Below, piece after piece: positions 1 to 64,000 of a stretch of DNA of 64,000 nucleotides. The stretch spans positions 5,394,001 to 5,458,000 of the forward strand of contig NZ_CP046172.1 in the NCBI RefSeq assembly GCF_011801145.1. Reading direction: 5' to 3'. Origin of the DNA: Nocardia arthritidis (GTDB lineage Bacteria; Actinomycetota; Actinomycetes; Mycobacteriales; Mycobacteriaceae). Both the position numbers and the translations under genes were made by a program. Under the pieces are notes generated by a model. The model was not told where the DNA came from and did no database searches. It saw only the letters and a list, made by a program, of their open reading frames with translations. Positions within the stretch are counted from its first letter, which is position 1. Each line of letters opens with the position of its first letter.

Positions 1-1107
1 AAGCAGGTCTCCCACCGCCGCGGCGACCAGCGCCGGATCGAGCACGATGGGTGTGCCGCTGATCCTGTTGGACGCCAAGCCCTCGGCGACCACGGTTTCG
101 ACCAGCTCCGTGCCGCTGTCGCTCGGGCAGCGCGTCGGGAGGCCGCGCGCGACGAGGAGGTCTTGGATCACCCGACCCAGCTCCCGGCCATCCGCCCCGA
201 ACAGTCGTCGCAGCGTCGTGATAGCGGAGGCGACAGCGGCGGGCCCTCGTGCGTCGGCGAGATCACCTGGTTCCGCCGCCTCGACCATGGTTGCCAACCA
301 GGTCAGGTTCAACGCGCAGGCGTGACCGTGCCGCACATCCAAATGCGAGGTGAGCGGATAGGCCAGCGCGTGCGCGGCCGTGGTGCGGGTGAGGTCGATG
401 GCCCGTCCGGCAAGTATCGCGGCTTCGCTGAGCCGATCACGCTCGGTCCGCGACGGCACCGGGTCCGCATCGCGCAGGATCGGTATCAGCAGAGTCAACG
501 CCGCCACCGCGTGCGTGCGCGACACCGGGGTCGACCGGGTCGACCACAGCGATTCCACCGCATGTGCCAGGGCGTCGAACGCGCAACTCCATGTTTGCGC
601 CGGCCCGCAGCCATCCGTCAACGCCGGATCGACCAGCGCGGCATCGGCCTTTATCCCAGGGCTGTCGAGCGAGAATTTGCGACTCCCCCGGTATAGAGCG
701 GCGAACTGGGTCACCTCGCTGCCAGGTCCTGCCGTCGTCGGCACGAGTACCAGCCGCGCGTCCGCCAGCGGTGCGCTCCTGCCGTCGAGAACATCTGCGG
801 CCGCGGACTGTTCGGTGGGCAGGGCCCGCGCCGCCTTCGCCACATCCAACGCCGAGCCGCCGCCGATACCGAGCACGAGCCGGGCACCGCACTCGTGCCG
901 CGCCCGCGCCGCCGCCAGCGCCTGTTCGAAGGTCGGATTCGGACGGAACTGGGAGAACAACCGTGCCCGCGCAGGCAGCACGCGATCCAGCCTGAGCCGA
1001 TTCACCGTCCCGGCGCTCGCGACGACAAAGACACTTCGCGAGTCCCATTCGGCGATTTCGGCAAGCCTGTCGAATGTGCCCCTGCCGGTGAGGACCGTGC
1101 TCGTCAT
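1..1107 (-). CDS. Iron-containing alcohol dehydrogenase, probable phosphonoacetaldehyde reductase (partial, runs off left end)
   Basis: Translation from the ATG at 1107 stays open to the window edge, so the C-terminus is missing. The product matches the group III iron-dependent alcohol dehydrogenases: the nucleotide-binding GIGGGSALDVAKA near residue 90, PTTAGPGSEVTQF near 130, and the metal region DALAHAVESLWS followed later by a GHACALN segment. The start overlaps the stop of the decarboxylase by four bases (ATGA), so the two are translationally coupled. In known phosphonate pathways such enzymes reduce phosphonoacetaldehyde to 2-hydroxyethylphosphonate, and the gene order supports that role here. 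The substrate is inferred from context; the family assignment is firm. Confidence 0.85.
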   Translation of the reverse strand, partial: MTSTVLTGRGTFDRLAEIAEWDSRSVFVVASAGTVNRLRLDRVLPARARLFSQFRPNPTFEQALAAARARHECGARLVLGIGGGSALDVAKAARALPTEQSAAADVLDGRSAPLADARLVLVPTTAGPGSEVTQFAALYRGSRKFSLDSPGIKADAALVDPALTDGCGPAQTWSCAFDALAHAVESLWSTRSTPVSRTHAVAALTLLIPILRDADPVPSRTERDRLSEAAILAGRAIDLTRTTAAHALAYPLTSHLDVRHGHACALNLTWLATMVEAAEPGDLADARGPAAVASAITTLRRLFGADGRELGRVIQDLLVARGLPTRCPSDSGTELVETVVAEGLASNRISGTPIVLDPALVAAAVGDLL

Positions 1108-2225
1108 GATCGGAGCGTCCTTCCGACAGCGCTGCGGAACCGCTCGGCGATGACGTCGAGTCCGATTTCCGCCGTCGCCCTCGGGTGCACATCGCCCGGC
1201 GTCGGAACCACTCTCAGCACACACAGCACCGGTCCGGACGACTTCAATGCGCTCTCGAGAGTTCCGGCGAGCGACTCCTCGGTCGCACATTCCAGCACCG
1301 TGCGATAACCGAGACCGGTGCCGAGCGCGGACCAGTCCAAGCCGCTCGAAGTGGAGCGTTGGCAGCCCGTCGACTCGTAACAGCCGTTGTCGACGACGAT
1401 ATGCACCAGGTTGTCCGCACCGGCCGCGGCGACGGTGGATCCGGTGCCCAGGTGCATCAGGAACGCACCGTCGCCGTCCAACACCACCACGCTCTGGTGG
1501 GGCCGAGCAGTCGCCAACCCGAGCCCGATCGCGGCGGCATGCCCCATGGAACCTTGCATGTACAGGGTTTCGGGCCGATCCCGTTCGTGATGCGCCTGCC
1601 GTGACAGGTATCCGGTGGTGGTGACGAGCAGTTGCCCGGTCAACTGATCGAGTAGTTCCGAGACGACCTTGGCGCGGGTCAGGTCCGCGGCGGCAATCGG
1701 CCCGGCCGCGGGCGATGCGCCGAGATATGGTCCGATCGATCCTCTGGGTATCAACAAGAAGAACGGGTCGTTGTCGGCGTGCGCCCGCGCCGCCTCCGCC
1801 AGTGCCGCGCCGAGACCGTTCGGCCGGAGTACCGCGTGCGCGATGCCCAGCTCGGTCAGCAGCGCCTCGGTGCTCGAGCCCATCACCGCGTGTTGGGGTT
1901 CGTCGCCTGACGGATCAGGCCAGCCGCGCAAGGTCATCACCACCAGCACCGGGATCCGGTAGGGCAGGACCAGGGAGGTGAGCGGATTGACCAGGTTGCC
2001 GAATCCCGAGTTCTGGCACAGGATCGCGGCATGCTCGCCGCCCAATTCCCAGCCTGCGGCGAGCGCCAGCGCCGCACCCTCCGACGCGGCGGGTATCAGG
2101 TCTCCGGCACGGTCGAACAGTGTCCACGGTCCGGCGAGGTGGCCGCACGGCACGCCGGTCACCCGCCGTACCCCCGACGCGCGCAGCGCGGCAACGAGTT
2201 CCGCTGCGGGCAGCGCGCTACTCAC
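1104..2225 (-). CDS. Phosphonopyruvate decarboxylase (TPP-dependent)
   Basis: A 373-residue thiamine-diphosphate enzyme that would decarboxylate 3-phosphonopyruvate to phosphonoacetaldehyde, the step that pulls the unfavourable PEP mutase reaction forward. The N-terminal pyrimidine-binding half carries the activating glutamate in AASEGAALALAAG (E49). The C-terminal half has the TPP/Mg motif GDG at 251-253 with its asparagine at 280. I chose the GTG at 2225 because it overlaps the PEP mutase TGA (GTGA) and gives the family's usual length; the frame stays open further upstream, but only as antisense-like sequence. It is flanked by PEP mutase and the dehydrogenase with four-base overlaps on both sides, a tightly coupled operon. 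Confidence 0.93.
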   Translation of the reverse strand: MSSALPAAELVAALRASGVRRVTGVPCGHLAGPWTLFDRAGDLIPAASEGAALALAAGWELGGEHAAILCQNSGFGNLVNPLTSLVLPYRIPVLVVMTLRGWPDPSGDEPQHAVMGSSTEALLTELGIAHAVLRPNGLGAALAEAARAHADNDPFFLLIPRGSIGPYLGASPAAGPIAAADLTRAKVVSELLDQLTGQLLVTTTGYLSRQAHHERDRPETLYMQGSMGHAAAIGLGLATARPHQSVVVLDGDGAFLMHLGTGSTVAAAGADNLVHIVVDNGCYESTGCQRSTSSGLDWSALGTGLGYRTVLECATEESLAGTLESALKSSGPVLCVLRVVPTPGDVHPRATAEIGLDVIAERFRSAVGRTLRS

Positions 2226-3112
2226 CGCCGGTTGCCCAGCCACTGGTTCATCCCCGACAACTCGAAAATATCCTTCACCGTGGCGATATTCGACTCGATC
2301 GCGGTCGTCGACCCGTCGGCCAGCACGGTCGCCCAGGTGTCGCGCACCGCGCGTACCGTCGCTCGCATTCCCTGGTTCGCATAGATCACCATGGCGACTC
2401 CGGCGCTCCTCGCCTCCTCTACCGAGAACCGCACATAGGTCGTCGGCACAATGACGACGGGTGCCCGGCGTTGCCAGCGGTCCATGAACGAGATCACTTC
2501 CGCCGACTCGACCGCCTTGGAGTGCACCAAAACCGCGTCCGCGCCGACGTCGACATAGTGATGGCATCGGCGCAGTGCCTCGTCGACACCGAGGTCGCAG
2601 ATGAAGGCTTCGGTCCTGGCCATCAACACGGTGTCCAGATGTCGTTGTGCGTCCTTGGCAGCTCGCAGCTTCACGCCGAATTCCTCGGCGCCGAGGAGTT
2701 CCTGCCCCGAATCGACGAAACTGTTCCGTTTGGGGAAGACCTTGTCCTCGATGCAGATGGCCGCGATTCCGGCGGCTTCGTAGCGCATCATGGTGAACGC
2801 GGCGTTCCGGTCGTTGCCGAACCCGGTGTCGCAGTCGGCTATCACGGGTAAGGCCACCGCTCGCTGGATCGTCTCCGCGGCGGCCAGGAACTCACCCATG
2901 CCGAGCAGACTGATGTCCGGCAGACCGTGCGCCGCGGAGATTTCCAGCCCAGAAGCCCAAACCGCGTCGAAGCCCGCCTCGGCGACCAGCCGGGCAGTGA
3001 GCCCGTCATGGGCGCCCGCCACCCGCAGCAACCTGCCTTCGGCGAACGCCTGCCGCAGCACTGCGCCCCGGGTGCCCGGTGCCTCGATGATTTCCGCGAA
3101 ATTCTCCGTCAT
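2222..3112 (-). CDS. Phosphoenolpyruvate phosphomutase (PEP mutase)
   Basis: A 296-residue isocitrate-lyase-superfamily barrel that forms the C-P bond by isomerising phosphoenolpyruvate to phosphonopyruvate. The diagnostic PEP mutase signature EDK...NS is present as EDKVFPKRNSF (EDK 122-124, NS 130-131). WASGLE is near 52-57 and the Mg-binding aspartates are in IADCDTGFG (D93, D95). The EDK-X5-NS spacing separates true mutases from methylisocitrate lyases and phosphonopyruvate hydrolases. The start overlaps the aminotransferase stop by four bases. This gene identifies the operon as phosphonate biosynthesis. Confidence 0.96.
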   Translation of the reverse strand: MTENFAEIIEAPGTRGAVLRQAFAEGRLLRVAGAHDGLTARLVAEAGFDAVWASGLEISAAHGLPDISLLGMGEFLAAAETIQRAVALPVIADCDTGFGNDRNAAFTMMRYEAAGIAAICIEDKVFPKRNSFVDSGQELLGAEEFGVKLRAAKDAQRHLDTVLMARTEAFICDLGVDEALRRCHHYVDVGADAVLVHSKAVESAEVISFMDRWQRRAPVVIVPTTYVRFSVEEARSAGVAMVIYANQGMRATVRAVRDTWATVLADGSTTAIESNIATVKDIFELSGMNQWLGNRR

Positions 3113-4233
3113 GGTTCCCCCTGATCACTCTTGATGTCCGTTTTCGTTTCCACTGCCCGCAAGAACACCGCCAGGCGGCGAGCGGCCTCCGACAGCACCT
3201 CCGGCGGCACCGCCACGCACATCCGGAGGTGGCCCGGTAACCCGAAGGTCGAACCGGCGCGCAGCCGGACTCCGGCCTGCTCGGCCAGTACCGCGCACAG
3301 CAGCCGGTCATCGCCCCACTCGGGCCGTGCCGCCGCGAGCGCGGACGCGTCGAGGCACAGGTAAATCCCACCGCGCGGGCGGAGCACCCGCAGCAGCGGA
3401 ACGTCCGCCATGGTCTGGATGGCGTGCGCGCGTTGTCGGGCTACCCGGCGCACGCGAGCTGGTACTGCGCTGTCGTTCTCGCCGTCCTCTTCCAGTACCG
3501 CGGTGACTGCCGCCTGAGCCAGCGTGCTGACCGGGCCCGTGGTGTGTTCGACGACGCCACGCACGGTCGTTGTCAATGCCGGATCCGCCCATACCCAGCC
3601 GATCCGCACTCCCGCCAGCGCATTGACCTTCGCCGCGCCGCCGACCACGACCTGGTACTCGTTCGCCTGCGGGCCCGCGGCGTCCGCTTCCCCGTAAGCC
3701 CAGTAGATGTCATCGACAATGAGATGAAGGCGCCGCTGCCTCGCCCAGCCGCTGATCGCGGCCATTGTCTGCGAGTCGTATACGGCTCCGGTCGGGTTGA
3801 CCGGACTGTTGACGATGACGGCCCTCGTCCGCGGCGTTCGAGCGGCTTCCAAAAGGCCCGGATCCACCAGCAGGCCGTTGGCGGGTGCGCCGGGCACGAA
3901 CACCGGGTGGGCGCCGGCCAGCCGCACCACTTCCGGATAGTGACTCCAATGCGGCCGGGGCACCAACACCTCGCCGCCACCGGCCACCACGGCGGTCACG
4001 CAGAACAGCGCATGCCTTGCTCCGGCGGTGATGGTGATGTGATCCGGATCGGCATTCGCCCGACCGCGGTTCGCATAGTGGCCCGCCACCGCGGCCCGAA
4101 GTGCTGATTCGCCGCATATCGGCGCATAGGAGGTGATCTGTTCTTTCGAAGCGACGGCAGCCAGCGCTCGAATCGCCGCGTCGGGCATCGCTTCGACCAC
4201 CTGTCCCGAAGAGAGGTCGATTAGATCGCGCAT
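3109..4233 (-). CDS. PLP-dependent aminotransferase, class I/II fold
   Basis: A 374-residue fold-type I aminotransferase. The cofactor residues are visible: NSPVNPTGA (N146-P-T-G), the aspartate in VDDIYWAY (D174), and the Schiff-base lysine in GGAAKVNALAGVRIGW (K202). The ATG at 4233 lies one base beyond the oxygenase stop; the frame is open further upstream but that stretch overlaps the oxygenase coding sequence. In a phosphonate operon it could transaminate phosphonopyruvate or phosphonoacetaldehyde, or supply an amino acid for later coupling. Classical 2-AEP transaminases belong to class V, so a simple AEP route is not the obvious reading. Confidence 0.85.
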   Translation of the reverse strand: MRDLIDLSSGQVVEAMPDAAIRALAAVASKEQITSYAPICGESALRAAVAGHYANRGRANADPDHITITAGARHALFCVTAVVAGGGEVLVPRPHWSHYPEVVRLAGAHPVFVPGAPANGLLVDPGLLEAARTPRTRAVIVNSPVNPTGAVYDSQTMAAISGWARQRRLHLIVDDIYWAYGEADAAGPQANEYQVVVGGAAKVNALAGVRIGWVWADPALTTTVRGVVEHTTGPVSTLAQAAVTAVLEEDGENDSAVPARVRRVARQRAHAIQTMADVPLLRVLRPRGGIYLCLDASALAAARPEWGDDRLLCAVLAEQAGVRLRAGSTFGLPGHLRMCVAVPPEVLSEAARRLAVFLRAVETKTDIKSDQGEP

Positions 4234-4234
4234 T

Positions 4235-5140
4235 TCAGTCGGACAGCCGAATCCAAGTACGCAACAACAGCCGGGTATGCGTGGAATTGTCCCGGAATTC
4301 CGTTCGACCGTGCAGTAGCGAAAGATTGTCGAAAATAGCCAGCTCGCCCTCTCGTAGCTTTCCCACCCTGGTGAGCGCAAGTGTCTCGACAACTCGATCC
4401 AATGTGTCCAAAGCTCGGCACTGCCGGTCGGTCAGTGGCGGTGAGCTGGAATGTTTGTGGCCGAGCTCGATATAACTACGAAGATAAGCAATCGCCTGCC
4501 GTTCACGTTGCATGAACAGCACCGGCTTCCGCACGGTGGGCGATTCTCCCGGCTCCTGGTCACCACGCCGGTCGAAATGGAACGGCTCACGCAGAGTCTC
4601 CAGTACTTCGGGCCATTCCGACAGTGCGCGGACCAGATCCCGGACGTGCACCACCTGTAGCGCACCGCCCTGTTCGGATTGGCGGACACAAAGCAATGTG
4701 AATATTTCCGGCGCCGGAAGCGGTGCTTCCACACCATCGGTGTGCAAATTGCCCCCGAACCGGGAGTCCGAATACCTTGCCCGCGCACCTTCGCCGATCG
4801 CGGTGCCGCGATCACGAACCTTTTTGACAAGCAACCCTTCTCGGTTCTGCGGCAGCGGCTCACCGAGCAGAGACGTCAACCGCAGCAGCGCGGCCTCGGC
4901 CAGGTCGATATCCACCGGTATGCCCGTCAGGACCAGCAAACCCGGACCATCATCGACATAGTGACGGAGCAGTTCGAACAGTTCGTGCCGAGCCGCCGAC
5001 GCCTGTTCGGAGTCGGGTTCTCCCTCCGACAACAGAAAGGTCCGCAGCGTGTCGCTCGTTGGCACCCGACATATGTCGAAGCCGTCGGACTCGTAAGTCG
5101 ATTCAGCCAGCGCGCGAGAGGGCACAAAAGAATTAGGCAC
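4235..5140 (-). CDS. Fe(II)/2-oxoglutarate-dependent oxygenase, TauD/clavaminate-synthase-like
   Basis: A 301-residue non-haem iron oxygenase. The facial triad is recognisable as HTD (H133, D135) in NLHTDGVEAP and a distal histidine in SLLHGRTEF (about H277), followed by the arginine-rich 2OG-binding tail THTRLLLRTW. The overall pattern recalls the clavaminate synthase/asparagine oxygenase branch. The start is a GTG preceded by a GGGGGA ribosome site. It is the first gene of the phosphonate operon, with about 820 bases of non-coding DNA upstream. It probably hydroxylates or desaturates a late intermediate or an amino acid partner. Confidence 0.82.
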   Translation of the reverse strand: MPNSFVPSRALAESTYESDGFDICRVPTSDTLRTFLLSEGEPDSEQASAARHELFELLRHYVDDGPGLLVLTGIPVDIDLAEAALLRLTSLLGEPLPQNREGLLVKKVRDRGTAIGEGARARYSDSRFGGNLHTDGVEAPLPAPEIFTLLCVRQSEQGGALQVVHVRDLVRALSEWPEVLETLREPFHFDRRGDQEPGESPTVRKPVLFMQRERQAIAYLRSYIELGHKHSSSPPLTDRQCRALDTLDRVVETLALTRVGKLREGELAIFDNLSLLHGRTEFRDNSTHTRLLLRTWIRLSD

Positions 5141-5962
5141 TAAATCCCCCAGATATCGGCTTGCAATTTCGGCATTCGAAAAGATCGAAAGCGATTCGAG
5201 AGTCGTGAGGTAATCGTTAACCGCGACGTCACCTCACGTTAATGTATCCCCCACACTATAGACATGACGCCGACGAGCCGTCAATGGATTGCCTGAGCGT
5301 CAATGCGAGATACAAAACCCGGACCGGAACGTTTAGTCGAGCCAATGCCGAAACTAGTATTGCATCAATACCCCGTCATAGGGGCGCTGGGGAGTTGCGC
5401 CGAGCTCGATCGGTGCTCGTGATATCACCGGGATACGGTAGAAGACGCGCTGGCGGGCCATGAGCGCCTACCATGAAGCGAACACCCGATGTTTGCGATC
5501 GGAAGCAAGTCGTTTCGACATCATCTCTCCGATCGACCGGCTCCCCCTGTCAAGACAAAGGATTTGGCGGCGCGGGCGGGTTGACCGGGTACCGCGCGAC
5601 ATAAGTCCGCGCCCCGCAGCCGCGAGGGAAACGCGACGGTCCGCACCACCGCATGGGGACCCGCCCCACATGGAGCACTCAGCGGCATGGCCCAATCATC
5701 GACCAGCGCGGATGTTCTCGTTGCGCGAGCACCATGGGACAGCGCATTTGGTGCGGCCACCGCTATCGAGGGGGCCGGGCCCCGTCCTCGACAGCGGCTC
5801 CTATCGTGCAGGCGAGAACAATGTTATCCGCGCAGGCGATTTGCTCGATCGGCTGTAGCGAGCGTGTTGACAGTGGTCGCTGCCGCTGCGTCCCTGCCGT
5901 CCACCGCGTTCGACACGATCGGCTAGGCGCAAGGCTGAACAAAGGCATCCATGGCGGGAACG
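5141..5962. other. Long intergenic region upstream of the phosphonate operon
   Basis: About 820 bases separate the phosphonate operon from the GGDEF gene, both on the minus strand. I see no open frame with a convincing start, codon bias or known motif. The first 250 bases next to the operon are noticeably less GC-rich than the genes and contain the inverted repeat at 5204-5238, so the operon promoter and any operator are likely there. Confidence 0.5.
5204..5238. promoter_or_regulatory. Inverted repeat in the leader of the phosphonate operon, possible operator
   Basis: Perfect 8-base arms CGTGAGGT (5204-5211) and ACCTCACG (5231-5238) are separated by 19 bases, about 65 bases upstream of the oxygenase GTG start. 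CGTTAA also occurs twice in and next to this element. The position fits an operator or a leader hairpin for the operon. No regulator gene is visible in the window. Confidence 0.4.
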
Positions 5963-7120
5963 CTAACGCGAGACGCCGCTCGCTCGGGACACCACTGAAT
6001 CGTCGGCTACCACGGCATTGCCGCCGCGCTGCTTCGCGCGGTACATCGCGCTGTCGGCGGAGCGGATCAGCTCGCGCATCAGCTGTTGGCCGTAGCGGTG
6101 GCCGGTTTCGTGAACTTCGGCGCGGGCGACGCCGATGCTGGCGGTGACCGACATGGAGCCGATAGGGCCTGCGACGGCGCGACGCAATCGCTCGGCGACC
6201 TCGACCGCGCCGGCGGCCGGGGCGCGCAGCACGATCGCGAATTCCTCGCCGCCGACCCGGGAGACGACGCTGTCGGCCGGTGCGGTGCCGCGCAAGCGGG
6301 CGGCGGTGCGCACCAGCACCTCGTCGCCCGCGTAATGCCCGAAGGTGTCGTTGACGGCCTTGAAGCGGTCCAGGTCGATCATGATGACGCAGATCGGCAG
6401 CGCGCCGGGACGCCCGAGCAGGATCGCCGAGTGATAGTCGAGGCCGCGCCTGTTCCAGAGCTGGGTCAGTGGATCGGACAGCATATCGCTGCGCAGCACC
6501 CAGTAGCAGAACTGGAGCCCGGGCGGCACCACCACCGCCATCGCCATGCCGAGCAGCATGATGGCCGCCGATGTGGCGTCGCCGCCGGTCAGCAGCGGCA
6601 CCGACAGCGTCACCGCCGTGGCGATCGACCACAATGTGTGCGCGGAAAGGACTTTCGGACAGTGGAAGGCGCTCACGTACACCCCGACGATCAGCAGCTG
6701 CACCATCCCGACACATCGCACCACCAGGCCGGGGCTCAGCACGCAGACCGCGGTGACACACAGATCGGCGGAGGCGATCAGCAGCAGGGATTCCGCCTCG
6801 CCCGGCCACGGCAGCACCCACCAGCGCAAACCCCACACCAGGCCGGCCAGCGCGAGCAGCAACAGCGTCGTCCGCGCGACCGAATTGTCCGGGCCCGCCG
6901 GGGATACCGCGATGAGCACGCTCATGATCGGTGTGACCACGCCACACAACCCGATGGCGAACTTCAGCACCCCCAGCGCGGAGCGGGATTCGATGGCGCC
7001 GACCACCCAGCGGTAATCGACGCCCTCACCCCACCAGGCCCGCAGCAGCCGCAAACCAACACCCAAGCCACTTCCGCGCTCGGTCGTGACATGCGCTGTA
7101 TTGATGGCTCGCTCGCTCAC
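5963..7120 (-). CDS. Membrane-bound GGDEF-domain protein, probable diguanylate cyclase
   Basis: A 385-residue protein. The N-terminal 200 residues carry several hydrophobic segments of a membrane sensor region, and the C-terminal 170 residues form a GGDEF domain. The active-site loop reads GGEEF near residue 290, with the upstream IDLDRFKAVNDTFGH motif intact, so synthesis of cyclic di-GMP is plausible. I do not see an RxxD product-inhibition site directly ahead of the loop. The start is a GTG. It is monocistronic and unrelated to its neighbours. Confidence 0.9.
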   Translation of the reverse strand: MSERAINTAHVTTERGSGLGVGLRLLRAWWGEGVDYRWVVGAIESRSALGVLKFAIGLCGVVTPIMSVLIAVSPAGPDNSVARTTLLLLALAGLVWGLRWWVLPWPGEAESLLLIASADLCVTAVCVLSPGLVVRCVGMVQLLIVGVYVSAFHCPKVLSAHTLWSIATAVTLSVPLLTGGDATSAAIMLLGMAMAVVVPPGLQFCYWVLRSDMLSDPLTQLWNRRGLDYHSAILLGRPGALPICVIMIDLDRFKAVNDTFGHYAGDEVLVRTAARLRGTAPADSVVSRVGGEEFAIVLRAPAAGAVEVAERLRRAVAGPIGSMSVTASIGVARAEVHETGHRYGQQLMRELIRSADSAMYRAKQRGGNAVVADDSVVSRASGVSR

Positions 7121-7324
7121 GGACTACCCCTCGGCGTCGACCACAACCTCCCGAACCGCTGACCTGACTCCGCTGCGGTCACCACTGCCGCTCAGGTGAC
7201 GCTTCTCCATTCAGCCACAGCTCAGCAACCTAACGCAGTGTAAGCCGCGTCACATCCGATCGGCGCGCTGTCGCGCTGCGTACCCGGCTCGTTGCCGGGT
7301 ATCCGCTGCGCAAGGAGGTGTGCG

Positions 7325-7654
7325 ATGCCGAAGGAATGGACCAACAAACAGGAACGTCAGTACGAGCACATCAAGGATTCGGCCGCGAAACGCGGCGCGA
7401 GCACCGGCCGGGCCGAGGAGATCGCGGCGCGGACGGTGAACAAGAACCGCGCGCAATCCGGGCAGTCCAAGACGGCGAGCCGCAGTTCGGTCGAGGATAT
7501 GTCGCCGCAGCGGCGGGGCGGTCTGCGATCCGGGCGCGGCGGACCCAAGGGCCCGACCCGCGATCAGCTCTACAACGAGGCGAAGAAGCGCAATATCAAG
7601 GGGCGCTCGAAGATGACCAAGAGCCAACTGGCCAGCGCGCTCGGCCGTAGCTGA
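7325..7654 (+). CDS. Small basic protein with a C-terminal Rho-N/SAP-like motif
   Basis: A 109-residue, strongly basic and Arg/Lys/Gly-rich protein. The last 40 residues (TRDQLYNEAKKRNIKG and MTKSQLASAL) look like the helix-extension-helix fold of Rho termination factor N-terminal or SAP domains, suggesting nucleic-acid binding. Similar proteins in actinobacteria are often labelled plasmid stabilisation proteins. The ATG at 7325 follows an AAGGAGG ribosome site; an earlier in-frame ATG at 7292 has none. Function is unknown. Confidence 0.75.
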   Translation: MPKEWTNKQERQYEHIKDSAAKRGASTGRAEEIAARTVNKNRAQSGQSKTASRSSVEDMSPQRRGGLRSGRGGPKGPTRDQLYNEAKKRNIKGRSKMTKSQLASALGRS

Positions 7655-7730
7655 CCGCCGATCCGCCCCACCCTGAGTTTGTTGCGAATTTGCTGGGGCG
7701 GCAACAATTTCCGACCCCACCGGCGGGTGA

Positions 7731-7786
7731 TTGACAGCCCAGTCGGGTAGGCGTACGGTCGCTGCTCAAACAATTGGAAACTTTCC
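7731..7786 (+). promoter_or_regulatory. Sigma70-like promoter and ROK operator of the sugar operon
   Basis: A perfect -35 TTGACA (7731-7736) is followed after 17 bases by a weak -10 TACGGT. Just downstream is the palindrome GGAAA-C-TTTCC (7776-7786), about 40 bases before the regulator start. GAAA-N-TTTC palindromes are described for sugar-responsive repressors of actinomycetes, so autoregulation by the adjacent ROK protein is likely. Confidence 0.6.
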
Positions 7787-7824
7787 TAATAATCCATCGC
7801 AGGGGATGGGGAGGGAGGGCGGCA

Positions 7825-9009
7825 GTGGCCAATACGCGACACACCCTCGCCGGGCCGCCCAGCCTGCTGCGCGCGATCAACGATCGCGCCGCACTGGAAC
7901 TGTTGCTCGCCAACGGGCCGCTCTCCCGAACCCAGCTCGGCACGCTCACCGGCCTGTCGAAACCCACTGCGTCACAACTGCTTTTCCGCCTGGAGGCAGC
8001 CGGGCTGGTAGTGCCGGTGGGCACCGCCGCCGGCGGCCCGGGGCCGAATGCGCAGCTGTACCAGGTGAATCCGGCCGCCGGATATGTGGCCGGGCTCGAC
8101 GTCACCAACACCGAGGTGCGGATCGCCGTCGCCGACATCACCGGAACCACCCTCGCCGAACACCGCGTGAGCAGCAGGCGCTGGGCCGCCGCGGAAACCA
8201 TTGCCAATGTGGCCCAGGCCGTTTCGGAAACGGTCAAGCTGGCCGGGCTCGCCGATGACGCGCTGAGCGATGTGGTCATCGGCATCGGGGGCGCACTCGA
8301 CCCGGCCACCGGCAGGCTGCGGTACGCGGCGCACCGGCCCGGCTGGCACTCCCCCACCCTGCTCGACGATCTGACGAGCGCCATCGGCGCGCCGGTGATG
8401 ATCGAGAACGACGTGAACCTGGCCGCCGTCGCCGAACAGATCCACGGATCGGCCCAGGGCTGTGAGGATTTCGTGCTGCTGTGGGCCGACGTCGGAGTCG
8501 GCGCGGCCATCGTGATCGCGGGCCAGCTGTACCGCGGCTTCACCGGCGGCGCGGGCGAGGTGGGCTATATGCCGCTGCCCGGCGCGCCGATCGTGCACGA
8601 TGTGCGGCGCAAGAATTCCGGCGGCTTCCAGCAATTGGCAGGCGCCCCAGCGGTTCTGGCGCTCGCCCGCAAGCACGGGCTGACCGCGCCGACGGCCGCC
8701 CAAGCGGTCGCCAAGGCCGTCGAGACCCCGGGCGTCGGCGATGATTTCCTCGCCGAATTCGCCGACCGCCTGGCCCTCGGCATGGCCGCGATCGTCTCGG
8801 TGGTCGATCCGGAGGTGCTGATCCTGTCCGGTGCGGTGCCGAGGGCGGGCGGGGAGCCGTTGCGCGCACTGGTACAGGACGCGCTCGCCGAGCTCACCAT
8901 GCCCCGGCCCGAGGTGCGTTGCAGCACCGTTCCCGGATCGTCGGTCCTGCACGGCGCGCTACAGCGGGCCGCGGCGACCGCGCGGGACACCGTCTTCTCC
9001 ACCCACTAG
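7825..9009 (+). CDS. ROK-family transcriptional regulator
   Basis: An N-terminal winged helix-turn-helix (SLLRAINDRAALELLL... PLSRTQLGTLTGLSKPTASQLL) is fused to a ROK sugar-kinase-like domain with the IENDVNLAAVAE motif. I place the start at the GTG at 7825, which follows GGGAGGGAGG; the frame is open back to 7774 but that would cover the operator. The usual ROK zinc motif CxCGxxGCxE is missing: the corresponding stretch reads VRRKNSGGFQQL, with no cysteines. It is the first gene of the sugar operon and probably represses it until the imported sugar binds. Confidence 0.88.
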   Translation: MANTRHTLAGPPSLLRAINDRAALELLLANGPLSRTQLGTLTGLSKPTASQLLFRLEAAGLVVPVGTAAGGPGPNAQLYQVNPAAGYVAGLDVTNTEVRIAVADITGTTLAEHRVSSRRWAAAETIANVAQAVSETVKLAGLADDALSDVVIGIGGALDPATGRLRYAAHRPGWHSPTLLDDLTSAIGAPVMIENDVNLAAVAEQIHGSAQGCEDFVLLWADVGVGAAIVIAGQLYRGFTGGAGEVGYMPLPGAPIVHDVRRKNSGGFQQLAGAPAVLALARKHGLTAPTAAQAVAKAVETPGVGDDFLAEFADRLALGMAAIVSVVDPEVLILSGAVPRAGGEPLRALVQDALAELTMPRPEVRCSTVPGSSVLHGALQRAAATARDTVFSTH

Positions 9010-9082
9010 TTCTGCTCGACCCCGCACCACCAGTTCCGCCCAGCAGTACCCATCGGGTGCCGCGCACCAGGAGATCCGTCAC

Positions 9083-10423
9083 ATGCGCAAACCAACGCTT
9101 CGCACCCTCGCCGCGCTCACCGCATGCACCACCACCGTGCTGCTCACCGCATGTACCGGGCAGAGCTCCGGCGGCGGTGACGACGGTTCGGCATCCGGCA
9201 AGGACGTCACCATCACGTTCTGGCACGGCTGGAGCCAGGACAACGAGGTGAAGGCGATCCAGGACAATGTGGCCGCATTCGAGAAGCTGCACCCCAACAT
9301 TCACGTCAAGCTGGTCGGCAACGTATCCGACGACAAGATCGAGCAGGCGCTGCGCGCGGGCGGCTCCGACGCACCGGATGTGGTCTCCTCGTTCACAACC
9401 GATCAGGTCGGCAAGTTCTGTTCGGCCAATGTGTGGATCGATCTGAATCCCTTGCTGCGCAAGGACAATATCGATCCGGCCAAGACCTTCCCCCAAGCCA
9501 TGCTCGAGTACAGCCGGTTCGAGGGCAATCAGTGCTCGCTGCCGCTACTCGGCGACACCTACGGCCTGTACTACAACAAGGCCGCCTTCGCCGCCGCCGG
9601 GATCACCGCACCGCCGAAGACGTTCAGCGAATTCGACGCCGACGCCGTCAAATTGACCGTCCCGAGCGGCGACGGCTACAAACAGCTCGGCTTCATGCCG
9701 AACTATCACGGCTACGAGACGACGGCGATGCACTATCTCGGCCAGTACGGTGCGAAATACTTTGCCACGGACGGGAAGTCGAATCTCGCGAGCGATCAGA
9801 AGGTGGCCGCGATGTTCACCTGGCAGAAGAACCTGATCGGCAAGCTCGGCGGCTACGAGAAACTGGAGAAGTACCGCACCACCTTCGGCGACGAGTTCAG
9901 CGCCAAGAACCCGTTCGAGACCGGTCAGGTCGCCATGTCGCTCGACGGCGAGTGGCGCACCGCGTCGCTGGCCGATGACAAGGTCGGCTTCGATTGGGCC
10001 ACAGCGCCTTTCCCGGTGCCGGACGACCAGGCCGACACCTACGGCCGCGGGTACCAGACCGGCACCATCATCGGCATCGCGAAATCCAGCAGGAAGCAAA
10101 CGGCCGGATGGGAGTTCGTGAAGTACCTGACCACCGACACCGGCGCGCTGGTGCGCTTCGCCAACGCCATCCACAATGTGCCGAGCACCAACGCCGCGCT
10201 GAATTCCCCCGACCTGGTGGCGGATCCGAATTTCAAGACCTTCATCGATATCGCCAAGAACCCGAATTCCTCGACCACCCCGGCCAGCATCAACGGCGGC
10301 GCCTACCAGATCTCGCTGCGCAACTTCGGCTACGACTACGAGTCGGGCAAGCAGACCGATCTGCGGGCCGGATTGGCCGCCACCGCAAAGGAAGTCGACG
10401 AGGCGATCGCACAGGCGAAGTGA
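9083..10423 (+). CDS. ABC transporter sugar-binding lipoprotein
   Basis: A 446-residue family 1 solute-binding protein. It begins with a lipoprotein signal peptide ending in the lipobox LLTAC, so the mature protein is anchored through the cysteine near residue 21, then a Gly/Ser linker and the TITFWHGWSQ start of the mature fold typical of oligosaccharide binders. The ATG at 9083 follows AGGAG. It lies 73 bases after the ROK gene and one base before the first permease, so it captures the substrate for this importer. No ATPase gene is present; a shared MsiK-type ATPase elsewhere is likely. Confidence 0.92.
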   Translation: MRKPTLRTLAALTACTTTVLLTACTGQSSGGGDDGSASGKDVTITFWHGWSQDNEVKAIQDNVAAFEKLHPNIHVKLVGNVSDDKIEQALRAGGSDAPDVVSSFTTDQVGKFCSANVWIDLNPLLRKDNIDPAKTFPQAMLEYSRFEGNQCSLPLLGDTYGLYYNKAAFAAAGITAPPKTFSEFDADAVKLTVPSGDGYKQLGFMPNYHGYETTAMHYLGQYGAKYFATDGKSNLASDQKVAAMFTWQKNLIGKLGGYEKLEKYRTTFGDEFSAKNPFETGQVAMSLDGEWRTASLADDKVGFDWATAPFPVPDDQADTYGRGYQTGTIIGIAKSSRKQTAGWEFVKYLTTDTGALVRFANAIHNVPSTNAALNSPDLVADPNFKTFIDIAKNPNSSTTPASINGGAYQISLRNFGYDYESGKQTDLRAGLAATAKEVDEAIAQAK

Positions 10424-10424
10424 G

Positions 10425-11360
10425 ATGGCCACCGCACTCACCCGCAGGCGACGCCGCTCCGCGCTGCGCACGCTCGCCTTCCTCTCGCCGTGGTTGATCG
10501 GTTTCGGCGTCTTCTTCGTCTACCCGCTGATCTCGATCGTCTACTTCTCGTTCACCAAATACGACGGCTTCTCGGCGCCCACCTTCACCGGGCTGCGGAA
10601 CTGGAACTACGTGCTCGGGAAGTATCCGTTCTTCTGGCAGGGGCTGCGCAACACGATGTGGCTTGTGCTGGTGATGGTTTCGTTGCGGGTGGTGTTCGGG
10701 CTCGGCATCGGGCTGCTGGTCACCAAGATCAAGACGGGGCTCGGATTCTTCCGCACCGTGTTCTATCTGCCCTATCTGGCGCCGCCGGTGGCCGCCACCA
10801 TCGCCTTCGCCTTCCTGCTGAATCCCGGCACCGGGCCGGTCAACCATCTGCTCGGCGAACTCGGTCTGCCGCAACCGGGTTGGTTCACCGATCCGGACTG
10901 GTCCAAGCCGGCGCTGACCATGCTCGCGGTGTGGGGCATCGGCGATCTGATGGTCATCTTCATGGCGGCGCTGCTGGACGTGCCGCGCGAACAGTACGAG
11001 GCGGCCGAACTCGACGGCGCCGGGCCGTGGCAGCGCTTCCGGTACATCACGCTGCCGAATATCACGCCGATCGTATTGTTCGCCGTGGTCACCGGGGTCA
11101 TCCAGACGATGCAGTACTACACCCAGGCGATCGTCGCGGGAAAGGTGGCCAGCGGCAAAGTCGCGGGCGGCGGTGAGGCTTTCGAGCCCGGCTACCCGAA
11201 CGGGTCCACCTGGACCCTGCCGCAGATGATCTACAACCTCGGCTTCCAGCGCTTCGACACCGGCTCCGCATGCGTGGTCGCGGTGCTCCTGTTCGCCATC
11301 TCCATGGCCTTCACCTCGCTGCTGCTGCGGCGCAGATCCGGCTTCCTGCAAGGAGATTGA
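10425..11360 (+). CDS. ABC sugar transporter permease, MalF/LacF type
   Basis: A 311-residue inner-membrane permease with six predicted transmembrane segments. The cytoplasmic coupling motif is present as EQYEAAELDGAGPWQRFRYI, matching the EAA-X3-G consensus that docks the ATPase. It starts one base after the binding-protein stop. A longer periplasmic loop near residues 235-265 (GGEAFEPGYPNG) is typical of the first permease in carbohydrate importers. Confidence 0.93.
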   Translation: MATALTRRRRRSALRTLAFLSPWLIGFGVFFVYPLISIVYFSFTKYDGFSAPTFTGLRNWNYVLGKYPFFWQGLRNTMWLVLVMVSLRVVFGLGIGLLVTKIKTGLGFFRTVFYLPYLAPPVAATIAFAFLLNPGTGPVNHLLGELGLPQPGWFTDPDWSKPALTMLAVWGIGDLMVIFMAALLDVPREQYEAAELDGAGPWQRFRYITLPNITPIVLFAVVTGVIQTMQYYTQAIVAGKVASGKVAGGGEAFEPGYPNGSTWTLPQMIYNLGFQRFDTGSACVVAVLLFAISMAFTSLLLRRRSGFLQGD

Positions 11361-11363
11361 GTC

Positions 11364-12254
11364 ATGACGCTGACATCGACCCGCCCGGCGCCGGTGACCC
11401 GTCCCCCAGTGGAGCCGACGACCGCGCGCCGCCGCGACGTATTGAGCTGGGTGGCAACGCATTCGCTGGCGATCGCCGCCGCGCTGCTGTTCCTGATGCC
11501 GTTCGTCTTTCTCTTCCTGACCTCGGTGATGTCGGACCGGCAGGCGCTCACCTCCGACCTGCTGCCGTCCGAATGGCACTGGGGAAATTACGTGAAGGTC
11601 TGGCGCACACCGGGATTCCTCACCTGGTGGCGCAATACGCTCGTCTACGCGACGGCGGGCACGGCGCTCACCCTGCTGTCCAGCATCCCGGTGGCCTACG
11701 CGCTGGCCAAATTCCGCTTCCGCGGCAGCAATCTGGCGCTGATGGCGGTGATCTCGATGATGATGCTGCCGCCGCAAGTCACCGTCATCCCGATGTATCT
11801 GGTGTGGTCCAAACAGTTTCACCTCACCGGCTCGCTGTGGCCGCTGATCGTGCCGCTGGCCTTCGGCGACGCGTTCTCCATCTTCCTGCTGCGGCAATTC
11901 CTGCTCACCATTCCCGACGAATACCTGGAGGCGGCCAGGATCGACGGCTGCGGCTCGTTGCGCACCCTGCTGCGGGTGGTGCTGCCGATGTCGCGGCCCG
12001 GCATCGCCGCCGTCGCGCTGTTCCAGTTCTTCTATTGCTGGAACGACTATTTCGGACCGCAGATCTACGCGAGCGAGAATCCGGCCGCCTGGACGCTCAG
12101 CTACGGCCTCGAGTCGTTCAAGAGCGAACACCACACCAATTGGAATCTCACCATGGCCGCGACGCTGCTGGTGATGGCGCCGGTGATCATCCTTTTCTTC
12201 TTCGCCCAGAAGGCCTTCATCGAGGGCGTGACACTGACAGGGGTCAAAGGCTGA
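11364..12254 (+). CDS. ABC sugar transporter permease, MalG/LacG type
   Basis: A 296-residue permease, the partner of the preceding one. The EAA loop reads EYLEAARIDGCGSLRTLLRVV. The N-terminal 35 residues are cytoplasmic and basic, then a first membrane helix (LAIAAALLFLMPFVFLF). The start is three bases after the upstream stop, and its stop overlaps the glycosidase ATG by one base. Confidence 0.93.
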   Translation: MTLTSTRPAPVTRPPVEPTTARRRDVLSWVATHSLAIAAALLFLMPFVFLFLTSVMSDRQALTSDLLPSEWHWGNYVKVWRTPGFLTWWRNTLVYATAGTALTLLSSIPVAYALAKFRFRGSNLALMAVISMMMLPPQVTVIPMYLVWSKQFHLTGSLWPLIVPLAFGDAFSIFLLRQFLLTIPDEYLEAARIDGCGSLRTLLRVVLPMSRPGIAAVALFQFFYCWNDYFGPQIYASENPAAWTLSYGLESFKSEHHTNWNLTMAATLLVMAPVIILFFFAQKAFIEGVTLTGVKG

Positions 12255-13534
12255 TGTCCGCACTGAAACTCGCCGTCGTCGGCGGCGGTTCCACCTACAC
12301 CCCGGAATTGATCGACGGTTTCGCGCGGCTGCGCGACGCGCTGCCGGTCGGCGAACTGGTACTGATCGATCCGGCCGCCGATCGGCTGGAACTCGTTGCC
12401 GGACTGGCCCGCCGGATCTTCGCCGCGCAGGGACATCCCGGGCGGATCGAGACCGCCGCGACGGTGGACGCCGTGCGCGACGCCGACGCCGTGCTGCTAC
12501 AGCTGCGGATCGGCGGGCAGGCCGCGCGCAACGAGGACGAGACCTGGCCGCTGGACTGCGGCTGTGTCGGGCAGGAGACGACCGGCGCCGGCGGGCTGGC
12601 CAAGGCGTTGCGCACGGTGCCCGTCGTGCTCGATATCGCCGAAAAGGTCCGTGCCGCTTGCCCGGACGCGTGGATCGTCGACTTCACCAATCCGGTGGGC
12701 ATCGTCACGCGCGCGCTGCAGAACGCGGGGCACCGAGCCGTCGGACTGTGCAATGTCGCGATCGGATTCCAGCGAAAGTTCGCGCGGCACTTGGGCGTCG
12801 ATCCCGAGCTGATCCGGCTCGACCATATCGGCCTCAACCATCTCACCTGGGAGCGCGGGGTCACCTTGCTCGATCGGCCCGGCGCGGAGACCGGGCAGGA
12901 GGCGCTGCCGAAACTGCTCGCCGACTTCGGTGCTCAGATCGCCGAAGATATCCGGCTGCCAACGGAATTCGTCCGGCGGCTGGGCGTCGTTCCGTCGTAC
13001 TATCTGCGCTACTTCTATCAGCACGACGCGGTGGTGGCGGAATCGCGGACCAAAGGTTCGCGGGCCGCGGAGGTGGCGGCCATCGAACGACAACTGCTGG
13101 ACATGTATGCCGATCCGGCACTGGACACCAAACCGGCGCTGCTCGAAAAACGCGGCGGCGCATACTATTCCGAGGCAGCGGTGCAGTTGCTCGGCGCACT
13201 GCTCGGCACCGGCGGCGGCGTACACGTCGTCGACACCCGCAACGACGGCACGCTGCCGTTCCTGCCCGACGACGCCGTCATCGAGGTGCAGGCGCGGGTC
13301 GACGCGGGCACGGTGCGCCCGCTGCCGCAGCGCCCGGTCGAACCGCTCTTCGCCGGACTGATCGCGCATACCGCCGCCTACGAGGAGCTGGCGCTGCGGG
13401 CCGCGCTGGAGGGCGGGCGCGACCGGGTATTCGATGCGCTGCTGGCGCACCCGCTGGTCGGTCAGCTGGATACGGCCGACCGGCTCACCGATGAGCTCAT
13501 CGCCCACAATCGCGCCTACCTGGCCTGGGCATGA
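12254..13534 (+). CDS. Glycoside hydrolase family 4, 6-phospho-glycosidase type
   Basis: A 426-residue NAD- and metal-dependent GH4 enzyme. It has the nucleotide-binding start VVGGGSTYTPELIDG, the FTNPVGIVT segment, and the metal-ligand regions around the cysteine in GLCNVAIG and the histidine in GLNHLTW. GH4 enzymes cleave phosphorylated or free glycosides by oxidation at C3, elimination and re-addition. With an ABC importer instead of a PTS, phosphorylation would need the kinase encoded just downstream. The ATG overlaps the permease TGA. The exact sugar cannot be read from sequence. Confidence 0.92.
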   Translation: MSALKLAVVGGGSTYTPELIDGFARLRDALPVGELVLIDPAADRLELVAGLARRIFAAQGHPGRIETAATVDAVRDADAVLLQLRIGGQAARNEDETWPLDCGCVGQETTGAGGLAKALRTVPVVLDIAEKVRAACPDAWIVDFTNPVGIVTRALQNAGHRAVGLCNVAIGFQRKFARHLGVDPELIRLDHIGLNHLTWERGVTLLDRPGAETGQEALPKLLADFGAQIAEDIRLPTEFVRRLGVVPSYYLRYFYQHDAVVAESRTKGSRAAEVAAIERQLLDMYADPALDTKPALLEKRGGAYYSEAAVQLLGALLGTGGGVHVVDTRNDGTLPFLPDDAVIEVQARVDAGTVRPLPQRPVEPLFAGLIAHTAAYEELALRAALEGGRDRVFDALLAHPLVGQLDTADRLTDELIAHNRAYLAWA

Positions 13535-13547
13535 ACGAATCATGCCC
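13527..13547. terminator. Hairpin at the end of the GH4 gene
   Basis: GGGCATGA and TCATGCCC form a perfect 8-base stem with a 5-base loop that includes the GH4 stop codon. There is no T-run, so it may be an attenuator or processing element between the glycosidase and kinase genes rather than a full terminator. Confidence 0.4.
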
Positions 13548-13604
13548 GGCCCCAACGGAATCGGACGGGGTGCACATGATGATTCGACGGGGGGTGGCGG
13601 TCGG

Positions 13605-14657
13605 ATGACGGGTGGGCCCGAGCAGGTCCCCGGTGTCCTAGCGATCGATGGCGGCAACAGCAAAACCGATATCGCCCTGGTCGCGCTCGACGGCACCGTC
13701 CTGGCCACCGCTCGCGGTGCGGGTTACGCCCCGTACCGCGACGGTGCCGAAGGCGCGATCGGCGGCATCCGCCCGCTGGTCGAATCCGTCGCCGAGCAGG
13801 CCGGGCTGCGGCCGGGACGGCTGCTCACCACCCGGGTCAGCGCCTGTATGGCCAACGTGGACTTGCCAATTGAGGAGGAACGGCTGCACGCAGCCATCGC
13901 GTCCGAGCCGTGGGGCCGGACGGCCGCCGTCACCAACGACACCTTCGGTCTGCTGCGCGCGGGCACCGACGGACCGCACGGGGTCGCGGTGGTGTGCGGG
14001 GCGGGCATCAATTGCGTCGGGCTGCGACCGGACGGGCGGACCGCGCGATTCCCGGCGCTCGGCGCGTTGACCGGGGACTGGGGCGGTGGCTCGGGTATGG
14101 CCACCGCGGCCATGTGGCACGCGGCCCGCGCCGAGGACGGCCGGGGCGAGCCGACCGCGTTATCCGCCGCTATCGGAACGTATTTCGGGCTGCCGGGCGC
14201 CAATGCGGTGGCCGAGGCGATCCATCTCGGCGAGCTCGCCGAACATCGCCTGCACGAGCTGGTGCGGGTGCTCTTCGACACCGCCGAGGCGGGTGATCCG
14301 ACGGCGCTGCGGCTGGTCGACCGGCAGGCCGACGAGATCACCCGGCTCACGCTGGTGGCGCTGCGCAGGCTCGAACTGCTCGATCAGCCGACACCGGTGG
14401 TCCTCGGCGGCGGCGTGCTCGCGGCCAGGCAACCGCTGTTGATCGACAATGTCACGGCCCGGCTCGCCGCCGCCGCACCGCTCGCCGAGCCCCGGATCGT
14501 CGTCGCCCCACCGGTTCTCGGCGCCGCGCTGCTCGGCCTCGACCACATCGGCGCGACGCCCGCCGCCCGGCACCGCCTGCGCGACGCCTACCCGACCACG
14601 ATCATGCCGAGCGTTTCGCCGCGCGCGGACGGGCAGCGAACTCCGGTGCGAGACTGA
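13605..14657 (+). CDS. BadF/BadG/BcrA/BcrD-type ATPase, probable N-acetylglucosamine-like sugar kinase
   Basis: A 350-residue ASKHA-fold kinase. Phosphate-binding motifs are DGGNSKTDIALV near the N-terminus, TNDTFGLLRA in the middle and ALTGDWGGGSG further on; VVCGAGINCVG is also typical of the GlcNAc kinase branch. It follows the GH4 gene by 70 bases with a hairpin between. In this context it probably phosphorylates the imported sugar or a cleavage product. I chose the ATG at 13605, which follows a GGGGGG-rich stretch; the frame is open to 13434 but overlaps GH4. Confidence 0.85.
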   Translation: MTGGPEQVPGVLAIDGGNSKTDIALVALDGTVLATARGAGYAPYRDGAEGAIGGIRPLVESVAEQAGLRPGRLLTTRVSACMANVDLPIEEERLHAAIASEPWGRTAAVTNDTFGLLRAGTDGPHGVAVVCGAGINCVGLRPDGRTARFPALGALTGDWGGGSGMATAAMWHAARAEDGRGEPTALSAAIGTYFGLPGANAVAEAIHLGELAEHRLHELVRVLFDTAEAGDPTALRLVDRQADEITRLTLVALRRLELLDQPTPVVLGGGVLAARQPLLIDNVTARLAAAAPLAEPRIVVAPPVLGAALLGLDHIGATPAARHRLRDAYPTTIMPSVSPRADGQRTPVRD

Positions 14658-14661
14658 GGAT

Positions 14662-15441
14662 TCAGAGCTTCAGCAGCGTCGCGAACGTCTCGCCGAGTAC
14701 GGCGTCGCGGACCGCGCCGGGTGTGGTCACCCGTTCGATCGTGGTGCGGGAGATCAGCGGATCGCCGTAGGGTGCGTCCGAGCCGAACATGGTCCGCTCC
14801 GGTAGTTCGGCGATGGCCAGCTTCACCGCGAAAATCACCGGGGCGGTTGACAATTCGAGATACATATTGGGGGTGTCCCGAACCAGCTCGATGGCGGTGA
14901 GCCAGTTCGCCCCGCCCGCCTGACTGATCACCAGGGGCACCGGATAGCGGCGCGCCAGTTCGGCGAGCGTGTGCAGATCGTCGTTGGTGGTCGGGGCGTA
15001 ACCGTGCACGACCACCGGCAGCCCGCCGTGATCGGCGGCGGCGCGCAGCACCGGCTCGATGCGCGCGGCCGCGCCCGGCGGCGGCGTCAGCTCACCGATG
15101 CCCCGCAGGCCGCGGCCGGCCACCTCACGCGCGACGTACTCCTCGATGTCGTCGGGCGCCAGATCGAGCCGAACCGTTCCGAAGCCGATGAAGCGGTCGG
15201 GATGGGCGGCGAGCGCGTCATCCAATTCCCGCCAGGCCGTGCGGAAACTCGCCGGATCGGAGCGCCCGTCCAGCGCGGTCGCCAGCACGCTCATCTCGTC
15301 CCGGAACGTGGCCAGATCGGTGGCCCGCTCCGGATGCGGCCGGGTGGCGAACAGCACCGCACGGTCGATACCTGCCTCGTCGAGCAGTGCGATGTGGTCG
15401 CGCACCGGCTCGTGCACGTGGCTGTGGGCGTCGATGATCAC
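14662..15441 (-). CDS. Amidohydrolase-family metal-dependent hydrolase (amidohydrolase 2 type)
   Basis: A 259-residue TIM-barrel hydrolase. It opens with IIDAHSHVHEP, giving the HxH metal ligands, and later shows VVVHGYAP and the metal/acid aspartate in MFGSDAPYGD near the C-terminus. The GTG at 15441 follows a strong GGAGG; the frame is open further upstream but runs through the MerR operator. It is divergent from the MerR gene with the shared operator at 15496-15516, so MerR probably controls it. Substrate unknown. Confidence 0.82.
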   Translation of the reverse strand: MIIDAHSHVHEPVRDHIALLDEAGIDRAVLFATRPHPERATDLATFRDEMSVLATALDGRSDPASFRTAWRELDDALAAHPDRFIGFGTVRLDLAPDDIEEYVAREVAGRGLRGIGELTPPPGAAARIEPVLRAAADHGGLPVVVHGYAPTTNDDLHTLAELARRYPVPLVISQAGGANWLTAIELVRDTPNMYLELSTAPVIFAVKLAIAELPERTMFGSDAPYGDPLISRTTIERVTTPGAVRDAVLGETFATLLKL

Positions 15442-15495
15442 GAAATCCTCCGGGTTGGTTCGGTTTGCGGAATACGACCGCCGACCGAGTGTTGA

Positions 15496-15516
15496 ACCTT
15501 GACATTGTGGCAAGGT
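15496..15516. promoter_or_regulatory. MerR-type operator between divergent amidohydrolase and merR genes
   Basis: A perfect dyad ACCTTG-N9-CAAGGT (15496-15501 and 15511-15516) overlaps a perfect TTGACA (15499-15504) that could be the -35 for the MerR gene. The dyad form matches MerR-family operators. Confidence 0.65.
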
Positions 15517-15537
15517 CAAGCGAAGGGATCCGCGCGG

Positions 15538-15891
15538 GTGTTGATCGGGCAGTTGGCCGAACGTACCGGCACCAGTGAGCGCCAGCTCCGCTATTACGAG
15601 CGCACCGGACTGCTCGACGCGCAGCGGCAGGCCAACGGATATCGCGACTACGACGGGTCCGCCGAACGCACGGTGCACCAGATCCGCACCCTGCTCGCCG
15701 CCGGCCTGCCGACCCGGGTCATCAAGCAGGTACTGCCGTGCGCGCTGGGCGACGGCTCGCTGCGCCCGTGCCCGGGCATCGTGTCGACGCTGCGCACCCG
15801 GCTGGCCGAATTGGATGAGCGGGCAACGGAATTGGCCGAGGCGCAGCGAACGCTGCGGCGGGTGATCGACGCGGCCGAATCCGCGGGCTGA
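15538..15891 (+). CDS. MerR-family transcriptional regulator
   Basis: A 117-residue protein with the N-terminal MerR winged helix: LIGQLAERTGTSERQLRYYERTGLL, then the wing ending in NGYRDYDGSA, and a C-terminal dimerisation coiled coil rich in Arg/Leu/Glu. GTG at 15538 is the likely start, placed 21 bases after the operator dyad; TTG at 15541 is an alternative. Two cysteines (LPCALG and RPCPG) are conserved in many such small actinobacterial MerR proteins, so the signal cannot be read from them. Confidence 0.88.
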   Translation: MLIGQLAERTGTSERQLRYYERTGLLDAQRQANGYRDYDGSAERTVHQIRTLLAAGLPTRVIKQVLPCALGDGSLRPCPGIVSTLRTRLAELDERATELAEAQRTLRRVIDAAESAG

Positions 15892-16458
15892 TCAGAGGTC
15901 GGCGGGATCGCCGACGTGGGAGACGCCGCGGTCGTCGCGGCGGCGCTGCACATCGTGCAGCAGGATCGTCAAAAGCTCGGTCAGCTGACTGCGCTGTTCC
16001 GGATTCAGGCCGGATAAGAGTTCGACCTCTCTGGTGAGCACCCGGTCGACCGTGCGCTCCACCAGCCGATGCCCCGCCGGCGTCAGCTTGACCAGGACGC
16101 TTCGTCCGTCCGGGCCGGGACGGCGCTGCACCAGACCTTCGTTTTCGGCGCGCGCCACCCGCTGTGAGATCGCGCCAGCGGTGACCAGGGTCCGTTTGGC
16201 GAGTTCCCTGGTCGTCAGCGTGTAGGGCGGCGAACTACGGCGCAGCACACTGAGCAGATCCAGTGTGGCCGAATCGATTTCGGCGTCCGCCAACACCTTC
16301 CGGCGGTCTTCGCCGAGCAGTTTGGCCAGCCGCCAGACGCGGGTGACGATGCCGATCGACTCGGTGGGGGTGCCGGGCCGTTCGCGCTGCCACGCCTCGG
16401 CGATCTCGTCCACCGGGTCCGGATCGGAACCGTTGCCGGTGTCCGATGCGAGCGTCAT
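15892..16458 (-). CDS. MarR-family transcriptional regulator
   Basis: A 188-residue MarR protein. The winged helix is seen around YTLTTRELAKRTLVTAGAISQ and the wing in RRPGPDGRSVLVKLT, with helices for dimerisation at both ends. The ATG at 16458 follows AGGAGG. It is divergent from the SDR gene, and the shared 100-base intergenic region holds two tandem palindromes, so it probably represses both itself and the reductase. Confidence 0.9.
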   Translation of the reverse strand: MTLASDTGNGSDPDPVDEIAEAWQRERPGTPTESIGIVTRVWRLAKLLGEDRRKVLADAEIDSATLDLLSVLRRSSPPYTLTTRELAKRTLVTAGAISQRVARAENEGLVQRRPGPDGRSVLVKLTPAGHRLVERTVDRVLTREVELLSGLNPEQRSQLTELLTILLHDVQRRRDDRGVSHVGDPADL

Positions 16459-16501
16459 GAAGTACCTCCTCATTCGATGCCGACAAGGATAAACCGGTTG
16501 A

Positions 16502-16539
16502 CGTTCAGCACTGAACGATACTAGCGTTTAGACCTAAAC
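16502..16539. promoter_or_regulatory. Two tandem palindromes, probable MarR operators
   Basis: Site 1 is CGTTCAG-CA-CTGAACG (16502-16517), with perfect 7-base arms. Site 2 is GTTTAG-AC-CTAAAC (16526-16539), with perfect 6-base arms. Their centres are 23 bases apart, about two helical turns, and site 2 ends 18 bases before the SDR start. The pair resembles MarR-family operators. Confidence 0.75.
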
Positions 16540-16557
16540 AGATCGATTGGAGGATTT

Positions 16558-17283
16558 ATGACTCGCACCGTTCTGGTCACCGGCGGCGGAACCGGAATCG
16601 GCTACGCGGTGGCCGACCGATTCAGCGGCGAAGGCGACGAGGTATATATCACCGGACGCCGCAAGGAAATTCTGCAAGAATGCGCTGCCGCATTGGGCGA
16701 CAACGTGCACCCGCTGCCCTGCGACAACACCGATCCCGACCAGTTGGCCGCCGCTGTCGCCGACCTGCCGGACCGAATCGATGTCCTGGTCAACAATGCG
16801 GGCGGCAATACCGACTTCACCGCGACACCGCGGGATGGGCTGCGCGCGCTGGCCGACCGATGGCTGGCCAACCTCAATTCCAATGTGCTGAGCGCGGTGC
16901 TGACCACGCATGCCGTCGGTGACCGTCTCGCCACCGGCGGGTCCGTCGTTCATATAGGTTCGATCGCCGCGGACCAGGGCGCCGGATCATACGGCGCCGC
17001 CAAAGCCGCGGTGGCGGCCTGGAATGTCGACCTCGCCCGCGAACTCGGGCCGCGCGGGATCACCTCGAATGTGGTGTCACCGGGATATATTCAGGACACC
17101 GAGTTCTTCCACGACAAACTCACCGCCGACCGCATCGACTATTTGATCTCCCGCACGATGACCGGCAGAGCCGGTGCGCCCTCGGATATCGCGGAAACAA
17201 TTCATTTTCTCGCCTCGCCCGGCGCTCGGCATATCACCGGTCAGGTAATAAATGTGAACGGTGGCGCATTTACCAGTCGATAG
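16558..17283 (+). CDS. Short-chain dehydrogenase/reductase
   Basis: A 241-residue classical SDR. It shows the cofactor motif TGGGTGIG, the structural NNAGG, the catalytic serine region HIGSIAAD and the YGAAK active-site pair (Y-X3-K). The arginine after ITG (TGRRKE) suggests NADP preference. The ATG follows GGAGG. It is probably controlled by the divergent MarR through the palindromes upstream. Substrate unknown. Confidence 0.9.
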   Translation: MTRTVLVTGGGTGIGYAVADRFSGEGDEVYITGRRKEILQECAAALGDNVHPLPCDNTDPDQLAAAVADLPDRIDVLVNNAGGNTDFTATPRDGLRALADRWLANLNSNVLSAVLTTHAVGDRLATGGSVVHIGSIAADQGAGSYGAAKAAVAAWNVDLARELGPRGITSNVVSPGYIQDTEFFHDKLTADRIDYLISRTMTGRAGAPSDIAETIHFLASPGARHITGQVINVNGGAFTSR

Positions 17284-17364
17284 CGACTACTGCATCTTCA
17301 GTACGGCCGAATGCCTGTACCTGTATGACGACGACTACCGGGCCGCGCCTAGATCATCGAGCGC

Positions 17365-19542
17365 ATGGCTACCTTTCTCAACCGGCTCGGCCGGTTCTGC
17401 TTCGAGAAACGGCGGATCGTCGTGCTGTTCTGGCTGGGTCTGCTGGCCGTGCTGGCATTCTGCGCGGCCAGATCGCCGGATGCGGCCGACAGCGCGATCT
17501 CCATGCCGGGCACGGAATCGCAGCGGGCATTCGACCTACTCGATCAGCGCTTCCCCGGACTCGAATCCGATGGCGCGGATGCGCGAATCGTTTTCGCGGC
17601 GCCGCCCGGCCAGCAGATCACCGCCGCGCAGAACAAGCCGGTGGTCGACAAGGTGGTCGCGGATGTGGCGCACGGACCGCAGATCGCACGCGCAGTCGAC
17701 CCGTTCCAGGTGGGCACGGTCAGCCAGGACAGGACCACGGCCTACGCGAGCATCAGCTATAACGCTTCCAGCAACAACATCACCGACGCGACCAAATCCG
17801 CATTGGAGAAGGCGGTCGACGCCGGCCGCGCGTCCGGGCTCACCGTCGAATTCGGCGGCACGGTGCTGCAGGCGCCGCCCGAGATGGGCGCCACCGAGGT
17901 GATCGGCGTCGCCGTCGCCGCGGTCGTGCTGCTCATCACCTTCGGATCCCTTGCGGCGGCGGGACTTCCGCTCATCACCGCGCTCGTCGGGATCGGCTGC
18001 GGCGTCGCCGCCATCGTGACGCTCGGCCAGTCGTTCACCACCAGCATGCTGGCCATGATGCTCGGGCTCGCGGTCGGCATCGATTACGCGCTGTTCATCG
18101 TCTCCCGCTACCGGGCCGAGCGCGCCGCCGGGCACTGCGCGGTCGATGCGGCGGGCCGCGCGGTGGGCACGGCGGGGTCGGCGGTAGTCTTCGCCGGGCT
18201 CACCGTGGTCATCGCGCTCACGGGGCTGTCGGTGGTCGGTCTGCCCGTGCTCACCAAGATGGGTTCGGCGGCGGCGGGCACCGTGCTGGTCTCCGTACTG
18301 ATCGCGCTGACCCTGCTGCCCGCACTCCTCGGCTTCCTCCAGAACGCGGTGCTGCCACGCGGGTTCCGCACTCGCACGGACCGAAACACCAAGGACGGCT
18401 TGGGAGTTCGCTGGGCACGCTTCGTCATCCGCAGGCCTGTCCCGGTGCTGCTGATCGCGGTGGCCGGGCTCGGCGCGCTCGCCCTGCCCGTGCGGGATCT
18501 GACGCTCGGCATGCCGAGCGATGCGACGAAACCGACCTCGACCACACAGCGCCGCGCATACGACGCGCTCGCCGCGGGATTCGGCGTCGGCGCCAACGGA
18601 CCGTTCACGGTGGTCGTCGATGCGAAGGACGCGGCCGACCCGAAGGCCGCGATGGCCGAGGCGGCGAAAATCCTCACGGGGACAAAGGGAATCGTTTCGG
18701 TTTCCCCGCCGATGCCCAACCAGGCCGGTGACACCGCCGTGCTCACCGCGATACCGGCGACGTCGCCGACCGCCGACGCCACCAAGGAGCTGGTGCACAC
18801 CCTGCGCGCCGAATCGGGCGTGCTGCGCTCGGAGACCGGGGCGCGGATGCTGGTCACCGGGTCGACCGCGGTGAATATCGACATGTCGCAGAAGCTCACC
18901 GACGCGCTGCTGCCCTACCTCGCGGTGGTGGTCGGGTTGGCAATCCTGTTGCTGATCATCGTATTCCGGTCGCTGCTGGTACCGCTCAAGGCGGCCCTGG
19001 GCTTCCTGCTCTCGGTGGGCGCGGCGCTCGGTGTGATCGTCGCGGTATTCCAATGGGGTTGGCTGGCCGACCAACTCGGCGTCGAGGCGACCGGGCCCGT
19101 GATGAGCCTGATGCCGATATTCCTCATCGGCCTGGTATTCGGCCTGGCAATGGATTACGAGGTCTTCCTGGTGACCCGGATCCGGGAAGCCTACGCGCAC
19201 GGCGAATCTCCCGCCGAGGCCGTCGTCACCGGATTCCGGCACAACGCGAAGGTGGTCGCCGCTGCGGCGACCATCATGATCGCCGTCTTCGCCGGATTCG
19301 CGGGCACCAGCGATTCGATGATCAAGATGATGGGAATCGGCCTGGCGGCGGCGGTTTCGTTCGACGCGTTCGTCGTCCGCATGTCGGTGGTTCCGGCCGT
19401 GCTCGCACTGCTCGGCGACAAGGCGTGGTGGCTGCCGCGCCGCCTCGGGCGGATCCTGCCGAACGTGGATATCGAGGGCGATGGTCTGCGCGATCTCGAC
19501 ACACCCGATGAGACAGGCGAACTCGTGTCCGCACACGAGTGA
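17365..19542 (+). CDS. MMPL-family (RND) transporter
   Basis: A 725-residue membrane protein with the two-fold RND layout: one helix, a large external domain and a helix bundle, then the same again. The proton-relay Asp-Tyr pairs appear twice, as GIDYALFIVSRYR and AMDYEVFLVTRIREAY. Short MMPL proteins of this length in mycolic-acid bacteria export lipids or drugs. It starts 81 bases after the SDR gene. Substrate unknown. Confidence 0.92.
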   Translation: MATFLNRLGRFCFEKRRIVVLFWLGLLAVLAFCAARSPDAADSAISMPGTESQRAFDLLDQRFPGLESDGADARIVFAAPPGQQITAAQNKPVVDKVVADVAHGPQIARAVDPFQVGTVSQDRTTAYASISYNASSNNITDATKSALEKAVDAGRASGLTVEFGGTVLQAPPEMGATEVIGVAVAAVVLLITFGSLAAAGLPLITALVGIGCGVAAIVTLGQSFTTSMLAMMLGLAVGIDYALFIVSRYRAERAAGHCAVDAAGRAVGTAGSAVVFAGLTVVIALTGLSVVGLPVLTKMGSAAAGTVLVSVLIALTLLPALLGFLQNAVLPRGFRTRTDRNTKDGLGVRWARFVIRRPVPVLLIAVAGLGALALPVRDLTLGMPSDATKPTSTTQRRAYDALAAGFGVGANGPFTVVVDAKDAADPKAAMAEAAKILTGTKGIVSVSPPMPNQAGDTAVLTAIPATSPTADATKELVHTLRAESGVLRSETGARMLVTGSTAVNIDMSQKLTDALLPYLAVVVGLAILLLIIVFRSLLVPLKAALGFLLSVGAALGVIVAVFQWGWLADQLGVEATGPVMSLMPIFLIGLVFGLAMDYEVFLVTRIREAYAHGESPAEAVVTGFRHNAKVVAAAATIMIAVFAGFAGTSDSMIKMMGIGLAAAVSFDAFVVRMSVVPAVLALLGDKAWWLPRRLGRILPNVDIEGDGLRDLDTPDETGELVSAHE

Positions 19543-19592
19543 TGCGGCCAGTGCGGGGAAGGCCCTAGTTTCGGAATACAGGAAGGGAGCCG

Positions 19593-20789
19593 ATGTCCAG
19601 GGACTGGTGGCAGCCGCTGCAACGTCATCCGCGGCTGGTCGACATCACCCTCGCGGTCGCGCTGTGCGGGATCGCGCTCCTGGCAAGCACATTGGACACC
19701 AACGGCCGCGCACCCGAAATCGTCCGGCCCATCTCCCCCTCGGTGGTCCCGGTCGCCGTGATCGCCGCCGTCGCGCTGCTGTGGCATCGCAGCCGGCCGC
19801 GGGCCGTGCTCGCGGTGACCACCGGCTGCGGCGTCGTCTTCGCGGCGATGGGGTACGACATTTCCGCGCCGCTCGTCGGCCCCACCTTCGTTGCGGCGTA
19901 TTCCGTCGGCTGGCGGGCGGATCGCGATTCGGAGTACGTCTACCCGCCGCTCGCCGGGATCGTGCTGCTGACCGCAGCCCTGGTATTGCGACCCGGCCCG
20001 CTGTTCGGCGCGGGCCGGGTCACCCTCGTCGCCGGATTCCTGCTGGCCGGCGCCTTCGCCGAAATGTCGCGCAGCAGAAAGAACTATCTCGCCGCCATGC
20101 GCGCGCGGGCGGAACTGGCCGAGCGCACCAGGGAGGACGAGGCGCGCCACCGCGTCGCCGAGGAACGCGTCCGCATCGCCCGCGAACTGCACGATATCGT
20201 CGCCCACCACATGGCGCTCGCGCACGCGCAGGCATCCACCGCCGCCTACCTGGTGCGCACCAAACCCGAACAGGCGCAACAAGTTCTCGATCAGCTGGCC
20301 GCGACCACCGCATCGGCGCTGCGCGAACTCGGGGCGACGGTCGGACTGCTGCGCCGCGAGGACGACCCGGCGGCCCCGCTGGAACCGGCGCCGGGACTGT
20401 CCCGCCTCCCGGAACTGCTCGCCTCGTTCGAGCAGATGGGATTGCGCGTCTCGCTGTCGGTGGTCGGTGAGCCGCGACAACTTTCCCCCGGCGTCGACCT
20501 GACGGCCTATCGAATCGTGCAGGAGGCCCTGACCAACGTCACCAAACACGCTCCGGCGGCGGCGGTTTCGGTCCGATTGGCCTATTCGCTTTCGCTGCTG
20601 ACGATTACCGTCACCAACGACGGCGACGGCGCGCAGCAGCCCGGCGAAGCCGGATTCGGCCTGATCGGCATGAACGAGCGAGCCCTCTCCGTCGGCGGGC
20701 AACTCCTGGCCGGATCCCGGCCGGGCGGCGGCTTCGAGGTGTCGACGAGACTACCGCTGGAACCGCGCGGGCAGGAGAACCGACGATGA
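19593..20789 (+). CDS. Sensor histidine kinase, NarL/DesK type
   Basis: A 398-residue kinase. Several membrane helices fill the first 150 residues. A dimerisation/phosphoacceptor domain follows with ARELHDIVAHHMALAHAQAS, where the histidine after EL is the phosphorylated residue. A HATPase domain then shows NVTKHAP and GFGLIGMNERA. It overlaps the response regulator by four bases (ATGA), so the two form a coupled two-component system. The signal is unknown. Confidence 0.92.
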   Translation: MSRDWWQPLQRHPRLVDITLAVALCGIALLASTLDTNGRAPEIVRPISPSVVPVAVIAAVALLWHRSRPRAVLAVTTGCGVVFAAMGYDISAPLVGPTFVAAYSVGWRADRDSEYVYPPLAGIVLLTAALVLRPGPLFGAGRVTLVAGFLLAGAFAEMSRSRKNYLAAMRARAELAERTREDEARHRVAEERVRIARELHDIVAHHMALAHAQASTAAYLVRTKPEQAQQVLDQLAATTASALRELGATVGLLRREDDPAAPLEPAPGLSRLPELLASFEQMGLRVSLSVVGEPRQLSPGVDLTAYRIVQEALTNVTKHAPAAAVSVRLAYSLSLLTITVTNDGDGAQQPGEAGFGLIGMNERALSVGGQLLAGSRPGGGFEVSTRLPLEPRGQENRR

Positions 20790-21457
20790 CCATCCGCGTC
20801 GTGATAGCCGACGACCAGGCGCTGCTGGCGGGCACCTTCCGGATGCTGATCGATTCCGCCGACGATATGACGGTGGTCGGCGTCGCCGGAAATGGAAGGC
20901 AGGCAATCGATCTCGCGCGCGCGACGAAACCCGACGTGGTCCTGATGGATATCCGCATGCCGGATCTCGACGGCCTGGCCGCGACACAGGAGATCTGCCG
21001 AGACCCGGATCTGCAGACCACCCGGGTACTCATCCTCACCACCTTCGAACTCGACGAATACGTGGCCAGGGCGCTGCGCGCCGGGGCGAGCGGATTCCTC
21101 GGCAAAAGCGTGGGCCCGGAGGAACTCCTGAGCGCCATCCGCACCATCGCAGCCGGTGACGCCCTGCTGTCCCCCACTGCCACAAGGACGCTCATCGCCC
21201 ACTTCCTCGCCCGCCCCGTGGTGCACAACGCCACCAGCGATACGCTGACCGCGCTCACGGCACGGGAGAGCGAGGTCGTGGAGTTGGTCGCCGAGGGGCT
21301 GTCCAACGAGGAGATCGCCGAACGAATGTTCTTGAGTCCACTCACCATTCGCACGCACGTGCAGCGCGCGATGTCGAAACTGGGCGCCCGCCACCGCGCC
21401 CAACTGGTCGTCATCGCATTCCAGTCCGGATTGGTTCGGGTCGAGCCGCCGCGCTGA
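20786..21457 (+). CDS. LuxR/NarL-type response regulator
   Basis: A 223-residue regulator. The receiver domain has the acidic pair VIADDQALLA and the phosphoacceptor aspartate in VVLMDIRMPDLDG (about D55), with the lysine in GFLGKSV. The C-terminal LuxR helix-turn-helix reads LTARESEVVELVAEGLSNEE and onward. It is the partner of the kinase just upstream. A target may be the MMPL gene, but this is only a guess from position. Confidence 0.93.
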   Translation: MTIRVVIADDQALLAGTFRMLIDSADDMTVVGVAGNGRQAIDLARATKPDVVLMDIRMPDLDGLAATQEICRDPDLQTTRVLILTTFELDEYVARALRAGASGFLGKSVGPEELLSAIRTIAAGDALLSPTATRTLIAHFLARPVVHNATSDTLTALTARESEVVELVAEGLSNEEIAERMFLSPLTIRTHVQRAMSKLGARHRAQLVVIAFQSGLVRVEPPR

Positions 21458-21498
21458 TGTCTTGTGCGGCAATGCTTTCGAGATTTCACCTATTTGCG

Positions 21499-21518
21499 TG
21501 CGTGCGCACGCATATAGT
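21499..21518. promoter_or_regulatory. 14-base palindrome with adjacent -10-like box upstream of the SnoaL-like gene
   Basis: TGCGTGCGCACGCA (21499-21512) is a perfect palindrome followed directly by TATAGT, which could be a -10 box. It lies about 80 bases before the SnoaL-like start and could be an operator. No dedicated regulator gene is adjacent. Confidence 0.35.
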
Positions 21519-21593
21519 AACGTGTGTCGCGGCCCGATTCCCCACTCGCACAAGGCAACCCGGTTCGCCGCCGATCAGAACGGATTCGACGAA

Positions 21594-22025
21594 ATGCCCG
21601 TATACCAACCCGAACAGGTCGATTACGAACTCGCGCACGCGTTCAACGACGGCGACCTCGAACGCGCCTGCTCCCTCTACGAGGCGGGGGCGGGCGTGCG
21701 CCGACTGGCCGAGGACGGCGGCACCGTCGCCACCGGCGACGAGGGCATCCGAGAGGCCATGGCCCGCTACGTGAACCTCACCCCCACCATGCGGATCACC
21801 GTCCACCACGTCACCCGCGCGGGCGATATCGCACTGCTGCGCAGCCAGTGGATCATCACCGGCACCGATGCGGCGGGCGCACCGATAGAGTTGTCCCACA
21901 ACGGCATCGAGGTCGTCCGGCGACAAGCGGACGGCACCTGGAAGTTCGTCATCGACCACCCCTACGGCGCCGACCCCGAGTTCAGCCTCCCCGTCGCGGA
22001 CATCCCCGCACCGCCCGTCGGTTGA
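21594..22025 (+). CDS. SnoaL/NTF2-like small protein
   Basis: A 143-residue protein with the NTF2-like cone pattern: an N-terminal helix (YELAHAFNDGDLERACSLY), the GDEGIREAMARYV helix and a C-terminal beta sheet ending in GTWKFVIDHPYG. Such proteins act as small isomerases, hydrolases or ligand binders. The ATG at 21594 was chosen by fold length; the frame is open upstream. It is not clearly linked to its neighbours. Confidence 0.75.
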   Translation: MPVYQPEQVDYELAHAFNDGDLERACSLYEAGAGVRRLAEDGGTVATGDEGIREAMARYVNLTPTMRITVHHVTRAGDIALLRSQWIITGTDAAGAPIELSHNGIEVVRRQADGTWKFVIDHPYGADPEFSLPVADIPAPPVG

Positions 22026-22138
22026 ATCGACGCGAATCGGGTTCCCCAGTGCCGCCCTCGCCGCCTTCTCCCTGGGACGTAAAGAATCCCCAAATGGAAG
22101 TATCGTCGGTGCGGCGCGGTGCTTCTAGGTTCAACTGT

Positions 22139-22894
22139 ATGACTGATAAAGAATTTCGGTCGAGCAGGCGACAGGTCTTGGGAGTGCTTGGCACTGCTGG
22201 GATTTCGGCGGTCGCGGCATCCGTGGTTACCGGCGCCGTCTCGGGTGCACGGACCACCGCGCCCGCCGAACTGTCGTGTTCGACAATACTTTCACCAGAG
22301 GAAATCGAAGGCCCGTACTTCGTCGACAACGAGCCGGTGCGCGGCGATATCTCCGAGGGGAAACCCGGCCTGCCGGTGAACCTGCGGTTGACGCTGATCG
22401 ATATCGGGTCCTGCACGCCGATGGTCAACGCCATGATCGCGGTCTGGCACTGCGACGCCTTCGGCTTCTACTCCCGGTTCACCGATCAGCCGCCCAACGG
22501 TCCGGACGGACCGCCGATGCCGCCGCCCCCGGACGACGGGACCTTCCTGCGCGGCGTCCAGTTCACCGGCGCCGACGGCACGGCGACCTTCCGCACCCTC
22601 TTCCCCGGCTGGTACATCGGCCGGGCCGTGCACATCCATGTGAAGGTGAAGGCCAACGGCGGCAGCAGCTATATCCACACCGGCCAGCTGTATTTCGACG
22701 AATCACTGACCGAGCAGGTCGCCGCCCTCGATCCGTACAACCAGCACGACTTCCGCCGCTGGCGCAACGATGAGGACGATATCTACACCCAGCAGGGCGG
22801 CGCCGATTCGATGTTGACCGTGACGCCGGTGAATCCCGACTCGCTCGCCGACGGGCTCGACGCCTCGATCAACCTGGGCATCCAGCCGACCTGA
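22139..22894 (+). CDS. Secreted intradiol ring-cleavage dioxygenase-like protein (Tat signal)
   Basis: A 251-residue protein with a twin-arginine signal (SSRRQVLGVLGTAG) and a dioxygenase-like domain. The iron ligands of the intradiol family are recognisable: WHCDAFGFYSRF with a tyrosine, then GWYIGRAVHIHVKV with tyrosine and histidines. Known intradiol enzymes cleave catechols between the hydroxyls; Tat-exported members are common in actinobacteria and their substrates are poorly defined. The LSPEEIEGPYF start of the domain is also typical. Confidence 0.88.
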   Translation: MTDKEFRSSRRQVLGVLGTAGISAVAASVVTGAVSGARTTAPAELSCSTILSPEEIEGPYFVDNEPVRGDISEGKPGLPVNLRLTLIDIGSCTPMVNAMIAVWHCDAFGFYSRFTDQPPNGPDGPPMPPPPDDGTFLRGVQFTGADGTATFRTLFPGWYIGRAVHIHVKVKANGGSSYIHTGQLYFDESLTEQVAALDPYNQHDFRRWRNDEDDIYTQQGGADSMLTVTPVNPDSLADGLDASINLGIQPT

Positions 22895-22896
22895 TT

Positions 22897-23829
22897 TCAG
22901 TATCGGTCGGTGAAGTCGCGGAGCAGGGGTCCGGTGTCGGCGGGGTCTTCGAACATGGGGCTGTGGCCACAGTCGAGGGATTCGACACGGATGGCCGGGA
23001 CCCGGCGGTAGTCCTCGAAGGAGGACGGCTGCCAGCGGTGGTCCTGGGTGCCGTAGAGAAGCATTGTGGGAAGGGCGATTTCGATGAGGCGATCGGGTTC
23101 GGTGCGTTCCTGCAGATAGGTGTCGGAAGCGGCGGAGCTGGCGGTGAGGCTGCGGTAGGTCATACCTTTGAAGTCGGCGACAAGTTGGTCGGGGATTTGT
23201 ACGTCTCGGGAGATGGCGCTGCTCATCGCCAAACGAAGAGCGGGGGCGGGCAGGATGGACCAGAGCGGTTGGCCGATGGCGGGAATCAACAGCAGGTTGC
23301 CCAGCGGGCCGTTGTCGAGGAAGGCGTCCGGGCGCGGGCCGGTGTCGACGAGTGCGATGGCGCTGACGAGGGGGCGGCGCTGTTCGGCCAGGGCGGTGGC
23401 CACATAACCGCCGGAGGAGTGGCCGACAAGGATCGCGTGGTCGACACCGAGCCGGTCGAGAACCGCACCGACTCGGGTGGCTTGTTCGGGGATGCTGTAG
23501 CCGGTATCGGGTTTATCGGATTTGCCGTGGCCCAGTAGGTCGATTCGCACGACGAAGCGACCCGCCATCGCGGGCATGATCGGATCCCACCAGGAGGTGG
23601 AGCCGCCGAGCCCGTGGATCAGGACCACCGCGTGCGAATCGGGTGTGCCGGTGGTGACCACGTGGATCGCGCCGCCGGGCAGGTCCATCATCTGCTCGCG
23701 AGACGAGTCGGCGTCGGCGGTCGCGACAGCCGCGGCACTACCGCCGACCAGCGCGAATACGATGGAGGCGGCGATACGGGCGATGCGGTGTCGTCGGTTC
23801 GGCAGTGCGGCGGCGGTGTTTCCGCGCAT
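22897..23829 (-). CDS. Secreted alpha/beta hydrolase
   Basis: A 310-residue hydrolase with an N-terminal membrane/signal segment (IARIAASIVFALVGG). It shows the oxyanion HGLGGSTSWW, the nucleophile elbow GHSSGG and the catalytic histidine in DCGHSPMFEDP near the C-terminus; the acid is probably in YGTQDHRWQP. The ATG at 23829 follows AAGGAG. It is divergent from the AraC gene across 91 bases, so AraC may control it. Confidence 0.9.
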   Translation of the reverse strand: MRGNTAAALPNRRHRIARIAASIVFALVGGSAAAVATADADSSREQMMDLPGGAIHVVTTGTPDSHAVVLIHGLGGSTSWWDPIMPAMAGRFVVRIDLLGHGKSDKPDTGYSIPEQATRVGAVLDRLGVDHAILVGHSSGGYVATALAEQRRPLVSAIALVDTGPRPDAFLDNGPLGNLLLIPAIGQPLWSILPAPALRLAMSSAISRDVQIPDQLVADFKGMTYRSLTASSAASDTYLQERTEPDRLIEIALPTMLLYGTQDHRWQPSSFEDYRRVPAIRVESLDCGHSPMFEDPADTGPLLRDFTDRY

Positions 23830-23920
23830 GAGAGCTCCTTCGGTAATCGGTGACACCACTACGCTGCTGGAGCGCAAGGGGATTCGTATTGAAGAAATGT
23901 CATCGACATAGACTGGGGGC

Positions 23921-24748
23921 GTGAGCTGGGAGATCGCGCGACCGTCGCGGAGGTCCGCGTTGCGCGGCATCGATATGGCGGGGTTCCGGATTCGCGGTGA
24001 CGGACCCGAATCGGTGCGCGCCATACCGCATCCGGCCGTCACGCTGGTCGTCGAATTCGGTGAGCGCTGTTTCGATATTCGCGATTCGGCGGGGCGCAGC
24101 CACTCCGGCAGCCTGGTCTGGGGGCTGGGCGGCAACGCGGCCCCGGCGCGAGTCGAGGCCCTCGAATGTGTGCAGGTGCGCATGTCACCGGTCGTCGCGG
24201 CCGCGGTGCTCGGATTTCCGCTCGCCGAACTCGGCGGGAATATGGTTGGGCTCGAGGATCTCTGGGGTCGCGAGGCGGTGCGCCTGCGGGAGCGGTTACA
24301 CGAGACCGCCTGCTGGCAGGAGCGATTCGCGCTGGTCGACTCGATGCTGGCGCGACGTTACCGCGAGGACCGCCGGATGGATCCGGAGGTCGCGTGGGCG
24401 TGGTCTCGAATCATGGTCGGCCGTGGGCGGTTCCGGGTCGAGGAACTGGCCGCCCAGGTGGGGTGGAGCCGCCAGTGGTTGTGGTCGCGCTTCGGCGCCC
24501 AGACCGGACTGACACCCAAGCGCGCCGCCAAACTGGTTCGCTTCGACCACGCGGTGCACCGGCTGGTGCAGGGGCATTCGCCCGCGCGAACGGCGGTCGA
24601 GGGCGGATACGCGGACCAGTCGCATCTCATTCGTGACATCCGCGAATTCACGGGCGTGCCACCGACATCCGCGGCGGTCGAACCCTGGCTCACGATCGAC
24701 GACAGGGCCTGGCCGTCGACCGTCAGCGGCAGGCCCGCGGGCGTCTGA
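23921..24748 (+). CDS. AraC-family transcriptional regulator
   Basis: A 275-residue regulator starting at a GTG. The N-terminal 150 residues are a sensor region. The C-terminal region has the AraC double helix-turn-helix: RFRVEELAAQVGWSRQWLWS and then GLTPKRAAKLVRFDHAV with the GGYADQSHLIRDIREFTG signature. It is divergent from the secreted hydrolase, its most likely target. Confidence 0.88.
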   Translation: MSWEIARPSRRSALRGIDMAGFRIRGDGPESVRAIPHPAVTLVVEFGERCFDIRDSAGRSHSGSLVWGLGGNAAPARVEALECVQVRMSPVVAAAVLGFPLAELGGNMVGLEDLWGREAVRLRERLHETACWQERFALVDSMLARRYREDRRMDPEVAWAWSRIMVGRGRFRVEELAAQVGWSRQWLWSRFGAQTGLTPKRAAKLVRFDHAVHRLVQGHSPARTAVEGGYADQSHLIRDIREFTGVPPTSAAVEPWLTIDDRAWPSTVSGRPAGV

Positions 24749-24831
24749 TATAAGCTTCCCACTGTTGGGAATATCTAAATAGCTTGCGCTGTAGGGTTTT
24801 TGCTGTTGTTCGACTCGATGGGACGGATATT

Positions 24832-26217
24832 GTGGAGGATCGGCTGCCCGAGGCGGAAACCGATGCCGCCCAGCAGGATACGCGGCGGCCATCACGAGCG
24901 GTCGGCCGATGGACCCTTGGGTTGACCTGTGTGGCGATTGTGGCGGCCGGTGTGATCGTCGCAGGTTTGCTGCACAAACCGGAGCCGGAGCTGACGACGA
25001 AACCGACGGAGCCGGGGATTCCGCCCGGCGCGGCGACGGGGCAGATGTATGTGATGGTCACGCCGCCGGTGACCTATCCGGTGGCTATTCCGGGTTGTGA
25101 CAAGGTCGAGCCGCCATACACAACAGACACAGGCGGATTCAGCGTTGCGATCGGCACGGGGTCGTATTCGTATGACAGTCCGGCGTATCCGTGGTTCACC
25201 GGCGCCAAAGCCGCAGCGATGACGCAGGCGCTGCGGAATGCCCTACCGAGCGGTGTCGAAATCGCGCTCGCTCCAATCGAGAAATCACTGGTGTTCCAGC
25301 CCATCCCAGTGATGAAAGGAGAACCGGACAAGTTGCCCGACGGCACCACCGATGCGGACGCCACCGTGGTTCGTGGAGATCTTTCGGGCTCGCTCCGGGT
25401 CACGGTGCGGCAGTCGACCCACCCGATTCCGCCGTGCAGGGCCGGATCATTGGACGAACGTCGGCATCTCGCCGACGGCGTTATCGCCGACACCCACGAC
25501 AGCTGGCTCGAGGCCGGTCATGGGCGCACCAGTACCCGCAGTGTCGATGCGTACCTGCCCGACGGCACCGTGGTCACCGCCGAGGCCGATAATTCCCTGC
25601 CGGACCAGAAAAGCCACTCCGCCGGTGTGCCATTGACCATCGATGAACTGGTGGCGATGACTACTTCCACACCCCAACTTCGGGCCACCACACCGGCCCC
25701 GCCCGGGACACCTGAGCCACCCCAACGCTGCACGGCGTCCGGATCCGGCAAGAGCATCGACCGGAACACGGCCACCCGGCTCAACGGGGTATTGGCGCGA
25801 ATCCCGTTGGACGGACTCACACTCGACCGGCCACTCGGCGATCTGCACCCCGGTGATTTCGACTTTCCTGGTCTCAACGACACCGACTCCGTTGACGGGG
25901 TGTGTCAGACGGTCCGGGTAACCGCCGGGCAGGAGCGCTCGAATTTATCGATCGCGATCGGTACCCGCCCATCGGACCCCGAGGCGTTCGAGGGGGCATA
26001 CGAAACCGCCCGGCAGCTGCCGGATGGGGTGAGCGTCCAGCATCACGAGTACGAGGTTTCCGATGACGAACCGAATTCGACGAGGAAATCCGGCAGGACC
26101 GTGACGGTTACCTACGCATCGGGTTCATGGGTCCGAATAGATTCCACCGGGACGCCTCCGCTGACGTACGACCAGCTCGAGGCGATCGCGCTGACACCCG
26201 GACTAGAGGTGTCCTGA
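24832..26217 (+). CDS. Membrane-anchored hypothetical protein with a large external domain
   Basis: A 461-residue protein with a cytoplasmic N-terminus of about 27 residues, one transmembrane segment (LTCVAIVAAGVIVAGLL) and an extracytoplasmic domain. Two related modules are visible: each has a CDKVEPPY- or CTASGSG-like start and a stretch FSVAIGTGSY / LSIAIGTRPSD, suggesting an internal duplication. GTG at 24832 is preferred over a TTG further upstream. Its stop overlaps the next start by one base, so the pair is co-translated. No known family recognised. Confidence 0.7.
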   Translation: MEDRLPEAETDAAQQDTRRPSRAVGRWTLGLTCVAIVAAGVIVAGLLHKPEPELTTKPTEPGIPPGAATGQMYVMVTPPVTYPVAIPGCDKVEPPYTTDTGGFSVAIGTGSYSYDSPAYPWFTGAKAAAMTQALRNALPSGVEIALAPIEKSLVFQPIPVMKGEPDKLPDGTTDADATVVRGDLSGSLRVTVRQSTHPIPPCRAGSLDERRHLADGVIADTHDSWLEAGHGRTSTRSVDAYLPDGTVVTAEADNSLPDQKSHSAGVPLTIDELVAMTTSTPQLRATTPAPPGTPEPPQRCTASGSGKSIDRNTATRLNGVLARIPLDGLTLDRPLGDLHPGDFDFPGLNDTDSVDGVCQTVRVTAGQERSNLSIAIGTRPSDPEAFEGAYETARQLPDGVSVQHHEYEVSDDEPNSTRKSGRTVTVTYASGSWVRIDSTGTPPLTYDQLEAIALTPGLEVS

Positions 26218-27629
26218 TGCGCCGAATTCCCGGTCTGCGCAACCTGTTACTCGCCGCCGCCACGGCGCTGATCACCATCATCGGCGCTGTCGTCGTACTG
26301 CTACAACCGGCCGACACCACCCGCAAGATCACCGGTACCGATGCCGCCGCGCCCGGCCTCGGCTGGTCGCTCGACGCCGCGACCATATACGGGCGTGCCG
26401 GCGCGCGGTTCCGCGATCCCACCGATGGCACCCAATCTGACAGGCACACAATAGGATTCGTCGACGCGGGCGCCACCCTGCTGACCGTGATCGGCATCCC
26501 GAACAGGCATACGGGCGCACTGCGGGATCCCGAGCTGTTCGGTATCGACGCGGCGACCGGCGCCACCCGCTGGCGGACGCCCGCACCCGATTTGGACCGC
26601 TGCGCGGCGACTCCCGTCGGCGGCCGTCTGGTCTGCCATACCTACGGCGGGGGCGCCAGCGGCGGGCCCGCGTTGATCGGCTACGACGTCGCTACCGGAT
26701 CCGTCACTCGGGTGCCGACCAATTGGGCTGTCCTCGGTCTCGCGGGGATGGGCGATCACCTGTACGTGGCCGCGAAGGACTTCGACTCCGATTCCGACGA
26801 CTTGTCTGTGCACGCCGGATTGTCTGTGCACGCCGGAACCCTCACGGCTCCCGACGCGTTCTGGACACGAGCCTTCGCCGACGACGGCTTCGGCTCGATA
26901 GACGTGTCGCATGGACAGGGCGTTCTCGGCCTCGGCGGAGGCAGCAGCACGGGATTCGATCTGGCAACAGGGGCTCCCATCTGGACCACTGAACGGATCT
27001 CATGTACGCAGACCAGCACGACGAGCCCCGCACTGGTCGTCCGCATCCGCAAGAGATGCGACAACGGCGTCGTCACCGGCTCCGACGTCATCGACCGCAC
27101 CGGCCGCACCATTGCCAGCACCGACCGAAACATCGTCCACCGCATGTCGATCGATGCACCCGCCGACGACTCCGTGCCGATCCTGCTCGCCGACGGCGCA
27201 TACGACCGCCGCACCGGCGCCCTTGTCTGGACCAGCCCGGACCTGCGGTCCGCCGAATCCGATCCCGAGTCGTTCGCGCTCAGCGGCACCGCGATGGCCG
27301 TGCTCGGCGATATCGCCCTGCTGGAAGATATCCCGGGGCGCACCCTGACCGGTCTCGACATGCGCACCGGGCACCGGCTCTGGCAGGTTTCGGACAACCC
27401 GCTCGCCACGCTCGGAGGCTGGGACGGTAGCCGCGCGGTGTTCACCGACAGCGACGGACTGCGGGCGATCGACATACGAACCGGCAAGACCGTCTGGGAT
27501 ATTCCGTTCCCGGCCATCACCGACAAACCGCGTGCGTTCGACGACCAGGGCCACCTCACCGCGCACCGCGGCGGCCGATATTTCTATACCTCCGCCCGCA
27601 CCATGATCAGCCTGCGGACACTCCCCTGA
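26217..27629 (+). CDS. Membrane-anchored PQQ-type beta-propeller protein
   Basis: A 470-residue protein with one N-terminal membrane anchor (LLLAAATALITIIGAVVVLL) and an external domain of repeated blades of the PQQ/BamB kind, for example FGIDAATGATRWRTP, FDLATGAPIWTTE and GLDMRTGHRLWQVS. The xxDxxTGxxxW repeats are diagnostic. It is co-translated with the preceding membrane protein and both probably act together at the cell surface. Role unknown. An 18-base tandem duplication adds one extra SVHAGL unit near residue 200. Confidence 0.82.
   Translation: MRRIPGLRNLLLAAATALITIIGAVVVLLQPADTTRKITGTDAAAPGLGWSLDAATIYGRAGARFRDPTDGTQSDRHTIGFVDAGATLLTVIGIPNRHTGALRDPELFGIDAATGATRWRTPAPDLDRCAATPVGGRLVCHTYGGGASGGPALIGYDVATGSVTRVPTNWAVLGLAGMGDHLYVAAKDFDSDSDDLSVHAGLSVHAGTLTAPDAFWTRAFADDGFGSIDVSHGQGVLGLGGGSSTGFDLATGAPIWTTERISCTQTSTTSPALVVRIRKRCDNGVVTGSDVIDRTGRTIASTDRNIVHRMSIDAPADDSVPILLADGAYDRRTGALVWTSPDLRSAESDPESFALSGTAMAVLGDIALLEDIPGRTLTGLDMRTGHRLWQVSDNPLATLGGWDGSRAVFTDSDGLRAIDIRTGKTVWDIPFPAITDKPRAFDDQGHLTAHRGGRYFYTSARTMISLRTLP
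26802..26837 (+). repeat. 18-base in-frame tandem duplication
   Basis: The same 18 bases, starting TTGTCTGTGC, occur twice head to tail (26802-26819 and 26820-26837) inside the beta-propeller gene. They duplicate six residues without breaking the frame. The identical copies suggest a recent slippage event. Confidence 0.9.
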
Positions 27630-27675
27630 CCGGTCCGGAAATGTCGAATCCGTTGCCTGGCACGGTGATTGCGCA

Positions 27676-28119
27676 TCAGGTGAACAGCGAACCGGTGCGC
27701 GGGTTGATCAGGAACGGTACGCCGTTCACGAAACACGCACTGCCGGTGTTGATTCCGACGCGATGCACCTCGATGTCGAGTCGTCCCACCGAAACCTGAC
27801 CGTCAGGTGCGAATTGACGCACCTCGATGGCGTGCCAGCCGACGTTGCCGGGCGTCCAGAGCACCTGCGGGTCGCTGTTCGCGTCGAGGGTGACCGGCTG
27901 CAACTGTATTCCGTTGTCGGTGATCTCGTACCGGCTGTCCGCCGGGTTCGTGATGCCCGCCATGATGGTCTGCGGGCACCCCATCACCGGACCCTCGCTG
28001 CCGGTGTTGTAGACGATGATGCCGACGATATCCGCGGCGGCGTTCGGCATAGCGGGAAGTAGGGCCGCCACGGAACATGCCGCGACGGCCAGACCACGCC
28101 GGAGAAGCTCAACTGTCAT
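27676..28119 (-). CDS. Small secreted hypothetical protein
   Basis: A 147-residue protein with a clear Sec signal (LAVAACSVAALLPAMPNAAA) and a mature part of about 115 residues with two cysteines (MGCPQT and SACFVNG) that could form a disulphide. It is convergent with the beta-propeller gene. The ATG at 28119 follows GAAGGGA. I do not recognise a family; small beta-rich secreted proteins of this type are common in Nocardia. Confidence 0.75.
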   Translation of the reverse strand: MTVELLRRGLAVAACSVAALLPAMPNAAADIVGIIVYNTGSEGPVMGCPQTIMAGITNPADSRYEITDNGIQLQPVTLDANSDPQVLWTPGNVGWHAIEVRQFAPDGQVSVGRLDIEVHRVGINTGSACFVNGVPFLINPRTGSLFT

Positions 28120-28355
28120 GATGCGGATCCCTTCGGTGAGATGTTCATCGATCAGGGTCGTGCCGTGTCAGCAGCCGTCGGCTTTCGCCTTCGCGTCATT
28201 GTCCAACACGGTGGCGGTGGCCCCGACAGCGCCCCGACCGCGAACTCGGCGCCAAGGCCGTCAAGGCCGAAATGCCATGGGGCTGAACCACACTCGCTCA
28301 CGAACCGGGACCAGGTGCTCGGCCTGCACCGAAACGACTGTGCGGACACTCGCGG

Positions 28356-28430
28356 TGGTGCCCCAGACGGGAGTCGAACCCGCTAACGGCCGCTTTAGAG
28401 GCGGCTGCTCGGCCGTCGAGCTGCTGGGAC
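28356..28430 (-). tRNA. tRNA with anticodon CUA (amber-reading, suppressor-type)
   Basis: The minus strand folds into a complete cloverleaf. A 7-bp acceptor stem (GTCCCAG with CTGGGGC), a 4-bp D stem (GCTC/GAGC) with a GACGGCC loop, a 5-bp anticodon stem (GCCGC/GCGGC), a 5-base variable loop and a 5-bp T stem (GCGGG/CCCGT) with TTCGACT loop are all paired. The 3' end has discriminator A and encoded CCA. The anticodon loop CTCTAAA places CTA at 34-36 (28396-28398), which reads UAG. Positions 8 and 14 are C and G instead of the near-universal U and A. It lies 45 bases after the coiled-coil gene on the same strand, so it may share a transcript. The charging amino acid is unknown. Confidence 0.82.
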
Positions 28431-28475
28431 TGTTGGGGTTGACCGGCACACCACCGGACACCCCATCATGACCGA

Positions 28476-28787
28476 TCAGGCTGTGTCCGGGTCGTCGATC
28501 CGTTCCCGCAGTTCGATGTTCGCGATTTCGTTTCTGGCGGCCCGGTACTCCTCGACCGTCAGGGAACGCCCGAGTTCGTCCAGCGTGCGCAGCACGAACC
28601 GTTGCGTGCTGACGCGGCGGTTCAGGTCGTCGAGCGCGGCGGCCTGCCGCCAGACCTTGCGTTGCAACCAGCGCGTGGCCGTCGGCAGATCCCCGGCGAG
28701 TTGGTCGCGCAACGCGTCCCGCTCGGCGGCTAGCTCGACGAGCTGCGCGCGCAGGTCGCTCAGCTGAGCATCGACGGAAATAGTCAT
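28476..28787 (-). CDS. Small coiled-coil protein downstream of the peptidyl-tRNA hydrolase
   Basis: A 103-residue, highly charged protein, almost entirely helical by composition, with heptad-like Leu spacing in the first 35 residues (LSDLRAQLVELAAERDAL) and again in the last 40. The ATG overlaps the stop of the hydrolase by four bases (ATGA), so the two are translationally coupled. The tRNA-CUA gene follows within 45 bases. I recognise no family. It may bind the hydrolase or a tRNA, but this is inference from gene order only. Confidence 0.75.
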   Translation of the reverse strand: MTISVDAQLSDLRAQLVELAAERDALRDQLAGDLPTATRWLQRKVWRQAAALDDLNRRVSTQRFVLRTLDELGRSLTVEEYRAARNEIANIELRERIDDPDTA

Positions 28788-29140
28788 ATTCTCACCTCCC
28801 CTCGTTCAGCGAAGGCGAGAGGAAGATGGGCGACCAGCCGCCGGGCGGCCGGTTCGAACGCGGCGGCCGTCAGCGCACCGCCGAGATCGGGCTCATGCAC
28901 CCTGACCAGCCGGTGGCCGGCCGCAGCGGCATCCGCGCACAGCCAACCGAGCGCCAGCTCATCGGGCGCGGCCAGCACCACCAACACGTTCGAGGTGACG
29001 TGCCAACCGACAATCAGGTCGGGATACGCGATAGCAAAGTCGAATGCGGCGTGCGCCGCCTGCGCGATCTGCGCCCCCGGCGCCAGATCTGCACGGGTGA
29101 CAAGGTAGAGGCGGCGGGGAGAAACCTAACGGTGTGGCAC
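28784..29140 (-). CDS. PTH2-type peptidyl-tRNA hydrolase with an in-frame UAG at the start
   Basis: The frame from 29125 to 28784 encodes a complete 113-residue PTH2-like domain: RRLYLVTRADLAPGAQIAQ, AAHAAFDFA, VLVVLAAPDEL and VHEPDLGG with ALTAAAFEP. PTH2 enzymes release peptides from peptidyl-tRNA. The frame is preceded directly by UAG (29128-29126), and between it and LYLVTR there is no ATG, GTG, TTG or CTG. The nearest upstream start is the GTG at 29140, four sense codons before the UAG, with no obvious ribosome site. Either UAG is read through, perhaps by the CUA tRNA 700 bases downstream, or an unusual start is used, or the gene is damaged. The rest is intact and coupled to the coiled-coil gene. 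Confidence 0.65.
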
Positions 29141-29294
29141 GAGATCAATGGTAGCCCAGCGAGGTCTACCGCGCCCGTGAATTTCCGGTTGGCAAACTGA
29201 GCGGTCCCGCGAATTCCACTGTGCCGCCGTCGAACACGACCACAACGCGCCCGCCGACCGCATCCGAGGACTTGGTCGCCGGTCCGCGCGCTGG

Positions 29295-30878
29295 TCAACA
29301 GCGTAGGACGACGACGGCGCGCCCCGATGGCGTGTGGGCCTCGTCGAACGTGGTGCGTTCGGCGATGGGGGCGGCGACGGGGCGACGGTCGAAGATCACC
29401 AAAGTGCCGGTGTCCAAACCCAATCCGTCGAGATAGCCGTCGATTTGGGCCAGTCCCTCGGCGAGTGGATCGGTCTGGTTGGCGGCCCAGACCTTCAACT
29501 CCAGCGCCTCGCGCTGTTCTACGCGCTGGCCGTCGGCATTCCGGTACGGCTGCCGGATCAACAGGTCGATCCGGCCACGCCCCACCCCGACCTCGCGATC
29601 AACGAACCCGGCTCCGTTCACAATCCGATGCAGGTACGCCATCAACACCAGTTGCGCGGCAGCCTCGTGGTAGTTATCCCGGGTCGCCAGCACATCACCG
29701 TGCTGGATCCAGAACGTGACGAACTCCCGCAGCAGTCGCGGGAAATCGATTCGGCCATCAGGGAACCGGAAACTCGACGGTTCGGCAGTGATCACCGATT
29801 CGGTGCGACCACCCAGCACCCGCACAATCACTTCCTGATAGATCGGATTCGCGAACCGCAACTGCTTACCCCGTGCGATCAACCCCAAATCCCGGACATA
29901 CCCCATGTCGTCATCGAAGGTGAGGTCCACGTTCGGCTCGGCACCGGCGATGATCGGCTCGAGTACCCGCTGCACCCTCGGCTCGTTCAACTTATCGATC
30001 AACGAATCCAAATGCGTCGCCCGCGCCAGGATCAACCGCTCCTTCGCCTGCTCCACATGATCGATCGTGATCGTCTCCCGCACCCGCATCTTGAAGGTGA
30101 TCTCCCACGCCAGGGCATTCACCAACCACGGCTGACCCTGGGTGTAGTAAAACGCCAGATCGATCGCCTTGTCGTCGAACTCCTGCCCGGTCTCGGCCGT
30201 GTGCTGCCGATACAGCTGGCACACCTCGGACTTGGTGAAATCCCCCACCCGAATCGACTCGATCTTGATATTGAACGGACTCGAAGACCCCAACCGCTTC
30301 GGATCCCCACCCGAGGCCGCCTTGTAATCCCGCACATCCCGCAACCCACACAACACCACCGAATGCGGGAACTTCTGGCGACTCAAGATGAACCCCGCCC
30401 GCAATTGCCGCAGCACTGCGAGCAGTCCGTCACCCCGCAGCGCATCGATCTCGTCGAAGAACAGCACCAGCGGACGAGGACACTTGGCCACCCATGCGCC
30501 CAACGCCGCGTGCAGCCGACTCCCCGCCGACGCGGCTGGCCACGGATCCGGTGGCAGGAACTCCGGCGCCAAACCCTCGTTCTCGGCAACCTGGCGAATC
30601 CCGCTCAGCACGGCATCCTCGACCGCGCCGACATCGTCACCGAAGGCCGCACCGAATTCACACGTCACACACAACGCCAGGAAACGACCCTCCGCCGTCA
30701 GCTCCCGCGACAACCCCAGTAACGATGTCGTCTTACCCGTCTGCCGCGGCGCGTGAACAACGAAATAAAACCCGAAATCGATATACGCCCGAGCATCGGG
30801 CAACCGCTCATCGGCGGGAATCATGTAATGCAGGTCCGGCAAGCACGGACCAACCGTGTTGAAGTACCTCACCGGCAC
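29295..30878 (-). CDS. AAA-type ATPase with C-terminal PD-(D/E)XK-like domain
   Basis: A 527-residue protein. Residues 1-340 form a P-loop ATPase: Walker A APRQTGKTTS near residue 45, Walker B LVLFFDEID near 138 and a winged-helix-like part after it (GQPWLVNALAWEITF). The C-terminal 130 residues contain GRGRIDLLI and EALELKVW, the D...ExK pattern of the PD-(D/E)XK superfamily that often ends this AAA-like family. It starts at a GTG. It precedes the PTH2, coiled-coil and tRNA-CUA genes on the same strand with a 154-base gap; co-transcription is plausible. After its TGA the same frame stays open about 35 codons, reading RVVVVFDGGTVEFAGPLSL before a UAG. Confidence 0.85.
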   Translation of the reverse strand: MPVRYFNTVGPCLPDLHYMIPADERLPDARAYIDFGFYFVVHAPRQTGKTTSLLGLSRELTAEGRFLALCVTCEFGAAFGDDVGAVEDAVLSGIRQVAENEGLAPEFLPPDPWPAASAGSRLHAALGAWVAKCPRPLVLFFDEIDALRGDGLLAVLRQLRAGFILSRQKFPHSVVLCGLRDVRDYKAASGGDPKRLGSSSPFNIKIESIRVGDFTKSEVCQLYRQHTAETGQEFDDKAIDLAFYYTQGQPWLVNALAWEITFKMRVRETITIDHVEQAKERLILARATHLDSLIDKLNEPRVQRVLEPIIAGAEPNVDLTFDDDMGYVRDLGLIARGKQLRFANPIYQEVIVRVLGGRTESVITAEPSSFRFPDGRIDFPRLLREFVTFWIQHGDVLATRDNYHEAAAQLVLMAYLHRIVNGAGFVDREVGVGRGRIDLLIRQPYRNADGQRVEQREALELKVWAANQTDPLAEGLAQIDGYLDGLGLDTGTLVIFDRRPVAAPIAERTTFDEAHTPSGRAVVVLRC

Positions 30879-30957
30879 ACCGTACCCGGCACACGATCGT
30901 CAGTGTGCGGTTGAGCTGCTGAGGCGCCCCGCCATCGACGACTGTCTAGGCGATAGC

Positions 30958-31584
30958 TCATCCGGCAACGATGCCGTAATCCTCGCCGAACCATACCCAG
31001 TCCGGATTCCGGCTGTACGAATCGAGGGTTCGGGTGACGCTGCGGCGCGAGGTGGGCCAGGGGTCGCCGTAGGTAATGGTGCCCGCGTCGGCGTCGAAGC
31101 CGTAGATGACCTGTGCGTGCCCGCCCCCCGCTGTCCAGGCGATGCCGGTGAGGATGGGCCGGTTCGCGGAGATTTCGGTGACCACCTGGGTCATCGAGAG
31201 CGGTGCGCCTACCGCGGCGGTGAAGCCGATTTTCCGGAAGGCCGCGGCGATCTGTTCGAGCGAGGCCGCCGCGTTGGGGCAGCCTTCGGCGGTCGCGCCG
31301 TGCACCAGTTCGCAGTATTCGCGTTGGCCGATAGGGCGATTCAGGTATGTGGCGATGGACGATCCGTTGGCGGCCCAGCACCACTGGTCCTCGGTCTGGA
31401 TCTGCTGGAGATACGGCAGGATTCGTGCGCCGGATACGGCGATTCGCGGTTCCGGGACCGGGGGCAGATTCGGGGTGACGACGAGGCCGTGCGATCGCGC
31501 GGGATCGGCGCTCGCGACCCCGCCGGATGCGATGACGACGAATACTGCGATGACGTTAAAAAGAAGTTTCCATTTCAGTCGCAC
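30958..31584 (-). CDS. Secreted papain-like cysteine protease (C39/C70-like)
   Basis: A 208-residue secreted protein. The signal peptide is WKLLFNVIAVFVVIASGGVASA. The nucleophile region is QWCWAANGSSIATYL, with the oxyanion glutamine just before it; the histidine is in GGGHAQVIYGFD and the aspartate in ITYGDPWP. This is the papain-like Cys-His-Asp layout of the C39-like group. The GTG at 31584 follows an excellent AAGGAGG. It lies head to head with a second cysteine protease across 290 bases. Confidence 0.85.
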   Translation of the reverse strand: MRLKWKLLFNVIAVFVVIASGGVASADPARSHGLVVTPNLPPVPEPRIAVSGARILPYLQQIQTEDQWCWAANGSSIATYLNRPIGQREYCELVHGATAEGCPNAAASLEQIAAAFRKIGFTAAVGAPLSMTQVVTEISANRPILTGIAWTAGGGHAQVIYGFDADAGTITYGDPWPTSRRSVTRTLDSYSRNPDWVWFGEDYGIVAG

Positions 31585-31874
31585 ACCGCCTCCTTTTCCA
31601 CGGAAATGTCCGAAATTATGCATGCATCCGAAGCGGGCGCAACTCGAACGGCTCGAATCACACCGACAGGCTGGCATTTTGCACAAGTTTCTTTATCGTG
31701 GATTGTATTCGACTCCGGATCATAAAATTCACGGAGATTCTATATTGACCGGAGCGCCGCCGGTCTGGAACACTCTCGACTCATTCCATTCGGAAGTTTG
31801 ATCGGTCAAGGATCTCTTCCCATTTCGCTCCGCAGCGGGCCGATCATGCATGTCTGTCGTCGTCAGGAGGAATC

Positions 31875-32732
31875 TTGCAGTATTCGCGTTTATCCGCCGC
31901 GCTCGTCCTCGCGGTGGCGATCGGACTCATGGCCGACGGCGCCGCGGGCGCCGAACCGGGTGCGCCGGAGGTGAAACATCACGCCTTCGGCCTCGATCGC
32001 GGGGCCGCGCACGACAGCCTCGGCCGCGACACGACCGTCGGCCTCGCGTTACCGGTCGACGTCGGTGCGGCGGGCACGCCACCCGCTTCGTATTCGTTGC
32101 AGCGGTTCGCCTTACCCGCGGGCGATCAGGGGCCGGTCGGGTCGTGTGTCACCTGGGCGACGGGCTATACCGGATACGGCATTCTGATGAACGAGCAGCA
32201 GATCGGCGGCGGGCCGCAGGCGCCGATGTACATCTATTCGCAGATCGCGAAGGGCGACGACACCGGAACCTATGCGGGCGTCGCGCTGCCGCTGGAACAG
32301 CAGCAGGGCATCGACACGAAATCCGACTATTGGCAGGGCGATTTCGACTACACAACCCAACCCGATGCCGCGGAACGAGCGAACGCCGCACATTACAAAC
32401 TATCCGGAGCGAAAGACCTTACCAAAGGCGATATCGTCACCAATATCAAACAGGCAATCGCGTCCGGCCTGCCGGTACCCTTCGGATTCGATGTCAGGGA
32501 AAGTTTCGAGAATTTGGACGCCACCAATTATCAATACAATCCGTCGCCCCGGGAAAGGATTCTCGGCGGGCACGAGGTCACCATTGTCGGATACGACGCG
32601 AACGGTGTCACCATCGAGAATTCATGGGGCGCGAGCTGGGGCCACAACGGCTTCTTCACCGCACCCTGGTCGTTCATAACCGGCCGAGATGTCAACGAGA
32701 TCCATTCGATGGGCCGGTTACTTCCTGCCTGA
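31875..32732 (+). CDS. Secreted papain-family (C1) cysteine protease
   Basis: A 285-residue protein with a signal peptide ending in AAGA. Catalytic elements are in C1 order: QGPVGSCVTWATGY (Gln and Cys), GGHEVTIVGYD (His) and ENSWGASWG (Asn). The start is a TTG preceded by AGGAGG. It is divergent from the C39-like protease. Bacterial C1A enzymes of this compact type are exported and may digest proteins or act on competitors. Confidence 0.9.
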   Translation: MQYSRLSAALVLAVAIGLMADGAAGAEPGAPEVKHHAFGLDRGAAHDSLGRDTTVGLALPVDVGAAGTPPASYSLQRFALPAGDQGPVGSCVTWATGYTGYGILMNEQQIGGGPQAPMYIYSQIAKGDDTGTYAGVALPLEQQQGIDTKSDYWQGDFDYTTQPDAAERANAAHYKLSGAKDLTKGDIVTNIKQAIASGLPVPFGFDVRESFENLDATNYQYNPSPRERILGGHEVTIVGYDANGVTIENSWGASWGHNGFFTAPWSFITGRDVNEIHSMGRLLPA

Positions 32733-32937
32733 CCCGATGCGGACCGGATCGGCAGGCCGGACCCCTGGACGCATCAAATAACTCGGCGCGAGCCGATCCG
32801 GTCCCATAGATATTCGTCGTGCTCGCGATCTTCGCGATAGTAGCGCTGGGTGAGTGTCGTGAGCCGGTTGATTTCGGCGACCGTGGCCGCATGGCTGGCG
32901 GGCTTACCCGATCCTCGTCCTGGACCGGGCACACTGA

Positions 32938-33432
32938 TCATGTGTCGTACAGTTGTATGTGGACGTAGCGATTCGACGGGTCCCGCTCGTCGACGGTGAC
33001 GACCCGGTGGACCGACTGTCCGTCTGGGTTCCGGTAGACGTCGTCGGCCTGCAGGATCGATGGTGAGGTGTCCAGCGGCGGCCCCGCGATGGTGGTCTCG
33101 GTGACGCGGTATACCTTGTTCAGCTGCGCCGAGAATTTCGATGCGGTCAACAGCAGGGTGAGGCCCTGCTGATCGGTGGATAGCGCGAGTTGGTACAGCG
33201 TGTCGATCCCGCGCTCCGACCGGGCGTCGAGAACGGTGACGCCCTGTGGGATGACGATTCCGCCGAATTCAGCAGCCTCCCTGACAATGTCGGTGACCGC
33301 TGGCGTTCTGGTTCGCTGATCTGCGTCCCGGTGTTCACCGCCGCAGCCGGTCATGCCGACCACGATAGCCATCAGAGCGGCGAGTGCACCGGCCAGCCTC
33401 ATTTGCCGGACTCCGCGCGTCGAATATGTCAT
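32938..33432 (-). CDS. Small lipoprotein, hypothetical
   Basis: A protein of 154 or 164 residues with a lipoprotein signal ending in the lipobox VGMTGC, so the mature part is lipid-anchored. The rest carries no motif I know. Two starts are possible: the ATG at 33432, overlapping the upstream stop by four bases, or an internal ATG ten codons later that fits a signal peptide better. It is probably co-expressed with the preceding small gene. Confidence 0.7.
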   Translation of the reverse strand: MTYSTRGVRQMRLAGALAALMAIVVGMTGCGGEHRDADQRTRTPAVTDIVREAAEFGGIVIPQGVTVLDARSERGIDTLYQLALSTDQQGLTLLLTASKFSAQLNKVYRVTETTIAGPPLDTSPSILQADDVYRNPDGQSVHRVVTVDERDPSNRYVHIQLYDT

Positions 33433-33899
33433 CGGGTGGGATCACTCCTGTCGCCGTCTCGGCTGTCGTGCGCGCCGGGCAGGTTGATCGGCCCGGTCGA
33501 CGGTACCGTTCCCTCGTATCGTCGGATCCCGCTGGATCCATCGACGTCGTATTCCCGCGCCAGGCCCGCCGTGTGCAGCGCTCCCATGCGCTTGTCCGAG
33601 ACCGTGACGCCGGCAATTTCGGTGCTTTTGTCTCCGTCCCAGTTGTACCGGTCATGCACATATGCCTTGTACTCCACGGTGATTCGTGGCTCTGCGCCGT
33701 CGGCCGGTTTGTGGACTGTCACCACACCGGTGGCCGACAGTTGGATGCCGCCCATCGCGAAAAACCAGTCGTCGCTCAACGTCCGGGTGATGTAAAAGCC
33801 ACCGGGCAGCCACTGCGACTGGAATTGCACCGGGTTGTCGTAATTCTTGCCAGCCGACGCTTCGCTGGTAACCCTTGGATACATCGACGGCGAAATCAA
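33429..33899 (-). CDS. Hypothetical protein, start uncertain, possibly N-terminally truncated
   Basis: A protein of about 156 residues with a beta-rich sequence (QWLPGGFYITRTLSDDWFF, GVVTVHKPADG). The frame stays open about 18 codons upstream of the TTG at 33899, reading LVSLYIAQTRGFKW, until a TAA, with no good start and no ribosome site. The gene may therefore have lost its N-terminus. It overlaps the lipoprotein start by four bases. No family recognised. Confidence 0.55.
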   Translation of the reverse strand: MISPSMYPRVTSEASAGKNYDNPVQFQSQWLPGGFYITRTLSDDWFFAMGGIQLSATGVVTVHKPADGAEPRITVEYKAYVHDRYNWDGDKSTEIAGVTVSDKRMGALHTAGLAREYDVDGSSGIRRYEGTVPSTGPINLPGAHDSRDGDRSDPTR

Positions 33900-34124
33900 C
33901 CACTTAAACCCCCGCGTTTGCGCGATATACAGACTAACCAGCGCGGTCGCAGCTTAACACAGCCTTACGCGGTGCCTTCGGTTCGAGCCAGCACCTGCAG
34001 ACAGCCTGCCCTGATACCGAATTAGCTTGTGCCACATCGAAAATGGCTGTGGCCACATCCATCGGTGCGTTGCCTCCGTTGTTCCACGGCGTCGGATATG
34101 CGGCCACGATCGAGCACAAAGCTA

Positions 34125-34161
34125 AGGCCGAATTTCATTGCTTTGCAACGGAATTCGGCCT
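34125..34161 (-). terminator. Inverted repeat downstream of the beta-propeller gene, probable terminator
   Basis: AGGCCGAATT (34125-34134) pairs with AATTCGGCCT (34152-34161), a perfect 10-base stem with a 17-base loop, starting about 18 bases after the stop of the minus-strand gene. No strong T-run follows. Confidence 0.5.
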
Positions 34162-34179
34162 ATTCGGTGCCTGGATCGG

Positions 34180-36204
34180 TCAACGACCGGTGTCGTCGGC
34201 AACGTGGAGGGCGGCCATCACCTCATCGCGGCGGACAAGATATGAGAACAGCGGATTCGGGTTTTCGACCTTGTACATGAGTTCGTGGAGTAGATCGCGT
34301 TCGGTCGGGGTTATCGGGATCTGTCCATTCGCGAGGGATGCGGCCAAAGTGTCGACCGCGAGCTCGGCACCGGCATGTTCCCACAGCTCTTCGATCGACC
34401 GTGTGACGTCTTGATCGAGGCGCCGGCCGTGAGCGTCGAGCCTGTCGCGCAGGCTGTCCAGCAAAGGCTCGAACCGCTCCTGCCACCACTGCGTATTCGC
34501 TTGCATCTCAGCCCAATACGACGCCGGGAGATCAGGATCGGGTGCGGTGACGACCTCGCCGGTTGCCATCCGGGATCGGAGCGAACAGTCGAGGATGCGG
34601 CCGTCGAAGGTCCCGATCATCACGCGATAACCGGTGTAGGCCAATGACAGTGGCTCGACGGCGATTCGATGCACGCCGAGTCGGAGTGTCTGACGCCAGC
34701 GTACGGACCCATCGGCGGAATCGAGCGCGACGATCTCGCCGGAACCGAGGCCCGCGAGAATCAGGTCTTCGACGAGTTCCAGCGCTGTAATGGGGACGTC
34801 CGCGGCGAAGACCCACTCCGCTTCGCCGTCCGGCAGACGTCGCCGCACGACAAAGGTGTTGCCGGGCAACAGCCCTCGGCCGTCATGGACCTGTCCGGCG
34901 TGCACTATCGCGGTGCCGATGTCATCGCGCACGTACAGTCCGGGACCACCGAAGAGGTGTTTGTCGCGGCGGGTATCCCATTCCAGCGGGAACAAGCGCC
35001 GCACCCGCGGGTGCGCGCCCTCGCGCGGATCGATGGCGACGATCCACTTCTCGAGATGCGGCTCGGTGTCGGAATCACCTCGCAGGAAATAGAATTCGGG
35101 TGCATAGCGGATGTCGAACCAATGGTTGAACAGGTCGTATCCGCCCAGTCGAACCTCGGCGACCAGATCTCCCTCGGGCGAAATCAGCTGAGTGTCCGGT
35201 CCGGCGCCGCGGCTCGAGTGGTCGCTGTCGCGGAGGGCCACCCAGCCGTCGACGGTGCTCGCGGCGACGACCGGATGTCCGGGCGCGAATTCTGTTATCG
35301 GCACACCATTTTCGAGGGATATGCGTTCAACGGCTCGTGGCTGCCGCCGCCATCCTTCGCCCGCGACCCAGCGTTGCGGTGCGTCGGGTACCACCCACGC
35401 CGAATCTTCGTCGGGCGACACCACGATTTGCCTGCCGCCGCCGTTGCCGGGGATCGACCACGCCCGCTCGCCGCTGGGCAGCCAGCACTCCAGCGTCGTT
35501 CCCTCTAGCGCGGCGAGGACCCGGCGGTCGCTCCACGATTGCAGCGCCCATATCGACCGGCGCGGCGACCAGCGTGTTCCCCAGAATTCGTAGTCGCCCG
35601 CGCCGAGGGAGGTAACACACTGATCCGGATCCGGCGATCGCGTATCGACTTTCAGGTCAGCCTGATCCGTCGGCGAAATCATGCCGTCTGTGGCGGTCGT
35701 CCAATCGTCTCGCGCGAAGAAGGCGAGGAATCCGTAACTATGCGCGTCCTCGTCGTCGAAGTCGTCCTGCGGCGCGAGAGTCGCCTCCAACAATCGCGCG
35801 TCCCGCCACCGCACCCGGCGCACCTCACGACTTCCTTCGAGGATCGAAACGGTCTTGCCGGTCTCGAGATCGAACAGCAGCAACTCGCCCTCGAAGTAAT
35901 ATCCACCGTCGTAATCGCCGGTACCAACGGCCAGCAGCGGCAACTCGGGATGGAAATCCAAAGAAAGAACCCGATATCGCACCGGAACCACATGCAAGCA
36001 CACCAGGCTCCCCTGCCGATAAACCCCCACCCGATGCCGCCGTCGCCCACCACGCACGTCCCGCCCCAGCCATTGCGCGGCACCGAGGTCACCCCCAAGG
36101 GCAAACATCCCGTGCCGAACCGATGCGATACCAACGACCGGGCAACCGATCTCGGCGAACGGCCCATCCCCCAGGACCCGCCGTATCGACAATTCCTCCT
36201 TCAC
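34180..36204 (-). CDS. Large beta-propeller protein (WD40/PQQ-like), hypothetical
   Basis: A 674-residue soluble protein without a signal peptide. Repeated blade-like strands occur through residues 30-560, for example LLLFDLETGKTVSILEG and IVALDSADGSVRWRQTL, followed by a helical, charged tail (about 565-674). Such propellers act as scaffolds and are frequent neighbours of conflict systems in actinobacteria. It is divergent from the S-4TM gene. A role as regulator or sensor for the nearby effector proteins is inference. Confidence 0.7.
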   Translation of the reverse strand: MKEELSIRRVLGDGPFAEIGCPVVGIASVRHGMFALGGDLGAAQWLGRDVRGGRRRHRVGVYRQGSLVCLHVVPVRYRVLSLDFHPELPLLAVGTGDYDGGYYFEGELLLFDLETGKTVSILEGSREVRRVRWRDARLLEATLAPQDDFDDEDAHSYGFLAFFARDDWTTATDGMISPTDQADLKVDTRSPDPDQCVTSLGAGDYEFWGTRWSPRRSIWALQSWSDRRVLAALEGTTLECWLPSGERAWSIPGNGGGRQIVVSPDEDSAWVVPDAPQRWVAGEGWRRQPRAVERISLENGVPITEFAPGHPVVAASTVDGWVALRDSDHSSRGAGPDTQLISPEGDLVAEVRLGGYDLFNHWFDIRYAPEFYFLRGDSDTEPHLEKWIVAIDPREGAHPRVRRLFPLEWDTRRDKHLFGGPGLYVRDDIGTAIVHAGQVHDGRGLLPGNTFVVRRRLPDGEAEWVFAADVPITALELVEDLILAGLGSGEIVALDSADGSVRWRQTLRLGVHRIAVEPLSLAYTGYRVMIGTFDGRILDCSLRSRMATGEVVTAPDPDLPASYWAEMQANTQWWQERFEPLLDSLRDRLDAHGRRLDQDVTRSIEELWEHAGAELAVDTLAASLANGQIPITPTERDLLHELMYKVENPNPLFSYLVRRDEVMAALHVADDTGR

Positions 36205-36214
36205 CTGACCAGCA

Positions 36215-36298
36215 TCTCAGGCCAGAAGAAATATCCGTCGCCACGGGCCGGCGCCCGCCCAACGCTCACCACAAGGAAACGACTTGGGGCCGCATCAG
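36215..36298 (+). repeat. Dispersed repeat, copy 1
   Basis: About 84 bases share roughly 80% identity, in the same orientation, with 53334-53416. The best conserved blocks are TCTCAGGCCAGAAG at the left and ACGCTCACCACAAGGAAA plus GGGCCGCA at the right. It lies in the intergenic region ahead of the S-4TM gene. It has no coding sense and no terminal inverted repeats that I can see. Confidence 0.65.
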
Positions 36299-36401
36299 CC
36301 AGGCTTTCGTCTGCCGACCGAAGTGGGCGAACACCGACCGCCTATCGAGTGCGCTGCCTACGATCGAGGGGGATGTGGTTCGGCGACGGGATCATTCGGC
36401 T

Positions 36402-37355
36402 ATGGCGAGCGGGGCAGGCCAGTCGGCGCCGCGGGGTGTACCGGCAAGGCCGATCCACGAACGGCAGTTGGACGATGACATGGTGCGCCTGCAGCGGGCC
36501 GCGGCGGTGAGTCATCGACGCGGGCAGATCGTCGAAGCCGTCCGGGTGGACGCGGCGGTCCTGCTCGCCATCGCGGGTATCGCGGTCACCCTTGTCGGAC
36601 AAGGGCGTTCGGCGATGCCGATCATCGGAGCGGGGTGGTTCGTGTTGTCCACATTCCTGCTCAAACGTCAGGCAAGCGCGGCCACGCGGCAGTCCGCGCT
36701 GCTGCGAGAGATGTTCGATACCACGCTGTTTCATATCCCGTGGCGCGCGACCGTCGCAGGCGATCCGGTCGGCCAACCGGATATCTCCAGACTGGCTCGC
36801 GGACTCGCGCGGGGTTCGGCGACGGATCGGCAGATCACGAACGGCTGGTACGACTCGACGGCGGGCGTGCACCACCCGTACGACATCCTGATCACGCAGG
36901 AGCAGAACCTCGGCTGGGATGCTCGATTACGCCGTCGATACGTGGCATTCGTCCTGTCCGCCGCAGTCGGGTGGAGCGTAATCGGCCTGGTGGCTGGGAT
37001 GCTCATCGGACATGCGACGATCGCGGATATCCTGCTCGGCTTCTTCGTTCCGTCGCTCGCCGCTTACCAGATCGCCGTCGATATCGTGGCGGGTCAGCAG
37101 CGCGCGGTGGCCGAGCGGGAACGGCTCAATCGCATTGTGACCGAAGAACTTCGCCGCGCCCGGCCAGGCCCGGTCAGCGATACCGAATGGCGTCGGGTCC
37201 GCGGGCTCGCCCGCGACGTCCAGGACGGAATTCTGCGAACTCGCATGGATGCCAATCATTTACCCGAGTGGTTCTATCGGCGCTACCAACAGCACGACGA
37301 AAGGGATTTCGCCGATACCGCCCAAGCACACCGCCATCGCCTGGCGGCGAAATGA
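36402..37355 (+). CDS. S-4TM-family putative pore-forming effector
   Basis: A 317-residue protein with four hydrophobic segments in two pairs (AAVLLAIAGIAVTLVG, IIGAGWFVLSTFLL, VLSAAVGWSVIGLVAGMLI and ILLGFFVPSLAAYQIAV), separated by a soluble domain. Family hallmarks are MFDTTLFHIPWRA, GWYDST and TQEQNLGWDARLRRRY. S-4TM proteins were described in nucleotide-signalling conflict systems as pore-forming killers. No CD-NTase/SMODS gene is adjacent here. The ATG at 36402 has a weak ribosome site; GTG at 36375 is an alternative start. Confidence 0.82.
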   Translation: MASGAGQSAPRGVPARPIHERQLDDDMVRLQRAAAVSHRRGQIVEAVRVDAAVLLAIAGIAVTLVGQGRSAMPIIGAGWFVLSTFLLKRQASAATRQSALLREMFDTTLFHIPWRATVAGDPVGQPDISRLARGLARGSATDRQITNGWYDSTAGVHHPYDILITQEQNLGWDARLRRRYVAFVLSAAVGWSVIGLVAGMLIGHATIADILLGFFVPSLAAYQIAVDIVAGQQRAVAERERLNRIVTEELRRARPGPVSDTEWRRVRGLARDVQDGILRTRMDANHLPEWFYRRYQQHDERDFADTAQAHRHRLAAK

Positions 37356-37375
37356 CCACGAGGGATACTGCTGGG

Positions 37376-37528
37376 ATGACGGACAGTGTGGCGGACTTTC
37401 CAGAGGCCGGCGATGTCGATTTCGACGAGAACCAGAATAAGATCGTCTACGACGGCGCGCGTTGGGTCGCGATGGAGGAACCCCCGGAGGCGGATCCGCG
37501 AGCACGGATCCGCCACGATCCCAACTGA
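37376..37528 (+). CDS. Small acidic protein following the S-4TM gene
   Basis: A 50-residue acidic protein with a central NKIVYDGARWVAMEEPPE stretch. It starts 20 bases after the S-4TM stop, in another frame, and ends 2 bases from the convergent gene. Position and size suggest a partner or antidote of the effector, but nothing in the sequence proves it. Confidence 0.55.
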   Translation: MTDSVADFPEAGDVDFDENQNKIVYDGARWVAMEEPPEADPRARIRHDPN

Positions 37529-37530
37529 AT

Positions 37531-40500
37531 TCAGCTCGAACGGTTCTTGGCCTGGGCCCGCCAGAGCGCGCGTTCCTGCGCCGCACGCGTGTATTTCTCT
37601 GCGGCCATGAGTGTTTGGATCCAGAGTGCCCAGGTGCGCATGGTGTCGCCATGTGCTTCGCCCAGCACGCGGCGGCGACGCTCGAGCAATGCCTCGACCT
37701 CCTCCGGCGAGATACCCTCGAGCTTCGCCCGCACCGCGCACAGTTCGTGCGCGGCCAACAGGGTGAGCCTGTCGTCCGCGCCGTATGTCTCGGTGAGTAC
37801 GGCATGCGCCGCACGGAGCAGATCCCGCGCTTCGGTGAGTTCACCAGCCGTCCGCAGATCCTGGGCCAGGCTCACGGCCGATTGCGCCGTCGCGGGGTGC
37901 TGCTTTCCCAACGCCTCCAGGCGCAGGCGGTACACCTCACGATTCTGAGTCAGGGCCGCGGAGTGGTCACCGCGCGCACGCAGGTCCAGGCCGAGCGCAT
38001 GAGCGGAGGCCATCGTGTCGGCGTGGTGTTCGCCGAGCTCGGCGACCATCCGCGCGTGGGTGTCGGCGTCGAGTTCGGCGGCGGCGCGAATATCGCCGCT
38101 CTCGCGCAGCTCCGCGGCATGGTTGTGGGCGGCGATCAGCGTATCCCGGTGGTCGCGGCGCAATACCTTTCGGTGCGATTCGAGTAGTTCGGCAGATGTC
38201 GGAAGGTCGGACGGCGGTGACCATGCCTTGGCGAAGCGCCTGCCCGAAACCGCGTTCTGGGCCGCGACAAGAGTCGCCGGATCGTCGGCTCCATATAGTT
38301 CCTCACTCAGGGTGTAGGCCTCGATGTGGAGTCGCAGCGATTCGTCGTAGTCACCACGGTGATAGTGCACCTGTGCGAGGCGGCTGATCGCCGCGAGCGC
38401 CGGTTCCGACCGTGGGCCAGGATCGACCGCCCACCGCTCGTGGGTGTGCCGCGCGAGGGACAGCGCCGTGTCGAGATCATTGCGGGCGACCAGATATCCG
38501 ATGATGTCCAGCAACAGTGCGCGTGCGTCCGCGTCGCCGCCGGCCAAGTCCACCTCCAGTGCGTGCGGCACCAAATCATGGAACCTCGGCCAGCTGTCCG
38601 GATCTCGTGGATCCCCGGTCCGGCAGCGCGCGACCGCGGTGCGCGCTGCCACCTTCGCGCGGGCCCGGGCATCGGGTGCGGTGCGGTCGCGCACGAACGC
38701 CGACAGCAGCGAATACATCCGCGGTGACCCATGCTCGATCCGGAGCAGGCCGCTCGCGATGGCTCGTTTCACCAGCGGATCGAGCCCGAACGCATCCCTG
38801 GCCTCAGCGGCGAATCGCGGGTACACCGAAGCGGGTACGGCGGTGAGCACTTCCCGCGGAATGGGTGCGGCGGCCAGGAACGCGAGGAATTCGATCACCT
38901 CCGCGGCCGCGGGATCGGTCTCGGCGAGGTGTTCGAGGGCGAGGCGCCAGGTAGCCCCGAGCGACCCCGGGATGGTTCCGTCGACCGTGGACAGCACCCG
39001 GACCGGTTCGTCACGAACTTGATTCGCGTACTCGGTCAGTGACATGAGCGAGTCGACGAGGAAGTGCGCGGCCTGATCGACCGCGGCGGGCAGATGCTCC
39101 AGAGCCTCGGCGAGATCACCGAGCCCGGATTTGTCCCCGAGGATCTCGGTCAGCAATTCGATCGATTCGGCCGGATCGAATGGACCGATCTCGCAACGCT
39201 TTGCGATCTTCGTCCACCGCGGATCCCGTGAAGTGATCAACACATGTACCCCTGGCAGCCGCGGCACGAACTGCAGACACGTATCCATATCCGGTGCGCC
39301 GTCGAGCACATAGAGCCACGGACCGGTCTCGGACAGATGCCGAAACAGCTTGGTCCGCAGCAGATCCGCGTCTTTGGCGGGCAGCAGGCCGAGCCGAGCC
39401 GCGGTATGGGCCACGGCCTCGGGGAGCAATTCCGGCCGATCGGCGGCCAACCAGACCACACCGGTGAATTCGGCCAGGTGCTGATGCGCGTATTGGATTG
39501 CCAGCTGGGTTTTCCCGATTCCGGGCAACCCGTGGAGCACCAGCACGGCCCCACCCTCCGCGGTTCGCAGACCTTCCAATTCCGTTGGGGCAGCGCGGCT
39601 TACCGCAACGGGCTGCCGATCGGGCAGTTCGAGGGCGCTGGAACGCGAAGTCGGCGTGTCGGCCGTTACACGGGTGCCATTATCGGACCGTGTAGGAGCA
39701 TTGCCGAACTGGGCTGCCGCCCGGGCCGCGACGCCGAGGAACCATTCGATTGCCGTTTCACCGCCGATCTCCCAGGCGGCCAAGATCATCGCCTCTGCGA
39801 CCAGCGCGAGCTGGTATTGCGCGCGCCATTCGGCGAGCATTCCGCGTGTTCCGCCGTAGTTCACTCCGGACTCGTACATTCCGCGTACCAGCTCGAGCGC
39901 GATCGGAGGCAGCCACTCGGCCTCATAATCAGGATAATCAGGCGATACAACAAGATTCGCCAGTTCCTCGCGCGCGGGCGGGGAGAGTTCGGACAGATAG
40001 CCCGCCAGGGTGGTCAACAACAGATACGCTGGGTCTGCCGCGAGCGAACGGTGCTCCCTCGCATAGATCAGGTCGATGAGCTTGAAGACGCGCGGATCGT
40101 CGGTCACGAGCAGGTTGCCCGAGTGCAGATCCCGGTGCGCGTAACCACGCCGCACCCGCACGTTGGCCGCGCTCGCTCCGAATTCGTCATAGACCAGCGC
40201 CAACGGGTTGGCGAATCCATCCACCTGGGCGTCGGTCGGTCGACCGTCCGGGGTGAGCAGGCGACGTCGCACGGCCCAATCGATGTCGAAGCGGTCATGC
40301 AACTCGTCGCGCAGCAGGGCCCCCACCGTCGTCCGTTCCGCTCGCCGATTCGGATTCCACCCGTGTAGAAGGGCAGTGACGATCAGCGAAAGTCGTTCTG
40401 CCACTTGTTTGTTGGTTCGATCGCGAGCGATCGCCTCGGTCAGCGTCGACACCCCGGACATATCGTCGAAGGCGACCGCTTGAAACTGTACGGAGCCATC

Positions 40501-40842
40501 GTCGGCCAGTGTGATCGGATCGCCGATCGGTTCGACCAGGTGTCTGTCCCGGAATTCGGCCGGTGAATTCGCCCAGACAGTCCGGTGGCGGCGTGGCTCA
40601 GGGGATAGCTTCCTCGGCTCGTACTTCATGATGGCCTTGCCATCGAATCCCGGGCGCGTCAGGTAGACCGTCAGCAGGCGGGCATCGGTGAACCCATGAC
40701 CTGACCATCCGGCGTACTCCAACTCTATATTGCTGTGCCACAACGCGGTTTGCATCTGATACCGATGATGCTCGGCGAAGCTCGCGAGCACGTGTTCATC
40801 GCACACCCTGTCGAAAGATACGTCGTCGCGATCAGATCGCAC
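37531..40842 (-). CDS. STAND-type NTPase: kinase-like domain + NB-ARC + TPR repeats
   Basis: A 1103-residue protein. Residues 40-370 form an aminoglycoside-phosphotransferase/kinase-like fold with the catalytic loop YAHRDLHSGNLLV (D238) and the metal motif KLIDLIY. Residues 420-700 are an NB-ARC NTPase with Walker A LHGLPGIGKTQLA (K444) and ITSRDPRW. From about 750 to the end are helical repeats of the TPR class, each with an ALG..HPAT / YGADDPATL pattern. This resembles NLR-like STAND proteins in which the repeats sense a ligand. It is divergent from the CHAT protein across 92 bases. A defence role is inferred. Confidence 0.85.
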   Translation of the reverse strand: MRSDRDDVSFDRVCDEHVLASFAEHHRYQMQTALWHSNIELEYAGWSGHGFTDARLLTVYLTRPGFDGKAIMKYEPRKLSPEPRRHRTVWANSPAEFRDRHLVEPIGDPITLADDGSVQFQAVAFDDMSGVSTLTEAIARDRTNKQVAERLSLIVTALLHGWNPNRRAERTTVGALLRDELHDRFDIDWAVRRRLLTPDGRPTDAQVDGFANPLALVYDEFGASAANVRVRRGYAHRDLHSGNLLVTDDPRVFKLIDLIYAREHRSLAADPAYLLLTTLAGYLSELSPPAREELANLVVSPDYPDYEAEWLPPIALELVRGMYESGVNYGGTRGMLAEWRAQYQLALVAEAMILAAWEIGGETAIEWFLGVAARAAAQFGNAPTRSDNGTRVTADTPTSRSSALELPDRQPVAVSRAAPTELEGLRTAEGGAVLVLHGLPGIGKTQLAIQYAHQHLAEFTGVVWLAADRPELLPEAVAHTAARLGLLPAKDADLLRTKLFRHLSETGPWLYVLDGAPDMDTCLQFVPRLPGVHVLITSRDPRWTKIAKRCEIGPFDPAESIELLTEILGDKSGLGDLAEALEHLPAAVDQAAHFLVDSLMSLTEYANQVRDEPVRVLSTVDGTIPGSLGATWRLALEHLAETDPAAAEVIEFLAFLAAAPIPREVLTAVPASVYPRFAAEARDAFGLDPLVKRAIASGLLRIEHGSPRMYSLLSAFVRDRTAPDARARAKVAARTAVARCRTGDPRDPDSWPRFHDLVPHALEVDLAGGDADARALLLDIIGYLVARNDLDTALSLARHTHERWAVDPGPRSEPALAAISRLAQVHYHRGDYDESLRLHIEAYTLSEELYGADDPATLVAAQNAVSGRRFAKAWSPPSDLPTSAELLESHRKVLRRDHRDTLIAAHNHAAELRESGDIRAAAELDADTHARMVAELGEHHADTMASAHALGLDLRARGDHSAALTQNREVYRLRLEALGKQHPATAQSAVSLAQDLRTAGELTEARDLLRAAHAVLTETYGADDRLTLLAAHELCAVRAKLEGISPEEVEALLERRRRVLGEAHGDTMRTWALWIQTLMAAEKYTRAAQERALWRAQAKNRSS

Positions 40843-40934
40843 CGCTGCCTCCGAAACCCGGACAGCTCATGCGGGTCAGCGTACAGTCGCTGCCCGAGCA
40901 CACGAGAGGTTACGCGCGGAAAGGTGACGCTCGG

Positions 40935-43900
40935 ATGACACGGCTATCGGACGGCGCGCGCCGTTCACTCATCCTCCTCGTCGAGGCGCAATCCACCTCC
41001 TCTGGCCTGCACGTGCGCCTGCGCGAAGGCGACCGCGTGCTCGCCGACCGAAGAGTCGCCTACGATTCCACCGCCGAAGAGTACGCCGCATTCGTCGATG
41101 CCGACCGGTATTTCGAAAACCATCGGGTGCCCGGCGTGCCCGATCCCATTGCCGAGCCCGCCCGTAGACTCGGCGAGTGGGTATCGCGCGAATTGCTCGG
41201 TGACGCGGCGGATTTCATCGCCCTCGCGACGCCGTGCACGGTCGTGGTGACCGGCGCCGAGGCGCTGGTGTCCGGACCGTGGGAGCTCGCGCTCGTGTCG
41301 GAGCGCACGCTGGGGCAGCTCGGCGCGGTCTTTGTTCAATCGGTCGAAACGTCCGTTCCTCCACCGCCGGCCCGCACTGAACGCTCGGTGCTGCGCGTGC
41401 TGGCCGTATTCAGTCAACCGGACGGGCTGGACGCGCTCAACCTGCGCCGGGAGCGCCGCGAATTACAGCGCACCATAGGCGAATTGGCTCGGCTCGGCGC
41501 CAGGGTCGAGCTGTGCGTTCTGCAGTACGGCGCGACCCGGCGACGCCTCGCCGAGGTGGCCGCCGATCCAGACGGCTGGGACGTGGTGCAGCTGTCCGGG
41601 CATGGGGCGGCAGGGTCGTTCACTGTCGAGGCCGAGGACTCCGGGCGCGATCCGATCGAGGTGGACGACCTGATCGCACTGCTCGCCCCGGCTCGCCCCA
41701 GCCTGGTGGTGCTGAGCTCCTGCCGGTCGGCGGCGCGGATCGCCGAGGAGCGCATGGCGCTGCTCGGCCTGGCGGAAGTTTCGCATCGTCCCGATCGACA
41801 TCCGAATTCCCAACTCGCTCAGTCGATTGCGATCAACCTGGGATGTGCGGTCCTGGCTATGCGGTTCGCGGTCCCCGACAGCTACGTCATCGGGTTGATC
41901 ATGGCCTTCTATGCGGAGTTGCTACGCGAAGGACGTTCAGTGGCCGAAGCGCTCGAGATCGCGCGCGGCCGAGTCGGTGCGACCGCGACGGCGATCGAGT
42001 GGGCGACCTCGACCGTCATCGGTGAAGGCGCCGGACGGCTCACACTGAGCCGTCCGCGCCGCGCCGATGACGAAATCCCGCCTCCTCCTGAGCGGTTCGT
42101 CGGTCGCGTGGCCGTCATGACGAAGTGTGGCCGCACCTTGACCACGGCGGGCATGCCCAACACCGTTGTGCTGTCGGGAACGCCGGGCGTTGGCAAGACC
42201 ACTGTGGCCGCCGAGCTGGTCGACCTGCACGGCGACCGCTTCGATCAGGTGGTCTGGTTCGCAATACCCGAGAACGCCGATCCCCAAGTGTTGTTCCTCG
42301 ATCTCCTGGTGCGTCTGGAAACCGCACTGCCCGGCCTGCGTTTGCTCGACACCGTCGTCGAGGACACATTACCGGCGGACGCTCTCGCCGACCTCACGAA
42401 GGCACTGGCCTCGACTCGTACTCTGCTCGTGCTCGAGGCATTCGAAACGCTCACACCCGAAGGGGAATTCACGCATCTGGGCTGGCCCGGACTTATCACC
42501 GCGTTGACCGCGCACACGGGAGCGTCCCGTCTCCTGGCGACAACCAGGGTCACCCCCCGATGCCTGGCCCGATACGTCGAACCGATCGGACTGCTGACCG
42601 TTGACGAGACCGTCTTGCTGGTAGGCGAACTCGGGCGGCTCGACCGATTCGTCCGTGGCGAGGTGCCGGACGTATCGGCCGATGGCGCGAGAGCCCTTGC
42701 GGCACAAGCTATCAAGGCAAGCGGACGACACCCCAAACTACTCGAGCTCGCCGACGGGCAAGCGACAGACGCCGCCACGCTGCGTTCGTTCCTCGACGAT
42801 GCCGACAAGCGCTCGGCGGCCGAGCACGATCCCCGGCGGCTGCTCGAAGCATGGACGATCGAGGCGGTGACCCGGCTCGGCTCGTCGGCCCGGCATCGTT
42901 TCGACATTCTGTGCGTACTGGACGACCGCGATCGCACACCGGATACGGTGAACGCCATCGACGCCGATCCCAGCGCGACAGACTCCGACGACGAGCTGAG
43001 ATACGCGGCGCTGGCAGTGATCACCGGTCACCACTACGAAATACATCCCACCGTTGCGTCCTCCGGCCGAGACTTGCTCGAACCAGAAGCGCGGCAACGG
43101 ATCACCGCGGCGATCGCCACATATTGGCGGCATGCCCTCGAACGGGCGGTCGCCGCGGAACGGACCAGCGGCTCGATCGAACCGGTCGCCCGATTCGCCC
43201 GTGCCGTCGCTACATACCTGGTCCGCAGCGGCGACGTGCCGATGGCGATCGATGCCCTCGACCTTATTCTCCGCCGGGAAAGGTCCCGGATCGGCCTTCG
43301 TGCGCTGCTGCCTCTGGCACACGAAATCGTCACCACCGCAACGGGAACCGACCAGCGACTGCGCGCCCGCAGGATGGTTGCCAACATCATGGCCCTGCTG
43401 GCGCACCGCGCGGCCGAACCGATCACCGCCCAGCTGCGCGAAGATGCTCTTGCACAAGGTGATTCAGGGATGGCGATGTCGTTGACCACCGATCTCATCG
43501 GCCGATATCGCGAGGCGAATCGCTACCCCGAAGCGCTCGCGCTCGCCGACGAGCAGATCGAACTCGGCGAGCGAACCGGCGCCGGTCCGTGGACGCGCCT
43601 GGTACACGACAACGAAAAGGTAAGCCTCCTAGTGGCAATGGGCAAAGCCGCCGAGGTCGCCGAGCAGATCGAGCACCTGCGCCGCACCATGGCCGAGTTG
43701 CCCGACGAGGCGGGCGAGAACGAAACCGTGCGGCCCTTCCGGGCCAAGGGCCTGGTCTTGGATACCGCCTACACCGCAGCCCTCGCCTTGCACGACTACG
43801 ACACTTGCATAACCGTAGGCGAGGAGATGCTCGCACTCAAACGCGCCTACGACGCCGACGAGAACGAGATCGCCAGGGCGAAATACCGTTTGTGCTTCCC

Positions 43901-44918
43901 GCTGATGCGCCGCAACCGAACCGGTGAAGCGCTGTCGTACCTCACATGGTGCCGCACGGTATTCACTCGCGAGCGAGACTCGGCTGCGCTCGCTGCCACT
44001 CTCACCGCCCTCGCCGAGCTGGAAGACGAACGCGGATACACTGATACCGGCATCGCCCTCGCCAGATCGGCATTGCGTCATCAGTATGCGGCCCGCACCC
44101 TTGGTGGCATCAGCAACGGACATCTCAACCTCGGCTACCGCTTGGAATCCGCTGGAGACCGCCGCGCGGCCACCGCGCACCACCTCATCGCCACGCTGAT
44201 CGCCACAGGTTCGTCCTACTGGCAGGCCGATAGCGCCGTCGACGCCCTCGCCCACGACCTCATCGAATTGGGCGACGACCATCCGACAACGGCGGCCGAA
44301 CTCATGGAACTCGCCGAGCGCGACCTGCCTGGAATCGAAATCCCCACCGCGGTAACAGAATTGCACACGGGGATCGGATTCGAGCAGGCCGATGTCGTTG
44401 CGATCCTGGCCCGCGCGGGCCGAGCCGCCGATGCCCTGCGCGAGCCCGCGTTCACCTTCTGGGATCCGCTGCTGTCCGGACTCCTCGCCGATGACACCCT
44501 GGCCACAGAACAGGTCGCCGATTTCCTCGACGCCTTCGCCGAAATCCCCGAACGAGCCACCGTCGCAACGATATTGCGCGACCCTGTCGCCGCCGAGGAA
44601 CCCGACGAAATCGACCGGGCGATCCTGCGGCGCGCGGATGCGGTGCGCAGCGGTGCGCTACGCCTGCCCGATGAGCTTTGGCGGCTCATGTCCGTCGCCG
44701 ACGTGCTCGCCAACATCGTCGGCGCGACCCACGGCGACGAACTGCGCGACACGCTGGCCTCGGCCGAGCTCGACGAAATGGCCGAGGACGAGCCGGTTCT
44801 CGTCGCGATCCTGCACCGGATCCGCGCCGGGGAGCGCAACCGCCGCGTTCTCCTCGAAAACCTGGCTCCGGAGGAGCAACTCGCCGTCGAACACGTCTTG
44901 GCCCACGCCGCCCACTGA
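40935..44918 (+). CDS. CHAT-domain STAND protein: caspase-like protease + NB-ARC + helical repeats
   Basis: A 1327-residue protein. The N-terminal 370 residues are a CHAT caspase-like peptidase with the catalytic dyad H223 in VQLSGHGAAG and C263 in VLSSCRSAAR. An NB-ARC module follows with Walker A LSGTPGVGKTTVA (K421); the Walker B-like strand is unusual (LLVLEAFETL, without DD). The last 700 residues are alpha-helical repeats. The ATG at 40935 was chosen for the family start; an upstream frame is open. Fusion of a death-type protease to a STAND sensor is typical of bacterial abortive-infection proteins. Confidence 0.87.
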   Translation: MTRLSDGARRSLILLVEAQSTSSGLHVRLREGDRVLADRRVAYDSTAEEYAAFVDADRYFENHRVPGVPDPIAEPARRLGEWVSRELLGDAADFIALATPCTVVVTGAEALVSGPWELALVSERTLGQLGAVFVQSVETSVPPPPARTERSVLRVLAVFSQPDGLDALNLRRERRELQRTIGELARLGARVELCVLQYGATRRRLAEVAADPDGWDVVQLSGHGAAGSFTVEAEDSGRDPIEVDDLIALLAPARPSLVVLSSCRSAARIAEERMALLGLAEVSHRPDRHPNSQLAQSIAINLGCAVLAMRFAVPDSYVIGLIMAFYAELLREGRSVAEALEIARGRVGATATAIEWATSTVIGEGAGRLTLSRPRRADDEIPPPPERFVGRVAVMTKCGRTLTTAGMPNTVVLSGTPGVGKTTVAAELVDLHGDRFDQVVWFAIPENADPQVLFLDLLVRLETALPGLRLLDTVVEDTLPADALADLTKALASTRTLLVLEAFETLTPEGEFTHLGWPGLITALTAHTGASRLLATTRVTPRCLARYVEPIGLLTVDETVLLVGELGRLDRFVRGEVPDVSADGARALAAQAIKASGRHPKLLELADGQATDAATLRSFLDDADKRSAAEHDPRRLLEAWTIEAVTRLGSSARHRFDILCVLDDRDRTPDTVNAIDADPSATDSDDELRYAALAVITGHHYEIHPTVASSGRDLLEPEARQRITAAIATYWRHALERAVAAERTSGSIEPVARFARAVATYLVRSGDVPMAIDALDLILRRERSRIGLRALLPLAHEIVTTATGTDQRLRARRMVANIMALLAHRAAEPITAQLREDALAQGDSGMAMSLTTDLIGRYREANRYPEALALADEQIELGERTGAGPWTRLVHDNEKVSLLVAMGKAAEVAEQIEHLRRTMAELPDEAGENETVRPFRAKGLVLDTAYTAALALHDYDTCITVGEEMLALKRAYDADENEIARAKYRLCFPLMRRNRTGEALSYLTWCRTVFTRERDSAALAATLTALAELEDERGYTDTGIALARSALRHQYAARTLGGISNGHLNLGYRLESAGDRRAATAHHLIATLIATGSSYWQADSAVDALAHDLIELGDDHPTTAAELMELAERDLPGIEIPTAVTELHTGIGFEQADVVAILARAGRAADALREPAFTFWDPLLSGLLADDTLATEQVADFLDAFAEIPERATVATILRDPVAAEEPDEIDRAILRRADAVRSGALRLPDELWRLMSVADVLANIVGATHGDELRDTLASAELDEMAEDEPVLVAILHRIRAGERNRRVLLENLAPEEQLAVEHVLAHAAH

Positions 44919-45053
44919 ACGTATCGGATGTAGGCCGTCGCCGCGAGGTCACGAAACCGCTTCGTATCCGCGCGCGTAGGCCGAATTCGCGATTCGCTCA
45001 TCGATAGCGATCAATTCCCACACAAGAGGCCGTGCAGTTTCATCCCTGGTTGA

Positions 45054-45920
45054 TCAGCGGCGGCGGGCCAACGCGGTCCGCAACACCGAAACACCCCCGC
45101 GCACAACCAATCCCGCCGCCACCAGCGGCGCGGCCAGCAGCCACACCGACCGGCGGTGATAGTCGCAATAGAACCGCAAGGCCGAGCGGTGATGGTTGAA
45201 CACCTTGCGAAAGGGCGCGTGCCGCGTGCTGCCGCCCTCGCGGTGGCGGATCTCCACTGCCGGATCCACTACCACCCGCCATCCGGCCCGATGGACATCC
45301 AGCGCGGCCTTCGTCTCCTCGAAATACATGAAGTACCGCTCGTCATATCCGCCGATGGCGTCGAAAGCGCTGCGGCGGAACAACATACAACACCCCGAGA
45401 TCCAATCGACATCGCCGACCTCATCGACCGGCTTACCGAAATACGCTCGCGTCGCAGGATTACCCGGCCAGACCGAACCCAGCAGCGCGTGCACCACTCC
45501 CACACCGATCGACGGGAACCGCCGACCCGTTGGATACGGTGTGCCATCCAACCGACTGATACGCGGGCCGATCAACCCGATCCGATCATCACCCATCGCC
45601 GTCTCCACCAGCCGAGCGATCGAACCCGGAGCCAACTGGGTATCGGGATTGGCGATCAGCAACCACTCGGTATCGAGTTCGGCCGCGCCCTGATTGATTG
45701 CCCGCGTCAGACCAACGTTCCGCGCATTCCGAATAACCCTCGCACCGAACGCCTCCGCCATATCCGCGCTCGCATCGGTCGACGCGTTGTCGACGCACGC
45801 CACCTGCAGCGGTAGCGGCTCGACCGCGCTCGGCAGGGAATCCAGGAAGGGCGGAAGATCCTCGCTGCTCCCGTAGGTGACAAGAACCAGGCCGACCGTC
45901 TTTTCGTCGCGGCGAGACAT
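45054..45920 (-). CDS. Family 2 glycosyltransferase
   Basis: A GT-A fold transferase of 288 residues. It shows LVLVTYGSSED at the nucleotide-binding start, VDNASTDASADMAEA, the DxD-like IANPDTQLAP and the acceptor-site region GGYDERYFMYFEE with a catalytic acid. The type resembles rhamnosyltransferases (WbbL-like) of cell-wall polymer synthesis. A C-terminal hydrophobic stretch (VWLLAAPLVAAGLVV) may attach it to the membrane. ATG at 45920 is preferred; a TTG at 45974 is possible. Confidence 0.85.
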   Translation of the reverse strand: MSRRDEKTVGLVLVTYGSSEDLPPFLDSLPSAVEPLPLQVACVDNASTDASADMAEAFGARVIRNARNVGLTRAINQGAAELDTEWLLIANPDTQLAPGSIARLVETAMGDDRIGLIGPRISRLDGTPYPTGRRFPSIGVGVVHALLGSVWPGNPATRAYFGKPVDEVGDVDWISGCCMLFRRSAFDAIGGYDERYFMYFEETKAALDVHRAGWRVVVDPAVEIRHREGGSTRHAPFRKVFNHHRSALRFYCDYHRRSVWLLAAPLVAAGLVVRGGVSVLRTALARRR

Positions 45921-46075
45921 GCGCGCGAACCTATCAGGTTCGCCTTCTCCACGCGGGAAGTACCGGCCGCGCAACCCAACGCCTCATCGGGCCACCTTCC
46001 GCTTGCCACCGCCCCTGCGGTACCTCGAGCCGCATGAGATCGATACCGGCGTTTCCGGCATAGGCTGGCAGCAAA

Positions 46076-46112
46076 AGCCCCAATGTCCCTGCTGGTGGCC
46101 AACATTGGGGCT
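46076..46112 (-). terminator. Rho-independent terminator downstream of the cyclase gene
   Basis: AGCCCCAATGT and ACATTGGGGCT form a perfect 11-base stem with a 15-base loop. Read on the minus strand the hairpin is followed by TTTTG, as expected for a terminator of the cyclase-family gene. Confidence 0.65.
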
Positions 46113-46238
46113 TAGGGTCTCGAAATTCATGGCGGTTGGCGACTGATCGAGCTGGTCGTTTCCGGTTCGTCTCAGGTTGTGGCGGGCGGTGTTTGTCTCA
46201 GCTTGATGGCATTTCTTCGCCGGGCGCGAATCCCGCGA

Positions 46239-47192
46239 TCAGAATGTGGCGATCGGGTTGACCGGGCTGCCGGACGTCCCGGCGAAGCGGACCGGCGCGA
46301 CTGCGAGGTGGAAGTCCCATTGGCCGAGCTCGGCGGCTGTGGTCGCGCACGCCTCCAGGTCGCAGTTGTCGAGCAGCCACAGACCCATCGCGACGAGGCC
46401 CACGGTGTGAACCGGCATCAACACGTCTTCGTACCCCGACGGCAGCACGTCCTGCGGAGTGTCGGCGCCGATCAACGCGACCTCCCGCTCCTGCAGCCAC
46501 GGCAGGCAGGACGCGTGCCAGCCGGCCTGCTTGAAACCGCTGCTCGCACCGGCCTCGTGCCGGACGCGGCCATAGCCGGTCCGCAGCAGTACCGCATCGC
46601 CGGATCGCACCCGCACCCCCTGGCGACGCTCGGCCTCCTCGAGATCGTCGGGATGGACCCCCTGCCCCGGTTCCAACCACGGCACCTCGCGGACCTTCGC
46701 AATGTCCAGCAGGACGCCACGGGTGATGATCCCGTTCGCCGCCGCCGTGACGGCAGCCCAGGCCGATCCCGTTGCGGCGTCGACCAGCGAGTGCGGCCGC
46801 CCGTTGTACATCGTGCCGTCCCAGAAGATATGGCACGGCGAGTCGATATGGGTGATGGTGTTGCCGTGGAACAGAATTCCGAGCCGCTCGTTCGAATAGC
46901 CCCAGTGCCGGTCGTTGCGGAATCCCAGCGGCATTTTCTCGGCTCCCGGCATATCGGCGGCGCACGGGCACGTCGTCGTCGACCGCTCCATCTCCTCCGG
47001 CACCGCAACCTCCCACGCGCACGACACGCTCCTGCCGTGGCGCACCGACCGCGCCGCCGCCAACCGGACGTCGTCGGTGATGTGGTTCAAAGTGCCGAGC
47101 TCATCGTCCTCGCCCCACCGCCCCCAGTTCGACAGCGTATCGAAGTACCCGTGCACGTCGTCCTGTGTGGGTATCGGTAGCCTTGCCGTCAT
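46239..47192 (-). CDS. Cyclase-family metal-dependent hydrolase (kynurenine-formamidase-like)
   Basis: A 317-residue protein with the family metal-binding motif as TITHIDSPCHIFWDG (HxD...H), preceded by LGTLNHITDD. Members hydrolyse amides or lactones, for example formylkynurenine or isatin. The ATG at 47192 follows GGAGGAG; the longer frame upstream has no supporting signal. Terminator at 46076-46112. It stands alone. Confidence 0.85.
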   Translation of the reverse strand: MTARLPIPTQDDVHGYFDTLSNWGRWGEDDELGTLNHITDDVRLAAARSVRHGRSVSCAWEVAVPEEMERSTTTCPCAADMPGAEKMPLGFRNDRHWGYSNERLGILFHGNTITHIDSPCHIFWDGTMYNGRPHSLVDAATGSAWAAVTAAANGIITRGVLLDIAKVREVPWLEPGQGVHPDDLEEAERRQGVRVRSGDAVLLRTGYGRVRHEAGASSGFKQAGWHASCLPWLQEREVALIGADTPQDVLPSGYEDVLMPVHTVGLVAMGLWLLDNCDLEACATTAAELGQWDFHLAVAPVRFAGTSGSPVNPIATF

Positions 47193-47504
47193 CCCAGCAC
47201 CAACTCCTCCGGTCACGCAGTTCGAGGCACCGCTGGCAGGGGATCCCCCAGGTTCACACACTGTCCTCGCAACACGATCTTGTGGATACGAGTCTAGCTG
47301 GGCGGCAAGAGCTTCGGCAGGGGTTCACCAGCCGAGCCCTTGCAGGGCCGGGTATTTGAGCGCGTGCGCGACTGCGGTGAGCTCCTCGACAGGGTGCCTG
47401 CTGAGATCTGTTCCCTTCGGGCCGATCTCGACGGCAAGGCCGGAATCTCGAAATCGTGGCGGATCCACCACGTCACCGCCACACATTCTGAGTGGGTGTG
47501 CGCA
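47193..47504. other. Intergenic stretch upstream of the cyclase gene
   Basis: About 310 bases between the cyclase start and the mycolyltransferase remnant. I see no convincing gene, only short open frames without ribosome sites. It presumably holds the cyclase promoter and further scrap DNA. Confidence 0.4.
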
Positions 47505-47755
47505 GATCAGCGATCCGGCCGGATATCAATTCGCCAAGACCGTGATCGGAGTCGGTGGCGGAAATCCCGACAATGTGTACGGCCCCACGAACGACCCGAG
47601 GTGGGCTGCCAACGATCCCTACGTGCATGCGGACAAGTTGCGCGGCGCAAACCTGTTCATCGCCAGCGGCAACGGCATACCCACCGAGCCGACCCAGCTC
47701 GCCCCCTCGAGCCGGCGCGCCGACCCACTGAGCAAGGCCATGGACGGTGTTGCTG
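47505..47755 (+). pseudogene. Fragment of an antigen-85-type mycolyltransferase/esterase
   Basis: About 80 codons translate into an internal part of the Ag85/mycolyltransferase family: FAKTVIGVGGGNPDNVYG, DPRWAANDPYVHADKL and NLFIASGNGIPTEP. There is no signal peptide, no nucleophile elbow and no C-terminal catalytic histidine, and the frame then runs into the antisense of the methyltransferase. It is a clear gene remnant and supports a mycolic-acid host. Confidence 0.82.
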
Positions 47756-47757
47756 GT

Positions 47758-48537
47758 TCAATCCACACGTTCGGCGATGAATATGACTTCGCATCCAGGA
47801 TGGCCCGGTACGTCCCGGAAGTCCTGGAGGCGGAAACCATGGTCTGTGAGGTCGGATTCGATCTCCGGGCGCTCGCGGAAACGCAGCGTGTACTCCCATG
47901 CGACTGCGGCGCCATCTGCGGCGAAGGTGTACGTGTCTCGGAACGACACGAGCGGAAGGTTCACCGCGGTGACCTCCAGGCGGTCCTGCACACGTCCGAT
48001 GCCGGGAACGTCGAGGGCCGCAGGGACGATGTCTGCTGCTCGGTCCACCCACACGCGACGGTCCAGGTGTCTGATGCCAGAGACGAGAAAACCGCCGGGG
48101 CGCAGCGCACGACGAATCCCGGTCAGGGCCGCGGCCCAGTCCTCGTCGGTCAGGAATACCTCCACGACGTTCGCGGTCAGCACCGCGAGGTCGGCACCTA
48201 CTTCGGGTGCGTTCGCCGCGTCACCGTGCAGCCACGTGACTCCCGACGGTGCACCCTTCGCCTTTGCCACGGCAAGGAACGCCTCGGAGGGATCGATCGC
48301 CACCACTGTGCGACGTTCGCGCGCCAGCAGCTCGGCCAGAGTTCCGGTCCCACAACCGACATCGAGCACTACCCGTGCGTTCAACTCGTCGACAACGGCA
48401 GCATAGGCGAGCAGGTCGTCGCGCTGTCCTTCGAATGCGTCGTGGATGGACGCGATGCGTGGGTGGTCTACGATCGCATACGGCACAGCGTCGACGATAG
48501 CGTCGAAAGGTGTTCGCACCAACGATGATTCATCCAC
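47758..48537 (-). CDS. SAM-dependent methyltransferase (class I)
   Basis: A 259-residue methyltransferase with SAM-binding motif I VVLDVGCGTGTLAELLA, motif II VVAIDPSEA and the following HGDAANAP and LRPGGFLVSGIRH segments. It is complete from the ATG at 48537 to its stop. It sits among gene fragments, so it may have arrived with a rearrangement. Substrate unknown. Confidence 0.88.
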   Translation of the reverse strand: MDESSLVRTPFDAIVDAVPYAIVDHPRIASIHDAFEGQRDDLLAYAAVVDELNARVVLDVGCGTGTLAELLARERRTVVAIDPSEAFLAVAKAKGAPSGVTWLHGDAANAPEVGADLAVLTANVVEVFLTDEDWAAALTGIRRALRPGGFLVSGIRHLDRRVWVDRAADIVPAALDVPGIGRVQDRLEVTAVNLPLVSFRDTYTFAADGAAVAWEYTLRFRERPEIESDLTDHGFRLQDFRDVPGHPGCEVIFIAERVD

Positions 48538-48641
48538 AGCCGGTCGACTCCGTGCCGCGGGCGGTGCTCGATGCGCTGCGGGCCGCCCACGCTCGCGGCG
48601 CCCGCATCACCTCGGTATGCATCGGCGCGTTCACGATGTAG
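48525..48641 (+). pseudogene. Fragment of a GlxA/DJ-1-type AraC regulator
   Basis: Thirty-eight codons read PRAVLDALRAAHARGARI followed by TSVCIGAFTM and a stop. This is the conserved core of the DJ-1/PfpI domain of GlxA-family regulators, where the Cys-x-Gly-Ala-Phe motif follows. The gene is cut where the ATP-grasp fragment begins (near 48623), leaving a short stretch shared by both. Confidence 0.65.
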
Positions 48642-48724
48642 TAGGGGTCGACACCTCGGCGCCGGAGCGCCCGATCCAGGTCGTCCCGATATCCGAGAAC
48701 GATCAACATCGGATATTTCGCCAT
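48623..48724 (-). pseudogene. 5' fragment of an ATP-grasp ligase gene
   Basis: Thirty-four codons starting at ATG 48724 read KYPMLIVLGYRDDLDRALRR and end at DPYYIVNAP, one residue different from the intact gene at 59789. Beyond that the reading frame enters unrelated sequence. The ATP-binding domain is absent, so it is not functional. Confidence 0.88.
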
Positions 48725-49088
48725 TGCAAATACCTCTGGCAGAGTTTTCCCGACTCACCGTTCCGGTGGCCGGCGTCATCGAATAGACAGCGACCCTGTC
48801 TATTGCCGCAACCCCCCGGTGCGGTCGATACATCCGTATCCAATCGCGGCGTTGCTTGCATACGGCAGCTTATTGCTATGTCCCGATAAAGGGGACCGTA
48901 CGGCATGATGGAGCTAGGTCACATTTGCCCGATTGCGACTGTGCTGCAACGAGTTCCGTAACGTTGTCGATCGGCCCGATCGGATAGTGGTCAGATCGGC
49001 AAGTGCGGCAACATCTTTCGAATCAAACCACGCGCGTGCGAGGTAACCTGCCGTTCGCCGCCCGTGTCGCGCTGGGAGGCTGAAGCCG

Positions 49089-49328
49089 ATGATCACCCTC
49101 GGTTACAACGGATTCGCCAGTGGTGCAAAGTGTTTCGGTGAACACTACGGTGCTGTCGGCGTCGCGCGGAATCTGCTGGCCGGCCACGATGCCTCGGCGG
49201 CGCTGGTGATCGACGGTGAACTGGTCGCCGCGGTCGAGGAGGAACGGCTGAGCCGGGTCACGACGACCTCGGACATTCCGAAGAATGCGATCGATTGGTG
49301 TCTGGAATTCGCCGGTATCGAATTCGAT
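49089..49328 (+). pseudogene. 5' fragment of a NodU/CmcH-type carbamoyltransferase gene
   Basis: Eighty codons from ATG 49089 (GYNGFASGAKCFGEHYGAVG, GHDASAALVIDGELVAAVEE) match the intact carbamoyltransferase start at 59421 with about 80% identity. After FAGIEF the frame runs into unrelated DNA and stops at 49394. The catalytic YrdC-like part is missing. Confidence 0.88.
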
Positions 49329-49461
49329 TGCGGCGTTTACCGCACTCGGAAATCGGTTGGTGTACTCCAGCCACGCAGAAAGCTCGTCCCATGACCTGAA
49401 TCGACCTGCAACGCTGGCCTCACCTCACCTCTCGAGATATGTGCACCGCGGAGGGCGACCG

Positions 49462-52022
49462 ATGGACGTTCAATACGACAGATATTGTTTGGCGGATCCG
49501 TTGTTCTATGACGACCCGGCACGGGCAGCGGGCGATGATTGCAGGTTTTCCGACGCTGACCGGATACTCCCGGAGGGGTGGCGACGAGCGTACTCGGACC
49601 CGTGGGTCAACCTGATGCCGGCCGACGTCATTCTGCCGGAGCAGGGGTGGAAGGTGCATGTGTCGGCCTGCGCCGATGAGGCGGAGGGGGTGCTGGCCCG
49701 AGTGATCGACTACTGCGTGGCCAACCGTCTCCCCATGAAATTCCTGCGAAGTCAGCTGATGTTGGCCGTACAGAATTCCAAGTACGCCGATCGGACCGGG
49801 AGTGGGAAATTCATCACCGTGTACCCGGAGACCGTCATCCAGTTGCGGAAGCTGCTGGACGAGCTGGGTCCCGTGTTGCGGGCACATCGGGCCCGTACAT
49901 TCTCAGTGATCTGCGCTGGCAGGGCGGGCCGCTGTATCTTCGTTACGGCGCGTTTGCTCCCAAACCGACGCTGACGACCCCGGATGGACGGCAAGTCTCC
50001 GATCGGCGCGGCACGACATTTTCGGTGCCGGACTGGGCACCGGTGCCAGATTTCATTGCGGAGGCAATAGCCCGCCGGGCATCGGATAAGGACAGCTTTC
50101 CCTTCGATGTACATCGGGCGCTACATTTCTCCAACGGCGGCGGAATCTATCTGGCAGCCGATCAGCGCACCGGCCGGAAGGTCGTCTTGCGCGAGGCCAG
50201 ACCACATGCGGGTATCGATCGGACGGGAAACGATGCGGTCCAGCGGCTGCACAACGAACGATTCGTGCTGGCGAAACTGAACGGACTCGATTTCGTTCCC
50301 GAGCTCTACGAACACATTCGAGTCTGGGAGCATCACTACCTGGTGGTGGAATACATTGAGGGGGAAACCCTGGAAAGGATGTTCGTCGACCGTTGCCCGC
50401 TGACTCATCCCGACCCCAGTGCAGATGAATTGGTCGATTACACCGAGTGGGTGCGCGATATCGTCGGGCAACTGGAAACGATGCTCGCCGAGGTTCACGA
50501 GCGCGGTATCGTCCTGGCCGACCTGCAGCCGACGAATATCATCGTCCGCCCGGACGGCCGCTGTGTCCTGGTGGACTTCGAGACCTCCTTCGAGATCGGA
50601 TCGACAGCGGACCCCGGCCTTGCCACCCCCGGATTCTCCTGTCCCACCGCCCGGACCGGGACAGCCATCGACCATTATGCGTTGGCAGCCATCCGCATGT
50701 ATCTGTTCGCGCCATTCAATCACTGGCTGCATTTGGCATCCGCGAAGGCGGAAGAGGCCGCAGACCTCATCGACACGTTCTATCCGGTGGAATCCGGATT
50801 CGGGGCGAAGATAGCGACGGCCCTGCATACCCACGCTGGTGGGACATTACCCGCGGGAGCGGCGGGCGGTGCGGAGTCTCGGTGGCCGCAGGCACCCGCG
50901 TCCGATACTGCCGTCTGGGACAACGTGCTGGACTCGATCGGCGACGGGATCCTCGCCGCAGCCACACCCGAGCGCATCGATCGGCTCTACCCCGGCGATA
51001 TCGAACAATTCGGGTGGGGGCGAATCGGTCTCGGACTCGCCTACGGCGCCGCCGGCGTCATCTACGCGCTGCATGCCTGCGGCCGTCGGATCCCCGACGA
51101 ACACCTCGAATGGCTCGTCGATAAGACCCGGAACGCGACCGATCTCGGTTTCGGCCTGTACGACGGTCTGGCCGGAATCGCCTGGTGCCTGCTGAAACTG
51201 CAGCGGGAGGAGGAAGCACGCGAATTTCTGGCACGTATTCCGGACCGTCCGTTCCAGTGCGATATGCAGCCGAATGATCGTGGTGTCCACAGTGGTGCCG
51301 CTGGAATAGCGCTAACTTTTCTGCAGTTCGGGGATCACCAGCGAGCCATCGAGATCGGAACCGAGCTGGCTGCCCCCTCAATGGACGACCCGCACCTCGT
51401 TCGTCGCCCTCCGGCGCTGCCGGGTTTGTTGAACGGCCCATCCGGACTCGCACACCTGTTTCATCGGTTGTTCGACTACACCGCCGATTCAGAATGGCTC
51501 GAAGCCGCCGAGCGGGCGCTGTGGCTGGATCTGGCCGGAATCCAGACGGACCACGGAATACCATTCCTGAGAAGCGACAAGGGCAACCGCATGCTGCCCT
51601 ACCTCGCCGAGGGCACCATCGGTACCGCGTTGGTCGTGTCCGAGCACCTCCGATACCGTGCTGTGCCGCAGTTTTCCGATCTCCTCGCCGGTATGCGTCG
51701 CTTGTGCCGACCGCGTCTGACCATCGCGCCCGGACTCTTCGAGGGCCGAGGATCCATGATCATGTATCAGGCTCTCCGGCGGGAGCCGACCGACCAGCAT
51801 CTGCTCGATCTGTCTTGGCACGCGATGAACTATCGCGGACACATCGCGTTTCCGGGGCGGATGCTGCTGCGTTTGTCTACCGATCTCGCCACCGGATCGG
51901 CAGGAATTCTCTGCGCCCTGCACAGCGCCGTCCATGCTCCGATCGAACTTCCAGGGATACCTTTCGACTTGCACGGCGAGTCGTGCGAGACAGCAACCAA
52001 ACACTCGAAAGGAGGTGAGTAG
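49462..52022 (+). pseudogene. Class III lanthipeptide synthetase LanKC, split by a frameshift
   Basis: Two frames together encode a full-length LanKC of about 853 residues. The N-terminal lyase-like part (from ATG 49462, behind GGAGGG) runs to about 49882. There the frame shifts by one base in a short G-run; one extra G would restore GPYILSDLRWQGGPLYLRYG. The kinase domain has VLADLQPTNIIV and VDFETS, and the cyclase domain has GLYDGLAGIAW and GVHSGAAGIAL without the Cys/His zinc ligands of class I, II and IV, which marks class III. The enzyme would phosphorylate, eliminate and cyclise Ser residues of the precursor encoded just downstream. A sequencing error in the G-run could also explain the break. 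Confidence 0.85.
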
Positions 52023-52024
52023 TA

Positions 52025-52111
52025 ATGGTCGAGATCCTTGAACTCCAAAATCTCGAGAAAGAGCCGGAACGGGCTTTCAAGAGCTTTGTCAGCTCCGTCT
52101 GGCATCAATAG
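52025..52111 (+). CDS. Class III lanthipeptide precursor peptide, apparently degenerate
   Basis: A 28-residue peptide starting at ATG 52025 behind GGAGGTGAG. The leader MVEILELQNLEKEPER carries the class III recognition motif ILELQNL (L-x-L-Q-x-L). The core AFKSFVSSVWHQ has S20 and S23 in the S-x2-S spacing of a labionin, but the position where the cysteine should be, three residues further, is His27. Without Cys no labionin can form. It overlaps the tandem stop codons of LanKC and ends with UAG. Confidence 0.75.
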   Translation: MVEILELQNLEKEPERAFKSFVSSVWHQ

Positions 52112-52172
52112 CGTCACGCGGCTCCGGTCATCAAGACTGTTATTGCTGTCGCGTGGTTGGAGGCGTGCAACT

Positions 52173-52207
52173 CGTTGGTGCGGACAATCCGATTGTCCGC
52201 ACCAACG
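52173..52207 (+). terminator. Strong hairpin after the lanthipeptide precursor
   Basis: A perfect 16-base stem (CGTTGGTGCGGACAAT and its complement) with a 3-base CCG loop. It lies 60 bases after the precursor stop and is the most stable hairpin in this part. No T-run follows, so termination would rely on the hairpin itself. Confidence 0.7.
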
Positions 52208-52423
52208 CAAAACAGCCCTGAGCACGAGGGGTATGCGGTTTCGTGTAGATGCTGTACGAAGCCGCGCCGGGGGCACGTCATGTTGTCAATCTGCGCACTG
52301 AGCGTGTCGGCATCAGGTGCGCGAATGCCCATTGCGCAATCGCATCTGGTGCGGCCAGATCGACCGGGTTCAGTTCCAGCGCCTGCCAACGGCGTGAAGT
52401 GAGCGGTGCAGGGCTCTCGAGAC

Positions 52424-53290
52424 GGGTCCGCCCTACGACTACCGCCTCGAAGACGGTGGGCCACATCCCAATCCGGGCAAAGCCGCTGACGGGAAGCGCT
52501 TACATCGTCTCGTACCCGCCCCCGTTACCGCACCGGTCGTACCGAATACCTTTCCGGCATAGGCGTGTTCGCGATCGCGCAACGACGCACCGCAGACGGG
52601 GTTCAGTGCCCGTCGGCCTATGATCGCCAGGGCAACCGGCATCGGTGCGGGGTGGCATGGTCGAAAAGTGCAGTGCGCGTGATCCTGACCAATCCGCGCT
52701 ACACCGGTCACGAGGTGTGGAACAAGCAGCGCAAGCAGGAATCGCTCATCGATGTCGAAGATGTCGCGCTCGGGCACGACACCCCACCTGACCTGGAACC
52801 CCAAGAGCGCCTGGATCTTCTCCGACCAGCCCGCGCACGAGGCATTGATCAGCACCGCCGCGTTCGAGCAGATTCAATTGCGCCTGGCTTCACGCGGACC
52901 ACGCTCGACCGAGCGGGAGATCACCCGCCGCAACCATCCCTACGCCTTCCGAGGACTGCTGTTCCACGAAAGCTGCCAGCGGCGCATACAGGGCACCTGG
53001 AACCACGACAAGGCACACTACCGGTGCCGCTATCCTTCCGAATACGCCCTGGCAAACCATCTCGATCACCCACCCTCGGTATATCTGCGCGAAGACCAGC
53101 TCAGCGGCCCGATCGACGCCTGGCTGGCCGAAGTGTTCCACCCTGACCACCTCGAATACAGCCTGACCCAGCTGGAGAACGCGCAGCCGATGAGCCACCG
53201 TTCGACCCTCGACGCGGCCCGGCGATCATCGACCGAACACGACCAGAAGCTTTCCCGCAATCGCGTGGAGGTTCAATGGCGTGAATTCCT
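52424..53290 (+). pseudogene. Remnant of a large serine recombinase
   Basis: The recombinase and zinc-ribbon parts of a serine recombinase are recognisable across frames: YDYRLEDGGPHPNPGKA, RRTADGVQCPSAYDR, ILTNPRYTGHEVWNKQ, TWNPKSAWIFSDQPAHE and FRGLLFHESCQRRIQG. The N-terminal resolvase catalytic domain is missing, and at least two frame changes (near 52540 and 52785) interrupt the rest. It points to an old integrated element next to tRNA-Leu. Confidence 0.82.
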
Positions 53291-53333
53291 TCGTGGCACA
53301 GAGAAATTCACGAGTTGTGGTGTCCGGAGAGAC

Positions 53334-53416
53334 TCTCAGGCCAGAAGCCACACCACGCGCCACGAACCGGGACCCGCCCAACGCTCACCACAAGGAAAGG
53401 ACTTAGGGCCGCACCA
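53334..53416 (+). repeat. Dispersed repeat, copy 2
   Basis: The partner of 36215-36298, in the same orientation with about 80% identity. It lies between the recombinase remnant and the GC-rich hairpins near tRNA-Leu. Origin unknown. Confidence 0.65.
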
Positions 53417-53451
53417 GTGCCACGTCCCGCTCCCTTGAAAGGGGAGTCCGG

Positions 53452-53495
53452 GGGGCGAAGCCCCGCCGGGCGGGGCGTGGGGGCTGCGCCCCCAC
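53452..53495. terminator. GC-rich double hairpin downstream of tRNA-Leu
   Basis: GGGGC-GAA-GCCCC (53452-53464) and GTGGGGGC-TGC-GCCCCCAC (53477-53495) form two very stable hairpins. They lie 65 to 110 bases downstream of the minus-strand tRNA gene. The A-run after the second is on the plus strand, so they are not classic terminators, though they may stop transcription. Confidence 0.45.
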
Positions 53496-53560
53496 AAAAA
53501 GGTACGAAACGAGAACCGGCCCACGCTCTGTGTGGGCATGAGCCGTCCATCGAGTGGAGT

Positions 53561-53644
53561 GTCCGGAGGGGGACTTGAACCCCCACGCCCTATAACGGGC
53601 ACTAGCACCTCAAGCTAGCGCGTCTGCCATTCCGCCACCCGGAC
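53561..53644 (-). tRNA. tRNA-Leu (anticodon GAG)
   Basis: A complete class II tRNA of 84 nucleotides: acceptor GTCCGGG pairs with CTCCGGAC, the anticodon loop TTGAGGT lies in the CTAGC/GCTAG stem with anticodon GAG at 53609-53611, the long variable arm is GTGCCCGTTATAGGGCGT, and the T loop is TTCAAGT. Discriminator A; CCA is not encoded, unlike the CUA tRNA. It reads CUC/CUU leucine codons. Confidence 0.95.
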
Positions 53645-53777
53645 CGGTGTGCTCGGCAAGAGTAGCCGATGGGTGGCTAAAAGATGAAATCGGTTGGGTT
53701 CGGGGTGGTTCGGGGCACTGCTGCGTCGGATCGGTGGCGGCACAGGCGATTCGATGTCGGTTGCACTATCGGGCGGC

Positions 53778-53833
53778 TTACCTTGACAAGTCGAGGTAAG
53801 CGTTTGTATCGTTACCTTGAGTTATCAAGGTAA
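53778..53833. promoter_or_regulatory. Two inverted repeats with TTACCT arms, probable operator pair
   Basis: TTACCT...AGGTAA (53778-53799) and the longer TTACCTTGA-GTTA-TCAAGGTAA (53812-53833) are closely spaced. The second has perfect 9-base arms. They look like two binding sites of one repressor, with a purine-rich GGGGAGGG just after. No convincing gene starts downstream before the antisense secreted gene, so their target may be lost or very short. Confidence 0.55.
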
Positions 53834-53942
53834 GGGGAGGGCTTTGGTGCACTCGTCTCCGGCGAACCGGGAGGGCCGGAGTCGCACGGGCCGGGTGCCC
53901 GACGCACCGGAGGGGAGAGCCGGGCCCCCGGTTCCGCGAAAC

Positions 53943-53972
53943 GAGCCCGCGTTCCGTGTGGAACGCGGGCTC
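53943..53972 (-). terminator. Hairpin terminator of the secreted protein gene
   Basis: GAGCCCGCGTTCC and GGAACGCGGGCTC form a perfect 13-base stem with a 4-base loop, 45 bases after the stop of the minus-strand gene, followed on that strand by GTTTCG. Confidence 0.65.
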
Positions 53973-54017
53973 TGGGTTGGACCCGTCATCTGTTGCGCGG
54001 CAACCGAATCCGGATCA

Positions 54018-54674
54018 TCAGGGGCCTACGGTGAGATTCTGTGTCGGGTCGGTGGTGTCGTTGAACGCGAGGGTTCCCGATACCGTTCCGGTCGGGGATT
54101 CCGTTGGGCACAGCGGGTCACCGGTGGTCTTGACGGGCACCTCGACATTGCTGATCGCGACCGTCGACGGGCTGCCGTTGGTGAAGGTGCCGGAGGCGGA
54201 GAACGGCCCGTCCGGCGCGACCACGGTTGTGCAATTGGTCAATCCCGTCACCTGGATCGTCATGCCAGCCTGCGGAATCACCAGGCTTCCGACGATGGGC
54301 GACCCGTTCTGCGCCGACACCGTCCAGGTGCCGCTGGTGGTTATGGCGATGTTCACGCCGGTCAGGTTGGATGTGCAGTCGGTGATGGAGATCGACTGGA
54401 TCGGCACCGACACCGGACCGCTCGGGTTCGCGTTGCCCGGAGCCGCGGGCACGGCGCCGGTCCCGCTGACGGTATTGCAGCTACCGGTCACCGGACCCGA
54501 GCTGAAGGTCATCGGCCCTTGGTTGACGGCCGTGATGTTGTGTCCGGCCGGGGTGACCGTTGTCGAACCGGCGGCCGCCTGCGCCGGGCCTGCGCCCGCG
54601 CCGACGAGAACCGTTGTCGCCGCACAACTCACGGCGGCCAGCGTTATCCGGGCAAGCGAGGGGTTGCTGAGCAT
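54018..54674 (-). CDS. Secreted hypothetical protein rich in Thr/Ser/Gly/Val
   Basis: A 218-residue exported protein with a signal peptide ending in GPAQAAA. The mature part is beta-rich with many Thr, Ser and Val and four or more cysteines (GSCNTVS, ITDCTSN, TNCTTVV, DPLCPTE), so disulphides are likely. The ATG at 54674 follows AAGGAGAG. Proteins of this make-up are common in the nocardial exoproteome. Function unknown. Confidence 0.75.
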   Translation of the reverse strand: MLSNPSLARITLAAVSCAATTVLVGAGAGPAQAAAGSTTVTPAGHNITAVNQGPMTFSSGPVTGSCNTVSGTGAVPAAPGNANPSGPVSVPIQSISITDCTSNLTGVNIAITTSGTWTVSAQNGSPIVGSLVIPQAGMTIQVTGLTNCTTVVAPDGPFSASGTFTNGSPSTVAISNVEVPVKTTGDPLCPTESPTGTVSGTLAFNDTTDPTQNLTVGP

Positions 54675-55180
54675 TTCACTCTCCTTGACAAACCGAAAAG
54701 GCGTATAGGATAAGCAATCGACACCGAATGTGATCGAGCTGTCGATTCGAAGACAGCAATCAACATACCGAGAAAACAACCGCCCGAATACGTCCGATCA
54801 ACAGGGGAATTTTCCCCAGTCGAGCATCCGGTCGGCTACTCGAAATCCCTTGCCGCACTTGTGATGTCGGCACAAATCCCCCGGGCCTCATTATATGAGG
54901 GATCACAAGGATGGAATGCCGAACCGAGCACGGAACTCTCGACCACCGCGGCGGCTCGATGCGCCCTCGTTCAGCCGGAATCGAGCTTCAGCACGCGTAC
55001 CGAGCACCCGAATACGACGACCGCGCCCCGGCGATGAGACCGAAATCGGCCTGCCCAAGATTGCGAAATTCCACTCGCCCGAGAACATTCACCATCGGCA
55101 AATTCGAGCGGTGCGGCTATTGGATAGAGCAGTAATTACGAACAGAATCTCCTCCACCGAGCCACCGACGCGACGGAATA
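54675..55180. other. Intergenic region, low GC, with a small palindrome
   Basis: About 500 bases between two secreted-protein genes. The part near 54700-54900 is less GC-rich and holds the palindrome CCTCAT-TAT-ATGAGG (54886-54900). I see no convincing gene on either strand. Confidence 0.45.
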
Positions 55181-56074
55181 TCAGCCGACCAGGTTCTTGC
55201 GCAGCCGCAAGATGGTCAGCGGATCCAGCCCGAGGCCCTCGGTGAGATATTTCCCGAATCCACCGTACGTCTGCTCCAGCTGCTGCACCGCTACGACCAG
55301 ATACTCGTCGCGAACCTCCTGCAGCGGAATCAGCAGATCCGGATTCTGCATCAGACCCGCCTGCCGCAGCTGGGCGCGCAGCGCGGCATCGGCGGCGGCC
55401 CGATACCGATTCGACAGCAGATAGTCTTCGCGCGCAATCGATTCCGGCACACCGACCGCCCGCAACACAACGTAGGTGAGCCAGCCTGTGCGATCCTTAC
55501 CGGCGGTGCAGTGATAGAGCATTGCCGAATCGGTCGCGGCGAGCTCGGTGATCGTCTGCCCGAACTTCGCCCGCGCGTCGTCGGTGAAGAAGCTGCGGTA
55601 CACCTCCCCCATGATCCGTTCCGCCCCACCGTCTCCCAGCACCCGCTGCTGCTCGACCGGATCCCGGGACTGAATCACCCGCGTCATCTGCTCGAACAGC
55701 CCGGTGTCGTCGATCGGGCGGGCAACCGAGGCCACCCCGGCGGGCAGCCTGTCGGCTCCCATCATCCGAACCTCGGCCGGAGTTCGCAGATCGATCACGG
55801 TCCCCAGGTTCAGCGAGCCGAGCCGTGCGACATCCGCGTCGGTCAGCCGTTGCAGGGCATCTGCGCGAATCACCTTGTCCGCCTTGACAGTCGCACCATC
55901 GTAGGTGCGATAGCCGCCGATGTCGCGAACATTGATCGCGCCTTGCAGATCAATCTTGCCGTCGGCCGATAGCGACGGCGATTCCGGTGCCGAAGGCGGC
56001 TCGCCGCTCGCCACACCCGCGGTGAATGTAACGGCAACGACGATGCCGACAAGCATGCTGCGAAAAATCCTCAT
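55181..56074 (-). CDS. Secreted tyrosine-protein phosphatase (PTP/DSP-like, Y_phosphatase3)
   Basis: A 297-residue protein with a signal peptide (SMLVGIVVAVTFTAGVASG). It begins its domain with INVRDIGGYRT and carries the active-site loop YHCTAGKDRTGW, where Cys is the nucleophile and Arg binds phosphate. This HCxxGKDRTG form is typical of the PtpB-like family of actinobacteria, several of which act outside the cell. Confidence 0.88.
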   Translation of the reverse strand: MRIFRSMLVGIVVAVTFTAGVASGEPPSAPESPSLSADGKIDLQGAINVRDIGGYRTYDGATVKADKVIRADALQRLTDADVARLGSLNLGTVIDLRTPAEVRMMGADRLPAGVASVARPIDDTGLFEQMTRVIQSRDPVEQQRVLGDGGAERIMGEVYRSFFTDDARAKFGQTITELAATDSAMLYHCTAGKDRTGWLTYVVLRAVGVPESIAREDYLLSNRYRAAADAALRAQLRQAGLMQNPDLLIPLQEVRDEYLVVAVQQLEQTYGGFGKYLTEGLGLDPLTILRLRKNLVG

Positions 56075-56167
56075 AAAGGGACGGTAGGGCCGCCGAACAC
56101 ACCGAATCCGCCCATCCGACTGGGGAATCCGACAGTTACGCGGTATCGGTCGAACGAAGCCGGTTCC

Positions 56168-57595
56168 TCACCGCGCTCGGGCGGCACCATCGCTCTCGGA
56201 GCCACCACCGCTGAGCAGCGACCGAGTGAGTGTGCTTGTCGCGGAATTCATTTCGGCCAGCGCATCGGTGAGATTCGCGCCCACCACCACGGTTTCGGCA
56301 CCGGGGCGGTCGGTGATGGCCCGCAGGGCGGCTCGGCGCAGCAGCTCCTTGATGAACGACGCTGTCTGCCCGGCGGTTTCGGCGACGATCGGCGTGAGAT
56401 CGGCTTCGACGCGCAGATTTCGGCTGTACAGCTGCAGGAGCGCTGCCCGCCCCTCGGCATCCGGGCGCGGGATCTCGACGGCCAGGTCGACCCGGCCGGG
56501 TCGCTGCGCGAGCGCCTCCTCGAGTTCGGCGACGCGGTTGGTGGTGAGCAGGAAGGTCACGTCGGCATCGCCTCCGATGCCGTCCATGGCGTCGAGCAGG
56601 CTGAACAGCAAGGGATTTCCCATCGGCGCGTAGCTGCGGTCCTTGGCGATGAGATCGACGTCCTCCACAACGACGACGCTGGGTTGCAGCCGCCGGGCCA
56701 GATTGGCCGCACGGCCGATCAACCGCATGGCGGGCCCGGTCAAGACGATCACGGTGCTCTCGGACAAGCGCCCCATGAGATACCGCACCGTATGCGTCTT
56801 ACCGGTGCCCGGCGCGCCGTGCAGCAGCAGTCCGCGCTTGAGATGCTGTCCGGCATCGAGCAATCGGGCGCCGTGCGTCGCGATTCCGACCGTGTGCCGT
56901 TCGATCAGATCCAGCACGCCGTCGGGCAGCACCACCTGATCGGCGGTCAGCCGGGGCCGGGGCAGAAAGGTGACGAGGTCGTTGCCGCGATTCTCGCTGA
57001 CACCGAAAGCCAGTACCTGGCCCCGGAATACGTCGCGCTGCGCCATCAGCCGCTCGATCCGGTCGCGGGTCGCGACCGCGGTCGCCCGCTGCGCGGCGAG
57101 TATTTCCAGCATGCACTGCTGTGTGTTGCCGTAGCGCATATCGGGTCCGCGCATGCCGATCACCACCGGTGCGCCATCGGGGGCGGTGGTGGTGATCAAC
57201 CCCAATTGCACCGCCTCGGTGACCTCGGCGGGGCCGATCGCGACGGTGGTGAAATCGACCGTGCCGAGCTCGAATTGGTCGTTCTTGCGGGCCATCGCCA
57301 CCAGGCCCGCCAACTCCTCGTGCCCGCGGTGGGCGCCCGCGACACCGAACCAGTCCGGCGCCGTCGCGCGCTCGGCCAGGTAGGCGTCGACACCGCGCTG
57401 CAGATTCGCGTGCTCCCAGCTGTCCCAGTTCTGCCCGACGACGGTCACCTGCGGCATATCCGCCCCGAGATGATCGACAACCTTGGCCACCAAGGTATTT
57501 CGCCGACCGTCGCCCGCCACGGCGTTCGCCGTCGAGCGCATGATTCGTTGTAGATCTATCGCGAACGTATCGGCATCGAATGCTTCACTCCCCAC
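56168..57595 (-). CDS. CDC48/FtsH-like AAA+ ATPase
   Basis: A 475-residue protein. The N-terminal 200 residues are a helical partner-binding region. The AAA+ core then shows Walker A LHGAPGTGKTHTVRYLM, Walker B SVVVVEDVDLIA, sensor 1 FLLTTNRVAELEEAL and the arginine-finger region QRPGRVDLAVEIPRPDAEG. GTG at 57595 is the likely start, 41 bases after the carbamoyltransferase stop; longer forms would overlap that gene. It may act as an unfoldase or remodelling factor. Confidence 0.85.
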   Translation of the reverse strand: MGSEAFDADTFAIDLQRIMRSTANAVAGDGRRNTLVAKVVDHLGADMPQVTVVGQNWDSWEHANLQRGVDAYLAERATAPDWFGVAGAHRGHEELAGLVAMARKNDQFELGTVDFTTVAIGPAEVTEAVQLGLITTTAPDGAPVVIGMRGPDMRYGNTQQCMLEILAAQRATAVATRDRIERLMAQRDVFRGQVLAFGVSENRGNDLVTFLPRPRLTADQVVLPDGVLDLIERHTVGIATHGARLLDAGQHLKRGLLLHGAPGTGKTHTVRYLMGRLSESTVIVLTGPAMRLIGRAANLARRLQPSVVVVEDVDLIAKDRSYAPMGNPLLFSLLDAMDGIGGDADVTFLLTTNRVAELEEALAQRPGRVDLAVEIPRPDAEGRAALLQLYSRNLRVEADLTPIVAETAGQTASFIKELLRRAALRAITDRPGAETVVVGANLTDALAEMNSATSTLTRSLLSGGGSESDGAARAR

Positions 57596-57636
57596 GAACT
57601 GCCAGCATCCTCCGGGCCTTTCGGAAATGCAACGGG

Positions 57637-59421
57637 CTACCCCGACCTCTTCTTGCCGACCACGAACCGGCCCATGACCAGATAGTCGATCTCCGTCGCC
57701 AGGAAGCAGGCCAGCGCATCGTGCGGCGAGCACACGATGGGCTCGCCCGCCACGTTGAACGACGTGTTCAGCAGGCAGGGTACGTCTGTGTGAGCGGTGA
57801 AGGCGGACAAGAGCTTCGCCAGTTCCGGATGCTGCCGTTCGTCGACCGTCTGAATCCGCGCGGTGCCGTCGACGTGGCAGGCGCCGGGGATCCGCTCCAG
57901 ATATTCGTCACGCACCGGGAAGACGAACGTCATATACGGCGACGACGTCTTCTTGCTCATCCGGAAGACCTGGGGCGCAACGGATTCGAGGACCACCGGA
58001 GCGAATGGCCGGAACGGCTCCCGATGTTTCACGCGCAGGTTGATGACGTCCTTGATATCCGGGAAGGCCGGGTTCGCGAGGATGCTGCGGTTGCCGAGTG
58101 CTCGCGGCCCGAATTCCGCGCGACCCTGGAACCAGCCGACGACGTTCTTCTCGGCCAGCAGCTCCACCGTCCGCGCGACGACGGACGCGAGATCGGCCTC
58201 CTCCTGCCATTCGACCTGGTCGGCGTGCTCGGTGAGCGCGGAGCGGATCTGTTCCGCATCGTAGGACGGCCCGAGGTAGGGCGTGACGACCGCGGTAGCG
58301 GGTCGGTTGCGTAGCCCGGCGGCGTAGACGGCCGCGCCGATGGCGACGCCCGGATCGCTGGCCCCGAAGCTGACCTCCATACCGGTGAACGACGATCGCT
58401 CCAGCATCTTGGTATTGGCAACGCAATTCAGCGCGAGACCGCCCTCGAACAGCAGGGTGTCCATCCCGGATGCCGCGGTCAGCGCCCGCACCTGATGCGC
58501 GGTGACGGCCTCGACCATGTCCTGGGCCATACCCGCGACCTTGACCCGGAAGTCGAACTCCTCGCGCTTTTCGCTGTCCCCGCCGAACAGCCGGTCGAAC
58601 AGCGCGTAGTAGGTATCCGGATCGGCCGGGATGGATATCGTGTACGAGCCGTTATCGTGTAGCCGCACAACGTTTTCCAGCAACGGGTTATGCCGCGGCG
58701 GCGGGCCGTACGCGGCCAGCCCCATCACCTTGTACTCGTCGTTGTTGGGTACGAAGCCGAGGTAGCGGGTGATCCGGCCGTATGCGACGCCGAGCGAGCT
58801 GGTCATCTCGACGGTGCCCTCCTCGAAGATCCGGACCACACCGTCGCGCAGCTCGCCCATCACCGCCGACAGCGTCTCGGCTCGGCCGTCGCTGACCAGG
58901 AAGGCGGCGTCCCGGACGCCGGAAAGGTAAGCGCCGCACATGAGATGGGCCAGATGGTGTGGCACCAGGGCCAGCTTGTTGGGGTCGAGCTCGTGGCCGG
59001 TGCGCTCGACGAAGTCGCGGTGGATCGCCTCGCGGCTGAACATGCCGGTGTAGACCGCGCCGGCCCGGCGCAGCGCGTCGAACTTCGCGGTGACGGACAT
59101 CCCGGAATCGCATATGTCGGAAATCATCCGCTCGGCGACGGTCGGCGAAAAGCGCCACGGAAACGCAACGACATCCACCTCCTCGAATTTGACACCGGCG
59201 AATTCCAGGCACCAGTCGATCGCATTCGCCGGAAAGTCCGAGGTCTTCTTGACCCGGCTCAGCCGCTCCTCCTCCACCGCCGCCACCAGCTCGCCGTCGA
59301 CCACCAGCGCCGCGGCGGCGTCGTGACCGACCAGCAGATTCCTGGCGATGCCAACGGCCCCATAGTGCTCACCAAAAAGCCTTGCACCACTGGAGAATCC
59401 GTTGTAACCGAGAACTATCAT
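57637..59421 (-). CDS. Carbamoyltransferase, NodU/CmcH/TobZ family
   Basis: A 594-residue two-domain enzyme. The N-terminal Kae1-like part has GHDAAAALVVDGELVAAVEEER and the metal histidines in PHHLAHLMCGAYLS. The C-terminal YrdC-like part has GRAEFGPRALGNRSILANP and LLNTSFNVAGEPIVCSP. These enzymes use carbamoyl phosphate and ATP to carbamoylate a hydroxyl of a sugar or natural product. The ATG at 59421 follows GGAGGCGGAAGG. It is divergent from the ATP-grasp gene, and its 5' end with the promoter is duplicated at 48623-49328. Confidence 0.93.
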   Translation of the reverse strand: MIVLGYNGFSSGARLFGEHYGAVGIARNLLVGHDAAAALVVDGELVAAVEEERLSRVKKTSDFPANAIDWCLEFAGVKFEEVDVVAFPWRFSPTVAERMISDICDSGMSVTAKFDALRRAGAVYTGMFSREAIHRDFVERTGHELDPNKLALVPHHLAHLMCGAYLSGVRDAAFLVSDGRAETLSAVMGELRDGVVRIFEEGTVEMTSSLGVAYGRITRYLGFVPNNDEYKVMGLAAYGPPPRHNPLLENVVRLHDNGSYTISIPADPDTYYALFDRLFGGDSEKREEFDFRVKVAGMAQDMVEAVTAHQVRALTAASGMDTLLFEGGLALNCVANTKMLERSSFTGMEVSFGASDPGVAIGAAVYAAGLRNRPATAVVTPYLGPSYDAEQIRSALTEHADQVEWQEEADLASVVARTVELLAEKNVVGWFQGRAEFGPRALGNRSILANPAFPDIKDVINLRVKHREPFRPFAPVVLESVAPQVFRMSKKTSSPYMTFVFPVRDEYLERIPGACHVDGTARIQTVDERQHPELAKLLSAFTAHTDVPCLLNTSFNVAGEPIVCSPHDALACFLATEIDYLVMGRFVVGKKRSG

Positions 59422-59890
59422 GGACCTTCCGCCTCCCAGCGCGACACGGGCGGCGAACGGCAGGTTACTTCGCACGCGCGCGGGTTCAATTCGAAAGGTG
59501 TTGCCGCACTTGCCGATCTGACATCCGTCCAATCGGAACTATCAACACCGTTACGGAAATCGTTGCAGCACAGCCGCAATCGAGCAACTGTGACATAGCT
59601 CACATCCATGCCGTACGGTCCCCTTTGTCGGGACATGGCAATAAGCTGCCGTATGCAAGCATCGCTGCGATTCGATACGGATGTATCAACCGCACCGAGG
59701 GTTGCGGTAGTAGACAGGATCGCTGTCTATTCAATGGCGCCTGCCACCGGAACGGTGAGTCGGGAAAACTCTGCTAGAGGTATTTGCAGTGGCGAAATAT
59801 CCGATGTTGATCGTTCTCGGATATCGGGACGACCTGGATCAGGCGCTCCGGCGCCGAGGCGTGGATCCCTACTACATCGTGAACGCGCCG
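59182..59890. repeat. Inverted duplication, copy B (intact)
   Basis: The intact counterpart of 48623-49328: the first 80 codons of the carbamoyltransferase, the 367-base divergent promoter and the first 34 codons of the ATP-grasp gene. The copies face opposite directions and are about 10 kb apart. Confidence 0.9.
59618..59728. promoter_or_regulatory. Conserved inverted repeats in the duplicated divergent promoter
   Basis: GTCCC-N7-GGGAC (59618-59634) and AGACAG-N5-CTGTCT (59712-59728) lie between the carbamoyltransferase and ATP-grasp starts. Both repeats are kept in copy A (AGACAG at 48785-48790 and CTGTCT at 48796-48801) although neighbouring bases differ, which suggests selection before decay or functional operators. 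Confidence 0.65.
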
Positions 59891-60949
59891 GCAAGCCCAC
59901 CGAATGGGCGGAACTCGATATCCGTCACCGATATCGAGGACGTCCAGGAATTGTCCCGTGCGGTGCTGGCCGCGGGTGTCGACAATGCCGATGGGGTGCT
60001 CACCGTCCACGAATTCGGCGTCTTCGGGGCGGCGTATCTGCGCCAGCAGCTGGACCTCCCTGGACACCGGGATCCGCAGAAAACACTCTATTTTCGGGAC
60101 AAATACCTGCAAAAGAACGCGCTGCCGCCCGAGGTGCGGCGGGCACGCGTCAGATACGTGTCGGCGCAAACCTCGTACGCCGATATCGCCGATGAACTAG
60201 GCGACGTTTTCGTGATCAAACCAGCGAACGGGGCGGGGTCGCTGCGCACCAGCATCGTTCACTCCCCCGACGAATACGCTGCGGCCGTCGAACCGCTCCC
60301 GACCAGGTCGGATGTGGCGATCGTCGCCGAATCCCACATCGACGCACCGGAGATCCACATAGACGGTATCTGGTGCGGTGGTGCCCTGTATTGGTCGTCG
60401 CTCGCCCGATACAACACCTCACCGCTCAGCGCCGTGCAGGGCCGGGTCATCGCCGTGAATATTCTCGACGAACGCAAACATACGGAACTGTACCGGCAGG
60501 CGCGAACGCTCGCCGAACAGGTGCTCGGCGGCCTCGGCGCACCCGATTGCGTATTCCACCTGGAGATATTCGTCGAGGAATCGGGGCTGACATTCGGTGA
60601 ATGCGCCATCCGCCTTCCGGGCGGGATGACACCGCGCATCAACGAACTCACCTTCGGCGTCGACCTGTTCGACGCCGAAATCGACCTCGCCCTCGGTATG
60701 CGACCCGGCCCCATACCCACCACCGCGCCGAACCTATTCCATGGATACGCGTTCCTGCGCCGCCGCGATGACAAGAATTTGACCCGGCAGGACTTCGAAC
60801 GCAGATTCATACTCGATGAGGTCGAGTACTCGCCGGAGACGCCGCCCGGTCCATACGGAAAAGTGGGGCACGCGATCATCTCCGACCAGGACGAGCTCAA
60901 ACTACAGCGCAGGCTGGAGGATATCGTGCGGTTCAACGAGGCCGAATAA
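59789..60949 (+). CDS. ATP-grasp ligase
   Basis: A 386-residue ATP-grasp enzyme. It has an N-terminal pre-ATP-grasp domain (PMLIVLGYRDDLDQAL), the nucleotide loop FVIKPANGAGSLRTS and the metal/ATP residues in HLEIFVEESGLTFGE with INELTFG. Enzymes of this group join an amine to a carboxylate through an acylphosphate, often in amino acid or peptide natural-product pathways. It starts at a GTG (copy A has ATG). It probably acts with the neighbouring carbamoyltransferase and the A-PCP-TE protein. Confidence 0.9.
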   Translation: MAKYPMLIVLGYRDDLDQALRRRGVDPYYIVNAPASPPNGRNSISVTDIEDVQELSRAVLAAGVDNADGVLTVHEFGVFGAAYLRQQLDLPGHRDPQKTLYFRDKYLQKNALPPEVRRARVRYVSAQTSYADIADELGDVFVIKPANGAGSLRTSIVHSPDEYAAAVEPLPTRSDVAIVAESHIDAPEIHIDGIWCGGALYWSSLARYNTSPLSAVQGRVIAVNILDERKHTELYRQARTLAEQVLGGLGAPDCVFHLEIFVEESGLTFGECAIRLPGGMTPRINELTFGVDLFDAEIDLALGMRPGPIPTTAPNLFHGYAFLRRRDDKNLTRQDFERRFILDEVEYSPETPPGPYGKVGHAIISDQDELKLQRRLEDIVRFNEAE

Positions 60950-60999
60950 TCCGGCTCGGCGCTGCTCATCCATAGTTCCTTTCAGAGGTTCCGTTTTCC

Positions 61000-63774
61000 A
61001 TGCTCAAAAATTCTCAGTTATCGACGCTCCCGGAGTTATTGGCGAGCGCGGCCCGCGACGCATCCCGTGGCATCACTTTCATCGGTGGCTCCTTTCTCTC
61101 CTACGCCGAATTACAGGGCTCGGCCCGCCGGATATCCGATGGACTGCGCCGCGGCGGCACGGCCGCGGGCGACAAGGCGCTGATCGTCGCGCCGGATCCC
61201 GAAAGCCTCTTCCGCGCGTTCTGGGGGTGCGTGCTGAGCGGGGTGGTGCCGTGCCCGATCGCGGCGGCGGAATCATCGCGCCTGCAAGCGCAGCTCGAGC
61301 AGTTGCGCGTGCTCCTCGACGATCCGTTGGTGATCGCGTCCAAGCGCGGTTACGGCGCACTGCCGGATATCGGAATGCGGACCGTGCTGGTGGAGGAGCT
61401 CGACAACACCGAGCCGCAATCCGGGCAGCGCCATACGCCCTCCCCCGGCGATCTCGCCCTGCTGATGCTCACCTCCGGATCCACCGGATCGAGTAAGGCG
61501 GTACGCCTCACCCACGCCAATCTCCTTGCGGCACAGGCGGGTAAGGCGCACGCCCTGGACCTCGGACCGGCCGACACCCAGCTGAACTGGATCGCCACCG
61601 ACCATATCGCCGCCTTCGAGGCGCATCTGCTGCCCATGTTCAACGGCGCCGATCAGATCATGACGACGCCGGAAACGGTACTCCCCGACCCGCCGGAGTT
61701 CCTGCGGCTGCTGTCCGCCCACCGGGTCCGGGTGGCGTTCACACCGAACTTCCTGTTCGGGCTGCTGAATCAGCACATCGCGGCATTGGGCGAAATCGAC
61801 CTGTCCGGAGTGCGGTACATCATCTCCGGCGGTGAGGCCACCGTCACCGCGACCGTGCGGACCTTCGTCGAGGCGCTGTCCGGCCACGGCCTGCGCGCGG
61901 ACGCGATCGTGCCCGCCTTCGGGATGACGGAGACGTGCGCGGGCAGCGTCTTCAACCGCGATTTCGCCACCGACGACCGCGAGACGGAATTCCCGCCGCT
62001 CGGTAATCCGGTGCGGGGCTTGCGGATTCGCATCGTCGCCGACGACGGCACGGTGCTGTCCGAGACCAGGCCCGCTGGCGAAGCCGGCGCCGGATCTGAC
62101 CTCGACACGGGGCCCGGCGAGGTCCAGCTGTGCGGCCCGATGGTCACCGACGGCTATTACGGCGACGCGGCGGCCACCGCGGCGGCATTCACCGACGACG
62201 GATGGTTACGCACCGGCGATCTCGGATATCTGGACGCCGACGGCCGGTTGACGCTCGTCGGGCGCAGCAAGGATTCCATCATCGTCAACGGCGTCAACTA
62301 CTACAGCCACGATCTCGAAGCTGTGCTGGATGAACTGGACGAGGTGCGGAGGGGATCCGTCGCGGCCTTCCCTATCCGCCCGGCCGGCGCCGATTCCGAG
62401 CAGCTCGCCATCGCCTTCGTGCCGACCGCCGATCCGGCCGACGATACGGCCCTCTACCAGGCGATCGTCGCGATACGGAGCTCGACGGTGATGCACTGGG
62501 GGTTCCGCCCGCAGCTGATTCTCCCGGTCGCGGCGGGCGATATCCCCCGCGGCAACCTCGGCAAGATTCAGCGGTCCCGGCTGCGCGCGGCGGTGGCGGC
62601 GGGGACCCTGGACGCGGCGGCGCACCGGACCGATGCGGTGCTCACCCGGTTCCTCGGCACTCCGGTGCCGCCCGCGGGCGCCGTCGAAATCGCGCTGGCC
62701 GAGGCGTACGCCAGGGTGCTCGGCGCCACCGCGGTATCCGCGACCGCCAGCTTCTTCGACCTCGGTGGCACCTCGCTGGAACTGCTGCGGCTGAAGCTGG
62801 AGATCCAGGCCGAGCTCGGCGTCGAGGAGGTGCCGATGGCCACGCTGCTGCAGTTTCCGACCGTGCGTGCGTTGGCCGAGCGCCTGACCGGACAGACCGA
62901 CGTCACCGGCGACGCCGCCTACGATCCGCTGGTACCGCTACAGACCACCGGCGACGAAACGCCGCTGTTCTGTGTCCATCCCGGCCTCGGTGAGGTGCTG
63001 ATCTTCGTCAACCTCGCGAAGTATTTCACCGGCGAGCGGCCGTTCTACGCCCTGCGGGCGCGCGGATTCGGAACGGGCGAAACCCATTTCGGATCGTTCG
63101 ACGAAATGGTAACCACTTATGTCGCGGCGATCCGCCGGACGCAACCTCACGGACCGTATGCGGTCGCGGGTTACTCCTACGGCGGTGCCGTCGCGTTCGA
63201 GATCGCCAAACGACTGGAGGCCGACGGCGAAACCGTCGATTTCGTCGGCATTTTCAACCTGCCGCCGCATATCTCCGGCCGGATGCACGAGATCGGGTTC
63301 ACCGACGGCGCGATCAACCTGGCGCTGTTCCTGGAGCTGATCGACCCCGCCGATATCGAAAGGCTCACCGCCACACTGCATCCCCTGCCCGAGGCCGATC
63401 AGCTGGCCTACTTGATCGACCACGCGCCGCCGCGCCGACTGACCGAACTCGACTTGACCGTCGAACGATTCACCGCGTGGGTGCAGTTGGCCCAGAGCAT
63501 GGTGCGGCTCGGCCGCGACTACGAACCGTCGGGTTCGGTCGCGCGGGTCCAGGTCTTCTATTGCACCCCACTGCGCGGCACCCGGCAGGAATGGCTGGAC
63601 GGACAGCTCAGCCGCTGGGCGGATTTCACCCGAACCCAGCCCACCTTCATCGAGGTCGACGGCGAGCACTACACCCTGATGAGCCCACAACACGTACAGA
63701 CCTTCCAGGCCACGCTGCGGCGCGAACTGGCCAGCGCCGAGGCATACCGGACGACCCCGACGGAGGACGAATGA
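61000..63774 (+). CDS. NRPS-like protein: adenylation (AMP-binding) + PCP + thioesterase
   Basis: A 924-residue protein. Residues 1-540 are an acyl-adenylating domain with [26 protein letters not shown] and [12 protein letters not shown] carrier domain follows with the phosphopantetheine serine in [14 protein letters not shown]. The end is a type I thioesterase with GYSYGG and a catalytic histidine in DGEHYTLM. It lacks a condensation domain, so it probably activates one acid, holds it as a thioester and hydrolyses, cyclises or transfers it. The stop overlaps the next start by four bases. Confidence 0.92.
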
Positions 63775-64000
63775 CACTGCGCGGCAAGCGAATTCTGGTC
63801 ACCGGCGGCACCGGACAGGTCGCGCGGCCCGTCGTCGAGGCGCTGGCGGCCGACAACGAGGTGTGCTGCCTGGGCCGGTTCGGCGATCCCGCCGCCCGCG
63901 CGGAGCTGGCGGAATTGGGTGTCGAAACCGTCGTCTGGGATATGGCGACCGACGATCTCGCCGGTGTGCCAAGGGATTTCACCCACGTGCTGCACTCCGC
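63771..64000 (+). CDS. NAD-dependent epimerase/dehydratase (partial, runs off right end)
   Basis: The first 76 codons start [20 protein letters not shown], the extended-SDR cofactor motif GxxGxxG, followed by the acidic [13 protein letters not shown] region. The rest lies beyond the window. The ATGA overlap with the A-PCP-TE gene places it in the same operon, as a tailoring enzyme of this cluster. Confidence 0.85.

Follow-up and report, generated by a model that had tools for sequence, protein, structure and literature searches.

The genome of Nocardia arthritidis (10.0 Mb) carries, on the minus strand of the 64,000-nt stretch of DNA analysed here (the window; contig NZ_CP046172.1, positions 5,394,001 to 5,458,000), a compact cassette of two protein genes and a tRNA. 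Judged from its sequence, the unit is composed of a putatively leaderless gene for a PTH2-fold protein (gene 1), an overlapping coiled-coil gene (gene 2), a hairpin and a tRNA(CUA), with an in-frame TAG close to the start of gene 1 (Table 1).

Table 1 Features of the cassette and of the genes upstream of it, in window coordinates
Feature	Position	Strand	Remarks
-10-like box TACCAT	29148..29153	-	7 nt upstream of start codon; leaderless mRNA from GTG predicted
Gene 1, PTH2-fold protein	28784..29140	-	GTG-CCA-CAC-CGT-TAG-GTT-TCT-CCC..., stop TGA
In-frame TAG, codon 5 of gene 1	29126..29128	-	21/21 distinct genomes
Gene 2, 103-aa helical coiled-coil protein	28476..28787	-	ATGA overlap with gene 1
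GC-rich hairpin, gap between gene 2 and tRNA	28434..28465	-	Predicted fold
tRNA, anticodon CUA	28356..28430	-	Encoded CCA at 28358-28356; ARAGORN, Rfam
527-aa ATPase-like protein	29295..30878	-	Upstream of cassette
Papain-like cysteine protease family PF12385	30958..31686	-	115.6 bits

An earlier note on this DNA had placed an in-frame UAG before a PTH2-like domain, which we confirmed in the frame read on the minus strand: gene 1 starts at a GTG (29140-29138), and past the TAG its frame stays open until the TGA at 28784. The claim that no start codon intervenes also holds, ATG, GTG, TTG and CTG being absent from the TAG to codon 19 in the window, and the GTG that the note had picked as the upstream start proved to be preceded by a TAnnnT box, as in all other cassettes. 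The coiled-coil gene coupled by ATGA and the CUA tRNA downstream on the same strand were both recovered, the latter by ARAGORN and with the Rfam tRNA model (44.7 bits), 45 nt after gene 2. The unit extends beyond the limits originally given (28359-29140): it begins with the -10-like box at 29153, and a hairpin precedes its tRNA.

We collected the cassette from 21 distinct actinobacterial genomes representing three orders and several families. Duplicates were removed. Also excluded were the fragment L076, a degenerate second Asanoa copy (L057/L060) and PTH2 hits that were either weak or canonical (L001, L033, L046, L058, L059, L065-L072, L077-L079). In each of the 21 cassettes the fifth codon is an in-frame UAG (sought as a start codon, 9 nt and TAG in loci chosen by PTH2 homology, all of which passed), and ARAGORN assigns the anticodon CUA in 20/20 untruncated loci. 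The peptide before the UAG is MPHR, MPFR, MPHF, MPHP, VPHY, MTHR or similar, and 19 of 21 cassettes have G as the base that follows the UAG. All 21 have a TAnnnT box at a distance of 6-7 nt from the start codon, an arrangement seen at 19 of 3795 control ATG/GTG trinucleotides in the window. Such box-to-start geometry is that of leaderless messages in actinobacteria, and ribosomes initiating there must, therefore, meet UAG as the fifth codon.

The frame of gene 1 is, on the pattern of its substitutions, under protein-level selection, with differences at codon positions 1, 2 and 3 of 0.113, 0.071 and 0.275 within Nocardia and of 0.254, 0.200 and 0.453 across all pairs of 14 loci. Because the codon-5 TAG is kept in 21/21 cassettes while third positions differ in 45% of codon pairs, its presence is not due to chance, and the 21 genomes together with the codon-position pattern rule out a sequencing error or a pseudogene. 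Overlapping antisense frames, also alike between genomes, were considered as an alternative gene but rejected; they are split in two pieces in the window and, given the third-position excess in the sense frame, look like high-GC shadows. The usual reading of suppressor tRNAs in standard-code bacteria would be that an ordinary amber mutation in a decaying gene is being rescued. Accessible passages of PMC13092985 report such tRNAs in 0.3% of the analysed genomes among standard-code bacteria and ascribe them to nonsense mutations, and those of PMC9686282 report that three Geodermatophilaceae genomes each have one amber tRNA; a linked amber gene is mentioned in neither set of passages. For the cassette we regard rescue of a decaying gene as extremely improbable, with the same codon in 21/21 genomes of several families, a selected frame and the tRNA within the cassette itself.

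Another reading treats the UAG as the end of a short leader (MPHR-stop), so that the PTH2-fold protein would arise from downstream re-initiation or a non-AUG start and the tRNA would do another job. Database entries lean this way: most of the 120 PTH2-type proteins listed, among at least 613 relatives, begin after the UAG place, 91 of them 2-5 residues before an R-x-D-L motif, and most of the 18 without R-x-D-L near their start begin later still. Seven more begin 8-10 residues before the motif, which puts their start past the UAG place but ahead of the first strand, and one of these (P0131) agrees with its DNA (L062), which has the UAG followed by a GTG. Three of those listed have an MPHR-like start, and one has a longer start. 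The cassettes, however, share no common downstream start codon; ATG, GTG, TTG or CTG occurs at codons 6-10 in only 3/21 (CTG at 6, GTG at 6 and TTG at 7), codon 6 is variable (GTT, GGC, GGT, CTG, CTT, GGA, GTG or GAC) and the first strand (residues 11-16) would be truncated by initiation from codon 13 onwards. We, therefore, rejected a downstream start in the main and judge this leader model to be very unlikely. Database proteins that mostly start after the stop (about 108 of the 120 listed) would hide the cassette.

The distance from the start to the UAG is constant (four codons in 21/21), whereas 10 codons separate the UAG from the R-x-D-L motif in 14/21, 8 in three, 9 in one and 11 in three. 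Homologues with an ordinary codon at this place, which the earlier note would have counted against its proposal, do exist but are rare among the 120 listed relatives and fall inside the UAG-bearing clade. They are P0221 (MPHRK), P0210 (MGHRD) and P0217 (MGRRH), with a sense codon for K, D or H at the UAG place. P0210 and P0217 nest with a Streptosporangiaceae metagenome-assembled genome (MAG) (support 94/84), and P0221 nests with Asanoa and G1161 (87/86), from which it follows that different residues probably took the place of the UAG on two or more occasions. The fixed start-to-UAG spacing, the variable spacing to the domain and the K, D or H of these relatives suggest that it is the UAG as such, near the start, that seems to be selected, rather than an inserted residue.

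The tRNA of N. arthritidis is labelled 'tRNA-Pyl' by ARAGORN, and the anticodon loop CTCTAAA is found in 21/21 cassettes. Across 19 distinct tRNA sequences, 99.0% of cells are paired and both partners have changed in 7 of the 21 pairs, values that 0/500 shuffles reach for either measure, while the number of pair types (14) is not above that of shuffles (448/500 as high). By this covariation, the cloverleaf with its CUA anticodon is under selection. The standard tRNA core contains U8-A14 and G15-C48. The cassette tRNA departs from these pairs, in that position 8 is A (12), G (7) or C (2) and never U, position 14 is G (19) or A (2), and A15 and A48 occur in 21/21; efficient decoding is, thus, not assured. 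In a simple alignment of the N. arthritidis cassette tRNA with 53 host tRNAs, Lys(CUU), Asn, Glu(CUC) and Phe were nearest and Gln(CUG) came last, so that descent from a host tRNA is not obvious. A pattern search in 93 Nocardia genomes, blind to CUA tRNAs of other sequence, gave seven hits, comprising the four cassette genomes of that sample and three sites without a tRNA according to ARAGORN; the stray hits are at chance level, as the reversed pattern matches eight places. The N. arthritidis genome also holds extra divergent tRNAs beside its normal set (G000:C1:7067211-7067433, a second Trp(CCA) plus Leu(CAG); 9085334-9085409, an odd Glu(TTC)).

As to charging, a PF01409 search of the N. arthritidis genome for PylS gave SrmL and a 321-bit hit that we take to be PheS. 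With no PylS seen in this genome, a pyrrolysine system was rejected. SrmL is a PheS-related tRNA-synt_2d ligase (G000:C1:6156136-6156690; L142:1147-2268, minus; NF051887, 520 bits), also listed for the cassette-bearing species N. suismassiliense, N. tenerifensis, N. altamirensis and N. brasiliensis and found in Kocuria, Microbacterium and Brevibacterium. It is a conceivable, non-specific candidate for charging tRNA-CUA and too widespread to be a specific, dedicated ligase. One could still suppose that UAG-5 encodes a particular, maybe special, amino acid through a dedicated ligase, as for pyrrolysine and conceivably by SrmL: a single UAG is conserved in one protein family together with an orphan tRNA of unusual but conserved core, and the genome has this second tRNA-synt_2d protein besides PheS. 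However, residue 5 lies in a low-confidence tail of the structural model described below (mean pLDDT 64 for residues 1-10), the distance from UAG to domain differs in 7/21, the UAG-free relatives have K, D or H, and SrmL occurs in Kocuria and Microbacterium, where no cassette came up (genera not scanned singly). A dedicated residue, therefore, seems very improbable to us.

The part of gene 1 after the TAG matches the Pfam PTH2 family PF01981 marginally (23.6 bits, cut-off 23); a whole-genome PF01981 search listed another, canonical PTH2 only. The NCBIfam Pth2 models gave no match for the N. arthritidis protein and 18.4 bits or less for that of D. siamense (cut-offs 126 and 82). An AlphaFold2 model with the UAG read as Q (pLDDT 91.4) retrieved 1q7s as the best match in a fold search (E 5e-7) and also matched 2zv3 and 1wn2; all 13 PDB matches at E <= 0.001 are human or archaeal PTH2-type entries. 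In PTH2, the GKGK and DAGRT motifs have a catalytic role. Both are absent from the 14 cassette proteins compared, which have stretches such as PPGTQ and EPDLGGALTA at the GKGK and DAGRTQ places in an alignment with PDB chains, while among seven outgroup actinobacterial PTH2 proteins six have GKGK, one GRGK and all seven DAGRTQ. The gene 1 proteins form a clade of their own (100/100), apart from canonical actinobacterial PTH2. Of the PTH2-like hydrolase described in the earlier note, the fold and the family match, therefore, stand, but 'hydrolase' is doubtful; with the canonical motifs replaced, the protein may bind tRNA without classical hydrolase activity.

Gene 2 can start with a 4-nt overlap in 20 of 21 cassettes, its start having been chosen by a script as the one nearest to such an overlap; in D. 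aurantiacum it is a GTG. The AlphaFold2 model is all helix (pLDDT 88.5), with no PDB match at E <= 0.001, and the protein gave nothing above the curated cut-offs in Pfam or NCBIfam and no match in PADLOC or PHROGs. Codon 8 of gene 2 is TAG in three of the six Nocardia cassettes (L036, L038 and L048) and CAG in the other three. This exchange makes glutamine a candidate for the decoded residue, yet the tail in question varies, tRNA-Gln(CUG) is the least similar of the 53 host tRNAs and relatives of gene 1 carry K, D or H. Between the end of gene 2 and the tRNA, a hairpin is predicted at 21/21 loci, differing in sequence between genera and usually, although not always, adjoining the tRNA; it might be a terminator or a processing site. 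Compared to shuffled sequences for 10 of the 21 gaps, its z-scores ranged from -1.6 (N. arthritidis itself, where 15/200 shuffles fold as well) to -6.1, with seven of the ten below -3.

The distribution of the cassette is patchy. A DNA search of 148 Nocardia genomes (E <= 0.001) gave any match in 49, of which six cover the unit and the remaining 43 are short stretches; genomes of the genus share the N. arthritidis cassette at 84-87% DNA identity. Scanning GTDB r220 with one genome per species identified 12 cassette loci (Nocardia 4, Virgisporangium 2, Dactylosporangium 2, Actinomadura 2, Asanoa 1 and the Streptosporangiaceae MAG 1); by NCBI taxonomy, those outside Nocardia belong, apart from the MAG, to Micromonosporaceae and Thermomonosporaceae. 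Family samples of 250 genomes each contained the cassette in nine genomes around Dactylosporangium (five already known from the GTDB scan) and in five around Actinomadura (two already known), the fifth of the latter, G1557, having a TAG visible in DNA only. A third family sample of 150 genomes yielded no additional cassette. Matches were found in 2/301 genomes of another family sample (the N. arthritidis cassette and one weak match), in 2/394 of a class sample (the same cassette and one weak, TAG-free match) and in 1/396 of a phylum sample (the same cassette), counts that are lower bounds because 11-15 candidates were scored per genome. Protein searches (E <= 0.001; about 8000 scored candidates and 120 listed relatives each) gave the PTH2-type relatives mentioned above and at least 1160 of gene 2 type.

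Two remnants accompany the intact loci. In the degenerate second Asanoa copy, a frameshifted PTH2 gene without its 5' end is accompanied by a disrupted gene 2, and what can still be read of the tRNA is not recognised by ARAGORN. L076 (G1408) consists of a short cassette-type PTH2 fragment whose match is interrupted by a TGA; a tRNA was not found in its 3-kb locus.

Flanking genes, compared at 13 loci, are shared inside the Virgisporangium pair and inside the Dactylosporangium pair; otherwise, three weak flank matches were seen, with the genes at differing places, and the cassette seems to stand alone. The 527-aa protein encoded upstream of it in the window has sub-threshold matches to an AAA ATPase and a PD-(D/E)XK nuclease and no counterpart in the flanks of the 12 loci compared; the gene beyond encodes a member of the papain-like cysteine protease family listed in Table 1. 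Direct searches with both cassette proteins found no relatives in plasmids or phages, nor did gene 2 have any in viral contigs. Gene 1 resembles the phage profile phrog_1866, a family with no assigned function (E 2.6e-12), which makes that family a distant profile relative; with no direct plasmid or phage matches, a mobile element or phage origin was rejected. The patchy occurrence (6/148 Nocardia genomes, 9/250 and 5/250 in two family samples), the few common neighbours beyond sister species, the degenerate copies and the phrog_1866 relative would all suit a toxin-antitoxin or anti-phage module in which an amber lock silences a tRNA-directed effector until termination fails. We consider such a module unlikely, since neither the two cassette proteins nor the upstream ATPase matched a PADLOC model at E <= 0.1, and plasmid, phage and viral-contig searches were empty as described.

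Stop-codon use bears on how far UAG could be decoded elsewhere. Genes 1 and 2 end in TGA (38) or TAA (4) and never in TAG (n = 42), a count to which we attach no probability because cassette stops are not independent. In the window, TAG ends 8/33 open reading frames (ORFs) selected by a simple GC3 rule. UAG is, thus, not reassigned genome-wide, TAG still being a stop in the window, and suppression must be weak, conditional or tolerated. Because TAG remains a common stop in the window, one would expect a tRNA that is in short supply, poorly charged or under control, and a feedback loop would achieve this.

Taken together, these data make it likely that the cassette is a self-contained amber switch, in which the PTH2-fold protein and the coupled second protein would read out amber decoding versus release factor (RF1) termination. 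All three genes have decayed in the second Asanoa copy, which speaks for this switch, as does the absence of TAG among the 42 cassette stops. P0210, P0217 and P0221, which show that the UAG can be lost, and the lack of further cassettes in the class and phylum samples speak against it. The earlier note had proposed that the hydrolase may be made only when the CUA tRNA is charged and reads the UAG, and the comparison strongly supports this (UAG in 21/21, tRNA in 20/20); we hold with high confidence that UAG-5 would have to be read for the gene 1 product to form and that the linked tRNA-CUA would be its reader. A leaderless mRNA would open with AUG/GUG-CCN-CAC-CGN-UAG or close to it, and charged cassette tRNA would compete with RF1 at UAG-5. 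The PTH2-fold protein would be made only if the tRNA wins, and the coiled-coil protein would then follow through coupling, its start overlapping the end of gene 1; for each of these steps our confidence is likewise high. With moderate confidence, UAG-5 would act as a sensor, with output rising and falling with amber decoding relative to RF1 termination. A regulatory role of the UAG, also put forward in the earlier note, fits because the start-to-UAG distance is fixed and that from UAG to domain differs in 7/21.

More tentatively, the PTH2-fold protein might act on tRNA-CUA or on peptidyl-tRNA, giving a negative loop that would keep suppression low. As this protein lacks the canonical motifs of PTH2, hydrolysis as the means of feedback is a guess. 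Equally tentative is a positive loop, in which failed translation at codon 5 might cause polarity and, thus, less tRNA. Possible, although we doubt it, is a stress or defence device: depletion or blockage of RF1 by an antibiotic, phage or starvation would let the tRNA win at codon 5 and turn on the PTH2-fold effector and its helical partner. Such a device could be bistable, because the unit that the tRNA unlocks has the tRNA's own gene as its last part.

Several known systems share single aspects with the amber switch. The pyl operon has a tRNA-CUA together with a gene containing an in-frame UAG, and the cassette resembles it in this adjacency. The cassette differs in having no ligase gene, with only a PheS-like protein and SrmL found in the PheS/PylS-fold search of the N. 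arthritidis genome, and in a UAG placed at a fixed distance from the start instead of within the domain. In prfB, an early in-frame UGA reports on RF2 as a sensor of termination, through frameshifting and without a tRNA gene. The likeness is an early in-frame stop fixed relative to the start (codon 5 in 21/21 cassettes); the cassette differs by its UAG, by the position at codon 5, by its predicted leaderless mRNA and by the linked suppressor tRNA. Canonical PTH2 of archaea and actinobacteria (PF01981) is related by fold (1q7s, 2zv3 and 1wn2) and weak sequence match, from which the cassette protein departs in its replaced motifs and separate clade. Recoded gut phages, according to the part of PMC10879173 available to us, use a suppressor tRNA to reassign UAG to glutamine. 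There too, a suppressor tRNA enables UAG reading, but the cassette is chromosomal, with one or two UAG genes in a host that keeps TAG stops (8/33 window ORFs) and shows nothing to suggest recoding across the genome. Accessible parts of PMC1914089 (2007) describe readthrough with canonical amino acids as quite rare in prokaryotes, with one experimentally confirmed E. coli case; for the CS3 pilus gene of enterotoxigenic E. coli, those parts mention neither a linked tRNA nor a conserved codon position, unlike the cassette. The retrieved portions of PMC7824862, PMC11202043, PMC11994314, PMC8629427, PMC3218068 and PMC1914089 contain no such cassette. More broadly, none came up in open-access literature searched by full text, and within that literature the earlier note's statement that it knew of no described system with these parts was upheld.

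Apart from pyrrolysine and recoded phages, programmed decoding of UAG with a tRNA dedicated to it seems nearly unheard of in standard-code bacteria. Here, the lock stands next to its key, an arrangement conserved across several actinobacterial families. Besides a natural, testable candidate for sensing RF1 activity, the cassette offers a tRNA whose core is non-standard and a PTH2 fold put to new use.
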